DNA of 64,000 bases from Anthopleura xanthogrammica. Lineage: Eukaryota; Cnidaria; Anthozoa; Actiniaria; Actiniidae. The first letter of the stretch is position 1. The number at the start of each line of letters is the position of its first letter. The translations under genes and the position numbers were made by a program. The stretch is from NCBI GenBank assembly GCA_964019055.1, contig OZ025207.1, positions 21,904,117 through 21,968,116 of the forward strand, in the 5' to 3' direction. The notes beneath the pieces were generated by a model. The model was not told where the DNA came from and did not search any database. It worked only from the letters and a program-made list of their open reading frames with translations. Positions 1 to 64,000 of this stretch are shown here, piece after piece.

Positions 1-1304
1 AACTTTTAGGCCTAACAAAGTTGGAGCATTTTAGTGTTCTAGCTGAAACGAAATCCCAAATACTGCATATTTCAACATCGGAATAATTTCTAATTGTTTG
101 ACAAACTATAACTCCTATGGGGTCTAGACTGCTCAGCACCAGATTATTTTATTTTGATTGATGTTTGAACAAGTCATTTCTTTGTTTTCACAAGCTCATA
201 CTTGTAAGGAACTCAGGAAGAAAGTATTAATACTGCTCTAATCGTAACTTATCGTACCATCTAAGACAAATAGTTGAAGCGAAGTATTGAAAGATTCTTG
301 GAGCAATTTAGGGCATATCTGATCATATCATACTTTGTTTTCCTTTTTTATAACTATGAAAATGAAAGTTCCTACATGTTGAGATTGCACTTTAAATATC
401 TGAGAAAAAAATAACTTTTCCCTGTTCATAGCACTTAACACAACTCTTAATGTTAAAAAAATGCTATTCCTTTGAACTTATGAGTGATTTTGAACTACTT
501 AGAAGTGTTCCCAACCATGGCTAAGATGCAAGAACTCCAGACAACATGACAAACGTCTTTTCAAAATTTTACAGCAGAAAATTCAATTATTATCTTGTGT
601 TGAAAATTACTATTTTATGCAAGGGGCCTTTGGTCAAGAATTTTGACATTATTCAAGTTCTTTCAGCCATATCCTCCATTGTTGTCTAGCTCACATACTT
701 ACTTACAGGACAAGTTTTAATACCAATGACTTCCAAATGCTGTATGATTCTAACAAATTTAAAAAAATATTACATTCATGATTGGTTTGTCAAGTGATGG
801 TGTTATTGTGTACAGAGTGGTTTGAAGTGATGGCAAAGGTCATGATAAAAAAATATGCAAGTCCAGACTTGCCTAGATATGTTTACAGCAAAATAATTAA
901 GTATTAAAAAACATATAATTATTAAATATATAATTTCTATCAGTAGCAACTATAAAAAAAACTGAAAATTGGAAATTTTGGGTATCATTTATATTATATA
1001 ATTTGTTAAATAATATTGTTTATCAAATTTTGTGCTACTTTGAGTGATGCTTGATTGCTTTGGTTGTTAATCAATATTGTCTTTGAAAGTATATATATTA
1101 TTTTTTATAATTTTGCTTCAGATCAAAATTATTTGTGTTGCATTAGTAAAAATTTGTGACATCTAAGGCTTTGGCCACTAAAACTAAACTTAGATTTTAA
1201 ATATGAAATACTTTGGAGGTGAATTGTAGGTTTTCAGAATACTTGTTATTTATGGACCAATATAGCAGAGTCCCTTTTTGTTATTGATGCGAACATTGCA
1301 TTTT

Positions 1305-1545
1305 CATTAAATTTAATATAATAATCAGTGAAGAAAGGGTACAACGTTTCAAAGTCTGGATGACTTCATCATCAGGTAATAATTGAAAAATACAGAGTTA
1401 CTTGAAAATTGTAGAATTCTAGTGATAAAGCTAGAATTTACATAAGAATGACAGCGAATCTGACCTTCAATCATCACCTGATAATGAAGTCATGCAGACT
1501 TTGAGACATCATACTATTTTTTCGCTGATTTTTATATTAAATATT
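1305..1545. repeat. Inverted pair of Penelope-like terminal sequences with hammerhead-like cores
   Basis: The two ends (about 1305-1376 and 1476-1545) are imperfect inverted copies. Read outward from the centre, each contains CTGATGATG or CTGATAATG, then the short stem AAGTC...GACTT, then TTGAAAC or TTGAGAC. This matches the CUGAUGA / stem II / GAAA order of hammerhead ribozymes reported in Penelope-like retroelement terminal repeats. The left copy reads on the minus strand (core 1345-1375) and the right copy on the plus strand (1478-1507). Several core bases are altered in the right copy, so it is probably inactive. Confidence 0.55.
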
Positions 1546-1689
1546 TGCATTACAAAAAGTTCTTGTATTTGAGTTTCGTTAAACAACATATTTTACCATT
1601 TAAGCAATGATGAAAAACAATATTGGGCCACAATCTATATATTTAAATAAAAAATAAAATAAATAAATGAGAATTAACAGTGCAATCCA

Positions 1690-1911
1690 CAGAGTGGCTC
1701 TTCCTCCACTGCATTCCAATTGGAATTTAGAAGTTGATTTTTGAGGAGGAAGGAAAAACCGGAAAACACGGAAAAACCCTCGAAGCACAAGAGAGTACAA
1801 ACAAACAACTCTACTCACATACGACACCGAGCCCAGCAGGGCTTGAACTCGGTTTTCCTTGGTGAGAGGCAAGTTAAGCGCTCTCACCGCTATACCACCC
1901 ATGCTTCCCTA
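1690..1911 (-). repeat. tRNA-derived SINE, minus strand
   Basis: On the minus strand this starts AGGGAAGCATGGGTGGTATA and runs into a box A-like segment (GTGGTATAGCGGTGAGAG, with one change) and a box B-like segment (GAGTTCAAGCCC). A non-tRNA body follows, containing TTCGAGGGTTTTTCC and AATTCCAATTGGAATG. The same body recurs at 10613-10792, 13318-13500 and 48375-48657. It is a dispersed SINE with a degenerate pol III promoter, not a tRNA gene, because the head does not fold as a tRNA past the B box. Confidence 0.75.
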
Positions 1912-3047
1912 ATTTAAACGAATTTATCTTGTAATTCCAAAACTCACCTGTGAGACAGAAGAATAATTACCATACATGGTTCGTACAGCCTTTAAAAGTC
2001 CTTGAATTTCACCATTTGTCTCGAAAAAGTCCTTGAAAAGATAGGAAAAAATCTACAATTTCTATTTACTTAGCTTTCTTATGATAATATATAACAAAGA
2101 AAAAGGAAGCAAGTTCAGGAAGAAGTGGATGAGCTCTGAGACAGCAGCAGAAAAGGTTGAAGTTGGATATGGATTCTCTTTAGTAGATCAATTTCAAATT
2201 GCAAAAAAGCCGAAACCATAGGAGATTTAATCGAAGCAAAGGAAAAAATCCACAGAGATTGAAGAGAAATTGAATAAGAAGCTGCAAGCTCTGAAAGATT
2301 ATTGACTCATAGTTTAAATGTAAGATATACACTCAGATAGTAGACTGCAATAAATTATTAAAGTTATCCTTGAAAAATAGACTTTTGTCCTTAAAAAGTC
2401 CTTGAATTTTATACTTCCAAAGTTGTACAAACCATTCCATAGCTGGAAAGAGCAGGTTAAAATAAGTAAAGCTGTGAAGTTTGAAGGAAGTAAAAAAAGA
2501 AGAAGCTATGTTGCTAAATACCAACCTTAAACGCCAGTAAAGCCATGTTGCTCTTTCGAGATACATGGTGATTATCTTTTGCGAATTAAAAATACCTGAT
2601 AAAAGCTTATTTATATACAAGTTCATATCAGTTTTCAAAATCTTGCAAACTTCTAAAAGAATTGTTTTTTGGTTCCGTCAATGAAAATTCATCAGTCTGT
2701 ACCTTTTACATTGTAAATTGGGTCGCGTAAGATGACAGATGTCTTGACCTTATCCCTAATTACGTTCGAAAAACATTCTTTTGGGCCAATATTTTAGTAT
2801 AAATAAATAGAATGACAAGTTTTGACAGCATATTATGACAATATTTGGTATGGCCTCCACTATCCATCGTCAGATTTATTACTGAAATGTATACAGTTCA
2901 ACTATAAGGAACGGTTTCCCAAGGGCATGAGCATAATTTACATGATTGTTATTAGTTCAACATGCTTATCAATGCTTAAATTTAAATTGCTTTCCAATGG
3001 ATAATGTTTTTTAATAGATATATTAATGGATTTTCACTGCATCTTAG

Positions 3048-6000
3048 GAAATTTTCCAGCAATAAGTGATGACCTGGTGAACTCTTATCACCTCCTGCTG
3101 TGCTGCTTAGATTTGATATACAGTAATGCATTATTTGCACGACACAAGAAGGACCTCATAAATCCATCATTTGAAGGTAACATTTTACTTGTTTTATTTT
3201 ATTGGGCATATTTGTAAGGTCATGGCAAGGGGGGGTCTATGCCATAAGTGTTTCATAGTCATATGGAAGCTGCTCTAAGGGATCATGTCATCTATAGATG
3301 ACAGCTGTTTTCAGTACCTTTGTATGGCCACGTTGAGCTGCGTGTTTTGCAATCCAGCTGTTACATGTGCAAGAAAGGATGATTAGTCACTGTGTTACTG
3401 GTCAAAATAACTATTAAGGCAAAGTTTTGACTCTAAGACCACGGGCGCCAGAGTCGCCTCCATGTTTGGATTAAAACCAACGCTTTATTTTGTTTTCAGC
3501 AGTCTAATAAAGCTGCTTTGGTACGGCTGACCTTAAGTAGTGAATAAACATCTAGCTCCGATTTCAATCTCGTGATGTTTGTCTGTTTAATATTAAGAAC
3601 CGATCGTGTGTCACTCGGAATTAATTGGTAACGTACTTAATGAGGCTTCGGGCGTTGGTTTTATTCCAAACATGGAGGCGACTCTGGCACCTGTGCTAAG
3701 ACAAGTTCTGATTCTAGCCAGACATTGTCCAATGACAGGCTGTTATTTTAAGTCCTCAATATGGTCATGTGTTCAATTGTTTTCAACTATTTCTTTGAAA
3801 TCTACAGCAAAGTTTGTCAAATTCTCTCCACAGGACTCCCTAGTGATGCTGCCAGAGAATCTAAGTCACCAGCCAAGCAATCATGTATTGTTGAACAACT
3901 TTGCACTAAATATCAGGGTAAGACAATAAGTTATTGCTGGTATATTCTTTATTAAACCTTTTTGGAAGATTATATGTGACACATGCTGACAGCTGTAATC
4001 CTGACTTTCTAAACCCTGAAACAACACAAACTTATCTTTCTTTGTCTACAATTTGATTGACAGCTGTCAAAACACGAGAAAAGCTTTCAAGTGTTGTTAG
4101 CACAACTTGCATAATTAAAAAATGGGTGTATGGTAACCAAACACTAGCTTTCAAGAAAACACAGATGTAATTCTACGCAAAATTATAAACAGAAGACAAC
4201 TAGACATTCCTCATTAGGGAAAGGAAGTTTATTTATTCAACAGGAGACTACAGCACACAGCAGAATCCTAAAAACCAGCTGATCTAAATAAACTTCGGCC
4301 CACTCCTAGGGAAGGGTGGGTGGGCAAAAACTAACTATGAAATGTAAATATAAAACTACAACTATAAGTAGAAAGACTAATCTAGAGTACACGCACGTGG
4401 AGAGATTTAACTACAGAGCCATGTAATATGATACAAGTACAATGACGTACAACAGCACTAGTAAAACATTAACAAGACCATAGCTCCGAATTAAATATTT
4501 TAAGTAGCTAAAAATAGACCCACGTATAATTTATTATGATATTTTTATAGGAATTGTCCTGGAAGCCAAAAGTATTAAGGAGCATTATTGGAAACCATTT
4601 ATCCAGAAACTTTTTGAAAGAAAGGTTAGCAGTTTTCCCACCTCACTTCGTATGTTGTCTCTCTATCCTTCCATTCTTTTGTTACATGAATTTTAATGTT
4701 GTTTTTTTTCCTCCAAGATTTTGAAAGGAACAGAAGACAGTTTGTCTGGGATCTTGGACCTCGGCAACTTTGAAATTAATATGTATGTATTAATCAACTA
4801 CTGATCGATGTAATGTGTGTGCATAAATTATGTATGTTGAGGAGATGAATTAAAATTAAGTTTGTGTACCAACATGGCATCGACCCAGAGACATAACAAT
4901 CAATAACAACTTAGGCTTATATATCACTCTCTTGAGATGAAGTTTGAGTTCAATCCTTATTTACTTTATTTATCTGCTCAAATATTACTAGTGAAAAAAG
5001 AATTAATACTCAAGGGAGTTATGTCTGATCTGAAATTATAAATTACCCTTTATGTGGGTAAAACTTACTAAAAAGGGCATTTACTTTCATGACATTAATG
5101 GTATAACATGAACAGTGTCATGAGACACTGCACTGCACTTGCTGCATTGTCCATAAAAAGACTATATGGTAATACAGTTATAATGGCCAAATGTCTAGAA
5201 GTCGGTCAAGCTTCTTTATCATTGTAGTTGAACGATAATTTTCCTATTTTTTTCAGGAGGATTATTAACAGAGAATACGAAGAATATGTCTTGTCTGCTG
5301 GAGACTTTGATGAAAGAATATTCCTTGGTGAGGAGGCTCACATCGAAATAGGGACACCAGCTAAACTATTTGAACCGTGTGACGTTGAAGAGCAGCAAAG
5401 GTAAAGACAGGAACTTACTAGAAAAAAAGAATAACTTTGGGACATTAGTTGTTGGAATAGTCAGTCCTGTCATCAAAGTAAAAAAAGCTTTTGACTTACG
5501 CCATAGGTTAATTTAGGGGTCAATAAAATTGAATTACAGGATGTAATAAGATTAGAAGTGCTTTTTTTTTTTGACAAGCTTTTTCATCACACCAGCAAAA
5601 TGCTAACATAGATCTGAAAAGTATTTTTATATGATATTTGATGTTAAAGCTCTAAACTTTAATCTTTATATACAGTCATTATACCAATTTCCCTTTGATT
5701 GGTATGTTTAAACTTTAAAATAATTTTCAGAATGGGCTTGAGGCGAAATCTTCAAGAACATTTTAGTAAGGTGAGGCTCAATATTTTCAATATACTTTGA
5801 TACATTCTTTATATTTCTTTATGATGCCATTTGCCCAGAGGTTATTTTAGGGTTAGATCTGTGCGTTAGCTGTTCCCCAACTTAGATAAACCCAGAGGGA
5901 AGCAAGGGTGGCGTAGTACATAAGTTCTTGCCTCTCACTGCATGGTCCCAGGTTTGATCCCTAGATCGGCACCTTAAGAGGCCATTTTGCGTCGAGTTTT

Positions 6001-9000
6001 GAAACCCTTATTTTGACGTTCATTTGAGCCTCAAAACTGGGCCAAACTTCGGAGCTCATTCTCTCGGGAAATAAAAACAATAAAAACATAAAAATTACAT
6101 AAAAAAACAACCCTAATTTGATCTTAGCTGTGTCCTTTGGTCAGACACGAGTCGTATGTCGGCTGTCCGAGGTGCCTTCAAGTCGACCACGTTGAGCTGT
6201 ACCCTTCGTAATTCAGCTCTTCAGCTGCAAGCAAGGATGATTATCCCCTCCAAATTTATTTATTTATTAGAGGTTGTTTCAGGGTTCAATCTGTGAGTTA
6301 GCCATGCCCTGACTCTGATCAGCCCAGATTTTGTTTTAGGGTTTGATCTGTGAGTTAGCTGTGCCCTGACTTTGATCAGACCAGAGGTTGTTTTAGGGTT
6401 CGATCTGTGACTTAGCTGTGCCCTGACTTTAATCAGCCCAGATATTTTTCAGGAAACAATCTGTGAGTTAGCCATTTGCGCTGATTTTGATCAGCCCAGA
6501 TTTTGTTTCAGCATACAATCTGTGAATTAGCCATATAGAAACCGCCATGTGCGCTGACTTTGATCAGCCATGAGGTTGTTTCAGGATCCAATAAGATTTG
6601 AAGTTTATTAACAACAATACATTGATCAAAGGGAATACCGTCATTTCATTTTTGTTATCTTATATTTTAGACAAGAAGTCTAGCACCACAAACTCCGTTA
6701 ACTGGTAGACGATATCTAAAAGACAAAGACCCAAAGTATGTAAAATCCATTTAGTTTGGAACATTTTTCCTTTTTTGTTGTTTTCTTCTTCAATTCTAAG
6801 TCGAATTCTATATGTTGATCACTAAATATATTTTTTCATCAATAGGAATACTCCTGTATCTACGGCAACTCAGTCTGTCAGTCGTTTGCAGGCAATGTGC
6901 TCAGGACTGAAGCCAGCTCCAAGCGAACGCCTTTTGAATATCTTTAAGTAAGTATATATATGGTTAAATCAAAGAAGAACTAAGGACAAAATTGTCTCAA
7001 CTCAAGAACGTACAGGATGTATATATTCATAAAATATTATGTGATAATAGTGATAGTATTTTTTTTGCATTAGTCCTCATTCCTTGTGCATTAATTTAAC
7101 ATGTGGAAGGAAAAATTAGCATAAGACTTTAATGCCTTGTACTTTGAGAAAGGTGATGTTTTGATCAGCAGAAAAACTTTCATTTCCGTAAATATCTCCA
7201 AGTAGCTATAATTTAGTTCAGCAGGATTTCGGAGCAAGTGACAGACATGAAATGCTTATACAGGGGTTTCAATAACATTTGAAGTAGACGAATCAGATTC
7301 AAATATAGGCATCTGTTTCCACTGATTTTACTTCCTATTTATTGAGACTGATTCATAAAATAGCTGGCGGTATGAAGCGATGTACCCAGCGATTGACTGC
7401 CGGTAGCTGCCTTCTCTTGAAACACATTATAGTTCTGGCATATGACTGCCACTAAGGTAAATTAAAAAAAAAATAGCAGCCTTGCCATTTTTCTGATCTG
7501 TGATGTAGAATGCATTATGTCTCTAAACAGTATTCACTAAATTATGATCGCATTTGATATTTTGTCCTTTGGCCCCAAAAGAGTGTTTTTACAAAATATT
7601 GAGCTTGAAAACAGATAGTGGTCCTTATAAGAAGAGGTCAAAAACAGATTTCTGCTTTGTCTATCATGTTTTGTGTGTCCAAAAACAACAAGAGTGTATT
7701 GAGTTTGTTGATATAATTTAATATTAATGGCAGTTCATTCATTATTCAGTATCATATGTCACCTCGTGGCTCGGCATGTGTGTTATCGATTGTTGGTTCT
7801 GTAGTTAATTTTAGCTCGTCGTTATATACAGCTAGGTCATGCGTTCAAATCCCATTCTAAGCCTGAAATTTTTTCAGGTTCCAGCAGTATTCAGGCTGTA
7901 TTTTCTATCATGTTCACTTACAGTTATTTAACATAAAAGAAAAAGAAGAAGAAAAAGAAAAGAGATATAATGATAGTCGCACAAAATTAAAGTTTGTGTT
8001 ATGTAACTGCTGATACAAATCAAGGGAGTTACAAACCGAAGTACAATTGCTGAAAAGTCTTTTTCATAGAAACAAAGCTTACTAGTATAGCTTGCTAACG
8101 AAAGCATCATACCTTTTCCTGTCTAGACAAGTCTATTTTAAAACTTTTTCCTTTGATGACCCATTTACCCTAAAGCGAAAGCTCATTAACCTATTGACTC
8201 CTGGAGATTTTTGAGGTTTTTCAGTATTTTTCTGGACCTAAACATTCTGCAAGCCCTAGCAAAACCATATTTTAAGTTGAGATTGACCATATTTTGAGTT
8301 TAGAGGAATGATGTTTACTGGTTGCATAGTTAGTTTCTGCTTCAAGCTGTTGTAGATGGAATTCGAGCACCATATTTTCAAGGTTTTTTGAAAAACAAGA
8401 GATTTTGAGAGCCATTTTGTTCATCTATGGAGTGCTGGAGGGAATTGATCATGAAGCCCTGAGACAGCTTAAATCAGCATGATCTCAAAGAACTGAGAAT
8501 GTTTTGGTTTTTCACTGTCACAAGTCAAAAATATAAAAGTTAGCAACTGGTTGGTTTTGATTGATGGCAGGGAAAAACCAACTTCCAACTAGCCGTTGAA
8601 AAATCTAAGTTTGCAGAATATTGAGAATTGCAGTAATACCATGGCTGCTGCAGTGAGAAACTTTATACAGGATTCCCTCATTTTGAAATGATAGAGATTG
8701 ATTTATAATTAATTTATCTAAATCCAGAAAACATATGTGATTTTTCTTTTCTTCAGAGAGTGCACTAAGAACCCTCTGCAGTCGATTACCTCTAGAGTGG
8801 AGGAGCTGGGAGAAATCTTCCTTAATGAATACGTACAGGTATGACCAATAAGTTATTTCACTGGTAAATAGGTTGAGAGGCAGTACCTTAACAACACAGA
8901 TCATCCATGCCAGCTCTCATAAGGTCGCAGTCAAAGAAAGAGTACTACCATGTTTTTCTTTTTTTTCTTGCAGCCTTCAGCTGACAGACCAAATTCACCA

Positions 9001-12000
9001 TGTTCAACCAAGGAGTTTGCTACCCGTCGGTTAAAACTGGCAGAAATCTTGTATTACAAGGTACTTAAAAAATGTCTTAATTTTCCTTAATTATTGTGAT
9101 ATTTTTATTCCTGTTTTATTGCATTTAAAAAAAATATTGTTATCTGTTCATCGGCAGAAACACAGCTGATAGTCAGGCAGTTGTTGACCATCAAATGTCG
9201 GCTGGTCATAAAGTACGCCATTACCCCTCATTTTCTAAATATTATAAAGCTTAAATGCAACTGATAATCTTTTGTTTTCTGCAGGTCCTTGAAAACATCA
9301 CTTTATCTGAGAAGAGAAGACTTCAAGGTCACCTGGACGTCACTGTAAGTTACATTATTGAAATATTTAGATTTTTTTTAGATTTTTTACTATGATTCTC
9401 AATATTCTGCGAACTCAGCAGTTGCGAGTTGCCCATTGGAACTTGCCGCCAGTCAAAAATATAAAAGGCAGCGACTGATTAGTTTTGATTGACAGCAACG
9501 AAAACCAATTCACAACAAGCTGTTGAGTTGTCTGAGTTTGCAGAATATTGAGAATCGCAGTATTAGATTTACTAGTTTATTGATCATGATCAGTACTTTT
9601 ATAACTTTTATGCATGTGCTACTTTAAAGTTTGATGGAACAATTGACTGCCTAACTGAATGTCTGGTTGGTTGATTGACTGACTGACAAGTTGACTGATT
9701 GTCTGACTGACTGACTAATTAATTGATTGATTGATTGACCAATTAATTATTGAGTTATTGACTGATTGATTGATGATGGGTTTTCTTTTCATCCAGACTC
9801 TTCTTGAACAAGACCTTTTCCATCGCTCACTTCTGGGGTGCTGTCTAGAAATTGTTATTTTCTCTTACAACTCTCAAAGGTAAGGACAGCAGGTGGATTT
9901 ATTTCATTGATATTTCACTCATTAATCCACACAAAAAAAAACAGTGTATCCAGGATTATGTTCAGGGAGGGGTGCAGACCACAAAGTCAGCCCAGGGGGG
10001 TGCAACCCTCAGAATCAAAGAAAGAAAGCATTATCTTGTATTCATTACTTTCACATTCCCATAATATTTTGCGTTTTGAGGGGGCAACAATAGCAAAAGT
10101 TATTTGAAAATTCAAAACTTTTCATGCAGATGTTTAGTACATTTTTTTGCTATTATCATTGAAAAATCCAGTATCAGTTTAATCAGAGTCAATTTTAATT
10201 CCACACACATGGGAGAATGAAACGTTTGGTGTTACAGACAATGTATGGACTTACCAAGAAATGTCATAACGTTTATTCATAAACCTGTTCCAATTTCTTT
10301 CTTTCTGGTTTTTGCTAATTCTGACAGAATCTATCATAGATGCAGAACTGTTTTGGATATTTTTTCTTCAATTCTTATAATCTTCATTTTAATATTAACA
10401 AGTTTGTCTTTTGGTTGTCCCTCAACAAAGTATCTCTCAGTATTTATTTCAATAAACGCAAGAGGTCTCACAAGGTCTCACAATCTCTTCTCCCTTCTCC
10501 TCTCTCGCTTCTCTCATGCTCTCTCACTCTACGTCACACCCTGACATCACTTCCGACATAGAAATATCAAAGTGGTAAATTGGTAAAATGGGATTTGGCA
10601 CTGCCATCTCAACAGAGTGGCTCTTCAACCCCTGAAATTCCATTTGGAATTTAAAATAATTTTTTTGAAAACCACAGGAGAGAACCAAAAAGCAACTCTA
10701 CTCACATACAACACCAAGTCTGACAGTCTCGAACCAGGGTCGCATTGGTGAGAAGCAAGTGCTCTCACTGCTACACCACCTGTGCTTCCCATATAGGCTC
10801 ACCATTTTCATTGACAGTATCGAAGGAATAATACATTTGATATGGATTGACCTAGAGTTACTGACCATGTCATTGTTCATTTGCTTGGCAGAGCTTTTCC
10901 ATGGGTGATAGAAATTTTTGGGCTGGCTCCATATTACTTCTATAAAGTAATAGAGGTGTTAATCAAAGCCGAGGATGGTTTGTCAAGAGATGTCGTCAAG
11001 CATCTTAACCATGTGAGTACCTTGTCTAAACCCTATCAACAACATCACTATCCCATTATCCTATTTACCATGAGCTTTATCATCATCATATGATTAACTT
11101 CATCTTCATCATCATTCATCAGATGATAGCAGGTCAATCCATGATAATTGACAGTATTATTTAACCATGACTTTCAACAACCATTTAATCAACAATTTCC
11201 TATCAGATGTATCATCATCACCATCATTATGGTCATTACTATCGTCACCTTCAGCATCATCATCATCAACTATCTTCATCATCAACCATCTTCATTATCG
11301 TCATCAACTACTCAGTTGCTATCATCATACTTATTATTGCCCTCATTCTACCTACCATGTCAACCCTTCAGCTAACATCTTACCATGATACTGTTTTTAG
11401 ATAGAAGAACAGATTTTGGAGTCCTTAGCATGGGCACACAACTCTCCCTTATGGGATGCCATCCAAACTGCAGGAGGAGTGCCATCATGTGAGGATGTTA
11501 CGATACCCAACAATGTTGAGGCATCCCATCCAAACCAGAACCTCTTGGCCTCTCCTATTGTTCATCCTAGAGTTCAAAGAATATCTGGAGAAGAAGGTGC
11601 ACAAAGAAGAAGTAAGTTGCAATTTTTAAGCAGTGTTCTACATGTAGATGTACAGCAAATTCAATTAAGTAAACATTGTCCCTGAGAGCAGAATCATGAA
11701 ATTTATTTCACCATGGCATTTAATACAATAAAAAGCTCACTGTATACTTGCAAATACTATGACTTGCAGTTTGGACATATATTCCTTAATTCTTAGATAA
11801 CCTACAGTTAAGTTTGTTGCTTAAACAACATAATTAAATGAGCTATATGCAGAAAACATGTGCTATATAAATATTTACAATTTGAACCACCTAAAGATAA
11901 TTTTTTTTATTATATTTACTACAACAGTTGCAACACCACCGTCTTCCTCAATACCAGAACAATATTCCCCAACCAACAGTGGTGCCAGACGCAACCTCAT

Positions 12001-15000
12001 GGCCAACTTTGGTGGGCCAAGTACCAAAACAACAGTGCCGTCACAAAACAATGGACCATTTGTGAGATCAGCTGCAGCCATCAGCTCCTCCACTGCTACA
12101 AGATCAAGTACCAGAGCTGCACAAGGCCCTGCATGTAAGTATAAACATTTGGAATTATTTGTTTTAACCAATTGCTATTACAATAGACCTTTTTAGCTTT
12201 TATTGTATTAAAAATCTAAATTAATGTTTGTTAGTTTTGCTTGACATCCTTTTGAATGGTTCATTTGACAGTCATCATCACACCAGCCACAACAAATGGA
12301 GCATATGTTGTCAATGGTGTTAACATAGCTCAAGCTGTAGTCATCCCAAGCTCTACTGCGACATCAGTGCAGGTGAACATCTCACCTAGACCAGGATCTA
12401 CCTTGTCTCCAAACATCATCACCACATCTGCTACAAGCCCAATTAGAGTGCAGTCACAGTCGTCATTACAACCCATTCAACCTCCTGCTGCTAAACCAAA
12501 GAAGACTGGATCACTGGCTTTGTTTTTCAGAAAGGTAAGTGGTAATGCACCACTCTCTTTTCCTTCTATCCTGTCATTGCCTCACTTCTCTTTCTTTCAT
12601 TCTTTCTTCTTTTTTTTTTTCTTCTCCCTTATTTTCTTGTTCTTGTCTGCTTTCTCTTCTGTTCTTATTTTCTCTTTCCTTCTCTTCTCTTTTTTAATCT
12701 AATGTCTTGTCATCCTTTCTTTTCTTTTTTACTTTCTTCCATTTTTTTCCTTTTCTTTTTTCTTCCTTTGTTTTTTTCTTCAATTTTTTATAGAAGTATG
12801 ACGCTGTCTCTTCTTTTCAACTCCCTCCATCCTCCTATCTTTTACCCTCTCTTTTGCTAGTAAACTGAGTCACATTATTTCTCCTTAGGTATATCACATG
12901 GCAAGTGTAAGACTACGCGATTTGTGTGCAAAACTGGATGTTAATGATGAGTTAAGGGGAAAGTAAGTAGTTATCTTAAATTATGCAATTATATTTAATT
13001 GTTTTGGCTTCAAAGTAAATCAGGATAATCATCTAATATTTTATTTCATTAGTGCTGTTATACATAATGATTTGTTGTTGTAAGTTATTTATGAAATCTC
13101 AGTTTTTATGTTCGTTCTTTGTCTTTTTCAGGATGTGGACATGTTTTGAGCACTGTTTAATGACTCACCCTGAGCTAGCTAAGGACCGCCATCTTGATCA
13201 GATCTTGATGTGTTCTGTGTTCGTCATGGGCAAGGTAAATAACAGCTACTAACAATCTCAGAAACTTGCTCTGACAAATTTGATTGACACAAGCCAAAAA
13301 TCAAGTCACTGCTAATGTGCCACCTCTTACCAATATGACCCTGAGTGTGATTCCTGCTGGGCTCACTCTCATATATGAGTAGGGGTTTCTGGTTGGTTCT
13401 CACTAAGTCTTGTGCTTCAAGGGTTTTTTCTCTGGATTCTCCATTTTTCCTCCCTCTGCAAAAATCAACTTCTAAATTCCAATTCAGTCTTGGGCTATCA
13501 CCTAGTTGGAGCCCCAAGCTCTGTTGTGATTGTCCAACGCTGTGATACAGCAGACATAGCTTAATACCGGTAGATCTTTTAGGGCAAGTTTGCACTATCA
13601 TGAAAACCACTCTCTGACTAATACTGTTTCTTTTTATCAAGGTCACCAATTCAGACCCATTATTCCAAAACATCATGAAATGCTACAGAACTCAGCCACA
13701 AGCTGCAAGTCATGTAAGTAATAAAGTAATGCACAGAACAATTGCCTTTCACCGCTGTGAGTCCTACAGGTCAGGTTACGAGTTCAATTCCTGCAGGTGC
13801 CACATGTGAATAGAGAATTTTGTGTGATGTGTTGTTCTCTCCCTAATGCCACAAGGGTTTTTTCCCTGGTTACTCCAGTTTTCTTCCCTATACAACAAAT
13901 AATATGTGAGTTGAGATTTGTGTGGCTAGAATTGTAATGATGTGGGCTCCCTGTGTCTACATCTTACAAGAATACTTAAATGGAATGGTAACTAGTGAGG
14001 TTTTCAAAAAGTCCTTATTTTTTGATGAAAATTAATGAAATCACTAACCTTTATACATACTAAAGAAGTGGAATAATATAAGAATTATTTTATTAATTTT
14101 GTAGGTGTACAGAAGCGTATTATTGAAGTCAAAGAGAAGACTTCCAATCAGCAGTACAGGAAGTGAAGGTAATATTAAACATCATGGTCAGGGTTAGGGG
14201 TTAATGAACTGCTCCTATGTGACAATGGTATATCATGTCACACAAAAAATCCTACATGTATGCCATAGACTGAATCCAAGCTCACACATGGAAATGCCAG
14301 ATAGTAGACATCAAACATATGCCCTGAAGTGACAAAAGTTACACAATCAATCCCATGTCACACAATCAATCCCATGCCACACACTCAAATTATCCATTGT
14401 CAAGTATTGAATCCAAGCCACGACAAAGGTTTAACCATTTGAAGATATTCTTAGGGCAAAGGCAGCACCTTCTGCTCAGATATTTTAAGACCATGAGTGT
14501 TGATCCGGCCAAGGTTTGAACCCATGACCTCCCACACTACAAGTCGCTGCCCAACCAACCAACCATGCACATGAACTGATTAGTGTAATATTGTAATCTG
14601 CTAGGGGCTAATGTTGAATCAAGTAGTGGCCCAGCTAGTCCAAATGGAAACACAAGTGCCAGATCAAGTCCTATTAGAGGGACTGGTGTCATTCCCCCCA
14701 CCCCACCCCCTCATGGAAAAAGTGCTCCTTCAAGTAACATTGAGAACAGCCCAGCCCTGGATGAAGCCGAGAGAGGAGACTTAATTGAGTTTTATAATAA
14801 GGTGAGTGACCACTTCTATTAGACATAAACGTTAAGAAAAAAAATATCATATGCCCTTGGCAGGACTCAAACACATGTCTTCGGTAATCTAGTTTGTTGT
14901 GTTACAACTACCCCACAAGGACCATGACCGTGGATGTAACTTGTACTTACCTCATGGATTTTCATGGGTTGTGCCATTGCTAACTTTGCTTCTTTTTAAT

Positions 15001-16669
15001 TTACTGTAGATTTTTATCAAACGTATAAAGAATTTTGCACTCAAGTTTTCTGCTAATGACAGAAATGTAAGTATCTAGGGTTCGCGTTAATACAGACATA
15101 ATGCATTTTTTATGCAAAAAAACTAACAGAAAATGCATTTTGACAGTTTGCTTGTGTCCCAGTACCCTAGAGCTTCATGTCTTCCCATTGCACTATATAT
15201 GTATTCCTTGCTTACAAACGGCATCTAAAATCCAATATCTCAAATATGTACCGCAATCCCTGTATACGTTTTTGTGACTAAAATTACTGGTATTGAATAA
15301 CTATAATGGTGGCTGGCAAACATTTTCATGATAGACCTTTTCAGCTTGGACCTAATGTTAAACCTGTGCTAAACTCCAAATTGGCCATCTGATATGTTCT
15401 TGAGGTTTTATATGAGGTTTTAAGGGGCTTGTTCATAGGTAGCATTGTTAACCATCAATATTTTGATTTACAGTTGGAATCTCCGCCCCTGTCGCCACTG
15501 CCTGTGGTAAGAAACCAAGCTCATTCTCCCAGAAGACAAGTATCTACCAGACATCCAGTGTATATCTCACCTCACAAGATTAATGGTAAGCCAAGCTTTG
15601 AGGTTTACTCCTTCAGGTGTTTACACCACCTCCCCCCCTTAACTCTAACACACACTAGATTTTAGAGCCATTGTGTTCTTAAGGTATATTCCTGCCATTT
15701 GTTTCAGGTGGCCATGTTGCTATGACTCCAACAACAAGAATGCTTTACTGCTTCAGTGAGAGCCCTGCTAAGGTATGTGAAAAAAATATAACGACTTCAC
15801 TTAAAAACACCTGGACTAGTTGCATGATTCTGATACAGGGCTTGAAATAACAGCCGGTCAATGCCAAATGTCTGGTCAGAATTGAAACTACAAGTCTGGT
15901 CAAATCTTTGCCTTGCCAGTCAATTTGCCCAGTAACATTGAGACAAGAAATAAGGTATGGTCATATATACTAAAACTAATTTGACCAAGTATCATGATTG
16001 GCGACTTACCAGCCGTTATTTCAAGCCCTGCTGATAAATAACTATCATTTAAGAGGGGCATCCCAGACTTTTTGTTATCCAATTTTCTGACAATAAAAGA
16101 GTATTATTATATTTGACCATACCTCTACAGGGTTCGTACGGGTTTTGGAAATTCTTGGAAAGTTTTGGAAAATTAATTTATGGTCCACTAGGCTATGGAA
16201 AAGATATCGATTTTTTTTGTAGCTTATCTGCAGTATTGTTTTGCATTGGTAAATGTATGTTGCATGTTTCAGATCCATGAATTGGGCTTTATTTTTGCGC
16301 TATGTGTGTTTTTGGAAATTTGAGTCGAAGAGCTTTGGAAAGTTTTCGAAAAGATGTGGAAATTTTCACAAGGGTTCCTGTACGAACCCTGCTCTATTTA
16401 GCAGAAACAATTCATTAAATGGAGACAGCTAGGTGCACAGTCCCTGTTATTGCACATAGCTAAAGTTGTACTCACCACCCATCTTTGTATTCCAGAAACT
16501 TCGTGACATTAACAACATGATCAAGCAAGGCTCAGGTGAGAGTAGAAAAAGAGCACTTCTACAGGATGATCAAGGGAGTCCCTCCAAGAGATCCCCCAGT
16601 GACGAACACCTACAAAGGAAGCTCACCAGTATGATAGAAGAAAGAAATAATGCTAGTGCGTCAAGATGA
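3048..16669 (+). CDS. RBL1: Retinoblastoma-like pocket protein (p107/p130 type), 25 exons, 5' end off window
   Basis: Transcriptional repressor that binds E2F-DP and LxCxE proteins in the DREAM complex and restrains cell-cycle genes in the nucleus. Exons: 3048-3176, 3834-3917, 4551-4624, 4718-4782, 5257-5400, 5731-5770, 6671-6735, 6846-6947, 8757-8838, 8974-9060, 9285-9344, 9797-9879, 10892-11012, 11401-11611, 11928-12134, 12272-12534, 12889-12962, 13132-13234, 13642-13713, 14105-14168, 14605-14801, 15010-15066, 15474-15585, 15708-15772, 16496-16669. All have GT-AG borders and join without a frame break (about 911 codons). Recognisable blocks are GNFPAISDDLVNSYHLLLCC (N-terminal cyclin-like region), TPVSTATQSVSRLQ to RDVVKHLNH (A box), a Ser/Thr/Pro-rich spacer (11401-12534), TGSLALFFRKVYHMASVRLR to the VYRSVLLKSKRR region (B box) and VYISPHK...LRDINNMIKQG at the C-terminus. 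The DDLVNSYHLLLCCLDLI segment and the large spacer separate it from RB1. RBL1 versus RBL2 cannot be settled by eye, and invertebrates often have one pro-orthologue. Roughly 170 N-terminal residues are missing to the left. Confidence 0.95.
3230..3390 (+). repeat. SINE tail fragment in RBL1 intron
   Basis: It shares GGCCACGTTGAGCTG, a CAGCTG-rich stretch and AAGGATGATTA with the 3' part of the SINE at 5890-6265. It lies in the first visible intron of RBL1. No tRNA-like head is evident here. Confidence 0.45.
3440..3695. mobile_element. 256 bp MITE with about 45 bp terminal inverted repeats
   Basis: The left end CACGGGCGCCAGAGTCGCCT is mirrored by the right end AGGCGACTCTGGCACCTGTG, with about 45 bp paired at each end. 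A direct repeat CTAAGAC flanks it at 3433-3439 and 3696-3702, which is a readable 7 bp target duplication. It sits in an RBL1 intron. There is no coding capacity. The superfamily is uncertain (hAT or P-like by duplication length). Confidence 0.8.
5836..6600 (+). repeat. Minisatellite of about 70 bp units in RBL1 intron, split by a SINE
   Basis: Units share CCCAGAGGTTGTTT(C/T)AGGG, then ATCTGTGAGTTAGC, then TGCCCTGACTTTGATCAG. One unit lies at about 5836-5889 and five or so at about 6266-6590. They are separated by a tRNA-headed SINE at 5890-6265. The flanks of the SINE are repeat units on both sides, so the SINE inserted into an existing array. Confidence 0.7.
5890..6265 (+). repeat. tRNA-derived SINE, plus strand, inside the minisatellite
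   Basis: The head AGGGAAGCAAGGGTGGCGTA (5' end about 5889) is followed by a box B-like CAGGTTTGATCCC. An unrelated body follows, with GCCTCAAAACTGGGCC and CCACGTTGAGCTG, and it ends in a TTTATTTATTTATTA tail. The tail and head order place it on the plus strand. Confidence 0.65.
8500..8637. repeat. Partial copy of the GATTCTCAATATTCTGC MITE family
   Basis: It shares AAGTCAAAAATATAAAAG, GGTTTTGATTGATGGCAG and GCAGAATATTGAGAATTGCA with the fuller copy at 9394-9557. The left terminal repeat is eroded. It lies in the intron before RBL1 exon 8757-8838. Confidence 0.6.
9394..9560. mobile_element. Short MITE, GATTCTCAATATTCTGC terminal repeats
   Basis: The left end GATTCTCAATATTCTGCGAA is mirrored at the right by GCAGAATATTGAGAATCGCA. 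TA dinucleotides flank both ends, compatible with a Tc1/mariner-type MITE. It lies in the RBL1 intron between exons 9285-9344 and 9797-9879. Confidence 0.65.
9655..9777 (+). repeat. Degenerate GACT/GATT tetranucleotide tract
   Basis: This is an imperfect run of GACTGACT, GATTGATT and TGACTGAC steps just upstream of the acceptor of RBL1 exon 9797-9879. It is a simple repeat without coding potential. Confidence 0.7.
9943..10095. repeat. Partial GGATCCAGG-family element
   Basis: It contains TATCCAGGATTATGTTCAGG, then GAGGGGTGCAGACCACAAAG and CTCAGAATCAAAGAAAGAAA. All of these recur in the fuller copy at 55258-55448. Its right terminal repeat is not recognisable. Confidence 0.6.
10613..10792 (-). 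repeat. tRNA-derived SINE, minus strand, in RBL1 intron
   Basis: Same family as 1690-1911. It has CAGAGTGGCTCTTC at the distal end, and the minus-strand head has GCACAGGTGGTGTAGCAGTG and a box B-like GGTTCGAGAC. It lies upstream of the acceptor of RBL1 exon 10892-11012. Confidence 0.75.
11200..11310 (+). repeat. ATC/TCA-rich simple repeat tract in RBL1 intron
   Basis: This is a pyrimidine-biased tract of TCATCATCA and CATCATCATC steps between exons 10892-11012 and 11401-11611. It produces several overlapping open frames rich in His, Ser and Ile, none of which resembles a protein. Confidence 0.7.
12540..12880 (+). repeat. Long polypyrimidine (CT-rich) intron of RBL1
   Basis: Nearly the whole intron after exon 12272-12534 is TTTTCTTTCCTTCT-like sequence, with purines scarce on the plus strand. 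An extended open frame that runs from the exon into it is only the poly-Phe/Ser/Leu translation of this tract. Confidence 0.75.
13318..13500 (+). repeat. tRNA-derived SINE body, plus strand, in RBL1 intron
   Basis: It has a box B-like GAGTGTGATTCCTGCTGGG, then AGGGGTTTCTGGTTGGTTCT, TTCAAGGGTTTTTTC and AACTTCTAAATTCCAATTC. This is the plus-strand equivalent of the body seen at 1690-1911. A related but more diverged copy follows at about 13735-13960, with GAGTTCAATTCCTGC and ACAAGGGTTTTTTCCCTGG. Confidence 0.6.
14460..14935 (-). repeat. Two tRNA-like SINE heads flanking RBL1 exon 14605-14801, minus strand
   Basis: The heads are at about 14460-14575 (AAGGTTTGAACCCATGACCT) and about 14846-14935 (CAGGACTCAAACACATGTCT). 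Both are reversed box B-like sequences followed by a reversed tRNA-like head. They flank but do not interrupt the exon. They are too diverged to assign to a subfamily. Confidence 0.4.
15836..16030. mobile_element. 195 bp MITE, CAGGGCTTGAAATAACAGCC ends
   Basis: The left end CAGGGCTTGAAATAACAGCC is mirrored by the right end CAGCCGTTATTTCAAGCCCT. CTGATA flanks both sides (15830-15835 and 16031-16036). The CAGGG start recalls hAT-type non-autonomous elements, though the visible duplication is 6 bp rather than 8. It lies in the last RBL1 intron. Confidence 0.8.
16128..16391. mobile_element. 264 bp MITE, CAGGGTTCGTAC ends
   Basis: The left end CAGGGTTCGTAC is mirrored by GTACGAACCCTG. CTCTA flanks each side (16123-16127 and 16392-16396). 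The interior has repeated TTTTGGAAA steps. It sits next to the MITE at 15836-16030 in the same RBL1 intron. Confidence 0.8.
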
Positions 16670-16943
16670 TTTGGATTGCACTCTTAATAATTAAATATAC
16701 TAGCAATCTGTGAACATTTTAATGCATCGTTGTAGCATGCACAAGAGAAATATAAATTGCCGTTTTGGGGCGATAGCCATTGTTGATAGGATAAACCACC
16801 AGCACTCCAAAGAAAGTGGATTCCTCTGCTCTCAGTGGAAAGTGAGAAAATGATGAATGTTTTTATTTAGAAATTGTTAGTCCATAAAGGTTATTCCTGG
16901 TCTACACTTGCAACACAAGAAATAAGGTAGTCATAATGGTGTC

Positions 16944-17174
16944 TTACAGCCATTCTCAGACACATGCGCACTGTTGCGATTTTTTCTGTCGCGACAAAGT
17001 AGGGTTTGGTGGACGTCAATCAAAGCGTTTCCATGACATTCCATACGCACATGCTTTTGTAGCTTTGTGTTTTCCAACAGTGCTATGGCAACGATTTTGA
17101 TTGACGTCCACCAAAAACCAACTTGTCGCGACAGAAAAATTCGCAAGAGTGCGCGTGTCTGAGAATGGCTGTAA
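16944..17174. mobile_element. 231 bp MITE, TTACAGCCATTCTCAGACAC ends
   Basis: The left TTACAGCCATTCTCAGACAC is mirrored at the right by GTGTCTGAGAATGGCTGTAA. The terminal repeats extend inward over TTTTTCTGTCGCGACA and TTGGTGGACGTCAATCAAA. It lies about 270 bp 3' of the RBL1 stop codon, so it may be within the 3' UTR. Confidence 0.8.
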
Positions 17175-17465
17175 CAGATTTGGGCCAGATTGTCTCACAG
17201 ATTTTGGCACTTGTCCAGCAAATGCTTCTTATGCAGGTTCTCTTGTCCAGACACATTGACTGGTCATATTTTCATCAGTCTAATTTGGCTAGTCGTCATG
17301 TCTGGCCTTTGAGCAGCCATCATGTTTAGCCCTGAAATTAGTCTCAGTTAAAGGGGCTTATGCCATACCGTATATATTACCGTGTATATCATTATTACCA
17401 GGATATACATGAAACTCATACAACTGGGGACAATCATATATAGCATCACATGGCTAACGGTATGG

Positions 17466-17765
17466 AATAGTCCCTTTGGTTATAAATCCATGTCCAAGTG
17501 GAATACAATACATGCATTATATTGTAGTGTATTGTTCTATATTGTATGTATTGTATTGTCTTCTATTGTCGTTCTATTGTTACTTGGACATGGATTTACA
17601 ACCGTCCCTTTCACAGTTCCCTGCGCCATCTTGAAAGGTAACCAGGCCTTTACATCCAAGCAAGACAAACGGTGAGCTTGCAATGATAGAGACGTGATTA
17701 ATTGTCCAAAAAAGGTTCGAAGCCTCCTTCGAAGATGGTACAGGGAACTGTGAAGGGGACTATTG
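17466..17765. mobile_element. Palindromic element, AATAGTCCCTTT-type ends
   Basis: The outer ends GGAATAGTCCCTTT and AAGGGGACTATT are mirrored. Nested inside is the inverted pair ATAAATCCATGTCCAAGT / ACTTGGACATGGATTTA at about 17484-17600. A second inverted pair, TTTCACAGTTCCCTG...CAGGGAACTGTGAAGG, lies in the right half. Confidence 0.6.
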
Positions 17766-17775
17766 ACTGCATTAT

Positions 17776-18062
17776 AGTCAAACTAAGAAAACCGTGAACA
17801 CCTAAAATATGTCTGGAATGTTTATTTAGACCATTGCTTGTCAAAAAGATGTTTCCCACCACCTTCAAAAGAGTTTGTATTGAATCCTTCTCTCGTGTAT
17901 CCGTCTGTCTCGAATAGAAATCTCTAATTTCACGACAATAAAACTAAAATATGAAGTTTGAAACTTTTAAACGGGAAAAAAACTTTGCTTGACCGTGCTG
18001 TGATCAAACACATAAACATTCCAGACATATTTTAGGTGTTCACGGTTTTCTTAGTTTGACTG
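17776..18062. mobile_element. 287 bp Tc1/mariner-like MITE
   Basis: The left TAGTCAAACTAAGAAAACCG and the right CGGTTTTCTTAGTTTGACTG are mirrored, and the pairing continues inward over ACACCTAAAATATGTCTGGA for about 52 bp. TA dinucleotides flank both ends. The interior is unrelated. It resembles the element at 41724-41960 in size and CCGTGAACACYT motif. Confidence 0.75.
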
Positions 18063-19604
18063 TAAACCCATTTTGCAGGAGGCAATATGTGGTCTTTAAT
18101 TGAAGAACACTGGGACAAAATGCCTTTATGGTCATAATAGGTCCATTCCATTGTTCCACATTAATGGGATGTGCTCTCAAATACTTCGATACAATAGATT
18201 GATTTTAAGTTGGACACTGTTCTTCTGTTTCAGAGCGTGTGTCATCACTTGAGATTAAGATTATTTGTTAATTAAATTTATTTCATGATACTCATCCATG
18301 ATTTACTGGTTAACAAAGAAACGATACTCAAGGGAATGATGACACATGGCCTGAAATTGGAGATAACTCACCTGTGTCAAAGATGCCATCAGACAATAAT
18401 TCTGCTTTATTGATGTTTTTAATGTAGATTGTATGGTGGCAAGTAGCTTGTCATTCACATTGATTGAATGCTTAACAAATTATGTTTTTAATTCAGATTT
18501 TTATCCCAATCTGAAAGGTAACATAACAAATTGTTGCTCTTTCTTGATCATATTTAATAGTCTAAGACCCAAAAAACTTGCTTGAATTTTGTATAAGGTT
18601 ATAAAAGGAATGGTTGTTTCCATGGAAACAAAAACCAGTTGTCATGGTTATAGTTAATTGTGTAGTTACAACTGCTTGGTTTTAATCAAGATGCAATCTG
18701 GTTTAGTTTTAAGCAGCAGCTTAAGAAACCATGACAACATTACATATAAAATCTGATTAAAGTACCTCAATAAGGAATCACGAAAAAATAGACCTTTTCT
18801 CAAAGATGCTTTTGTTTTCTCTTTATTTTGATTCTTGGATGAATAGTTCTTTTATACTAAATTGTTCCATGTCCTGCTCTAGACTTCACAAACTCATTTC
18901 AATTCTATATCTGCCCTAAACTGATCTTAGGGCATCTTTAGCTAGCCAACTCGACTAAAATCCATGATCCCATAAAAGAAAGTTCATTTGTACACCTTTA
19001 TGGACCACATCCATTCACAAAATTGGCACCTTGAGTAGGTTCAAGAAGCCTTGGGGCAACTGAATTAATTTAAGATTAAGTTATATACCAAGGTGTACCT
19101 TCATGCATGGTACGTTTCGTCACGACCGGGTGCATGGAATAATGAAAAACTGTTTAAAATCTTTGAAATCAATAAAAATCCCAATAACTTATTTGCTAGT
19201 GAGTTTGAGAAAGTTTTAGATGTCAGTAATAACATTTTAGTGAGGATTTGATGTAAAATGTGATTTTGTTATTATGGTAGTGTATGTTGAATCTGTTAAA
19301 AAGAGAATAAAAAAATGTTAGAAACAAAAAATTGTGATTGCCTTGAAGTGTCCAGACTACAGTTTATACATTTCTCAGATATTCTAGACTGAGCTGTGTT
19401 TGGGAGGTATAAAACCCGTGATAAAGCAATGAAGCCAGTTCAAAGGCAAATTCTTACAAACACTCTTGTAAGCAGCCATAACAGCCATTGAGGTTTGATT
19501 TTAGATTTTTTTATATCGTTTTCCCTTTCATAAGTAGCCCCTCCCACTGATCATTAGACTTGTAAATGGTTTCTTGTTAGCGATCATCTCCTATGACCAA
19601 ACAC

Positions 19605-19880
19605 TTCCAGCTGATCTGAAAAAGTGACGTAGAAATGAAGTCACTGCAAAACTGAGGTGTCATGAAGCCTGCGAAAATTGACTTAAAAGTTCATATCTGC
19701 GATACACCTAGATCTTCAGGAGAAGGTTTTGATACTTTTGTACATTCACCATGATGTTCATTATTGAGTGGGAAAAACAAAATAAAGAAATAAACATTTC
19801 CTGAGTCCGGGCTACTAAGAATGACACTTCAGTTTTGGAAATTTTCTCAATTCTGATTGGCTAATATTTTCCCTCTGATC
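19605..19880. mobile_element. MITE with CCAGCTGATCTGA ends
   Basis: The left CCAGCTGATCTGAAAAAGTG and the right CCCTCTGATCAGCTGG are inverted. GTCACTGCAAAACTGAGGTG is partly mirrored by ACACTTCAGTTTTGG. The same family makes up 57686-58229. Confidence 0.65.
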
Positions 19881-21309
19881 AGCTGGTTAGTCCTCACCGA
19901 AAGGCAGTCGCTTACGAGAGAGAGTTCTCATCAGGAGTTTTAGATACTAATTTATACTAATTTACTAATAAGTGATGTGTAATTTTAACGGCTGAACTAG
20001 AGGCGAATTATTGACCCTTACCGAGGGTTTGAGCGTGCTGAAGTGTCCTACCTTCCCAATTTTTTAGTACGAGGGATACTCCACCACGATACTCGCTCAA
20101 TATTGATGTAAATGACCTGAAACCTCACAGACTCAAAAGAAATTACGAGACACATTCTGAGAAAATTTATTTGTATGATTTATTGAATTTTAATTATTTT
20201 CTATTAAAGGATCGCCTGGCATACATGCCCTATAAGTTCAATTTGATACCACAGAAACCCAGCTTGGGCTACCTGTGATCGAGCTATATATATATATGCA
20301 AAATTCCTAAGTTTGGAGTTAAGATAATTCCTAGAAATAGATTCGAACATTTTAATAAAACTTCGCACAGTTATCAAGTTAATGCTACTCATTCCCAAAA
20401 TTAAATAAAAAGGGGGTCACCGTGCTCGTTTTGGCACTCAATGACGGTAATTTTGGGGTCGTGCGAAAGCAATTTTAGAATCATGAGAATCGAACAAAAG
20501 GCCCCACTACTTTCAGGAAGTCATTGCTAACATTAAAATATTTGCGTTATTCTTTCTTTTATGAAGTAAAGTGGGGTTGGGTGCGGAACGTTTTCCAGAA
20601 AATGCAGTTGCTGTAAAAAATAGGGATTTTTTTTTAAAATTATAACAGGGACGGGTACCTTGTCCTGCTTATTAAATCTATTTTTGAGCCTCGAATTTTA
20701 AAGAAGATTTTCTTTTAGCCATTGTATCTTTTAAATCAGCTTCATTTCATATTCAGTGTTAAGTTTTTAAAGATTTTTTCCACATATCATTTGATTTTCG
20801 TTTGATTAAAAAACATAGACAGCACCCTATCCCGGTAAGGCTAGGATTGACCCACTAACGTTTCCTAGCAACGTTGCAAGTGGCTAGCAAGTTGTTACGT
20901 TCACTTCGCGCTGATTGGTTAGTTCCCTCCAAAGGATTTAGCAAAATGTAAATATGTTGAAGATTTTTTGTAAAGCCATTTTCTGACGCTTTTTTAAATT
21001 TTATATGGAGTCGTTCTCTACTGAACATTTAGTGAAAGATGTTTCAACTATCGCAGAAATCCATTGCCAAAGCTGAAGTGCTTCTTCTCTCATTGATTTG
21101 TTGTTATTTTAACTTTTCTTTCAGCGGTAAGTGGTGCCTTTTGTTATCATCACTGTTTCATTTTCATTTTCATTTTTTTAATCGCCAGCATTAGTAATGT
21201 ATTTTTTAAAGTTTATGTATATATACGAAAGGCAAAAATTCACAGGGGAAAACTAAGATTCATTATCGGTTAATTATAAGTAATATATAAATTATTATAA
21301 GTGATACCA

Positions 21310-21838
21310 TGGCAATGAGGGATATATAGATAATGGTAATTGAACTAAGTGGAGTGCAATTTGGTCTGATATCAAACGCGCGATAACAAAATCACACGAC
21401 CGCGTAGCGGGAGTGTGATTTGTAATCGCAAGTTTGATATCAGACCAAAATTGCACGACATGAAGTTCAATTATCACTTTATTATATCCATTTGGAAATC
21501 ATATTAGATAGACACTAAATTTGTACAAGTACAAAAGTATTTACTAATAAGTAGCTGTTAAAATCATCCATTTTGTTTCTTTTTGTAACAAAAAATTGCA
21601 GTCAAACTTGAAAAAAGCTACATTTTATGTTCCTTATTTGCTGTAATCTGATTGGCTGATTACATACAATCCTGTAATCTGATTGGTTACCTTTTCTAGT
21701 GTTGCATTGTGATTGGCTGACAAAAAGATGCGATTCGGACTCAAAATAGTGCGATTCGTGCTTGAATCAATCTACTGAGAGCCAATCAGATTACAGGATT
21801 TGCTAGTGATTTCAAAATGGATATAATAAAGGATATTA
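21310..21838. mobile_element. About 530 bp MITE family A, copy 1
   Basis: It starts with TAATGGTAATTGAACTAAGT and ends with GATTTCAAAATGGATATAAT. It holds an internal palindrome, GATATCAAACGCGCGATAAC to the mirrored TTGATATCAGACC, and several CTGTAATCTGATTGGCT motifs. A near-identical copy lies at 47650-48176 and a diverged inverted copy at 41160-41490. It has no coding capacity. Confidence 0.8.
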
Positions 21839-21975
21839 CATGGTCGCGCGGAGATACGAATTTTATCTTCGAGTGTTGATATTATCTCTCACGAGTGAGC
21901 GCAGCAAACGAGTGAGAGATAATATCAGCACAAGAAGATAAAATTTGTATCTCCAAGCGGCCATGTAATGTTCTG
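21833..21975. repeat. Palindrome abutting MITE family A copy 1
   Basis: GATATTACATGGTCGCGCGG, then ATTTTATCTTCGAGTGTTGA and TATTATCTCTCACGAGTGAG, are mirrored by GAGAGATAATATCAGCACAA and AAGATAAAATTTGTATCTCC to CCATGTAAT. The arms are about 60 bp with a short loop at GCGCAGCAAAC. Confidence 0.75.
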
Positions 21976-22517
21976 TTTATTATATGAAATCTTCAATGAA
22001 AAATAATGGAGAATTTGAGACTTGCTGAGCAAAAAGTCGAAATTTGACACCACCAGTGTTGATATAAATCGTATCCCCACTGGCCACTGATGGGAGTGGG
22101 GATATCAATTTTATCATTTTGATGTCACTCAATATCACACTCTATTTCATATAATAATTAGTAATATCGGCTGATATTATATTTTTTTTAGTTTTGAAAA
22201 AACAGAAATACAATGAAATGTTCTGTTAATTAAAAATTAACAAATAGAAAACGGTTGCCGTGTTTATAAACACGAGGGAAGTTTGGGAGAAGTCGAGAGC
22301 TGTTGTGTAAAACCGAGCCGCAGGTGAGTTTTATAAAATATTGAAATTAATTGCCGTGTTTACATAGCCTCATGTAAACACGGCTATCAGCCAATCAGAG
22401 CGCGCGTATATATATGATATATTTACTCAAAATGTGATGTTCTGTCTCCCGAGACTTTTAATCGAGAATTTACATAGTATTCTATTACACAAGGCTCTCC
22501 ACTCATACCTATTGTTA

Positions 22518-22739
22518 TTAAGAGATTGGGAGCAGTTGAGCGGAGCGCCCTGAAGGGAGAGTTAGGACAGTTTGACTGGTAATCACGAATTTTCCAGCGA
22601 TAGGGTGGGAGGGTGGGCCGTCCACTTGCTCTCCGTCAATGACTGATCTTGCGAGACTGGCAACGTAGAAGGGATTCTTGTTCAATTTATACTTATCCCA
22701 TATTCCCAAGGGGACGTACGCTTTCATTCCGACAAGCAT
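22518..22739 (-). CDS. 73-residue ORF, unknown, doubtful
   Basis: An isolated minus-strand ORF with a favourable start context (CCACCATG) and no low-complexity character. It begins MLVGMKAYVPLGIWDKY and includes ARSVIDGEQVDGPP. It resembles no family I recognise, has no obvious signal peptide or membrane segment, and no flanking exon could be assigned. Its GC content is higher than its surroundings. It could be a small gene, a first exon, or a chance frame. Confidence 0.2.
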   Translation of the reverse strand: MLVGMKAYVPLGIWDKYKLNKNPFYVASLARSVIDGEQVDGPPSHPIAGKFVITSQTVLTLPSGRSAQLLPIS

Positions 22740-23194
22740 GGTGGAATTTATTATTGTTCATCTCTTTATTTCATTATCGGTCTTTCATTTGAGAGCATTA
22801 TGAATAGTCAGTTGTAACTGTGCGTAAGCGGCTAAGGTTTCTGTCGACAAGTTTCAATATTATCTAAATTAGTAATACGTCAAAGAACGCAAATAAGTTG
22901 CTGTTTGAAAGCTGAATATTGGCAAGACGTGGTCCAGAATGGATTCAAAGAAATCAGAGATTTTTGCGGGAAAAGACATAGCAATTCGTTTCTTGTATAG
23001 TTGGACCAAATATTGTAAAAATTCACATCGCTACATTTGACGAACAGTATCTGTTCAATTCTGTTGATTTGCAAAGTTAGTACAAGTGCCAAAGAAATAT
23101 ATATTATTAAAGCTACTGCTTGTTAAGATTTACTTTAGTAATACCATGATCTCCTCGGAGTTCATTGTTTTTGGAGGGACGTTTAATAGACTAA

Positions 23195-23310
23195 TTAACA
23201 ATTAGTCCTCGAGTCCGAATGGTCTACGAGTCAATAGCCCATGAGGCCGAAGGCCGAATGGGCTATTGACTCGTAGTCCATGAGGGCGAGAGGTCTAATT
23301 ATTTTAGTAA
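23195..23310. repeat. Palindromic element
   Basis: CTAATTAACAATTAGTCCTC, then GGTCTACGAGTCAATAGCCC, are mirrored by GGGCTATTGACTCGTAGTCC to AATTATTTTAG. The loop is GAGGCCGAAGGCC. A related pair of half-sites (TAATAGACCCCTAGTAG / CCATTAGTAGG) lies at about 23390-23460. Confidence 0.7.
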
Positions 23311-23499
23311 AAACCTACTAATCGGTCCAATAAAAGGATGCTTTAAATATATATTTTTTGGTTTTCAAAACCGGCGCTTTTCGCTATCACTAATAGACCC
23401 CTAGTAGCTCAGCCAATCACAGGGCTCGATTGGTGATAGACCATTAGTAGGTTTTTTCTAATAGACATTAGTAAAATTCTACTACTAAACTATTGCAAA

Positions 23500-23778
23500 T
23501 CCTGCATTCTGATTGGCTAACGTACTCACTATCTATCAGCCGATAGATAGTGGGTAGAGAAAGCCGGACTTGTTTTGAAAAAATGGCGGCTTTTCCTTCG
23601 CGCTTTTGTGAAGTTTAGTTTAGTTTAGTCGTATAGTATAGTTTAGTTGAGATTTTTACTAAAACAATTAGAAGACTCACTCTCGATTTCTATCGGCTTT
23701 GATAGTTGACTCGGGGCCGGAGCCCCACGTCAACTATCAGCCGATAGAAATCTCGAGTTCGTCTTCTAATTGTTAATT
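23500..23778. repeat. Palindromic cluster with CTATCAGCCGATAG cores
   Basis: It contains CTATCTATCAGCCGATAGAT near 23530. It also contains the longer inverted pair TCGATTTCTATCGGCTTTGATAG / CTATCAGCCGATAGAAATC (split here by GTTGACTCGGGGCCGG). It ends with the ACAATTAG...CTAATTGTTAATTAG mirror. It is non-coding. Confidence 0.65.
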
Positions 23779-24674
23779 AGTTTTTAGATTCTGAAGTGTC
23801 GCAAATAGGCCCCTTGTGGCCGTTCGGTCAGGCGAAGGAACAGCGCTCAAGAGAAATGTTTAACTCATCTAAACAAAGGTAGCTCATTTTTGAATACCGA
23901 CACGAATAAGAAATACTAAGAAATACTAATAAAGAATTTTGACTTCGGTAAGAATAAGACATTTTCGAAGTGCCTCGAAATGGCCTATCACCCAATGTGT
24001 GACTTATTAGTTATGTAAGAATCGAATTGACAGAGAGAATCGCGCGCCAAACTCATCTAAACTAAGGTATCTTTCAATCGATAAGAATAAGATATTTAAA
24101 AGAAATTCTACAAAAAAAAATTCGATTTGTCATTGTCTTTGGCTCCCGTACGTTGTGGTAAAAAAAAAGCCAATATTTTGAATGTTTTACTTCGAAACAG
24201 CGAGTAATAATGGTTCAGTGCCCAATTCTCCCGAGCCAGGGGCTCATGTATAAAGCCTTTGAAGATGCTCACTTTAATTACCCTCTCAAACTATCAGTGC
24301 TCTTTATTACGGGTATTTAAAGCTAAAGCTACACGGAACAGAGTGAAGTCGAAACGGACGTGGAGATCCTGATCGAGGATCGAACCTCAAAAATATCTCA
24401 ACACTGACCATTCGTATATCTTAAAGATGGCCGAATTCGAGAGAGAATATAGATGAAATTTTTTTTTTCAAAATTTTAATAAATAATTGATAAATATTAC
24501 ATGTCATTGCAAGCAAGGGCACTAGGACAAAGCCGTTTTGTGAATTTGTAATAATTTTACATGTTATTGTACTTATCTGTTGTTCTTTACTTGAAATGAA
24601 GCGCCATTCAGTCTATTTGACTTTTTATTTAGCCTCTGTTGTCCATTTAGGGCCGCCAAGCGTCGTACCTTTGA

Positions 24675-25093
24675 CCCGGGAGGGGGGGGGGGGGGGGGGG
24701 TGACTCCGGGGGTAAAGTATCGGGTATGCTCGTCGGAAATTTCCAAAAATATATACCCCTAAAAGATACCGGAAGTTTTTTTCAAAAGGGCGTGGCTGGG
24801 TAAATTTTAACCCCTAAGAGATACCACAAAAATAATACTATTAAAAAAAAAGGCTTTTGAAATGTTTTTCCTTGAGTAATAATCTGAGTTTACGCAGGCA
24901 TACATATTGCGTTATTATGCGATGGGCTAGTACCTTATTCAACACCCTAAAAGATAACAGAAAGTGCTGATTTGATAAACCTCAAATTTAAGACCCTAAA
25001 AGATACCAAATCGCTGATTTTTACCCCTAAGAGATACGACGAGCATACCCGATACTTTACCCCCGGAGTCCCCCCCCCCCCCCCCCCTCCGGG
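24675..25093. mobile_element. Foldback element bounded by poly-G / poly-C runs
   Basis: The left end is CCCGGGAGG followed by a G run. Next come TGACTCCGGGGGTAAAGTAT and CGGGTATGCTCGTC. The right end mirrors this exactly, from GACGAGCATACCCGATACTT to a C run and CCTCCGGG. The interior repeats CCCCTAAAAGATACC-like units in both orientations. A similar but distinct element lies at 49378-49669. Confidence 0.75.
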
Positions 25094-25445
25094 ACCTTTG
25101 AACGGCCGTTGATATTCGAATCTAGTATGTTCTAGTTCTGCTCGGCCAAAGTTACTTATTATCAATCTTCAATAAGTTAATCAAATTCGCCTTTAACACA
25201 AGAAAAAGAGAGGGGTAGGCAAGAAAGGCCTCTTCTATTGTCCTCTCGTCTGCTACGATAATCCAAATATTTTGACATTCAAGGGAGCAATTTGTTTACA
25301 CAGCGTTACTCTTTTAAAACATAACCCAAATACTATTACTAACTGTCAAGGTTTTTTTACCATCTGAACGAAAGAATCAGACCACCGCTTGCGTTACAAG
25401 GTCTAACAACAGAACTGTCAACTATAACAATGTACAGAACATATA

Positions 25446-26098
25446 GTCTAGAAGCCAAACCCATTATTTTTCAATTTGGCTGCACCCCAGGGGTGGCTAA
25501 GGTTTCTTGGTATCATTTTAAAGCTTGAAGACTGCTGATTTCGAATTTGCTTGTTGCCACGCGAAATAAGTGTCCAAAAGGCTTGGTAACCTGGCCTAAA
25601 GTATACATACTTCTGTTTACAATAATTCCGTTATTATTCATTTTCTTCACGTTTTTTTGTGTTTCCTGTACAGTCATCCCATATAAACCTATGAAAAATT
25701 GCAGGAAATGTGAATTTATCAGTATTTTATTATCCATTAACTATGAATTTAGCTTCATTGGGTGACAAATGTTTTTTTGTAGCATTTCAAATGTAACAGA
25801 ACAGGTACTTTTGTTATATGAACCTTGGTTTGACATCAGAAAAGCTGTTTTTTAAGGAAGTTACCAATATTTTAACATTTAAACATCTAAATTTACCTTT
25901 TCTGTTATATCCATCAAACCGGAAGTTGATAAAAAAAAGCTACTTCCGGTTTTATTTTTTTCGGACTTTCTTCAATCAAAATCGAATAAAAGTTAATGAA
26001 GATCCAGATAATCCTATATTTAAGATAAACAGACACTACTCTAGATGTTTGACTACTTTTTGGACAATTTGAAAAAGTAAATGTTTCCGAAAATCTAA
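25446..26098. repeat. Left terminal inverted repeat of the PIN/CXC element
   Basis: It is the mirror of 29941-30634. The inner border is at AAATCTAA. A 73-codon frame reading outward in each arm is only the same sequence seen twice and is not called as a gene. Confidence 0.85.
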
Positions 26099-26206
26099 GT
26101 TATTTGTATGGTCTTAGTGTTTTCTAACTAAGCTTTTTTTCTGTTTGCTCTGGACAACATTAGGTCCACACAATAGCCTTTTCGTATGTACTTATACTGA
26201 AATCAG

Positions 26207-29200
26207 TTAGTAATTGCTGTCATCATCATCATCATTAAGGTCATTGTCTTCCTCCTCATCGCCACCTGCTGGATCCTGCCACACATTGCGGGGATTTGTA
26301 CAGTTATCGCCACACATACATGCATCAGTGCATGAGATGCTGTTCCTGTGACATGGGCAGTGCCCAGTTGAACAGTTCCCATTGCATCCGCAAATAATCA
26401 AGTCGAGAAGTGCTTCTGGGGCAGGGGGTAGTGACATCCAATTTAACTCGATGCTTCCTTCCTTAAGTATCCATCCACGCCCCTCAGGTGATGGAACGTT
26501 GGGATTTGTAACCAAGGCATGTCGCCAAACAGCAGCTTGGTAGTTTGCCCGCATTGTATGTTGCTTTAATGCATCTTGACAAGGTGGTAGACAGTGAGAC
26601 TGAGGTTGTTTGGTAACAAACATTTGGTACCGACAGTTGTTCACGCTAGACATGTCTTGGAATCCATACATATGGCAGACAAACTTTTCACATTCAGAAA
26701 CCAGGTCATCATCAGCATCAAACGATCTTCCAAGCATTGTCATTGATTGACAGTCTGCTTAATTGAATCTACACTGCTTTAGTGGCGTCTTCTTTCCTTT
26801 GCCTGAGAAAGAGCTAACCGAGTCACAGCCAGTGAAAGCATGCAAACCAGGTAGAGCGTTGCAAAAGGGCCAGGCCAGCTGCTTCTGATATTACTGAGAC
26901 ATCCAGATATACCACCCTGGTCTTAACTTTCCTCATGAGAAAAAGGCGTGCAGGAATTTGATTGTCAAAATGAAAGGCAAGGATAGCAACATCTGTGTCT
27001 TGAGATTTGATGATAACAGTGCTTTCTCCACTATCTGCAGCATGCTTGGCATGTAGAAGTAGCTTTGTGTCGGCCTCTTCGTGGTTGCTGCTCAATGCTG
27101 GAATCTCCTCACACAAAACGTTATCATCAAATACAGTGAGACGGAAGCACTTCAGCTCAAGAGCAAAGAAAAGGTGATGATTTCTTATCAAGTGCTTGTA
27201 TTTATCTTGGGACCACTCTTTCAAAAGGAATTTCGCTAACTCACTTTTGTTCTCACCACTGCTTAGGAACTTCTTCCATTGTTTGGGACACTTCTGAGAG
27301 CTCCCTGTGATCTTTACTTTGACTATTCCTTCATTTGCCCGCTTTGCTCTCTCGGGATTCTTGATGGATATTTCGGGATATCGGTCAGTGACAATGTCAA
27401 TTCGTCTTGCGAGACGCCTTCGAGGGACAACGTGATGAAAAACAGTAAGGGCAAGCTCCTCAAACGTCTCTGGAATCGGCTTTAAAGAATGAAGAATAGC
27501 CATGCCATCAACGATTATTGCAGACGTGGGTGGTACATCTTCTGCTGGATCAACGTCCTTAGTTAAAGACTACAACAATTTAGACTTGTCTGTCTTACCC
27601 AATGAGCCGTCAACAGATGCGAGAGACCAGGGCAGAGGACCAAGCGAGTACTCAAAAACCTCGGAGAGATCCATAGATCTTTTCTGGGCAACTACCAGAA
27701 GGCGAGCAAATATATTTCTGTCTGCTTTTACCATTACATCTTTGCCAGAGATCTTCACTTTGGATAGCTTTGATGATGAAAAGCTGGTCAGGTTCAATTT
27801 CTTTATTGGAGCATAGAAAGGCAATTCAGAACTTAACAATCTCTTATCAAAGAAGGATTTCATCGCTTCTTCCCCTTGCTTATGTGCTGTTAGGAGGTCG
27901 TTTTCAATCTTTTCAGAGGCTGCTAATCCAGATGCCAAGTGGCAAATCTCCTGGTCATCAGTCAGTTCAAATGGATTTGCCCAGTTGTTGATGGTCGTCT
28001 GAACTTTCTGACATCTTTCTCATCAGCTGTCATTCTGGTCTTGCCAATATCCTTCTCTGCAACATCTCCATCAGTTTGTTCCAATCCGGCCATCTCTCGG
28101 CAAGCTTGGGTGATAGCTGCCCGTTCTGCCCTTATTGACACTGAATCCAATGTTGCCGCCCTTGGTTTTTGTGTCTCGATTGACAGTTTGCTAGATTGTC
28201 TGGTCCACAGGTACTTGACTGAATGAACTGCCATTGCTTCTTTGAACAACGAACTCGCCGGTCTGAAAAGCACGAAGAGCAACGGGATGCTTTTCCTCCA
28301 ATGACTGCATATCCAGGAGGTAAACAGATAGAGAATAATTAACCCGGTCGTATGCAAACATCTACGGCAGTATATCATGGATACAGTCGAGGTACAACTT
28401 CCAATCACCTTTTCTTATTGAGCGGATAAATCGTAGGAGAAGACTGACCATATCGATGTATGACAACCAGTATTTGTCCATTTTGGTCGGTGATTGATTA
28501 AACTATTTGTACTTCGTATGGAGCTCTTCAAGTTCCGCAGTCTGATACAAACTCTGGATCGTGGAACTAGACAATTCGCTTTGGACGCTCATTGTTGTTG
28601 TGCCCACGGCTTGTATTAATACATTTACTTCCTCGTCATCTTTCACTGTATCGAGAAACGATTGCCAGTTGAGATGCCACAAAGCCTCCAAAACAATCTG
28701 AAAACGGTAAAGAATTTAAAGTTTAAACTAGAGTTTTAGTATACAAAGAGAGGAAAATACTCACCTTATGTGTACGTAGTGCCCTATTATGATGCTTTCC
28801 TTGAAGGATTCCATTTACTGCGCCACTACCTACAATCCTGGACTCGATCAAAAGGTCCTGCAGTCCACTTTCTCCAAATCGTTTCCCCAATACGGCAAGG
28901 AATGCACAAATGATATGAAAACTTCCCATGCGCAATACGACGCTCCTGAACTCTTCTTTCTGCTTCCATACAACTTCTAAAGCCTTAGCATATATCGCTT
29001 GATCTAAAACGATGACAGTGTCATCGAGTCCTATTTGTACTTCCATTTCGACGGATTTCTTGAGTAAGGTGTAGACTTTGGATAATTCTGTGGGTGATGC
29101 ATCAATGAGTTGACAATATCCAACTACGCTCTTGGGTGGAATTTCGCTCTTAAGTGCCATTGCATTAAATCCACGCCATGCTGGAACCAATGGATGTTGA

Positions 29201-29732
29201 TGAATCGATGAATCATCGTGGTTATTAAGAGCACGTGATAGCAACCAGCCAAAGTCCTTAATAATAGCACTATGGTGTACAACTGGGTTTCCCGCTACAT
29301 AAGTATCACGAGGGTGTTGCTCTGGTCCAATTCGTCTCCCAGCATTGTACTCTTGCACCTACAAAGTAAATTTGTATAACTAAGCATGACATTGCGGCAA
29401 CATTAACTATGATTGTGGATTAAAATCTTACCTGGTTCAAAACAGCTTGAAATGTACGTTTGCGCGTGCGTCGTATCTCCTGTCCGGGAAGGCAGCGGAT
29501 CACACCCAGCCACCTGTCGTTGTACAATAATTCCATTTGTACAATGAGTTGTACCCCGGCCTGACAGGGTTTCTTCCAATATGTTGATATTGTCCCAACA
29601 GAAAGTACTAAACACGTTTGGATGGATGATCTTTGGTAGTATTACACCATTGACTTCTGTTTTCAGTTGCTCTTCAGCTAGTTGTGTCTCAATTTGGAGC
29701 ACTTGATCATAGAATATATATTGCATGACCAA
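26207..29732 (-). pseudogene. Element-borne gene: PIN-like nuclease motifs plus C-terminal CXC cluster, decayed
   Basis: Read on the minus strand, the N-terminal part (29732 down) has an intron at 29359-29431 and another at 28698-28764, both GT-AG. The middle encodes FHIICAFLAVLGKRFGES and, after a stop near 28503, a segment with LPWMFAYDRVNYSLSVYLLD. Next come VFEYSLGPLPWSLASVDGS, IIVDGMAILHS, NHEEADTKLLLHAKHA, KSQDTDVAILAF and GLHAFTGCDSVSSFSGKGKK. The spaced acidic residues VDG, EADT, DTDV and TGCD look like a PIN/FEN-type metal-binding site. The C-terminus (26300-26396) carries a CGCNGNCSTGHCPC-type tesmin/TSO1 CXC cluster and an acidic tail. Breaks: in-frame stops at 27570-27572 (TAG), about 26760 and about 28503, and frameshifts near 26875, 28005 and 28130. 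I loosely recall similar proteins, annotated as uncharacterised, in cnidarian genomes. Function is inferred from motifs only. Confidence 0.7.
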
Positions 29733-29940
29733 ATCGATTAAGCAATGTTATCACCTCTTTACTTCCTGTTAGGTTTTTGACAGTACTTTTTAATTGTTTG
29801 ATTGATTTTTATTATGATAATGTTCAAGATAATGAACATTCATTTCAGACATAGATTTAACATGATCTAGCTTTCTTTTATGCAAAAAAAATGTTTTATA
29901 TCTCATTTTAATAATTCACTCTTTTCCCATATATATTTAG

Positions 29941-30634
29941 TTAGATTTTCGGAAACATTTACTTTTTCAAATTGTCCAAAAAGTAGTCAAACATCTAGAG
30001 TAGTGTCTGTTTATCTTAAATATAGGATTATCTGGATCTTCATGAACTTTTATTCGATTTTGATTGAAGGAAGTCCGAAAAAAATAAAACCGGAAGTAGC
30101 TTTTTATCAACTTCCGGTTTGATGGATATAACAGAAAAGGTAAATTTAGATGTTTAAATGTAAGAATATTGGTAACTTCTTATTGGTAAACAGCTTTTCT
30201 GATGTCAAACCAAGGTTCATATAACAAAAGTACCTGTTCTGTTACATTTGAAATGCTACAAAAAAACATTTGTCACCCAATGAAGCTAAATTCATAGTTA
30301 ATGGATAATAAAATACTGATAAATTCACATTTCCTGCAATTTTTCTCAAACTTTCATAATAATGCATTAGATTAGTGCCCAGCAGAAAGATCTAAGAGGT
30401 TTATATGGGATGACTGTACAGGAAACACAAAAAAACGTGAAGAAAATGAATAATAACGGAATTATTGTAAACAGAAGTATGTATACTTTAGGCCGGGTTA
30501 CTTATTTCGCGTGGCAACAAGCAAATTCGAAATCAGCAGTCTTCAAACTTTAAAATGATACCAAGAAACCTTAGCCACCCCTGGGGTGCAGCCAAATTGA
30601 AAAATAAGGCTCTTTTCAGAATTGGCTTCTAGAC
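29941..30634. repeat. Right terminal inverted repeat of the PIN/CXC element
   Basis: It is the mirror of 25446-26098, with an extra block of about 45 bp (about 30345-30390: TTTCATAATAATGCATTAGA and following) that the left arm lacks. It ends TTGGCTTCTAGAC. Confidence 0.85.
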
Positions 30635-31133
30635 TAATATTTCTGCATATTCAATGCCTTAAATCTAAGCCATCTCGTACCAAACACTGATACACAACAA
30701 AAAATAATTAAAACTCGTTCAAAAAAAAAAATTTTTTTTTCAATGGAAAACATCGATTCGTACCAAAAATCTTGAAGGACAAAATGACAAAATGACAAAG
30801 AGACTTCGTTATCAAACATCAGTGTTACGAGGATCGTAACACCCGCAAACTGGTCAAAAACTGTTCAAGGAGTAATGTACGCTTGATCATTGTGAGAAGA
30901 GATATTTTTCAACCCCAATAATATGGATTCAAGTTTGCTTTTTAAGTGCTAGCCGTTATTTACAGCCGTATCCTTCACTCAACCCTACCTATAGCTCCTA
31001 TATTACTTAAATTTTGTGTTTGACCCCGAGTCCATGTTTTGTACACGAGTCCATGTTATTCGAGTCCAGTCCATGTTTTCTCTGTAATGATAAAAAGGTA
31101 AATTTTACACCGTAAAAAATAAGAAAGATCACT

Positions 31134-31169
31134 TACTGACGTTTCGGACGCTAGTCCTTCGCCGGAGTA
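31134..31169 (-). ncRNA. Hammerhead-like ribozyme core, probably degenerate
   Basis: The minus strand reads CCGGCGA, then the stem GGAC-TAGC-GTCC, then GAAAC followed by GTCAG. This is the order of the hammerhead catalytic core (CUGAUGA, stem II, GAAA), with two or three substitutions in the first box. It lies 3' of the GIY-YIG ORF, where Penelope elements are known to carry such motifs. Confidence 0.5.
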
Positions 31170-31300
31170 AAAGAGAGAATAGGAGTGGAAGGTAGTGTAT
31201 ATATGGTAAAGATGGAAAATAGATAACCAATGAGAGCAAGGTAGGCAAGGTTACAAGAAACAAACAGTAAAAAGAGAATAAAAAAGGACAAAAGAATAGA

Positions 31301-31636
31301 TTAATTAAAAGCGAAGCGTTCATTCATCCCATTGGGATTATGAGTACCCAATAGGTGAATGAGCCGCATCGCTTTGGTTTTGCGACAATCATTGTTGCCG
31401 CTAACCAAAGACAAACCGAAAACAATAAAGTCGGAAAGTGAATGATTAGGCAAATTGAAATGGCGGGAAACTGGTTTAGTTGGATCGTTCTTACGAATAT
31501 CATAAAGATGGTCGCGGATACGATCACCAAAACGACGGCTAGTTTTACCAACATATAAAAGATTACAGCGAGAACATTTAATACAGCAAATGACATTGAA
31601 AGTGGTACATGTTTTCTCTGGTCCAGTCGAGACCAT
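31301..31636 (-). pseudogene. GIY-YIG endonuclease domain of a Penelope-like element (fragment)
   Basis: An open frame of 111 codons with a stop at its 3' end. In intact elements the GIY-YIG domain is the C-terminal part of a longer RT protein; here only this domain is left. Visible catalytic features are LLYVGKT (in the place of the GIY/YIG strands) and the following Arg (FGDRIRDH). It is not expected to be expressed on its own. Confidence 0.8.
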
Positions 31637-31981
31637 GCCAGAGTTCAGTCACACAAACTCAGCATTCACAGCATGCAGTTTCCGGGATTACCCTGACAAA
31701 ATAAAACAATAATCTAATTTTACCCTTGGGACTCAGGGCAATGACTAAAACATGGACATTGACTGGACTCGAGAAAACATGGACTCAGAGAACATGGACT
31801 CAGAAAACATGGACTCGTTCGAAAAATATGTATTTTTAGAATGGAGGGGGGGGGGGGGGGTTTGAGGTGGGGGAACAAAAAAATTCAGTTACTAAAAATA
31901 TAGGGGAGTGGGGTGGGTAAAAACAAAACTACCACAAACGAACGTGTGACACCGTAACTCGATTACTATAGACTATTTGTA

Positions 31982-32106
31982 TAGGAAATCGCATGGTTTC
32001 GAGTGCACTTTGGAATAAATTTGCACGAGCGAGTGCTATTTGAGCTTTTTGAAAACCCGCGAGTGCAAATTTATTCCAAAGTGCACGAGAAAACCATGCG
32101 ATTTCT
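31982..32106. repeat. Nested palindrome in the 2.2 kb element
   Basis: AAATCGCATGGTTTCGAGTG, then CACTTTGGAATAAATTTGCA, are mirrored by TGCAAATTTATTCCAAAGTG and CACGAGAAAACCATGCGATT. The arms are about 40 bp with a GAGCTTTTTGAAAACC loop. Confidence 0.8.
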
Positions 32107-32554
32107 TGTTAATAATATAGATGCAAAAATTTCGAACCAAAATTCCTTGTTTATTAATATTCATGCTCATAAATATTCATAGAGTGTTGATCAAATGTGT
32201 GTTTTTCAAGAGCTCATTGAGCGCGCGCTCAATGACGTGAGATAGCGTCAGCAGCGCGCGCTCTTCAACTGAAACCGACAAAATATTTATTCAAAAACAA
32301 ACAAAATCACCAACTTTTTAGCCGTTTTCACCGCTTAAACTTGTTCCTTCGCGATCGGAAAATGCATAGTCTTGATGCTTGATAATGTTATCAACAGCAG
32401 AATCAAAAAAAATTTGGTTTCAAGACCGTTTTCGGAAAATGTAATTTGCACCGGTGTTTCAGGTTTTTACACTGGTGTTTCACGTTTTTGCACTGGTGTT
32501 TCAGGGAAACTGCACTGCTTTAAACCAATCAGAAGTGAGAAATTTTTGCATCTA

Positions 32555-32940
32555 TATTATTATAATAAAAACAGTGTTGTGCCATTCGTACGTATTATAT
32601 GTCTTTTTCTATGTGTTTTTCCTGTCTATGCACTTAAATATGTACAGAGCGTGCATATTTAAGAAGTGATATTTAAGAAAAATGACTATATACCGCAAGA
32701 GTATGCTATTCATCAATTATACGAGCGTTCGTACATTTCATTTTCCGAAGACATTACAGAGCCCTTTCATCAGTTTGATGATTAGCATACTCTTGCGATA
32801 TACAGTCATTTTTGAAACTTCTTCGTGTACTTTGATCACTGATCCACGCTCTGTACATATTTAAGCAGTGCATAGACAGGAAAAACACATAGAAAAAGAC
32901 ATATAATACGTGCGAATGGCACAACACTGTTTAATAGTCT
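32555..32940. repeat. Nested long palindrome in the 2.2 kb element
   Basis: AACAGTGTTGTGCCATTCGT through ACTTAAATATGTACAGAGCG is mirrored by the region from CGCTCTGTACATATTTAAGC to AATGGCACAACACTGTTTAA (right arm about 32849-32936). A second inverted pair, AAAATGACTATATACCGCAA / GCGATATACAGTCATTTTTG, lies inside. Confidence 0.8.
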
Positions 32941-33169
32941 ATATTATCATACGACCGTATTTCACTGTACGCGTGATTCTAAAAAAAACCTTTGGGGAAA
33001 ATGTCGTCAGCAAAAAAAGTACGCTTTTCCGAAAAGTGTAATAATTTCCCGTTCGGACTCGCCGTTCGGACTCGCTGCCGTCAATCATGTAAAAACTACG
33101 CATTTTGATTCGCATTTATTAAAAACGCTTTGAAATCGATTTTTTATATGTGGTCATATGATAAAATGC

Positions 33170-33310
33170 TTATTGACTGAGTTAAGGTCGGTCCGAACGG
33201 GAAAATATTTGGCTCTCGGTCCTTGGCACGGAACTCGCTGCGCTCGTTCCGTACTTCAGGACCTCGAGCCAAATATTTTCCCGTTCGGACCTCCCACTCA
33301 GTCAATAAGT
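33170..33310. repeat. Nested palindrome in the 2.2 kb element
   Basis: TTATTGACTGAGTTAAGGTC, then CGAACGGGAAAATATTTGGC, are mirrored by GCCAAATATTTTCCCGTTCG and CTCCCACTCAGTCAATAAG. The loop has CACGGAACTCGCTGCGC. A related half, CCCGTTCGGACTCGC, precedes it at about 33045-33075. Confidence 0.75.
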
Positions 33311-33382
33311 ACATAGTAATCGAGTTACGGTGTCACGCGTTCGTTTATGGTGATGAACAATATGTGGTAGTTTTGTTTTTAC

Positions 33383-33757
33383 CATCATCATCATCATCAT
33401 CATCATCATCTTTATTAAGTTAGTAAAGCCTAAGGACATCACACCAACTTTAAAATTAACTATGCCCACCTCAGAATACCTGGGTCGGAAAAATTCATGC
33501 TTAGGCCAATTCGTCGTAATTTTGGGCAAGATAAATAGCATATACGCGGGCAAATTAGAATTCGATAATAATAAGAAATTGGTAGATAATAAATATAATA
33601 AATATACAAAATATTCTTTTGGGATACAATTTTATAATAAATAGGAATACGAGACACCAAAAATTCTTCTCGTAATCCTATTTATTACAATAAATATACA
33701 GTAATAGCAGGTGTGGGAGCCACACTCATTATCTCCAAGGCAACCCCCCAAGCCAAC
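33383..33757 (-). mobile_element. Insertion into the right arm of the 2.2 kb element, (ATC)n-ended
   Basis: The right arm is interrupted between GTTTTTAC and CCACCCC, which are contiguous in the left arm. The inserted sequence begins with CATCATCATC repeats and continues with TTTATTAAGTTAGTAAAGCC. Reversed, a GAT-repeat tail would suit a LINE or SINE inserted on the minus strand. No tRNA-like head was recognised. Confidence 0.65.
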
Positions 33758-33959
33758 CCACCCCACTCCCCTATATTTTTAGTAACTGAAGTTTTGTTTC
33801 CTCACCCCATCCCCCTCCATTCTAAAAATACATATTTTTCGAACGAGTCCATGTTATCTGAGTCCATGTTTTCTTGAGTCCAGTCCAGTCCATGTTTTAG
33901 TCATTGCCGGGACTCAGGTGGTGTTTGCCCTCAGGCCGTAAAGCATCATTTCGAGTATT

Positions 33960-35500
33960 TTCAAGATGGCGGACGTCCGACAAGGTATTCGTCAGATTCT
34001 ACTGGGAAGTTGAAACACTTTTCTCTGCATCATGAAATCAAATTCATACCGGATCACGCTTTGAATCGCAAGTTAAAGATTATTTTTCATAAATGGGTGG
34101 CAAATTACTATCTTAAAAGTTAGAACTATTTACGCGCCAAATATGTGAACAATAGTGGTAGTCATTAAAATCCCGCTTGTTCAAAAACTGTACCATGAAT
34201 TTCTATAAAAAATTTTTATTAGAATAGTCTTTTTATATTGTTCAACCAGAAAATTTGGTAGCGCCCGGTAGCGCCCCTGTGTTTGGTATGAAAATAAGTA
34301 TTCAAAGTTGACCTAGCTATTTATACGCAGTATCACGACCGGAAAAATCCTGTGCCATGGTGCTTGAGAGTTCCAAGTGCCTTACTCTTTCGTTCAAATC
34401 GACTTTTCTTTATTCAAAACATGCCGCTCTTAAATTAGCTGTCTTAGTTGTGTTACTTAAAAATGGAAGGAGAGTTATCCCCATTTAAGAAATTTAAAAC
34501 ATTTGAAAACATCGGAAAAAATCTGCTGTCAAATGCCCAGCAAATGGTCAGTTACGATTTTTGATCTTTTCTCAAAATAATAACTATCTAGGCAAAGAAG
34601 ACAGTAGTGGATACAGTTAATTCAATTATTCACGGACTGTAATCATCGCCAGAAATAGCCCACTTTCGATATTCTGGTTGAGTGATCACGCACAAAGCAA
34701 TTCAAGACGAGGCTCCGGGGAAACAATGGAGTAAACTAATATATTCTTTTGTTTCCCCGGAGCCTCGTCTTGAATTGCTTTGTGCGTGATCACTCAACCA
34801 GAATATCGAAAGTGGGCTATTCCAAATCATTTTGGGCGGAGCTTGTTATTCATGATTTTTACCCTGTCAATCAACCTACTGTGTAGATTTGATTGTGATT
34901 GGGCTATTAGATCATGTGACAATTGAAGGTTTACCTCTCCGGTTGCGATAATATTGGCGTCTCGACGAGAAAAAGGGTTTTATTCGGCATTAAATAGCAT
35001 TTCCACAGTTGATATTTTACCCAAGATTTTAAACAAGATTGAGTAACGGAGTAAACAACTTTTAGAAGAGTTCAGTGTGAAAATGCGCTTCATCTTGTAC
35101 TCCAAAGACAAGTTACATCTCAAGATGGAGGCAGAAATAAAAGCCCTGTTAATGCTTAAACTTCACCTCATAAAACCGAGACGAAATTTTAAATATTCCT
35201 TCTGAAATTTCGGGAAATGCTCAAGACATACTTCCTCAATCGATTGGAAGTTCGGGAAGGAAAAAGTGTTTGACTATTTTGAGCTGAATGCCGAAGATGT
35301 GAGACCAGGTTCAAGTATTCTTATGATAATCCACTGTAATGGCTGACTATTATAGTCCTTGGCATTAAAATGTAATTACCGAACTGAAAACTATCACCAA
35401 CGGAATTAAATTGAGATCAAATGAAAGTTCGAGTACACTTTATTGTTTTTGAGGTTCGAGCTGGCTTATTTATCCAGTTAGAATTAAAATATTTTACTTT
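33960..35500. other. Intergenic region with one strong palindrome
   Basis: No ORF or domain was recognised. The only clear structure is the palindrome at 34654-34821. Otherwise it is AT-rich sequence. Confidence 0.5.
34654..34821. repeat. Near-perfect palindrome with about 70 bp arms
   Basis: AATAGCCCACTTTCGATATT through GAGGCTCCGGGGAAACAA is mirrored by TTGTTTCCCCGGAGCCTCGT through AATATCGAAAGTGGGCTATT. The loop is a short AT-rich segment around 34727-34748. It is probably a small MITE. Target duplication was not resolved. Confidence 0.8.
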
Positions 35501-35509
35501 ATCGAAATT

Positions 35510-36352
35510 TCTCAATACTTTTCCCACCATATTTGAGCCCTGAATTTTCTAAGTATCATGACTTTAATTGCGCATGTCCGTTCGGAATTTCTGGCGATGA
35601 GATGAAAATGTCTATGACCGCTGTAGAACTTGCGTTGTGGCTCGATCGACGGGTTAAGTATCTCATATGGTGTAGCATCTATACACCCAACAGCGTTAAG
35701 AAAATGTTGCCAAGTGTTGCGCATTGCATCCCATTCTCTGTGCTAGGCCAGGTCACTGCCAGACTGAAATGGCGCCAAAGAACACTTATTCCTTGGTATA
35801 GTAAGGCGCACACGGTTTGTGGACTGACATCAAACAGTAGTGAAACGGTGTGTACATGCGGATACTTTCGGAGCCAAATGAACACAAGCAGTATCCTGTT
35901 CACTATGCTCAACTTTAACCTCCCGGCTCGCTGCCTAGGATTCCCACGTCTTGTAAGCACAAAAAGCGATGAGCAGTATGGCATGTAATTTCAGGGAAGG
36001 ACTCTGGTGTTTCGCCTGTATTTAGCCAAAACAGGTACCGCTGTCGGCATATGAGAGAAAACACATCTCGTCCATGCAACACTTCACCATGAAAGTCATA
36101 AAACAATCGGTCTCTAAGTAATAGCTAAAGTTGGAGTAGAGGAGGGAGTGTGAATAAACATAGGAATTGTCCCAGTACGCTAACCAAGAGTGTGGTAATG
36201 TGTTCTGTTTCTTCATAGGGTAATGGAGGTGGTATCTGTGTTAATGTGCCAAGTGCATGAACTAACAGGGTAATATACAAAATTAACAAACGCATCTCGT
36301 CCGCTCTTTCCATCTTGATAAATAGAGTGAAAAAAGCAATTGAAAAGCTCAA
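35510..36352 (-). pseudogene. PIF/Harbinger (HARBI1-like) transposase remnant
   Basis: The minus strand encodes RLKLSIVNRILLVFIWLRKY, then FDVSPQTVCALLYQGISVLW and LAVTWPSTE. After a frameshift near 35725-35736 it continues MRNTWQHFLNAVGCIDATPY, EILNPSIEPQRKFYSGHRHF. These match the DDE_Tnp_4 nuclease segment of HARBI1-like proteins, in which the GCIDGTPHEI-like motif carries the first catalytic Asp. The upstream part (35915-36352) holds the N-terminal region spread over other frames. The remaining catalytic D and E are missing beyond 35510. Terminal repeats were not found. Confidence 0.75.
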
Positions 36353-36541
36353 TTTCTTATAGAGGCTGCAATTATTTCTCTTGTTTCTTTCCTCTGTTTA
36401 GCTGCAAGGTTTGTATTGAAGGTGATTAAATACCGTGACTAGTTTTACTAATTGTGTACTAGTTTTAGTATATAAATAATAAAGATTACTGTAAAATACA
36501 AGGGTCATTCTACGGTACGGTGACATATAGAAAGATTTTAA

Positions 36542-37616
36542 GGTGGCTTCCTTTAGTATTTTTCAGACCATACCTTTCATTTTTATTTGGCTTATTCATA
36601 TTCTTAACTTATACCTATATACTTGATTTTTGGACCAGTTATAGAGCTATGATAAAATTTTAAAATTAAATGATGTTAATTTTAGCTTGATTGGCGTTAC
36701 CTTGGCAACGATAAACAAATATTGTTGAAATTAGTTTTTATCGAATAACTCTAAAACTCGATGAGACCTAGACAAGCGGCAAACGACATCATCAACTTCA
36801 AGCTTTTGCAAAACGATTCCAACTATTTCAAAGAAAATCAATCTGTTAGATTTCAAGTAGTTCGCCGAAATATTCTAAAGCCGTGATTTTCGCACATTGA
36901 AATTAAAGTTACGGCGGCCCGGGAGATACTCAGAAAAACCGAATTACTATTAAAATACTCCAAAACAAACCCTCCCTAATACACTGCCTACTGGCTAAAT
37001 ACTAAAAGTTAATTCTCTTTCAAACCAGAGATATATATCTTTCCTTGCGTGAATATTTTGATAAAAACACTCCTACCAATTTGAACATGCTAGCCAGGTA
37101 AAATTTATCAAAATAATTACACAAGGGAAAAAAAAATCTCTGGTTTGAAAGAGAATTAACTTTTAGTATTTAGCCAGTAGGCAGTGTATTAGGAAGGGTT
37201 TGTTTTGGAGTATTTCAAAAGTAATTCGGTTTTTCTGAGTATCTCCCTGGCCGCCGTAACTTTCAATGTGCGAAAATCACGGCTTTAGAATATTTCGACG
37301 AATTACTTGAAATCTAACAGATTGATTTTCTTTAAAATAGTTGGAATCGTTTTGCAATAGCTTGAAGTTGATGATGTCGTTTGCCGCTTGTCTAGGTCTC
37401 ATCGAGTTTTAGAGTTATTCGATAAAAACTAATTTCAACAATATTTGTTTATCGTTGCCAAGGTAACGTCAATCAAGCTAAAATTAACATCATTTTAAAA
37501 TTTCATCTTAGCTCTATAACTGGTCCAAAAATCAAGTATATAGGTATAAGTTAAGACTATGAATAAGCCAAAGGAAAATTAAAGGTATAGTCTGAAAAAT
37601 ACTATAGGAAGCCACC
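36542..37616. mobile_element. 1.08 kb near-perfect palindrome with TTAA target duplication
   Basis: TTAA lies at 36538-36541 and 37617-37620, with GGTGGCTTCC as the outward-facing end on both sides. The arms of about 500 bp match almost base for base. Examples are TTATAGAGCTATGATAAAAT, ACCTTGGCAACGATAAACAA and TAGACAAGCGGCAAACGACA with their mirrors. The spacer is short, near 37085-37125. TTAA points to Kolobok or piggyBac-type mobilisation. There is no coding capacity. Confidence 0.85.
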
Positions 37617-37846
37617 TTAAACATTTTAACTCACAAAACTTTCGTAATGATATCTGCTCACAGAATTGGTGCAGTATAAATGTATGTGCATGAGGATCCA
37701 AACAGTACGTGGTGTGCCTGGAAAAGCATTTTCAATAATGTGGTTAACAGGCACACTCCTTTACGTACAAAACGTGTTCGAGCTTTCAAATCTCCTTGGA
37801 TCACACCTCAGCTGAAACAACGCATGCAGGAAAGAGATACCCTTAA

Positions 37847-38642
37847 GGGACGGACCATTAGATAGTTGATGGGGTGGTTGCGTAAACCCCAAAAAATATC
37901 GCGCAAGCTCTTAAAACTCAAAAATAATATCGAGCAGGCTCTTCTGTGCGAAAAAAAGGTAATGGCACGAACTTTATAAATATGTTGCGAATGCCCCTCA
38001 AATCACTGGAAATCGTATTTCCGAGGTCCAAACTTTTTCGGGGGGGGGGGGGGGGGTATGCCCCAAACCCCTCTAAGTTCGCCCGCCTTTGACGATCGTT
38101 AAGCCTGCTTTTCACTACAACACAAGCACAAGCGCAAGGATCATAAGAGTTTGATACTTGTGCTTGCGATTGTCCTTGCACTTATGCTTGTGTCGTAGTG
38201 AAAACGGTATTCCTGCTTGTGTTTTGTGCTTGCGACTTTCCTTGCGTCGCTAGTGAAAACCAGGCTTTACCCTTCTTCCCAATAAAATTCGGTCCCTAAT
38301 AATGCATAATTGCATTGAACATCAGAATATAATAAATTAGAACTGTATGTTCAGTTTTCAATCCTAAAATTGTTAAACAAATTTCATTTTACATGTTCAT
38401 TTTTTTACATGTTCAGTCAATTTAAACTTCAAATTTTGCCGAAAATCCCATATCTGACTGACCAATAAGTAATTTTGCCCTATGATGATTAATAATATTA
38501 ATTATTCCATATTAGTTTTTTAAAAATATCGTGCAAAGTCATGATGTTAAAAAAAAAACGTGCAGGGGGTGGGACAAAAAAATAAATATCATGCAACTAA
38601 AATTCCTGCAACCCCCCCATCAATTATCTAATGGTCCGTCCC
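37847..38642. mobile_element. 796 bp Harbinger-like MITE inserted in the LINE, TAA duplication
   Basis: The ends GGGACGGACCATTAGATA and TATCTAATGGTCCGTCCC are mirrored (with one slip). TAA flanks both sides (37844-37846 and 38643-38645). The interior has a G run (38039-38057) and a nested palindrome at 38101-38272. A 3 bp TWA duplication with GG-starting ends suits PIF/Harbinger. Removing it restores the LINE order. Confidence 0.8.
38101..38272. repeat. Nested palindrome, AAGCCTGSTTTTCACT ends
   Basis: AAGCCTGCTTTTCACTACAA is mirrored by GCTAGTGAAAACCAGGCTTT. The interior alternates CACAAGCACAAGCGCAAGG and its complement. It is a short non-coding foldback element inside the Harbinger-like insertion. 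Confidence 0.75.
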
Positions 38643-39173
38643 TAAGTTAAGAGCGTCTTCTTCAAATGCGCCTGTTGATTGGCTACATTACAAGAAATGC
38701 CGCAATTCTGTGAACACTGAAATCAAGAAGGCTAAAGAATCGTATTATTTAAATGCCTTTCATGACAATGCGGGGAACTCAAAAGCGACTTGGAGCATTG
38801 TTAATGAGCTCTCCGCAAGAAAATCGAAAAGCTTAAATATAAAAGACATCAAACGTAACGGTATTTCCATTGTCGATGCACGAAAGCTAGCTGAGGCTTG
38901 TAATGATCACTTTGCTAATGTTGGGCCAACGCTAGCTAGCGAAATACCCAATGGAAATCGCTCTCAGTTATTTAGAATATTTTGATCCTATTAATTCCTG
39001 ACAATGTCAATTTATTTGAGCTAAGACAAACTAATACAGCTACAGTTTATTCATTTCTATCTAAAAGCAACTGGCCTAGATAAAAACTCTGCCAGGCTTC
39101 TTCGCGAATGTGCTGACCTGATTGCTGAATCCCTTTGTTCCATTTTCAATTGCTCTTTCGCCGAGAAGGGGTT

Positions 39174-40099
39174 GGCACGTTCCACCAACGTCTGGTGGCT
39201 CCACGTCTGGTGTCCCCACACGTCTGGTGGCCCCTGTCCCAGTTTCTCCGCTGCAATACAAGCTGTGACCGCGAAACTCGGCAGGGTTGTAGTCACGTGC
39301 CTTGTCAGTCACCCCAATGATTTTGGGTGTCAGATTGAAAAGGTTCGTGCAAGTTGTTTTTGTTAAGGTGTTGAGTGAGCTGTGCAGCTACAACTTTCTC
39401 AATGGCCTTAGAAATAAACTTTAAGTTAGATACTGGTCGGAATTTGGAAAATTCCTCAGTAGACAAGCTAAGCTTCTTATAAGAATTGGTTTTACAATAG
39501 CCGCTTTGAGATTTGAAGGGAAAGAACCAGATGACAAGGATAAATTTACGATCCTGGTAACCATCGGAAGAAGATGCTGAAAACAGCTTTTCAGAAACAA
39601 ACCTGGAACAGGGGTCAAGTTCAAAAGATTTGAGAACCAAAGGAGCAATGATTTTAGAAAGACATTCTGATGAAATTTCTTTAAAGAAAGACAAAAAGTG
39701 GCACAAAGTAGAATTATCTGAGAAACTAACATTTTCTGATGAGCTTTTAAAACCAGCCTGAATAGTACTTTCGAAAAAATCAGCAAAAGAGTTTGCAAGT
39801 GGCATCAGAAGAATAAGAAAAAGGGAAATGTTGATCAGCTTTCATATTTTTCCATTTCTGGAAAGTAGAAAACAGAACTCTCTGATTGGATTGGTTCTCA
39901 GATGTAATAATAGAATAGAATTCGTTTTTGGCTTTCTTGATCAAATCTCGAACAAGATTGCACTGGTCAACATATAGTTGGCGATCAACCATAAGACGAG
40001 ACTTCCTCCAATTCCTCTCCAGACGCCTTCGCTTAACTTTAGCAGCTTCCACTGTATATCGCAATAGCATTCATTAACCAGACGTTGGTGGAACGTACC
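39174..40099 (-). mobile_element. 926 bp insertion with about 23 bp inverted ends, carrying another LINE's RT fragment
   Basis: The left end GGCACGTTCCACCAACGTCT and the right end AGACGTTGGTGGAACGTACC are inverted copies. Inside, the minus strand encodes parts of a different non-LTR RT: VKRRRLERNWRKSRLMVD, QCNLVRDLIKKAKNEFYS, then, with frame changes, FRPVSNLKFISKAIEKVVAA and QLTQHLNKNNLHEPFQS. Near 39330 similarity to RT stops, and an unrelated segment with three TCTGGTGG-like repeats runs to the left end. It is unusual for a DNA-type inverted-end unit to hold a LINE fragment. Confidence 0.65.
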
Positions 40100-40425
40100 A
40101 AGCTTACTTGCTTTTGCCACTGGTATTTTCCCAGGTGACTTGAAGTGTTCCAAAGTTATTCCATATTCAAACAAGGGGAACGGGACGATTTGAATAACTA
40201 TCGTCCTATCTCAATTATCCCTGTAGTTCCCAAAGTGTTTGAAAGAATAGTTTACGATCAGGTCTTCACTTATCTAACTGATAATAACTGACCTACTCTC
40301 TAGTCACCAGTCAGGGTTCCGACACCTTCACTCTACGGTCACTGCACTTCTTGAGGCGACTGACAATCGGGTTTTTAATATTGACAAGGGTGAAGTAAAA
40401 AAGCGTTTGATACTTATAAGTAATA

Positions 40426-40592
40426 GCATGACTTGAGGGTAATTAGTGATTAAATGTCCCAGAAAGCCGAGGGAAGTTTTGTTGAAGTCCCGACGCCGAA
40501 GGCGGAGGGACTTTAACTAAACCTCCCGAGGCTTGAGGGGACATTTAATCACTAACCACCCGAAATTTCATGCTATTAGTTTGTAATATTAT
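40426..40592. repeat. Palindromic MITE truncating the LINE
   Basis: GTAATAGCATGACTTGAGGG, then TTAGTGATTAAATGTCCC, are mirrored by GGGACATTTAATCACTAACC and GAAATTTCATGCTATTAG. The central part is CCGACGCCGAAGGCGG. The LINE reading frame ends at its left border. Confidence 0.75.
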
Positions 40593-41010
40593 GATTACCA
40601 AGGAATAAAACTGCTCTTAGGAAATATGTTAGCTTTCGTACGATGCATAAATTACAAAGTTTTACAAAGCTGTTGATATGCGGTATACTTAAGGGAATTC
40701 GCCTTTGTTAAATGCGACAATGGCGAATTGAACCAGCATTCATTCATTCGTGGTGCTTTATTCTAATTCCCTTTGGTTGGCCTAGAGCAGTATTAATGAA
40801 GTGTTTTGAAACCGTCTTGATTACGTCACAAATAGTAAGAAAAATTCTCGGCTAGTCAACGTATGCGCAAAGATTGTTCAATGGATCCCACAAGTGCTGG
40901 GGTGTTCAATAGTGTGTAGTCCAGAGTCATTGCGCAAAATTTTCGATTGGGTCAATACCCAGCCATAGTCCCGGTGATTGTCATATGAGGGACCATGCCT
41001 CATGGATAGT

Positions 41011-41136
41011 GATGAGGGATATTTAGACTAAATATCCCTCATGATTATATTCATGAGGGATATTTAGGCTAAATGTCCCTCATGATTATATTCATGAGGG
41101 ATATTTAGACTAAATATCCCTCATCACTATTCATCC
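41011..41136. repeat. Three tandem copies of a self-complementary unit
   Basis: ATGAGGGATATTTAGACTAA / ATATCCCTCAT is a palindromic unit of about 31 bp. It is repeated three times with GATTATATTC spacers, and the whole array is also symmetrical about its centre. Confidence 0.8.
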
Positions 41137-41159
41137 AAGGGGATGTTAGACATTTAATC

Positions 41160-41490
41160 ATATCCATTTTGAAATCACTAGCAAATACTGCAATCTGATT
41201 GGCTACAAAGTGTGCGATTTAAGCACTAATTGCACTATTTTGAATCATTAATTGCATTATTTTGTCAAACAATCACTTTTGAAGCTACGTATAACCGTTG
41301 AGTATTTTAATATATTAATATTCAAAATGGAAATGATTAATAGGTAATAGATCTGAGTGTCTTGCAATTTTGGGCAGAAATCACACTCGTGATTAACAAA
41401 TTGCACTCCCGCTGCGCGGTCGTGCAATTTTGTAATCACTCTTGCGATTTCAGCCCAAATTGCACTCAACTCAGTTCTATTACCATTATA
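41160..41490. mobile_element. MITE family A, copy 3 (diverged, inverted orientation)
   Basis: It starts with ATCATATCCATTTTGAAATC (the reverse of the family A right end). It contains GCAATCTGATTGGCTA, and GCACTCCCGCTGCGCGGTCG replaces the ACCGCGTAGCGGGAG centre of the other copies. It ends TTCTATTACCATTATA. It is shorter than copies 1 and 2. Confidence 0.7.
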
Positions 41491-41569
41491 AACATATCTC
41501 TGGAAACAATGGATCCCGAGGTAATCATGATATTACGTGAATCATGATATTCTTTTGTCAAAATTTTCG

Positions 41570-41721
41570 CCAAATTCAAAAGGCTGTTATGGTCTATAAA
41601 TCACTCAATGGTCTTGCTCCGGATCATCTCCGTTCAAAATTTGTAGACCGTAGCAGCGTTACAAAGTATTCCGCGTTACGAGACACTGAGAGTAAACTTT
41701 CTAAACTCGCTCGTATCACTT
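41570..41721 (+). mobile_element. LINE C-terminal fragment
   Basis: It encodes QIQKAVMVYKSLNGLAPDHL followed by RSKFVDRSSVTKYSALRDTE. This resembles the post-RT tail of CR1/L2-type elements and plausibly belongs to the same LINE family as 37680-40425. It is cut by the MITE starting at 41724. Confidence 0.75.
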
Positions 41722-41723
41722 TA

Positions 41724-41960
41724 CAGTGAGGACACTCGAACCGTGAACACTTTGATATATGAATTTGATTGAAATATTTAATTTTTCATACTTTTTTTCT
41801 CTTTTATCCCTTGTGTGAATCGATTGGAAATATGATTTATTTTGGACAATAAGATTATTTGAGTTCAGTGCTTCATTATCAGAAGGTTTGAAGCAGTAGA
41901 AAGTTCATTAAATAGAAAATAGAAAACTATCAAGTGTTCATGGTTCGAGTGTCCCCACTG
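41724..41960. mobile_element. 237 bp Tc1/mariner-like MITE with TA duplication
   Basis: The left CAGTGAGGACACTCGAACCG and the right CGAGTGTCCCCACTG (preceded by AAGTGTTCATGGTT) are inverted. TA lies at 41722-41723 and 41961-41962. The interior is AT-rich and non-coding. Confidence 0.8.
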
Positions 41961-42507
41961 TAAAAACACTCGGATATTTCTGAATTTTGCACCGATGAGT
42001 AGCTCAATTCAAGCATTTAGACTGTCGAGTTTGGAGAAATTCTCTATCGATTGCAAGCTGCACGGCAACTGATAAGCCCTAAAAACTATCTTCTTGACTT
42101 TTTGTATCTTGAATTAAATTCCCCAAACCTTTCCCGAGTTTTTAAATCAGGCTATCGAAACATAAAATGGGTTTTCTGTTTCTGTCATAAAGTATACAAG
42201 AAAATTGAGCTAAAACATATGAAACTTATTTGAATATAAAAATCCAGATTCTCATAACGTGTAAGCAGACAATCTCGAACAATCACTTTCTAAAATAAAA
42301 ATACTCACGCAGCGCCTTTGCAAAAAAGCGACAAAAGAAGCAAGGAAAGAAGCAAGGGAAGAAGCAGTTAACTTATTCAGTTTTCATATGATATAAATGC
42401 TTAGATGTACGAAATAATCTATCAGCAAAGTATTTTTAATTGAAAATGTATGGCAAAGGAAATCTTAGACTCTTCCGCAGTCCCCGCTCGGCCGCTGCAT
42501 TTCCACG

Positions 42508-42560
42508 CTATAGGACTGGTGAGAGGCAAGCGCTCTCACCGCTACACCACCTGTGCTTCC
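42508..42560 (-). repeat. tRNA-like SINE head fragment, minus strand
   Basis: The minus strand has AGGGAAGCACAGGTGGTGTA, then GCGGTGAGAGCGCTTGCCTC. This is the 5' head of the SINE family at 1690-1911. The body is missing. Confidence 0.7.
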
Positions 42561-42897
42561 CTACTACGGTAGTTTTTACTACTACTACGGTAGTTTGTCC
42601 GGATGTGACGCAGGCTAAAGAAATCGCGCGTTTAGAAAGGGGCATTTCGATGTTTAAAAAATCAAAATGGGGAAACCGAAAACATTGTGAGAAGTGAACA
42701 CAGTAAGAAGTGATATGAACACAAAGATTGAATAAAGTGAGCAGAACTTTTTTCATATTTTTTTTCTTTTGTTTGTGTCATATTTGACGACAGAAAAAGT
42801 TTGATAAAATTGAACGCCGTTACATTCCAACATTACGAAAACCTCTTGGAGATTTAAATCCTTTCCCTAGCAACCGTGAGCGGAGCACCATACTTAA

Positions 42898-43467
42898 GGA
42901 GGCTAGAATAGGTTTTTGAACTTGCATATAGACTAACAAAAATGACCCTGAAAAACTTTATATGGCTAATATATGACCGTGCGTTGACCCAGAAGGCAAA
43001 AGACCATAAAGTAAAGGTTGGAATGAAAAGAAAAATATGACGTACCCGTTGCTATGACAACGATAGAACACTTCAAATGTGTGCAAAGTTTTTCATTTAA
43101 AAAATCATAACTCAAAAACCGCACGGTAAAAATCGTTTAAAATTGGCATCTTTTGAGCTTCATCATCCAATTATTGATTAGACCGAAAAAGAAAAAATTC
43201 TGTAATTAGTAATTCTCAAAAATCAATGAAGTTTATTTTAGGACGTTCCCCATTACAGATTTTTTTATTTTTTCTTAGCACTTACGAACTATTGATTAAA
43301 AGCCACACTCAAAGTTTAAAAAAAAAATACCGTCCAGTTTTTGAGTTATTTTAGTTTAAGTATGAGGTGTCTTGGGACAAAATTTTCCTATTTCCGTTTC
43401 AAATGATTCAGTGCTACGTCATTTAAGAACGCGCGCGCTCGTTCAAGGAAATCCATTTCGAGCCTCC
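42898..43467. mobile_element. 570 bp element with TTAA target duplication
   Basis: TTAA lies at 42894-42897 and 43468-43471, and GGAGGCT(A/C)GAA is the outward-facing end on both sides. Only the terminal 15 bp or so is well paired, unlike the full palindrome at 36542-37616. The TTAA flank and GGNGGCT start suggest the same mobilising superfamily. Confidence 0.7.
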
Positions 43468-43942
43468 TTAAGAAAAAATGGTAACCCATCGAGTTGATTT
43501 TTCATGGCTTGATTGCGCCATCACCTTGTCCATACATACGTCCGTCCGTGTACCACCACAGGGTACCCGATTGATTTTAAAGCAAATTTTGCCTCGCACA
43601 TACATTAAAAACATCGCTTTTGGACACATAAAAAACATTTTTATGGATCAAGAAGTAATCTTCAAGAATTCAGGGGTTTTTTCTAGCGAACACTCGTATA
43701 TTTTTACTTATTTTGTTCGCTTCCGATCGGCAAATCAAAGAAGACTTTCTCTCAATAGTTTTAATATTTCTGTACATAATTTAATTTCATGGTGAATGAA
43801 ATATCAAAAGCAATACATATTCCACCACATATTTGCCATTTATTTAACTTTTCCAGCTAGTAATTGCACATGAATGAGCGATAGGTCTATTTTATGTTGT
43901 TGAACAACATGTTCTCGTAAGCTTATAAGACCTTGTCATGTC

Positions 43943-44005
43943 ACATGTCACATGTCACATGTCACATGTCACATGTCACATGTCACATGTCACATGTCAC
44001 ATGTC
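43943..44005 (+). repeat. Nine perfect tandem copies of ACATGTC
   Basis: A 63 bp heptamer microsatellite with no mismatches, flanked by partial units. Each unit contains the palindrome ACATGT, and each junction makes CACATG, which fits the E-box pattern CANNTG. It lies about 0.9 kb upstream of the MACPF ORF. Confidence 0.9.
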
Positions 44006-44862
44006 ATGTCCTAATTTGGTCTTTTACTGACTCGATAAAATAAAAAGATATACAAGAACATTTGCAAAGGCTGACAAAGGAAATTATCATTTTGGATTAA
44101 TAATTCTGTCTCTTGTTCTTGTGAAGTTCAAATGAACTAGCTAGACTGAATGTAAGCAAGTTTGTTTTTCGAAAACATTTGCCGTTCTTATTTTTTCACC
44201 TAAAACCAAGATTTTTTAACCTAAAACCAATATCATTTGCTTAATAACATCTTCTTCAACACATGAAATACTTATTAATTGTTGTCCTTCGAATTTAATA
44301 AGTTTTCTTAAGTTATCTATTTTTCCTTCAGTTTTCCCCCACCGGTTTTGAAAAATGGCAGGTCATAGTTCTCGCTATCAAAAACCAAACCCTTTCAAAA
44401 ATTAAGTTTATAACCATTTCTCTAGATTTTACCATATAAAACTTGAATAAAAACATAAACGAGGAAGATATATCAAATTGAAAATTTACCATTTAATACG
44501 TATATCTAGTTGTGTAATAAAGCTTATGATTTTGAAAACTCGCTTTGATTACTAAACTAAAGACGTCACCACGGAAATATTTTCATGCTTTGGACTTTTC
44601 AAACTAAAAAATTCTCTTACGTACCGAATTTTACAGCGGTTCCTTTCCTCTATAAAGCAAAACGTCCATAGTAGAATAACTTCAAACCAAATAATCTTCC
44701 TGGAATTGTAAAGCTTAAAAAGGTCGAGTTTTACTTTGTGTTTTTCGCTTACAAGCAGCACATGGCGGGGAAGCTGCTGAAAGTTTTGTTTGACGTGCAA
44801 ACGCGCCCGAAAAGAGTTTGTAATATGGGAAATAGGAAGTACGAAGAATTGAACTGGGTGCA
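44006..44862. other. Unassigned region 5' of the MACPF ORF
   Basis: AT-rich sequence with no family resemblance. It should hold the MACPF promoter and possibly a 5' exon with its start codon. A short frame opening with ATGGCGGGGAAG at 44762 has a fair start context, but it does not look like a signal peptide and is not called. Confidence 0.4.
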
Positions 44863-46605
44863 GTGCCTAAATATGTATATATATATATTATTTCAGTCCT
44901 CATTCATATTTTACCTTCTGTTCTAGAACAAGTTCCTGGCCCAAGAATCTATTTCTACTACAATAGTCCTCTCTACCCATCGGTCTACCGAGTAGTCGGA
45001 GGTTCTCTGACAGGGACACAAAAGGCTTTTGATGACCACAACCACGACACTATTGCAAAAAATGAAAAATTTACGGTGCTTATGAATTTCAGCTCGCCTT
45101 TGTACAACAAACGAAAACGGTGGTATGAGATCTCAGCACGAATCTGTTATGGAAAAGATATTGAAGGATGTGTGAACCAAACACGTCCATTTAGCAACCC
45201 GTATCTTGTACGGCCATCGAGTGCGGATACCCCCGTTCCTTTTGTGGTCCCTTTCAGCAAGTTATATAATGCAACCTTACCTGATGGGCAAACTGTCTAT
45301 GAAAGTGGCACCGTTCATGAGCAGTTCAAAACATTTGAAGTCAACGGAGCTAAGTATGATACATCTTCAGGTGTTCTTGTGAGTTTTTCAGCAGAGTCAC
45401 CTCAGAAGGCAGGCAAAATATCCGGCATAGATTTTTTGAGAGACAGAGGAAAAGTGCTCAAAAATCAACCTCTAATCCAGTGCTATTTTGTGGAGTGGAC
45501 TGCCGAGGGATGCTTACCGGGCTTAGACAACGTAATGCTTGGATATGACGTAAAATTCATGCAACTAAAAAGCCGGCCTTGGTTGAGGGCAGTGGAGTTT
45601 CCGAATCACAGAGATGACAGATACCACCAGAAACTCTACATCCCAGAAATTGGTGAAAAAAAGTATCTTGTGTTTAAAGATATGGCTCTGGAAAAAATAT
45701 CACCAATCGCAAATCCTTTCTCTTACCTTTTTAAGTCGGTTGAAGAGCAAGTCAACACAACTCTGATATCAGTTGGACTTGGATTCACAAAAGGACTCTT
45801 CTTAGGATCTGGAAGGTACCAAAGCTTTTCCAAACACTATGAAAAGCATTCTTATTCAGCCGCAGTGTCTGGAATAAAGTTCAGATTGTTTCGTGGTACT
45901 ATGTCGAAAACCTATATTGAAGACGAAGCGAACTGGGATGACGGTTTTAAGACGAAATGGAAAAGGATGTTTGACCAGCGTAACAAGGGTAACGCCATGG
46001 ATTTCTTTAGGGAATACGGAACCCATTATCTCACGCAGGCGGTGATGGGTGGAAAACAAGAGACAGTTTTCACAATTGATTATTGTGAGGTTAGTAAGGA
46101 AACGAAAACAAAACTGGCCTTTGAGGCTAAGTTAATAAAGCCCTACAAGTTCTATTCAAGCATTGTTGGTATTCAAGCCTACTACAGGTACATGAAAAAC
46201 CACTCTTTGTCGAAGATTATCATCTCGGGTCCGCAAACTACATGCACCGGAGGAAACTCTCTGGATTTAGATGTTTGCAACAATTTAACACTCTGGAGGT
46301 CAACAGTCTTGACTAACCCCTATCCAATCGAAATGACCCTGAAACCATTTTACACACTTATTAAGGGTTACGACGACAGAGTCTGGTTTGAGGAGATGTA
46401 CAAAGAGTATCTGAAGGCTGATCTTGATGAAGTGGAAATCAATAGTGATATCAAGTCAAAAGCAACGTGCGAGAAAAGGCAACTTCTTGGAGGCACAGCA
46501 ACATCTCTTCCCGACTGGGCTATTGTTGGTATTACAGCTGGAGTTTGTGTATTCCTTGCTTTGGTTGGTATTGCCGGGTCCTGCCTACGCCGGTACCTAT
46601 CCTGA
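44863..46605 (+). CDS. MACPF-domain protein with C-terminal transmembrane anchor
   Basis: Perforin-fold proteins form membrane pores in immunity and venom, or act in development without pore formation. This 580-codon frame carries the MACPF signature YGTHYLTQAVMGG at residues 385-397. The domain plausibly starts near residue 213 (GLDNVMLGYDVKF) and runs to about 520. The first 200 residues form a separate extracellular region I do not recognise. Residues 553-575 (WAIVGITAGVCVFLALVGIA) form a single hydrophobic helix, followed by the short basic tail RRYLS, so a type I membrane protein is predicted. That differs from secreted perforins and recalls perforin-2/MPEG1, but the MPEG1 P2 domain is not evident. 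Start: the given ATG precedes a hydrophobic YVYIYIISVLIHIL stretch that could be a signal peptide. However, TTCTAG at 44921-44926 after a pyrimidine tract is a good acceptor, so coding may begin at 44927 with a missing upstream exon. The rest is intronless. Confidence 0.85.
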   Translation: MPKYVYIYIISVLIHILPSVLEQVPGPRIYFYYNSPLYPSVYRVVGGSLTGTQKAFDDHNHDTIAKNEKFTVLMNFSSPLYNKRKRWYEISARICYGKDIEGCVNQTRPFSNPYLVRPSSADTPVPFVVPFSKLYNATLPDGQTVYESGTVHEQFKTFEVNGAKYDTSSGVLVSFSAESPQKAGKISGIDFLRDRGKVLKNQPLIQCYFVEWTAEGCLPGLDNVMLGYDVKFMQLKSRPWLRAVEFPNHRDDRYHQKLYIPEIGEKKYLVFKDMALEKISPIANPFSYLFKSVEEQVNTTLISVGLGFTKGLFLGSGRYQSFSKHYEKHSYSAAVSGIKFRLFRGTMSKTYIEDEANWDDGFKTKWKRMFDQRNKGNAMDFFREYGTHYLTQAVMGGKQETVFTIDYCEVSKETKTKLAFEAKLIKPYKFYSSIVGIQAYYRYMKNHSLSKIIISGPQTTCTGGNSLDLDVCNNLTLWRSTVLTNPYPIEMTLKPFYTLIKGYDDRVWFEEMYKEYLKADLDEVEINSDIKSKATCEKRQLLGGTATSLPDWAIVGITAGVCVFLALVGIAGSCLRRYLS

Positions 46606-46742
46606 GGTTTCTAATTGATAAAACTAATAATTAGCATCAATTGATAATAATTGATATCAATTTACGAACTGATTATCTATTGGTATCAGCAATTGATAAC
46701 AGTTGATAGTCAAAAGTTCAGTGAGTGCAATTAATAATAATT

Positions 46743-47372
46743 GTTAGTATAAATACAAAGGTGATTATACAAAATCGCGCGCTCTGATTGGTTTTCTATC
46801 TCGGATTATTTAGCAGTTATTCGCCGAAGGCGAAGTGATTATCGATGAATATTTACCGAGCGGCGAGTCTTCGAGCTGCGAGGTAAATATTCATCGATAA
46901 TCACTGAGCCTGAGGTGAATAATTGTTTTAGTATAAATAAAAAGGTGATTATTTCAAAAAAGAAAGAAGGAAACAACATTGAAAGTGAAAATATTTTATT
47001 TTTTAAAAGCGCGACAGCCATTTTGTCCGAAAAGGTGATTATCGGCTGATAATCCGAGATAGAAAACCAATCAGAGCGCGCGATTTTGTATAATCACCTT
47101 TGTATTTATACTAACAGCCGATAATCACCTTTTCGGACAAAATGGCTGTCAGCGTGACCGTCGCGCTTTTAAAAAATAAAATATTTTCACTTTCAATGTT
47201 GTTTCCTTCTTTCTTTTTTGAAATAATCACCTTTTTATTTATACTAAAACAATTATTCACCTCAAGCTCAGTGGTTATCGATGAATATTTACCTCGCAGC
47301 TCGAAGACTCGCTGCTCGGTAAATATTCATCGATAATCACTTCGCCTTCGGCGAATAACTGCTAAATAAACA
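46743..47372. mobile_element. Interlocked palindromes (foldback element)
   Basis: The arm at about 46805-47040 (AGTTATTCGCCGAAGGCGAA through AAAAAGGTGATTATTTC to GCCATTTTGTCCGAAAAGGT) is mirrored at about 47113-47371. A second inverted pair, AAATACAAAGGTGATTATAC / GTATAATCACCTTTGTATTT (about 46752-46805 and 47047-47107), encloses only the left arm. One foldback copy is therefore nested against another. The two 60-64 residue frames inside are the same sequence in mirror. Confidence 0.75.
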
Positions 47373-47649
47373 GTTGATAATAATTGATAAGCAGCTGATA
47401 ATAATTGATAAGTAATTGATAAAATTAATAGGAAATTGATATGAAAATCATGATAACAGTTGATACTGTACTTATCTAATGTATTTAACCGAGTGTTGAC
47501 AGGCTAAGTCACTGTCCTGTGATGTTATTATGCTTCGTTCTGCGCGACAGCGGCCGTGATATGATTTCAACAGTTGGAAAAAAACAATTGATAGCAATTG
47601 ATAGCAGGTGATTATAATTGATAACAATTGATAACGGGGAAAATCTATA

Positions 47650-48176
47650 ATGGTAATTGAACTAAGTGGAGTGCAATTTAGTCTGATATCAAACGCGCGA
47701 TAACAAAATCACACGACCGCATAGCGGGAGTGTGATTTGTAATCGCAAGTTTGATATCAGACCAAAATTGCACGACACGAAGTTCAATTATCACTTTATT
47801 ATATCCATTTTGAAATCATACTAGATAGACACTAAATTTGTGATAAGTACAAAAGTATTTATTAATAAGTAGCTGTTAAAATCATCCATTTTGTTTCTTT
47901 TTGTAACAAAAAATTGCAGTCAAACTTGAAAAAAGCTACATTTTATGTTTCTTATTTGCTGTAATCTGATTGGCTGATTACATACAATCCTGTAATCTGA
48001 TTGGTTACCTTTTCTAGTGTTGCATTGTGATTGGCTGACAAAAAGATGCGATTCGGACTCAAAATAGTGCGATTCGGACTCAAAATAGTGCGATTCGTGC
48101 TTGAATCAATCTACTGAGAGCCAATCAGATTACAGGATTTGCTAGTGATTTCAAAATAGATATAATAAAAGTGAGT
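47650..48176. mobile_element. MITE family A, copy 2
   Basis: It is near-identical to 21310-21838 in the same orientation, from TAATGGTAATTGAACTAAGT to GATTTCAAAATAGATATAAT. It differs by scattered substitutions and one duplicated GTGCGATTCGGACTCAAAAT unit at about 48046-48090. Confidence 0.85.
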
Positions 48177-48374
48177 ATCAACTGTTATCAAATGCTGATA
48201 CCAATTGATAATCAGTCAGTAAATTGATATCAATTTTTATCAATTAGTTACGTCGGGTACCTATGCCAATAGTGATGTACAGATCTTGTTTTCTTAGACT
48301 TTTCTTTAAAAAAAAACTACACTTTTTGCTAGGGTTACTAGAATCACACAGAGTAATTTTCATTTTGGCCCTTC

Positions 48375-48657
48375 TAGATCGAATTACAATTTAGAAGTCG
48401 ATTTTTGCGGAGGGAGGAAAACAAGAGAACCCAAAACCCTCGAAGCACAGAAGAGAATCAACTAGAAACTCTACTGATGCACAAACGACGCCGAGTCCGG
48501 GAATCAAACCCGGGTCGCTTTCAATAAATCAATCAATGATTACCTCGTCTTTTTTTAGAAAAACATTCAGGTGCTACTTTACTTAAGTAGCTAAGACTCA
48601 ACCAGTTTGTTTGGTGAGAGGCAAGCGCTCTCACCGCTACCAACTCGTGCTTTCCTT
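48375..48657 (-). repeat. tRNA-derived SINE, minus strand, interrupted
   Basis: The minus-strand head (GTAGCGGTGAGAGCGCTTGC) is separated from its box B (CCCGGGTTTGATTCCCGGAC) by about 90 bp of foreign sequence (about 48523-48611). The body AATTTAGAAGTCGATTTTTG matches the other copies. A real tRNA would have A and B boxes about 35-60 bp apart, so the promoter is broken. Confidence 0.7.
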
Positions 48658-48726
48658 CGCACACTAAACTTACAATTGATTATGTAATAACCCAGAAACT
48701 GTTTTAGCACCCTCTGCAAAAAGATA

Positions 48727-49019
48727 AGAGTGAAAACACTAAACCCGTGAAATAGATATTAGACTAATACACTTTAGTAGACCCTAATCCCATTGTTATC
48801 TTTTGTGTCTATTTGACTATTACACTTTAACAAGCAATTTTTATTTCACGTACGGGTTAAAAGTGACTTTACTCAAGAGTGAAATCACTTAACCCGTGAA
48901 ATAAAAGTTGCTTTTTAAAGTGTAATAGTCAAATAGACACAAAAGAAAACAATGGGATTAGGGTCTACTAAAGTGTATTAGTCTAATATCTATTTCATGG
49001 GTTTAGTGTTTTCACTCTA
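48727..49019. repeat. Near-perfect 290 bp palindrome
   Basis: AGAGTGAAAACACTAAACCC through GTGTCTATTTGACTATTACA is mirrored by TGTAATAGTCAAATAGACAC through TTTAGTGTTTTCACTCT. The centre is ACTTTACTCAAGAGTGAAAT. The ends themselves recur at the centre (GAGTGAAATCACTTAACCCG), so two smaller palindromes may be fused. Confidence 0.85.
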
Positions 49020-49377
49020 TATAAAGAAGCAAATCTGCAAATTGTTTTAAGTTTTAATTGAAAAGGTATACCTTTCCTCGCCTTTTGAACGATGAAGTAA
49101 GAGTAGAGTAAGAGTAGCTTCTAACATAAATAACCTCCGTACCATGTCAATGATTAACATGAGTTTATAAACAAACTTTCCGCTTTATTCACTGAATTCG
49201 CTCGTACTACACACATCTCCGTAATCTACGAGTGCTTCAGCTAGTAATAATGGCTCAACTTTGCTACTTATATGTCGGCAGGATTTTATCTGTAGCTTTG
49301 ATATTTTCTCCGCCAATATAAACCCGTATTGGAGGCTCAAAATTGCAATAAGTTATATTATAAAGATCTGTAGCAAT

Positions 49378-49669
49378 CCCGGGGGGGGGGGGGGGGGGCA
49401 CTTCGGGTCGTTTAATACGGGTATGCTCCGCCCGGACTCTCGACCCCTTACCCTTTTCTATACCAAATTTAAGCAAAAAAGTACCCCTTTTATATACCTT
49501 TTTGCCTGAAAAGGTACCCCTTTCACATAACTTTAAAGAAAATCTACCTTTTTATACCAAAACTCACAAATTTGCATCCCTTTGCTATACGTGCGGCCTG
49601 AAAAAAAGTACCCCTTTCGGGCGGAGCATCCCCGTATAGTCTATTATAGGGTTTTCCCCCCCGGGTAGG
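49378..49669. mobile_element. Foldback element bounded by poly-G / poly-C, GGGTATGCTCCGCCCG type
   Basis: A left G run is followed by ATACGGGTATGCTCCGCCCG, which is mirrored by CGGGCGGAGCATCCCCGTAT and a right C run with CCGGG. The interior repeats GTACCCCTTTTATAT-like units. It resembles 24675-25093 in layout (CGGGTATGCTCSKC next to a G run, CCCCTW repeats inside). Confidence 0.75.
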
Positions 49670-50537
49670 AATCGACTCTACTTCGGCACTAGATTGCCTG
49701 TAGAGCGGTGATCTACTTGGATCATATAGTGATAGTGTAAAGATCTGTAGGCATCGACTCATGTCTACAAAAAAAAGGGTGGTGCTAATCTTGGACTTTG
49801 TAGTCAAGTAATTTCCAAACATTCGTATTTTAGAATATGATTAAGCAACATAGTAATTGGACACATAAGATGCTCTGTTTGATTTCTTAATAATGGTTGT
49901 TAATATTGAAAATTGAATACATAAAAATTTGGCATTCTAGTTATTTCTCACTTTAAAAGAGATAAGGTCAAAACAACTGTCATTTTACGGTAGCGGGTTT
50001 AAGGGAGAGGGGTGAGGTTACCCGGTATCCACCACCGGCTTGAAGCCTGGATTTTGACCTTATCTCGATGACTAAAAGCCAAATCACAGATTAAATGAAC
50101 ATATTTTCTATTTGGATGCATGCCAAACAATGTATTGTGCATAGAGTAGTCACTACTAGGATCCGGACAAGTAATAGCTATCCACTTTTATAAGAGAATG
50201 TATGTAGTAAATACATTTTGCTAAGATTTTACAAATAGCTGTTAACTCACGAGTTTTAGATACCAAACACCGAGCATGGAGTTTTGTTCTATGTTGTTTA
50301 TTATTCTTTTTTTTAAATCATAATCATTAAGTTCGTTAACTGATTTGCAGTGTACATCCTTGGAATCTAGTGCAGCTTTTCCATGGTTCATATATATTAC
50401 AATTAAAGAGATAGTAAAAAATAAAAAATAAAGGCTGTCAAACAAATAATTGTTTCTATCTATTTTGGTATTTTTTAATTTCATTTTTTGAACTGTATTT
50501 CAATTTACCTAGTTGCACAAATGCGCCACTAACCAGC

Positions 50538-53500
50538 TTAGTTATTACCTAGGAATTCAGCATATTTCTGGTATATATGTTTGGCTACAGCAACACTGTC
50601 TCCCACAGGTTTGTCTGGATATCCTTCTCTTCCAACTGTCCATGCAGTCTCCTGGACCAGTAACTGTTTACTGAACGCATCATAATCAATTTTCTTGCCT
50701 TGAGACACAGCTTCGTAGAGTTCTTTAATAAAAAGTACCCATCGAGGTCGATAATATGAACCAACCAAACCATTCCACATCTTATTAGCATAGTCATCAA
50801 TCTCCCCAGTAGGACCCCACAGGGTTACTTGATTACGTGCATTGTATTCATAAAGTGCAGCGTCATCTGGAGTGGTGGCCAATTCCTTTGCTGCATTCAG
50901 CCAGCGTCCCAGTAAGAAATGCTCATTGGTCAAGAGGAGTGTGTTAAGGTCTTCGAAGAGTTCAATGAGTTTAGATCCATTAGCATAAAGCTGTGATCCT
51001 TGTTTGTTATTGTAGGCGCTGATCATTTTGTCATAGATTTGGATAGATATCAGGTGAAGAGATTCCCGAGTAACATCCACTAAATCATATCTGAAGAAAA
51101 TAACGTCACTAATTAATAATTGTTGTGTACAAAATGATAGACATGAAATAACATATTATCATGATGTTTGATTATGATGATAAGCTGCAGATAATGATGG
51201 TGGTGATGATGAAAATGGTGCTGCTGCTTGTGATGATGACGGCAATGATGGTAATGATGACAATGATGCTGCTGCTGCAGATGATGATAGTAATAATGGC
51301 GATGATGATGATGACAATGATGTTGCTGCAGATGATGGCAATGATGGTGGTGATGATGAACATGACAATGATGCTGCTGCAGATGATGGTAATGATGGTG
51401 GCGATGGTGATGATGACAATGATGCTGCTGCAGATGATGGCAATGATGGTGGTGATGGTGATGATGACATTGATGTTGCTGCAGATGATGATGATGACAA
51501 TGATGGTGGTGATGACCCTGCTGCAGATGATGATGCTAATGGTGATGGTGGTAATGACAATGATGCTGCTGCAGATGATGGCAATGATGGTGGTGGTAAT
51601 GACAATGATGCTGCTGCAGATGATGATGGTAATGATTGTGGTGATGGTGATGATCACAACGATGTTGATGCAGATGATGGCAATGATGGTGGCGATGGTG
51701 ATGATGGCAATGATGCTGCTGCAGATGATGGCAATGATGGTGATGATCACAACGATGTTGCTGTAGATGATGGTAATGATGGTGATGATGGTGATGATGG
51801 TGATGATGGCAATAATATTGCTGCAGATGATGGCAATGATGGTGGCGATGGTGATGATGGCAATGATGCTGCTGCAGATGATGGCAATGATGGTGATGAT
51901 CAAAACGATGTTGCTGCAGATGATGGCAATGATGGTGGCGATGGTGATGATGACAATGATGTTGCTGCAGATAATGTTGACAATAATGGTGGTGATGGTG
52001 AAGATGACAATGATGTTACAGATGATGATTTTGGTGATAATGCATATGGGTGCAATGATGATGACAATGATAATAATAATACTAATGATGAGAAAGCATA
52101 GAGGGGCCTAATAGGGATGATAATAAATGTTAGTTGTTTAAGATTGGTATCAGACCTGAATGTCTCCACTTTTGAGAACCCATCAGCTACAAACAGAAGG
52201 TTTTGCCATGCTGCATAAACATCCTCAGGATTAAACCAGACATGGGGAGAAACACTGAGTGATGGCTTGACTACAATAACAGAGTGGGAGTGATCATGAA
52301 AGCCATCAGTACAGTTGTACACACTCCTTGCTAACAGTTCCCAAGCTTCGGCAATCTGGTCATTGATACCTCCATATCTTCTTTGAGCATATGATATCAC
52401 CCAGTTCTGTAGATCTGTTGGAGTGAAACTAGTACTTCTCCAGCCCATCTCATTCATTAAATCATACATCATGTCATTCTGGAATATTCCTTCTGGAGCC
52501 AAGCCAGTGCCGAGCATGGTGTGGTGAGAACTGAGGGAGGCTTTAACGGGGTCTGAGAAAAAAATGAAAAATTTGACACTTGAGACTGATAAACTAATGG
52601 ATGACTTTTAGGCATTATAATTGTGAAGGCCTAACCATTTACAGAATGATGCAATTACAATGGCTGCACCTTCAGCCTTAATTACAAGTATTGTAACCCT
52701 GTTCGACAAGCAATAGTGCAAATCTGCACTTTTAAGTTTCTTTCGTTCGTTGAAGTGCGACCCGCAAAGTTTGATTTCTCATTTGCCAACTAGCATTTTG
52801 ACAGCCATCAATCAAAGAACTAAACTAGAAAAAATCCATTCTTGAGAGAAATGTTAGACTGAATTAAAGATTTTAGAGGAATAGAGGATTAAATATCTTA
52901 AAATTGTTTTATACTGACAGTATCCATATTTTGGCATTTGACTTACTGGTTGCAACACTTTCTATAGCACCATATAGGCCATGGTTCCCCCCAAAGTTAT
53001 GCAACATGCACCAGATGAATGGCTGGCCGTACAATGCAGAAGAGCGCTGCCAAATAGGATTTACTTCAGCAATCAGATCCAAAATAATCATTTTTCCTGT
53101 AGGGACACCTGCATAAAAAGAAAAAAAAAACACATGGCAATGATCACAGTCTCAAATGATTCACTCTAGATGAAAGTAATTGAGAAGCAGTGAGTGAATG
53201 GATGAATAAAACAGTTAGCTGAGTTTCAGGCCATCCCTACATGCAGAATAGACCCCTTTCACATGACGTTAAAGCAGCACAATTTTGAGGACAGAACAAA
53301 TTTTTTTTAATCTCCTGATAATTGGATCCTGTTGTTTTGTCATCCAAATTGAGCTGCATTCAGACATGCTGCAAGGGGTCTATGATTCCAAATAATTTAT
53401 AAATGATATAAAAATGTTATAGTAGCTCTTTATAATAGTAAGTATAATTAATGCCTAATTAACCTTGGAAAGAATACCAGTAATTGGATTACATACCAGT

Positions 53501-56500
53501 TAGTAATGCCTTAATTTCAGGTGCCTTCCAAAATGCAGTATTTTGAAACAACCATCCCTGCATAAGCCAGATAGCTTGTGGATCTCCTGCAGTCATCCCT
53601 TCATAGACAGCCTTGCTTGCCGCACTCAGATACGAGGGGTCACTGGATCTTGGTGTCATTTCATTGAAGGTGTCAGCGTTGTAGATGTGCTGGGTTGTTC
53701 CATATTCTGAGATTTGTTCCTTGATGAATGCTTCCCCGATTTGCTATTTAATTTTATTCAAACAATTAGCACGAGTGGCAGATGGAGGGTTGGGCAGAAC
53801 GGAGGGTCAGGCAGATATAAGAACTGTCGGCGAAACATGTTAAGGGGCAGAGTGTGGGATGAAGGGGCAGACAGACAGACAGACAGAAGGCAAATCGATG
53901 CATGGACAGAAAAACAGGCTGATGGGTAGTGGGAGGGTTAGAGGGAATAAGAGATAAATGGAAATACTGCCTCCTGGTTAGCTTGGTTGGGCACTGGACT
54001 ATTGTGTGCAAGGTTGTGTGTTCAAGCCTCAGCTGGACCTTGAACACTCACGGTTTTTGCTCTAAAAATATCTACAAACTTTTTTCATTGCTCAGATCCA
54101 CATATAATGGTGTTCCTGTTCTCATTCAGAGATGCTAAAAATAGAGTGCCACAAGTTTACTAGTTGTGACTGTCAAGTGTCACCCTCTCTACATAAGCTG
54201 ATTTATTAATTTAATCTAAATACAAGTGTGTGGATGTATGGATGGATAGACAGACCAAAACTCAGGCTACCTTGAACAGAGGATCACTGGGTTCCAGCAG
54301 GGTAGTACAGCAATAAGTACTATTGAAGTGACCCCATCGCCCAAGTCTGGATACATTTGCCTTTGGATATAGTGTTGTTATAGCATCTGGAACATGACCT
54401 GCAAATGCTGGGAGAACTGGCGTCATGCCAATATTTCTCATGGCTGTCAGAATCTTGTGCTGCAACTCCAGCTGTATTTTGTGCCATGTCGATGGTAATG
54501 GGCCACCCCATCCCTTCATGTTACCCATTCTTGCCCTGCAAAAAGTGGAAATAGATTTAAAAAAAGTTTCAGCCTGGTATGCTAAAAATCATGCATTCTG
54601 ATTGGCTGTTGGAGCAGGTGGTATTTTACTATATTTGACTGCAGTCTGGTGTCCCGGTATCATAATGGATTGCTAAATAACAAAACAAATTGCAAAACAA
54701 GTGGAAAAGTCAGTGGGGGAAAAGTTATTTACCATCCTAAATTTAGTCCAGATAGGAACAACTGTGTCCTTTGCGTTGAAAGACCTCAGACACAGTTTTT
54801 CTCTATCCAGACCTCCTGGCTTGTAAATAACCTCTTACCTCTCTCTCCAGCTGAGTTGACCTTCAGAACAAACTCAAGGTCAACCAATCAGAATTGAGGA
54901 TTCATCATCTTATTTTGATTAGCATTTTTTTATGATTCTGCAAAAAAACCTATGAAATACCAGTTTTTTTCCTTCTTTAAATTGATCGTAAACACAAGTC
55001 GAACCCATGGCAGAATTCCTTTTCTATTAACAAGAGAATTCTACATTGTAGACTCAGAATGTGATTGGGAAATGCTAACCAAAATAGCTGACCAATAATT
55101 CCTTTTGGGGAAGGTGATCAACTCAGCTGGTTATAATATATATACAATAAATATTAGAGTATTACAGTACCCGAGAACAGAAGGAGACAGGCGACAATTA
55201 ATATATTTAACTTCCATTTCACAGAAAGCTTCTACTTGAAATATTAACAGGTACTGCAGGGGCGGATCCAGGATTTTGTTCAGGGAGGGGTGCAGGGCAC
55301 AAAGTCAGCCCAGGGGGGAGGGGGGTGCAAGCCTCAGAATCAAAGAAAGAAAACATAATTCTGTATTGGGTATCCTCATAATAGGGGGACAAAGTTGCTC
55401 CAAGGGGCCAGGGTGTGCACCCCCTACACCCCTCCCCTGGATCCACCCATGTACTGACCTGCCTAATTAAACAGTCCCTGTTAGCTAGAGAATGAAATTA
55501 AAAGTTTTTGTAAAATTTGAAGGCTTTTTTAAAATTCTCCGGATGTAAATGCTTTTATTATAAATATTATTTTGTGACATAATATGCTAAAAATAATTTC
55601 TTAGCCTTTATAACAATAACATTCTTTTGCTTAATGCTTCTAATTTTCCCTGTGCCCCTCCGTCATACATCATCATTTTCTAAATTGCAAATATCTCTAT
55701 AATGAAAAGAGATATTAATGAACAGATGTCACTTTTAAGGGCATATTTAAAAATCACAAAGGCATTCTATATGCATTCAATTTCTTTACCAGGCTAAAAA
55801 TGCAGGCCCTCCAAAATGAGAGTCAAGGTCAGCTTGTTTCAGTCCCATCTTCAAGTAAACTCTTTGCCAGATGGCTTCTTGTCCATTAAAAGCTAATGGT
55901 AGATTGATGCCGTTCAGTGCCATCCAGTCTATCTGTCTCTGCCACCTTGTCCAGTTCATCCACACAAATGAATAACTTGGGGTACAGACATTCTGATAGT
56001 AGCGAAACCTAAAAAACAAATTTGTTCAAATCTATTCCAAGGGTTTTATTAAAATTTCAAATATGCAAATGGTTTACTTTAAAAGACAATTTAAAGGCAG
56101 CTGTATTGAAAAAATTAAACCTACATTAACAGGCACAAATGGGATGTGGAATGGCAAAAGTAGGTGGCTCAAATATGGAAAGTAGGTTTTGGAGTTCAAT
56201 GAAATCCCTGCTATTCAAGGCTGTGATAAACATTCCAAAATTGTTCTTTCATTTTTTTTTTGGTGTTTAACTTAGAATTTAGAAGAGTGGAAGATTGGCT
56301 TCTTACAAGGGCATAGCCCTCCTTCCCCACCCCCCACCCCCTATCCTGTTGCCAGTTCTATTCAGCTGCTGTATTAAAGAAAAACATCATCATGCTGTAG
56401 AAACCTAAAAACCTATGAGTAGTCATGTAATAAGTTTATGCCTGACTTACCGATTTTCTGAAAATGGGTTTTTGCCCCCCCCCCCCCCCCCCCTCCCCCA

Positions 56501-57386
56501 CCCACCCAAAGGCAAAGTCCTGGCTACACTCCTGTCGCACACTCACTTGTTTTGACTTCTCTCAAGTAGCTTATAAGGTTTTATATATTTTGAATTTGAA
56601 TTTTAAAATTACCTTAAAATGGAGGGATAGGGTAGGGAATGAGGATTGCATTGAATATTTGATGTGTTAAATTGGTATTTGGAACAAGTCTTCAATTGCA
56701 AATATTTCTTGTAGAAGATCAATGAAATACTTAAAGTGTACAGAAAAAGATGGAAGAAAAAATGTTCCCTGAACCTCTCCCTTCCCACCTCCCCTAGCTA
56801 TAGGACCAGTTGTCATCCAATCATGGTCAACCAGCTGGCCTCCATGCAGGGCCCTACATTGTAGCTTGGCCTATTTAAAGGTGCAGAAGTTTCGATAGTC
56901 ATAGAAAAATCATTATGAAAAGGGGGTATAATAACAGCTTACGAGCTTTAATAATTTAACCCACCTGTATGGAACACGTACTGTGACCAGTGATGACACC
57001 GTTGGGAATGGTGTAGGAATATTCAACTGGTCACCACTCCATGAAACATGTGCTTTACAGTAATATTTCAAGAAGTGATTCACACCAAGAGAACAAGCGA
57101 CTCCTGTGGTTCCTTTGATAAACAGCTTGGAGCCATGAGACTGATATTCAAACATGTCCAGGTTGGCATTTCCACTCAGGCTTGGATCAACTGTAATGTG
57201 GAAATAGGAAGTGTATTCTGGAAGGAGTCTTGAGATCAGATCTCTGACGGCTTGTTCTTGTACGATTGGACTCGCGTGACTTTTAATATGAGCATAATCG
57301 TTCAATAGATCCTCAATTGCCCTTGAAGATACAACAATACAGCAATAGCAAAGCGTTAGAAGGAGGAGAAACTGTTTGGAATACAT
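50538..57386 (-). CDS. NAGLU: Alpha-N-acetylglucosaminidase (lysosomal, GH89), seven exons
   Basis: Removes terminal alpha-linked N-acetylglucosamine during lysosomal heparan sulfate breakdown. Minus-strand exons: 57386-56965, 56008-55790, 54535-54271, 53743-53497, 53108-52947, 52552-52156, 51090-50538. All borders are GT-AG and the joined frame is 754 codons plus stop, close to the vertebrate length. The N-terminus [20 protein letters not shown] is a signal peptide. Landmarks in order are [73 protein letters not shown] and [20 protein letters not shown]. The two glutamates that are catalytic in the family (in TFNEM and APEG) are both present. The start was chosen at 57386 because the longer frame upstream runs into a MITE (57488-57620). 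Intron 6 is a minisatellite, and other introns hold MITEs and a SINE. The last exon has a near-copy at 59569-60121. Confidence 0.95.
51165..52090. repeat. Trinucleotide-periodic minisatellite filling NAGLU intron 6
   Basis: About 0.9 kb of imperfect units of roughly 39-66 bp, for example 51 bp, built from GATGATGGCAATGATGGTGG and GACAATGATGCTGCTGCA. Every unit length is a multiple of three, so most frames on both strands stay open. Those frames give Met/Val-rich, Ile/Thr-rich or Ser/Pro/Ala-rich translations without family resemblance. The array occupies nearly all of the 1,065 bp intron between exons 52552-52156 and 51090-50538. Confidence 0.9.
53249..53382. mobile_element. MITE family B, copy 1 (NAGLU intron)
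   Basis: The ends TAGACCCCTTTCACATGACG and GACATGCTGCAAGGGGTCTA are mirrored, with AATTTTGAGGACAGAACAA paired to TTGTTTTGTCATCCAAATT. Sister copies are at 57488-57620 and 58932-59066. Confidence 0.8.
53972..54205 (+). repeat. tRNA-derived SINE in NAGLU intron, antisense to the gene
   Basis: A box A-like TTAGCTTGGTTGGGCACTGG and a box B-like TGTGTTCAAGCCTCAG are correctly spaced. A body with CTTGAACACTCACGGTTTTT follows, ending in an AT-rich tail (ATTTATTAATTTAATC). It is a different subfamily from 1690-1911. Confidence 0.6.
55258..55448. mobile_element. MITE with GGGGCGGATCCAGG ends (NAGLU intron)
   Basis: The left GGGGCGGATCCAGGATTTTG and the right CCCCTCCCCTGGATCCACCC are inverted at the ends. 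The interior GTTCAGGGAGGGGTGCAG is partly mirrored by GGGTGTGCACCCCC. It is related to 9943-10095. Confidence 0.7.
56465..56510 (+). repeat. C-rich homopolymer tract in NAGLU intron
   Basis: A run of about twenty C residues followed by TCCCCCACCCACCC. It may be the edge of a degenerate poly-C element, but no mirrored G run was found nearby. Confidence 0.6.
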
Positions 57387-57487
57387 GTTTTGACTTCTGC
57401 ATGAAGCCGCCCGAAGCCGTAAGGACAAGTCACGGATGCTCGTCACATGACATTCCAACAAAGGAAGCCCGTCGGACAAGGGGCTTC

Positions 57488-57620
57488 GGACCCCTTGCAC
57501 GTGACGTCACAGCAGCTCATTTGGAGGACAAAACAAAAGAATTTCAATCTCCTGAGGATTGCAAACCAATTGTTTTGTCCTCCAAATTGAGCTACATTTT
57601 GAAGTGCTGCATGGGGTCTA
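57488..57620. mobile_element. MITE family B, copy 2, next to the NAGLU start
   Basis: The left GGACCCCTTGCACGTGACGT and the right AAGTGCTGCATGGGGTCTA are mirrored at the ends. The internal pair is ATTTGGAGGACAAAAC / GTTTTGTCCTCCAAATT. Confidence 0.8.
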
Positions 57621-57685
57621 TAGTTCCTCTTCAGTTTGAGCACTGCATTTCTTTCTTTCTTTCTATTCTGAGTTGACAGCCCTTG

Positions 57686-58229
57686 CCAGCTGATCTGAGA
57701 AAAAATGTTAGAGAATCGAGAAAATTTGCAAAACTGAGGTGTCACCCTTGATAGTGTCTGGCCTTTCACATTTCTTCTTGAAATTATGGATTTCCAGGCC
57801 GACAAATAAAAAAATAACGTTGTTAATAAGCGCTTCATAACAGTGTAACAATAATTAATGTTATTTATATTTTTATTGCAATGTTTTTATCTTTAGCTCG
57901 TGCCAGAAAGCGGCGCATCTAATAGGCATTGTGCATCAAAGCTCACAAAGCACTCTTGGAAAGTGAGTTCTTTAAAAATGTAACAAGGAAATCAAAGGAA
58001 CTATCAGAAAAAAATTCTCTGTTATTTTCGTCTGCTGAAATCCTTTTATTTCCATAAAAAAATGTTGAAGGAAAAATCATCAGATGAATTTTTAGCCAAA
58101 AAAGCGTAAGAACTTACTTTCCCATCATGCTTTGTGCTAGAATTTTGAGCTCATGCACAATGGCTATTAAATATGACACCTCAGTTTTGCAGTGACGTCA
58201 TTTCTACGTCACTATTTCAGATCTTCTGG
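57686..58229. mobile_element. MITE with CCAGCTGATCTGA ends, larger copy
   Basis: The left CCAGCTGATCTGAGAAAAAA and GCAAAACTGAGGTGTCA are mirrored by TGACACCTCAGTTTTGCAGT and TCAGATCTTCTGG. It also has the TGACGTCATTTCTACGTCAC palindrome. About 540 bp with a non-coding interior; family shared with 19605-19880. Confidence 0.7.
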
Positions 58230-58931
58230 TGTATTATGGATTGATGAGTGGAACCTGGCTGCATTTTTTTTCCTCATTTCCTTTTCGTCTGAATACGACT
58301 TCATAATCATTGGTTGATGAAGTGATAGCTCTGCGATATCACAGGGATGGCGGAGACGGGGGGAGGGGGCTGAGGGAAAATATTATATTTTCTTCAGAGT
58401 TCCGTATAAAAAAAAGATTCTAGACCCCACCCCTCCGCTCCCCTCCATGCAGGCACACCTTTTACGAGAATGAAAACTTAGTTTATCTTAGTTCGAGTTC
58501 CGTTTAAAAAAACATCATACCCCCTCGATCCCCTGCATCTTTAAAATATGTTCCGCTGTCCCAATGCAAAACAAATATAAACAACACCACCCGGCGGACA
58601 AATCTCAAATAACAAACAATACTTAGATGGTCATGGCTGACTGTAGTGACTTTTTCTAGGTTAGCATATACTCGAACCAGACAGTAGTAATTCATTATCG
58701 CAGTTTGAGTTCTTGTTTGGGATCAGATTTGAGTACAAAATCCAGGATCACACTTCCAGAGGTGGGTACCGGATACCCCCACCCCTCCTATGTGAATCAG
58801 GTTTCACCAGATATCATGTGTTTCGAACTCATCCCCAAATGATTGTTAGATGGTTTGGATGCTTCAAATGTATGTCAGAATCAATTTCGAAAACCACCAT
58901 GCCCACTGCGAAACGTTTAGCTACTGTCGAA

Positions 58932-59066
58932 TAGACCCCTAGCACTGGACGTCAGAGGGGCTCAATTTGGAGGAAACAACAAAAGAATTTTCATCTCCTG
59001 AGAATTGAAAACCAATTGTTTTGTCCTCCAAATTGAGCTCCATTCCGACGTGCTGCAAGGGGTCTA
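58932..59066. mobile_element. MITE family B, copy 3
   Basis: The left TAGACCCCTAGCACTGGACG and the right CGACGTGCTGCAAGGGGTCT are mirrored. The internal pair is AATTTGGAGGAAACAACA / TGTTTTGTCCTCCAAATT. Confidence 0.8.
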
Positions 59067-59568
59067 TAGAACACTGAGACATTTACTACTGAGCAGAATT
59101 ATATTCTATATAAATAATTTTATTACTTTTGAATAATTCTTATATATAATACAATTTTGTACAAAGCTGCTATGCTCTTTTTTAAAAGCCCAAATTCTAT
59201 AAATATTGATAAAATCTCTTTGAATTACAACGAAACCAAAGCAAATATATTAAAATTCACAAAATAAGTTTTGATTCTTAAATTGGTTCGTAGTTTGGAC
59301 TAAGCTTTTTGAATTGTACTGTACACCATTTGAACCTAGAAAATATTTCATATCCTATAAAGTAATTTATTTTACAATGAAACTTTAGCTTTTAGCTTTT
59401 AAAATTATTACATAACTTATTTCTATTTTAATAGAAAAATATTTTGAAATGAATAAACGAAAAATTAAAAAAAAATTGTTTCGAATTCTGGTAATTCTTA
59501 AAGTTCGTGGTTTGAACTGTATTTTACTTTGTACAAAATAGTAGCACACAAATGCGCCACTAACCAGC

Positions 59569-60121
59569 TTAGTTATTACCTAGGAATTCAGCATATTTCT
59601 GGTATATATGCTTGGCTACAGCAACACTGTCTCCCACAGGTTTGTCTGGATATCCTTCTCTTCCAACTGTCCATGCAGTCTCTTGAACCAGTAACTGTTT
59701 ACTGAATGCGTCATAATCAATTGTCTTGCCTTGAGAGACAGCTTCGTAGAGTTCTTTAATAAAAAGTACCCATCGAGGTCGATAATATGAACCAACCAAA
59801 CCATTCCACATCTTATTAGCATAGTCATCAATCTCCCCAGTAGGACCCCACAGGGTTACTTGATTACGTGCATTGTATTCATAAAGTGCAGCGTCATCTG
59901 GAGTGGTGGCCAATTCCTTTGCTGCATTCAGCCAGCGTCCCAGTAAGAAATGCTCATTGGTCAAGAGGAGAGTGTCCAGGTCTGCTAACAGTTCAATTAG
60001 CTTGGTGCCATTATGGAAGAGCTGTGACGCTTGCTTGGTTTTGTAGGCATTGATTATTCTGTTGTAGATTTCAGTGGCTATGAGGTGAAGAGATTCTCGT
60101 GTAACATCCACCAAATCATAT
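59569..60121 (-). CDS. Second copy of the NAGLU terminal exon (tandem gene end or orphan exon)
   Basis: This 553 bp block has the same length as NAGLU exon 7, a CAG acceptor before ATATGATTTGGTGGATGT, and the same stop. Its protein matches exon 7 of the complete gene. The first 45 or so residues differ at many positions (HLIATEIYNRIINAYKTKQ against [19 protein letters not shown]). From [17 protein letters not shown] onward only one residue differs (T for K in SQGKTIDY). It lies upstream of the complete gene on the same strand. No matching exon 6 is seen between 60121 and 61637, where a plus-strand gene starts. Either the rest of a second NAGLU lies beyond the window with that gene inside its intron, or only this exon was duplicated. 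Confidence 0.8.
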
Positions 60122-61637
60122 CTGTGTGAAAATTGTAAAAGGGCAATGTGAGCACGCAGTGTTCAAAATTTATGATTTCAGAGGTTCATGACGAAAGCTT
60201 TTGATGCCAGATTCCCATTTTGGCTTTAAGTTTTCTCAACATATAAGTGGCAAAAGTATGAAAATCAGTCACATCAAAAAAATGATTGATGGAAAAATTC
60301 ATGTGAATCGCTAATAAACCATTGGAGATGCCTTGCAACTCTTACTAAAGAATAATTCATTGGGATGGCAATACAACTCAGGTGTGTTAAGGCCTGACTC
60401 CAGCATGAAAACGAGGCTAAAATTTATTTTTCTTCTTTAGACTCGAACAGATCAATAGATATTGAAAATAATAATGACACATTATAATTGCATGTGTATA
60501 AAGTCTTTCGTACAATTTCGTTGCCATAGCAACCAACTCCTATTTTTAAATTCTGAATAATAATTGCTAAAAACAGGGTTACATTCAAAACAAAATGGGG
60601 AAACCTAAAGCACATTTAAATGTACCTTAGTCTTTTTTAATGTGTTGATATGTGATAAGTCGATCCAAAATTGCCTTTTAAGGCTGATACCAAGACAAAA
60701 AATCAAGCCAGAATGAAGAACAAATTCGGAAGTTTCGATAAACTGCATAGTTATCGAGCAATTTCTTCTAATTGCTCGAAAGAAAAGGTATCTGGACCAA
60801 GTTAAAAAGCAATTATGTGAAGAAGAACATCCCTTCTCGTAAGTAATTGAAAATTTTTAATCATCTGATGTGACCTAATGCTCCCCATTTGCGAATTTCC
60901 TTTGCTCCAATACTCATATTTGGATCGTCCGCCATTTTGCTTCACTTGCCTAAAGGAGACTGGAACCGAGTAGTCAAAATTTCCCTACGGGGGGACCGGA
61001 GGGGGTGTTCAATCTGTATTTAGTTTGGCCTTTTTTATCTTTCTCTTACCACCCCTAGGGGAAAAATTTGTACAAATTCAAAATGGCGGATGAAAACCTT
61101 CGACTTTTTTAGTTCTTTGTCAAGTAATTTTTCTTAAAACTTAGAATTATGCATGATATTACCAAAGTCTTTTGGTCATTTTATACCTATCGTATGGCCA
61201 AGTAAGTAAAGAAAATCATTAATAAAGGTTTTAGACAAACAAATTTGGATTAAAGTGAGGCCATGTTGAGTATATGTGTTGGAGATATCTTTTGTTGTTT
61301 TAATATAATGTCCCTCATTTTCTTCTTGTTCATTTGAGTTTTAGGCGGGAAAAGCTTCCCCACGCGCGTCAGATACTTAATAAAGCCTCAAATTATACAT
61401 CAATTCAACCAATTTGGTACTCAAGCAATCTACTTCTTTGGAAGACTTCAGCTGAAAAACAACTCTGATTATATAAGGTTCCTTTATTTCAAATAATTAT
61501 TATTATAGCTTCTGTCTTTTTGAAACACGTTTTTCAAACAAAAAGTATTGGTTTTCCTAATCAAGGCTTGAATTATATAGTTGATTAATTGCATACAGCT
61601 TCTTTAGAAGCTATTGTAGTGTGCAATCAACTATATA
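60122..61637. other. Intergenic region, no exon recognised
   Basis: AT-rich sequence without a NAGLU-like exon on the minus strand or any other recognisable domain. A short inverted pair (TTATATAGTTGATTAATTGC / GCAATCAACTATATAA, about 61571-61639) abuts the start codon of the following gene. Confidence 0.5.
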
Positions 61638-64000
61638 ATGTCTGTTAAAGTGGAATGTGCCTGGGCTAGGGTGTGCATTCGTGAAACTAAGAACTTGTGT
61701 TCTATCACAAAAGCCTTGAATGAAGGAAAAGCAAAGTTTGGTGCAAGAGTCTTGCAGGAAAGGTATAAACTTTACTGTGAACATTTCAAAGGCTATTCGA
61801 GGTTTGACATTACACGCTACGACTTCAATCGTGTTGCTAAGAAAATAGACGACCAAACTGTAAACTGGAGATGCAAAGAAGACAAGCAGTCTTATTTGTC
61901 TCGATTTGCAATGCAAAACTGGTTCGATCAAGGCAAAATAATGACCAACGAAACGAGAAAAGCACATTCATTAACAAATTGCAAGGCTTGTCAGCTCTAC
62001 AACTCAAAGTCCCAAGCAACATATCCAATGAAAAAGATGTGCAGGTTGGGAAAAGGAGGTCCCCTAAGTAATATTACTACTGATGCAAACAAGCATACAC
62101 TTCTTCCTGAAGGCTCAATTATAAGGGCAACAAAGAAACAGCTGAAGTCAGTTGGACAAGAAATCTATTCAACATATGATGAAAAATGTAAGAAAAACTT
62201 TGGAAAGACACTGAGTGAAATTCTGGTTCTTGTCCCAGAGGCTGGCCTTGAGAGAAAACTTTCCCCTGTTGAAAAAAGAAAACAGAAAAGGAATAAGCTC
62301 AGGCACACAAAGCGAGATCTTGAAAATAAGGTTTTAATTAAGAATGACACTGGTGTACACCTAAGCTCAAGGGATTCATACAGTGCAAGACAACAGAGAC
62401 GACTGGCAGAGTCTTTTGAAACACTAGATGAGGCAAGAGAAAGGGCCATAAAGACATCCCCAAAAGAAAGAGAGAGATCCCACATCCCTGCTTTAGGAAA
62501 CATAATAGGTGACATTGATCAGTTATTGATAGATGTTAAGTCATGGCCACATGGCCCTGTAAACTGGTCTGAACAAGCCAGAAAGTACAACATCCGGCAC
62601 AAGGGGCAAGACTCATCTCCTTCAAATACAGGCCAAATACTCAAGTCCTTCCTACAGAATACTCAAGGTGTCAATATGGCAAACTTTACCAATACTCAGG
62701 ATGGAACAAAAGGTAATTACAATTTATATAGCCAGTTCTAACAAGGTTGGATTCCCTGTGATGAGCATACAAAAATCTGGATAAAATTTAATCTGTTTTG
62801 CATTGAAGGTTAAAAATGAGGGTTAACTAAAACTATAAAACAATTAAAACAAATAAACAAACAAAAACAAACATACTGTATGTATGGATCAAACATACTG
62901 ATATTTCTTATCATATGACCAGACACTTAAATAAATGGATTGATTGATTGATTGATTGATATCACTTACAGGATTTCGTGTACGCCGAGCACTAAAGAAG
63001 CAGGAAGGAGGTGAAATATCTGTTCCAGTTGCACGCACAAATGAGAAGATCCGGGCATCAATCAAGAAGCTAATTGATGATGGAACATACGATGTTGGTG
63101 TACCTGTTGTTCAAAAAGAAATAGTTACATTAGCTCTGAGTAATGAGGGGGAAGTAATCCAGAAAACAACCAATGTCTCTGCAAGGAAAATTCCATTACA
63201 GCAGATTAGAACCGAAGCCCTTGATAGAAACAAGGACTTACTTAAAATAAGAGATGACAGTTTCTATGAAAATCTAACAAGAGAAGAAATAGTAGAAGAG
63301 CTGGAAAAAATTAATGAGGCAACCGGGGGTGATACTGAAGAATTGAGAGATCTATTGAAAACATTTCAGCAGCAAAGAAACTGGTTGATGTGGCATGACC
63401 ATTCAACTCTTTCAAACCATGGGCATATGCTATTCTGTGTAAGAGAACTTTATGACAATGCTATCCATCTAACTGCACAAGAATTGGCTGCTAAGACTGG
63501 AATAAACAATGTTGATGTCCAAGCCACAATAGAGGAGCCTCAGTTGTACATACTGGGTCCTAGTAGGTCAACTGTAGAAGACCAACTGCAATTTGTTCCT
63601 ACAAGGCAGGAAGATTTAAAAGAATTAAAAAGCAGTCTAAAAAGTGAATCTGGAGCAGAAATTAAAGATGTCATGAGATTTATGAATGGGGACAACCCAG
63701 CAGCAGAGATGGAAGATGGAACTCAGCATGGAGGTCACTATGGTTGTCCTGGTTGTGATGGCAACATCAATAGTAGCTACGATGTAGAATACTCCCTTCA
63801 GAGGAAATACAAATCACTAGAAGAAAAAAGAAATTTAATCCTGTCTGGTCCTGCTGGAAGAAAGGGCTCACTTCATCCATTCAAAGACTTGAAAGTCAAG
63901 GAGCTGAAAGCTGAGCTACGAGCTAGGGGCATGTCAGATGAAGGAAAAAAGGATGAACTGCAGAAAGATTTAGCAGAGGTACTAGGTGGAAGTACAAGGC
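61638..64000 (+). CDS. Large SAP-domain protein with HDHS...GHxH motif, uncharacterised, 3' end off window
   Basis: Exon 1 is 61638-62712 (358 codons and one base) and exon 2 is 62972 to the window end, with a GT-AG intron of 259 bp whose borders join K-G-F in frame. The N-terminal half is Lys/Arg-rich, with ACQLYNSKSQ near residue 118, LERKLSPVEKRKQKRNKLRH near 205-224 and, near the end of exon 1, WPHGPVNWSEQARKYNI, which looks like a small helix-turn-helix or winged-helix segment. Exon 2 has IPLQQIRTEALDRNKDLLKI, then WLMWHDHSTLSNHGHMLFCV, a possible zinc knuckle GHYGCPGCDGN, and a SAP-like motif (HPFKDLKVKELKAELRARGM) of the DNA-binding kind. I loosely recall HDHS..GHxH proteins as a multicopy, uncharacterised family in cnidarians and other marine invertebrates, possibly linked to mobile elements. 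Both exons are free of stops. Function is unknown. Confidence 0.75.

Follow-up and report, generated by a model that had tools for sequence, protein, structure and literature searches.

An Anthopleura xanthogrammica inverted-repeat element, most likely of the AcademX lineage, carries a broken gene for a protein with predicted DDE-like and FEN/XPG-like domains

Our data indicate that an inverted-repeat element in the 64,000-nucleotide stretch of Anthopleura xanthogrammica DNA analyzed here (the window) is likely a decayed cut-and-paste transposon of the AcademX lineage, in which a DDE core would have carried out cleavage and joining, a FEN/XPG nuclease the processing, and CXC and N-terminal segments the DNA binding. 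Membership in AcademX, within the Academ superfamily, is the most likely assignment, with Academ compared by description only. The first-pass annotation of this DNA had suggested a poorly described group; the core, the nuclease, and the 3-bp duplication fit AcademX as it appears in the available text of PMC10045372. Its other main proposals, namely that this is a DNA transposon with a PIN/FEN-like nuclease and CXC in its only gene, and that the gene encodes the mobilization enzyme, agree with several copies that carry the gene between matching arms; that the single gene encodes this enzyme is very probable.

We found that the element terminates in GTCTAGAAGCC and that, with the terminal TA included, its ends read TAGTCTAG...CTAGACTA (25444-30636). 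The inverted ends of about 650 bp described in the first pass were recovered as five blocks of 79-165 bp that are 97-100% complementary, with small indels between them. The first 15 bp are common to both window ends and are followed by a short end-specific stretch; both end versions were found again in other two-ended copies of the same family (family A). An exact 3-bp target duplication accompanied the TAGTC...GACTA ends in all 18 copies counted across families A, B, and C. Within families A and B, the 3 bp matched on both sides in 13 of 13 copies, while crossed pairs agreed in 24 of 156; neither 4-bp agreement nor the 8-bp duplication characteristic of hAT was seen in any of the 13. The duplications were TTA, TAA, TTA, TAA, and TGA in family A (ATA for the window copy), ATT, ATA, TAA, TAA, CTC, TAA, and TTT in the seven family B copies, and CTA, ATT, TAA, TTA, and TAT in family C (5/5 copies).

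The left arm of the window element has 38 matches in the 289.8-Mb assembly. Two-ended family A copies are the window element, L009, L010, L011, L012, and L014, and since the arms recur at both ends in these five further copies, the arm pairing is beyond chance. Excluded from the 18-copy count were L015, a near-identical duplicate of L014 (flanks 99.6-99.8% identical, also TGA/TGA), L013 (one arm), L016 (left end outside the stretch), and the partial arm matches L017-L022. When the 786-aa L011 frame was used as a protein query, at least 78 matches were obtained (57 of 219 candidates scored). These include family B, which comprises seven copies of 6950-6959 bp on seven contigs. Over about 4.65 kb the copies are 99.5-100% identical; six contain an open frame of 1593-1595 aa and the seventh one of 1398 aa. 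The family B arm has 26 matches, of which 14, at 99-100%, pair as inverted arms in 7/7 copies. Because its copies are near-identical, this sister family has spread recently. Family C (L029 type) has 12 arm matches, and ten of them pair up to give five copies. Three of these are about 7.3-7.4 kb long, and the other two measure 12.5 kb and 1.35 kb. The short copy (contig C14, about 543261-544639) has both ends and a TAT duplication, the gene would not fit within it, and an enzyme supplied in trans probably mobilized it. Beyond the terminal dozen bases, no common stretch was seen among the arms of the three families, whose longest common words are 8-11 bases and mostly lie at different places.

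We next consider loci related to the insertion sites that lack the element. Element-free relatives of the flanking sequence were found for 4 of the 13 family A and B sites, with at least 43 matches (40 of 905 candidates scored), and none was found for the other nine, including the window's own insertion. Eleven element-free loci were read, of which ten (L060-L062, L063-L065, L066-L067, and L069-L070) represent the pre-insertion state; the alignment is less sharp at the C19 site, which adjoins a run of A, and L066/L067 match L014 over about 62-64 and 83-85 bp only, within a dispersed repeat. Each of the ten has the 3 bp once and lacks the element's TA, so the TA reported earlier as flanking is the element's own terminus, and the window duplication is ATA. 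These loci, together with the 3 bp that match exactly outside the TA, rule out TA as the target duplication, and Tc1/mariner or other TA-target membership is rejected on the terminal position of the TA and its absence before insertion. Of the support sought in the first pass, copies with the gene between matching arms and pre-insertion loci were both found, the latter without the TA expected there.

The eleventh locus, L068, is the same as L081. L081 and L082 lie on the same contig as L014, about 50-100 kb off, and read GGGTGA-TAGACTA-TGAGTG, which comprises both 3-bp duplications and 7 bp of the element ends. Their flanks match L014 at 90-97% over 343 bp (L081) and about 200 bp (L082) on the left and over 84 bp and about 400 bp, respectively, on the right; the blocks are separated by unmatched stretches, and the outermost one on the right is inverted. 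The remnant resembles the product of an excision whose ends were joined at a TAG microhomology; it may also be a deletion made without transposase. Given the 98.5% identity between L081 and L082, the two may reflect a single event that was duplicated later. The 5.35-5.77 Mb region of contig C3, which holds L014, L015, L016, L081, and L082, is a duplicated region in which some duplicates carry the element and two show the excision-like 7-bp remnant.

The window copy contains one minus-strand gene (Table 1), and the VDGMA, EEADT, DTDV, and TGCD..GKGK motifs and CXC-type cluster listed in the first pass are present in it. The claim that no DDE enzyme is encoded did not hold: the protein also contains an RNase-H/DDE-like core, with motifs at 28155-29600, upstream of the PIN-like part, and the gene is longer than that part. 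Its extent was set with tblastn of relatives P0100, P0081, and P0195, which covers 26276-29793, and with the last open frame, which reaches 26207. The core's D-x-x-x-E motif is interrupted by a TAG stop at 28191-28193, and a shift of frame occurs near 26865; because of these two lesions, the window copy, as read from its sequence, is decayed and could not give the whole protein. No family exceeded the cut-off in Pfam scans of pieces of the window and of near-copies, and CXC (PF03638) was not found in the window piece at E <= 1.

Table 1. Positions of the element, its flanks, and its gene in the window (strand in parentheses; dot, no strand).
Feature	Position	Details
Whole element	25444..30636 (.)	5193 bp, ends TAGTCTAGAAGCC...GGCTTCTAGACTA; based on 18 copies and pre-insertion loci of other insertions
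Left target-site duplication	25441..25443 (.)	ATA
Right target-site duplication	30637..30639 (.)	ATA
Left inverted arm	25444..26098 (+)	About 655 bp
Right inverted arm	29941..30636 (-)	About 696 bp; extra length due to small indels
Broken transposase-nuclease gene	26207..29793 (-)	Aligns to relatives piecewise, changing frame
CWDNI, first acidic motif of DDE-like core	29586..29600 (-)	Asp invariant in 21/21 aligned N-terminal relatives
Putative intron, GT...AG	29359..29431 (-)	73 bp; probable, from sequence reading
VLDQAIYAKA, second acidic motif	28981..29010 (-)	Asp invariant in 21/21 aligned N-terminal relatives
GSFH, after presumed fifth strand	28915..28926 (-)	Gly and Phe invariant, His at least 90% (21 N-terminal relatives)
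Putative intron, GT...AG	28698..28764 (-)	67 bp; probable, from sequence reading
YDRVNY, helical insertion	28335..28352 (-)	From alignment of relatives
Presumed catalytic Glu motif	28155..28193 (-)	Relatives read DQTxEQTVNRDTKTKGG
FEN/XPG-like nuclease, first part	26865..27512 (-)	
VDGMA, FEN/XPG-like motif	27498-27512 (-)	
TDRYP, FEN/XPG-like motif	27375-27389 (-)	
EEADT, FEN/XPG-like motif	27066-27080 (-)	
DTDV, FEN/XPG-like motif	26988-26999 (-)	
TGCD..GKGKK, last FEN/XPG-like motif	26789..26833 (-)	In another frame
CXC (tesmin/TSO1-like) cysteine cluster	26300..26392 (-)	CGCNGNCSTGHCPC at 26351-26392

Several further features of the window lie outside the element. Just beyond it is an inverted repeat (24682-24735 / 25037-25090; 54 bp, 96% complementary) with long G/C runs. 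By eye, a frame at 31301-31636 (-) is GIY-YIG endonuclease-like, perhaps retroelement-derived, and a 580-aa frame at 44863-46605 (+) has a MACPF/perforin-family look. Two closely similar frames at 50538-51080 (-) and 59569-60114 (-) resemble, also by eye, the C-terminus of alpha-N-acetylglucosaminidase and probably arose by tandem duplication of a gene.

The longest frames among relatives of the protein are about 1,200-1,700 aa and consist of N-terminal Cys/His-rich segments (by eye), a DDE-like core with an RNase-H fold and a long helical insertion ahead of the Glu, a FEN/XPG nuclease, and a C-terminal CXC. Precomputed labels for the 120 relatives listed, of 262, include PF20231 (DUF6589) on seven and PF03638 (CXC) on seven. 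Pfam scans of 14 relatives found DUF6589 at E <= 0.1 in 7/8 and 6/6, above the Pfam cut-off in P0199 alone, and CXC in 4/8 and 4/6, above cut-off in 3/8 and 3/6; no helicase family was found in these 14 at E <= 0.1. The sole telling weak Pfam match was 5_3_exonuc_N in P0037 (E 0.032). Across 50 relatives, hand-chosen from those listed, D766, D807, E909, E910, D912, D936, D938, and D994 of the nuclease (P0105 numbering), which presumably correspond to the FEN acid set, are invariant, and the FEN/XPG-like part gave the strongest fold match in the whole protein. The PIN-like fold and these acids argue for a predicted nuclease of the FEN/XPG family. D526, E530, and N534 of the core are invariant in the same 50, as are D64 and D243 (P0197 numbering) in 21 N-terminal relatives. 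Plain Foldseek against PDB gave no match at E <= 0.001 for either model, and no transposase stood out for the core model; the transposase reading of the core is based on a second-look aligner, whose best matches, at modest Z, were transposases and integrases, and on the motifs. Together these models and motifs suggest a DDD/E transposase core, and a single enzyme seems to join this standard core to a second, FEN/XPG DNA-cutting domain. As a candidate CXC target we took the LIN54-like CHR site, TTYGAA; it was not enriched in the arms of families A, B, and C (p 0.35, 0.83, and 0.55), and this candidate was rejected.

Named relatives come from a sponge (Sycon), cnidarians (including Actinostola, Xenia, Dendronephthya, and Paramuricea), sea urchins, sea cucumbers, a crinoid, an acorn worm (Ptychodera), a tunicate (Styela), fish, a snail, and a spider. 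As anticipated in the first pass, databases label them uncharacterized or hypothetical host proteins. The present reading supplies an annotation for such uncharacterized proteins in cnidarians, echinoderms, hemichordates, sponges, and fish. One relative, P0140, stands under a bacterial metagenome-assembled genome name (Sedimenticola) and is probably contamination, with animal DNA binned with a symbiont. None of 23 pattern matches in viral contigs was confirmed as a relative.

In the mechanism we favor, the DDE core would cut at the TAGTC...GACTA ends and join them to two target strands 3 bp apart, the FEN/XPG part would cleave or trim the second strand or flaps during excision or integration, and the CXC and N-terminal Cys/His segments would bind DNA. 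DDE transposases as a rule use a single active site to cut both strands. A tentative and rather doubtful variant is a two-nuclease transposase, of a lineage perhaps distinct from Academ, in which the DDE site would cut one strand per end and perform transfer and the FEN/XPG site would make the second-strand cut or act on 5' flaps; if true, the labor would be divided in a way that differs from the hairpin and double-cut routes used by known cut-and-paste enzymes. With seven near-identical family B copies that have open frames and exact ends, the 1.35-kb copy of another sister family, and pre-insertion, filled, and excised-looking loci all in one genome, what the second nuclease does can be tested directly.

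It is unlikely that the element represents a superfamily of its own outside Academ, one in which a FEN/XPG nuclease and CXC are fused to a DUF6589-like DDE core. Consistent with separateness, Academ was set against the element by description rather than by sequence comparison, and among the matches listed in open-literature searches no paper describes the DDE core, FEN/XPG, and CXC combination or links DUF6589, Academ with Cys8 or XPG, or CXC/CRC with a transposase. An XPG nuclease and a cysteine cluster are, however, features for which Academ is known. The DDE core, nuclease, and 3-bp duplication also match AcademX as described in the accessible portion of PMC10045372, again against a separate superfamily. 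That the FEN/XPG-like domain alone is the transposase, next to a non-catalytic N-terminal region, is in line with the first pass and agrees with its invariant acids and leading fold match but is very improbable given the invariant Asp at strand ends and Glu-bearing helix of the N-terminal core and the core's best structural matches. Strand transfer by DDE enzymes, moreover, typically leaves a short duplication of constant length. A host gene or gene family lying between repeats by chance, as the database labels might imply, can be dismissed given the element-specific ends with 3-bp duplications in 18/18 copies, near-identical copies on different contigs, and the pre-insertion loci.

We return to the AcademX-lineage assignment and compare the element with known systems. 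The AcademX lineage is reportedly that of Kojima 2020, and its nuclease is, we presume, of XPG type with a cysteine cluster, possibly the counterpart of the CXC domain found here. FEN1, Exo1, and XPG have the fold and acid set of the element's nuclease in common with it but are host repair enzymes outside any mobile element. Kolobok elements have a TTAA target duplication, and we know of no FEN/XPG domain in hAT elements. KolobokE, KolobokD, and KolobokP are likewise DDE transposons that encode an accessory nuclease, but with PD-D/ExK, DEDDh, and His-Me finger folds according to the text available for PMC9587614. hAT elements such as Hermes usually make 8-bp duplications (PMC12730594, in part), in contrast to 3 bp here, and the 0/13 count for 8 bp rejects hAT membership. 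Academ is classed as a DDE/D superfamily whose elements average 5565 bp in a curated bivalve library (PMC10294476, in the section available), near the 5.2-7.4 kb elements here, and an Academ-1_NV transposase is listed in the accessible part of PMC9004415. Within this superfamily, AcademX has 3- or 4-bp and AcademH 9- or 10-bp duplications, lengths tied to the encoded nuclease and helicase, respectively, in the retrieved text of PMC10045372. AcademH differs from the element in its helicase and longer duplications, and membership is rejected on the 3-bp duplication and the lack of a helicase family in the 14 relatives scanned. Like AcademX, known here by description from that same partial source, the element encodes a nuclease, predicted to be of XPG type, alongside a putative DDD/E core, and its 3-bp duplication (18/18) fits the 3 or 4 bp of that lineage.
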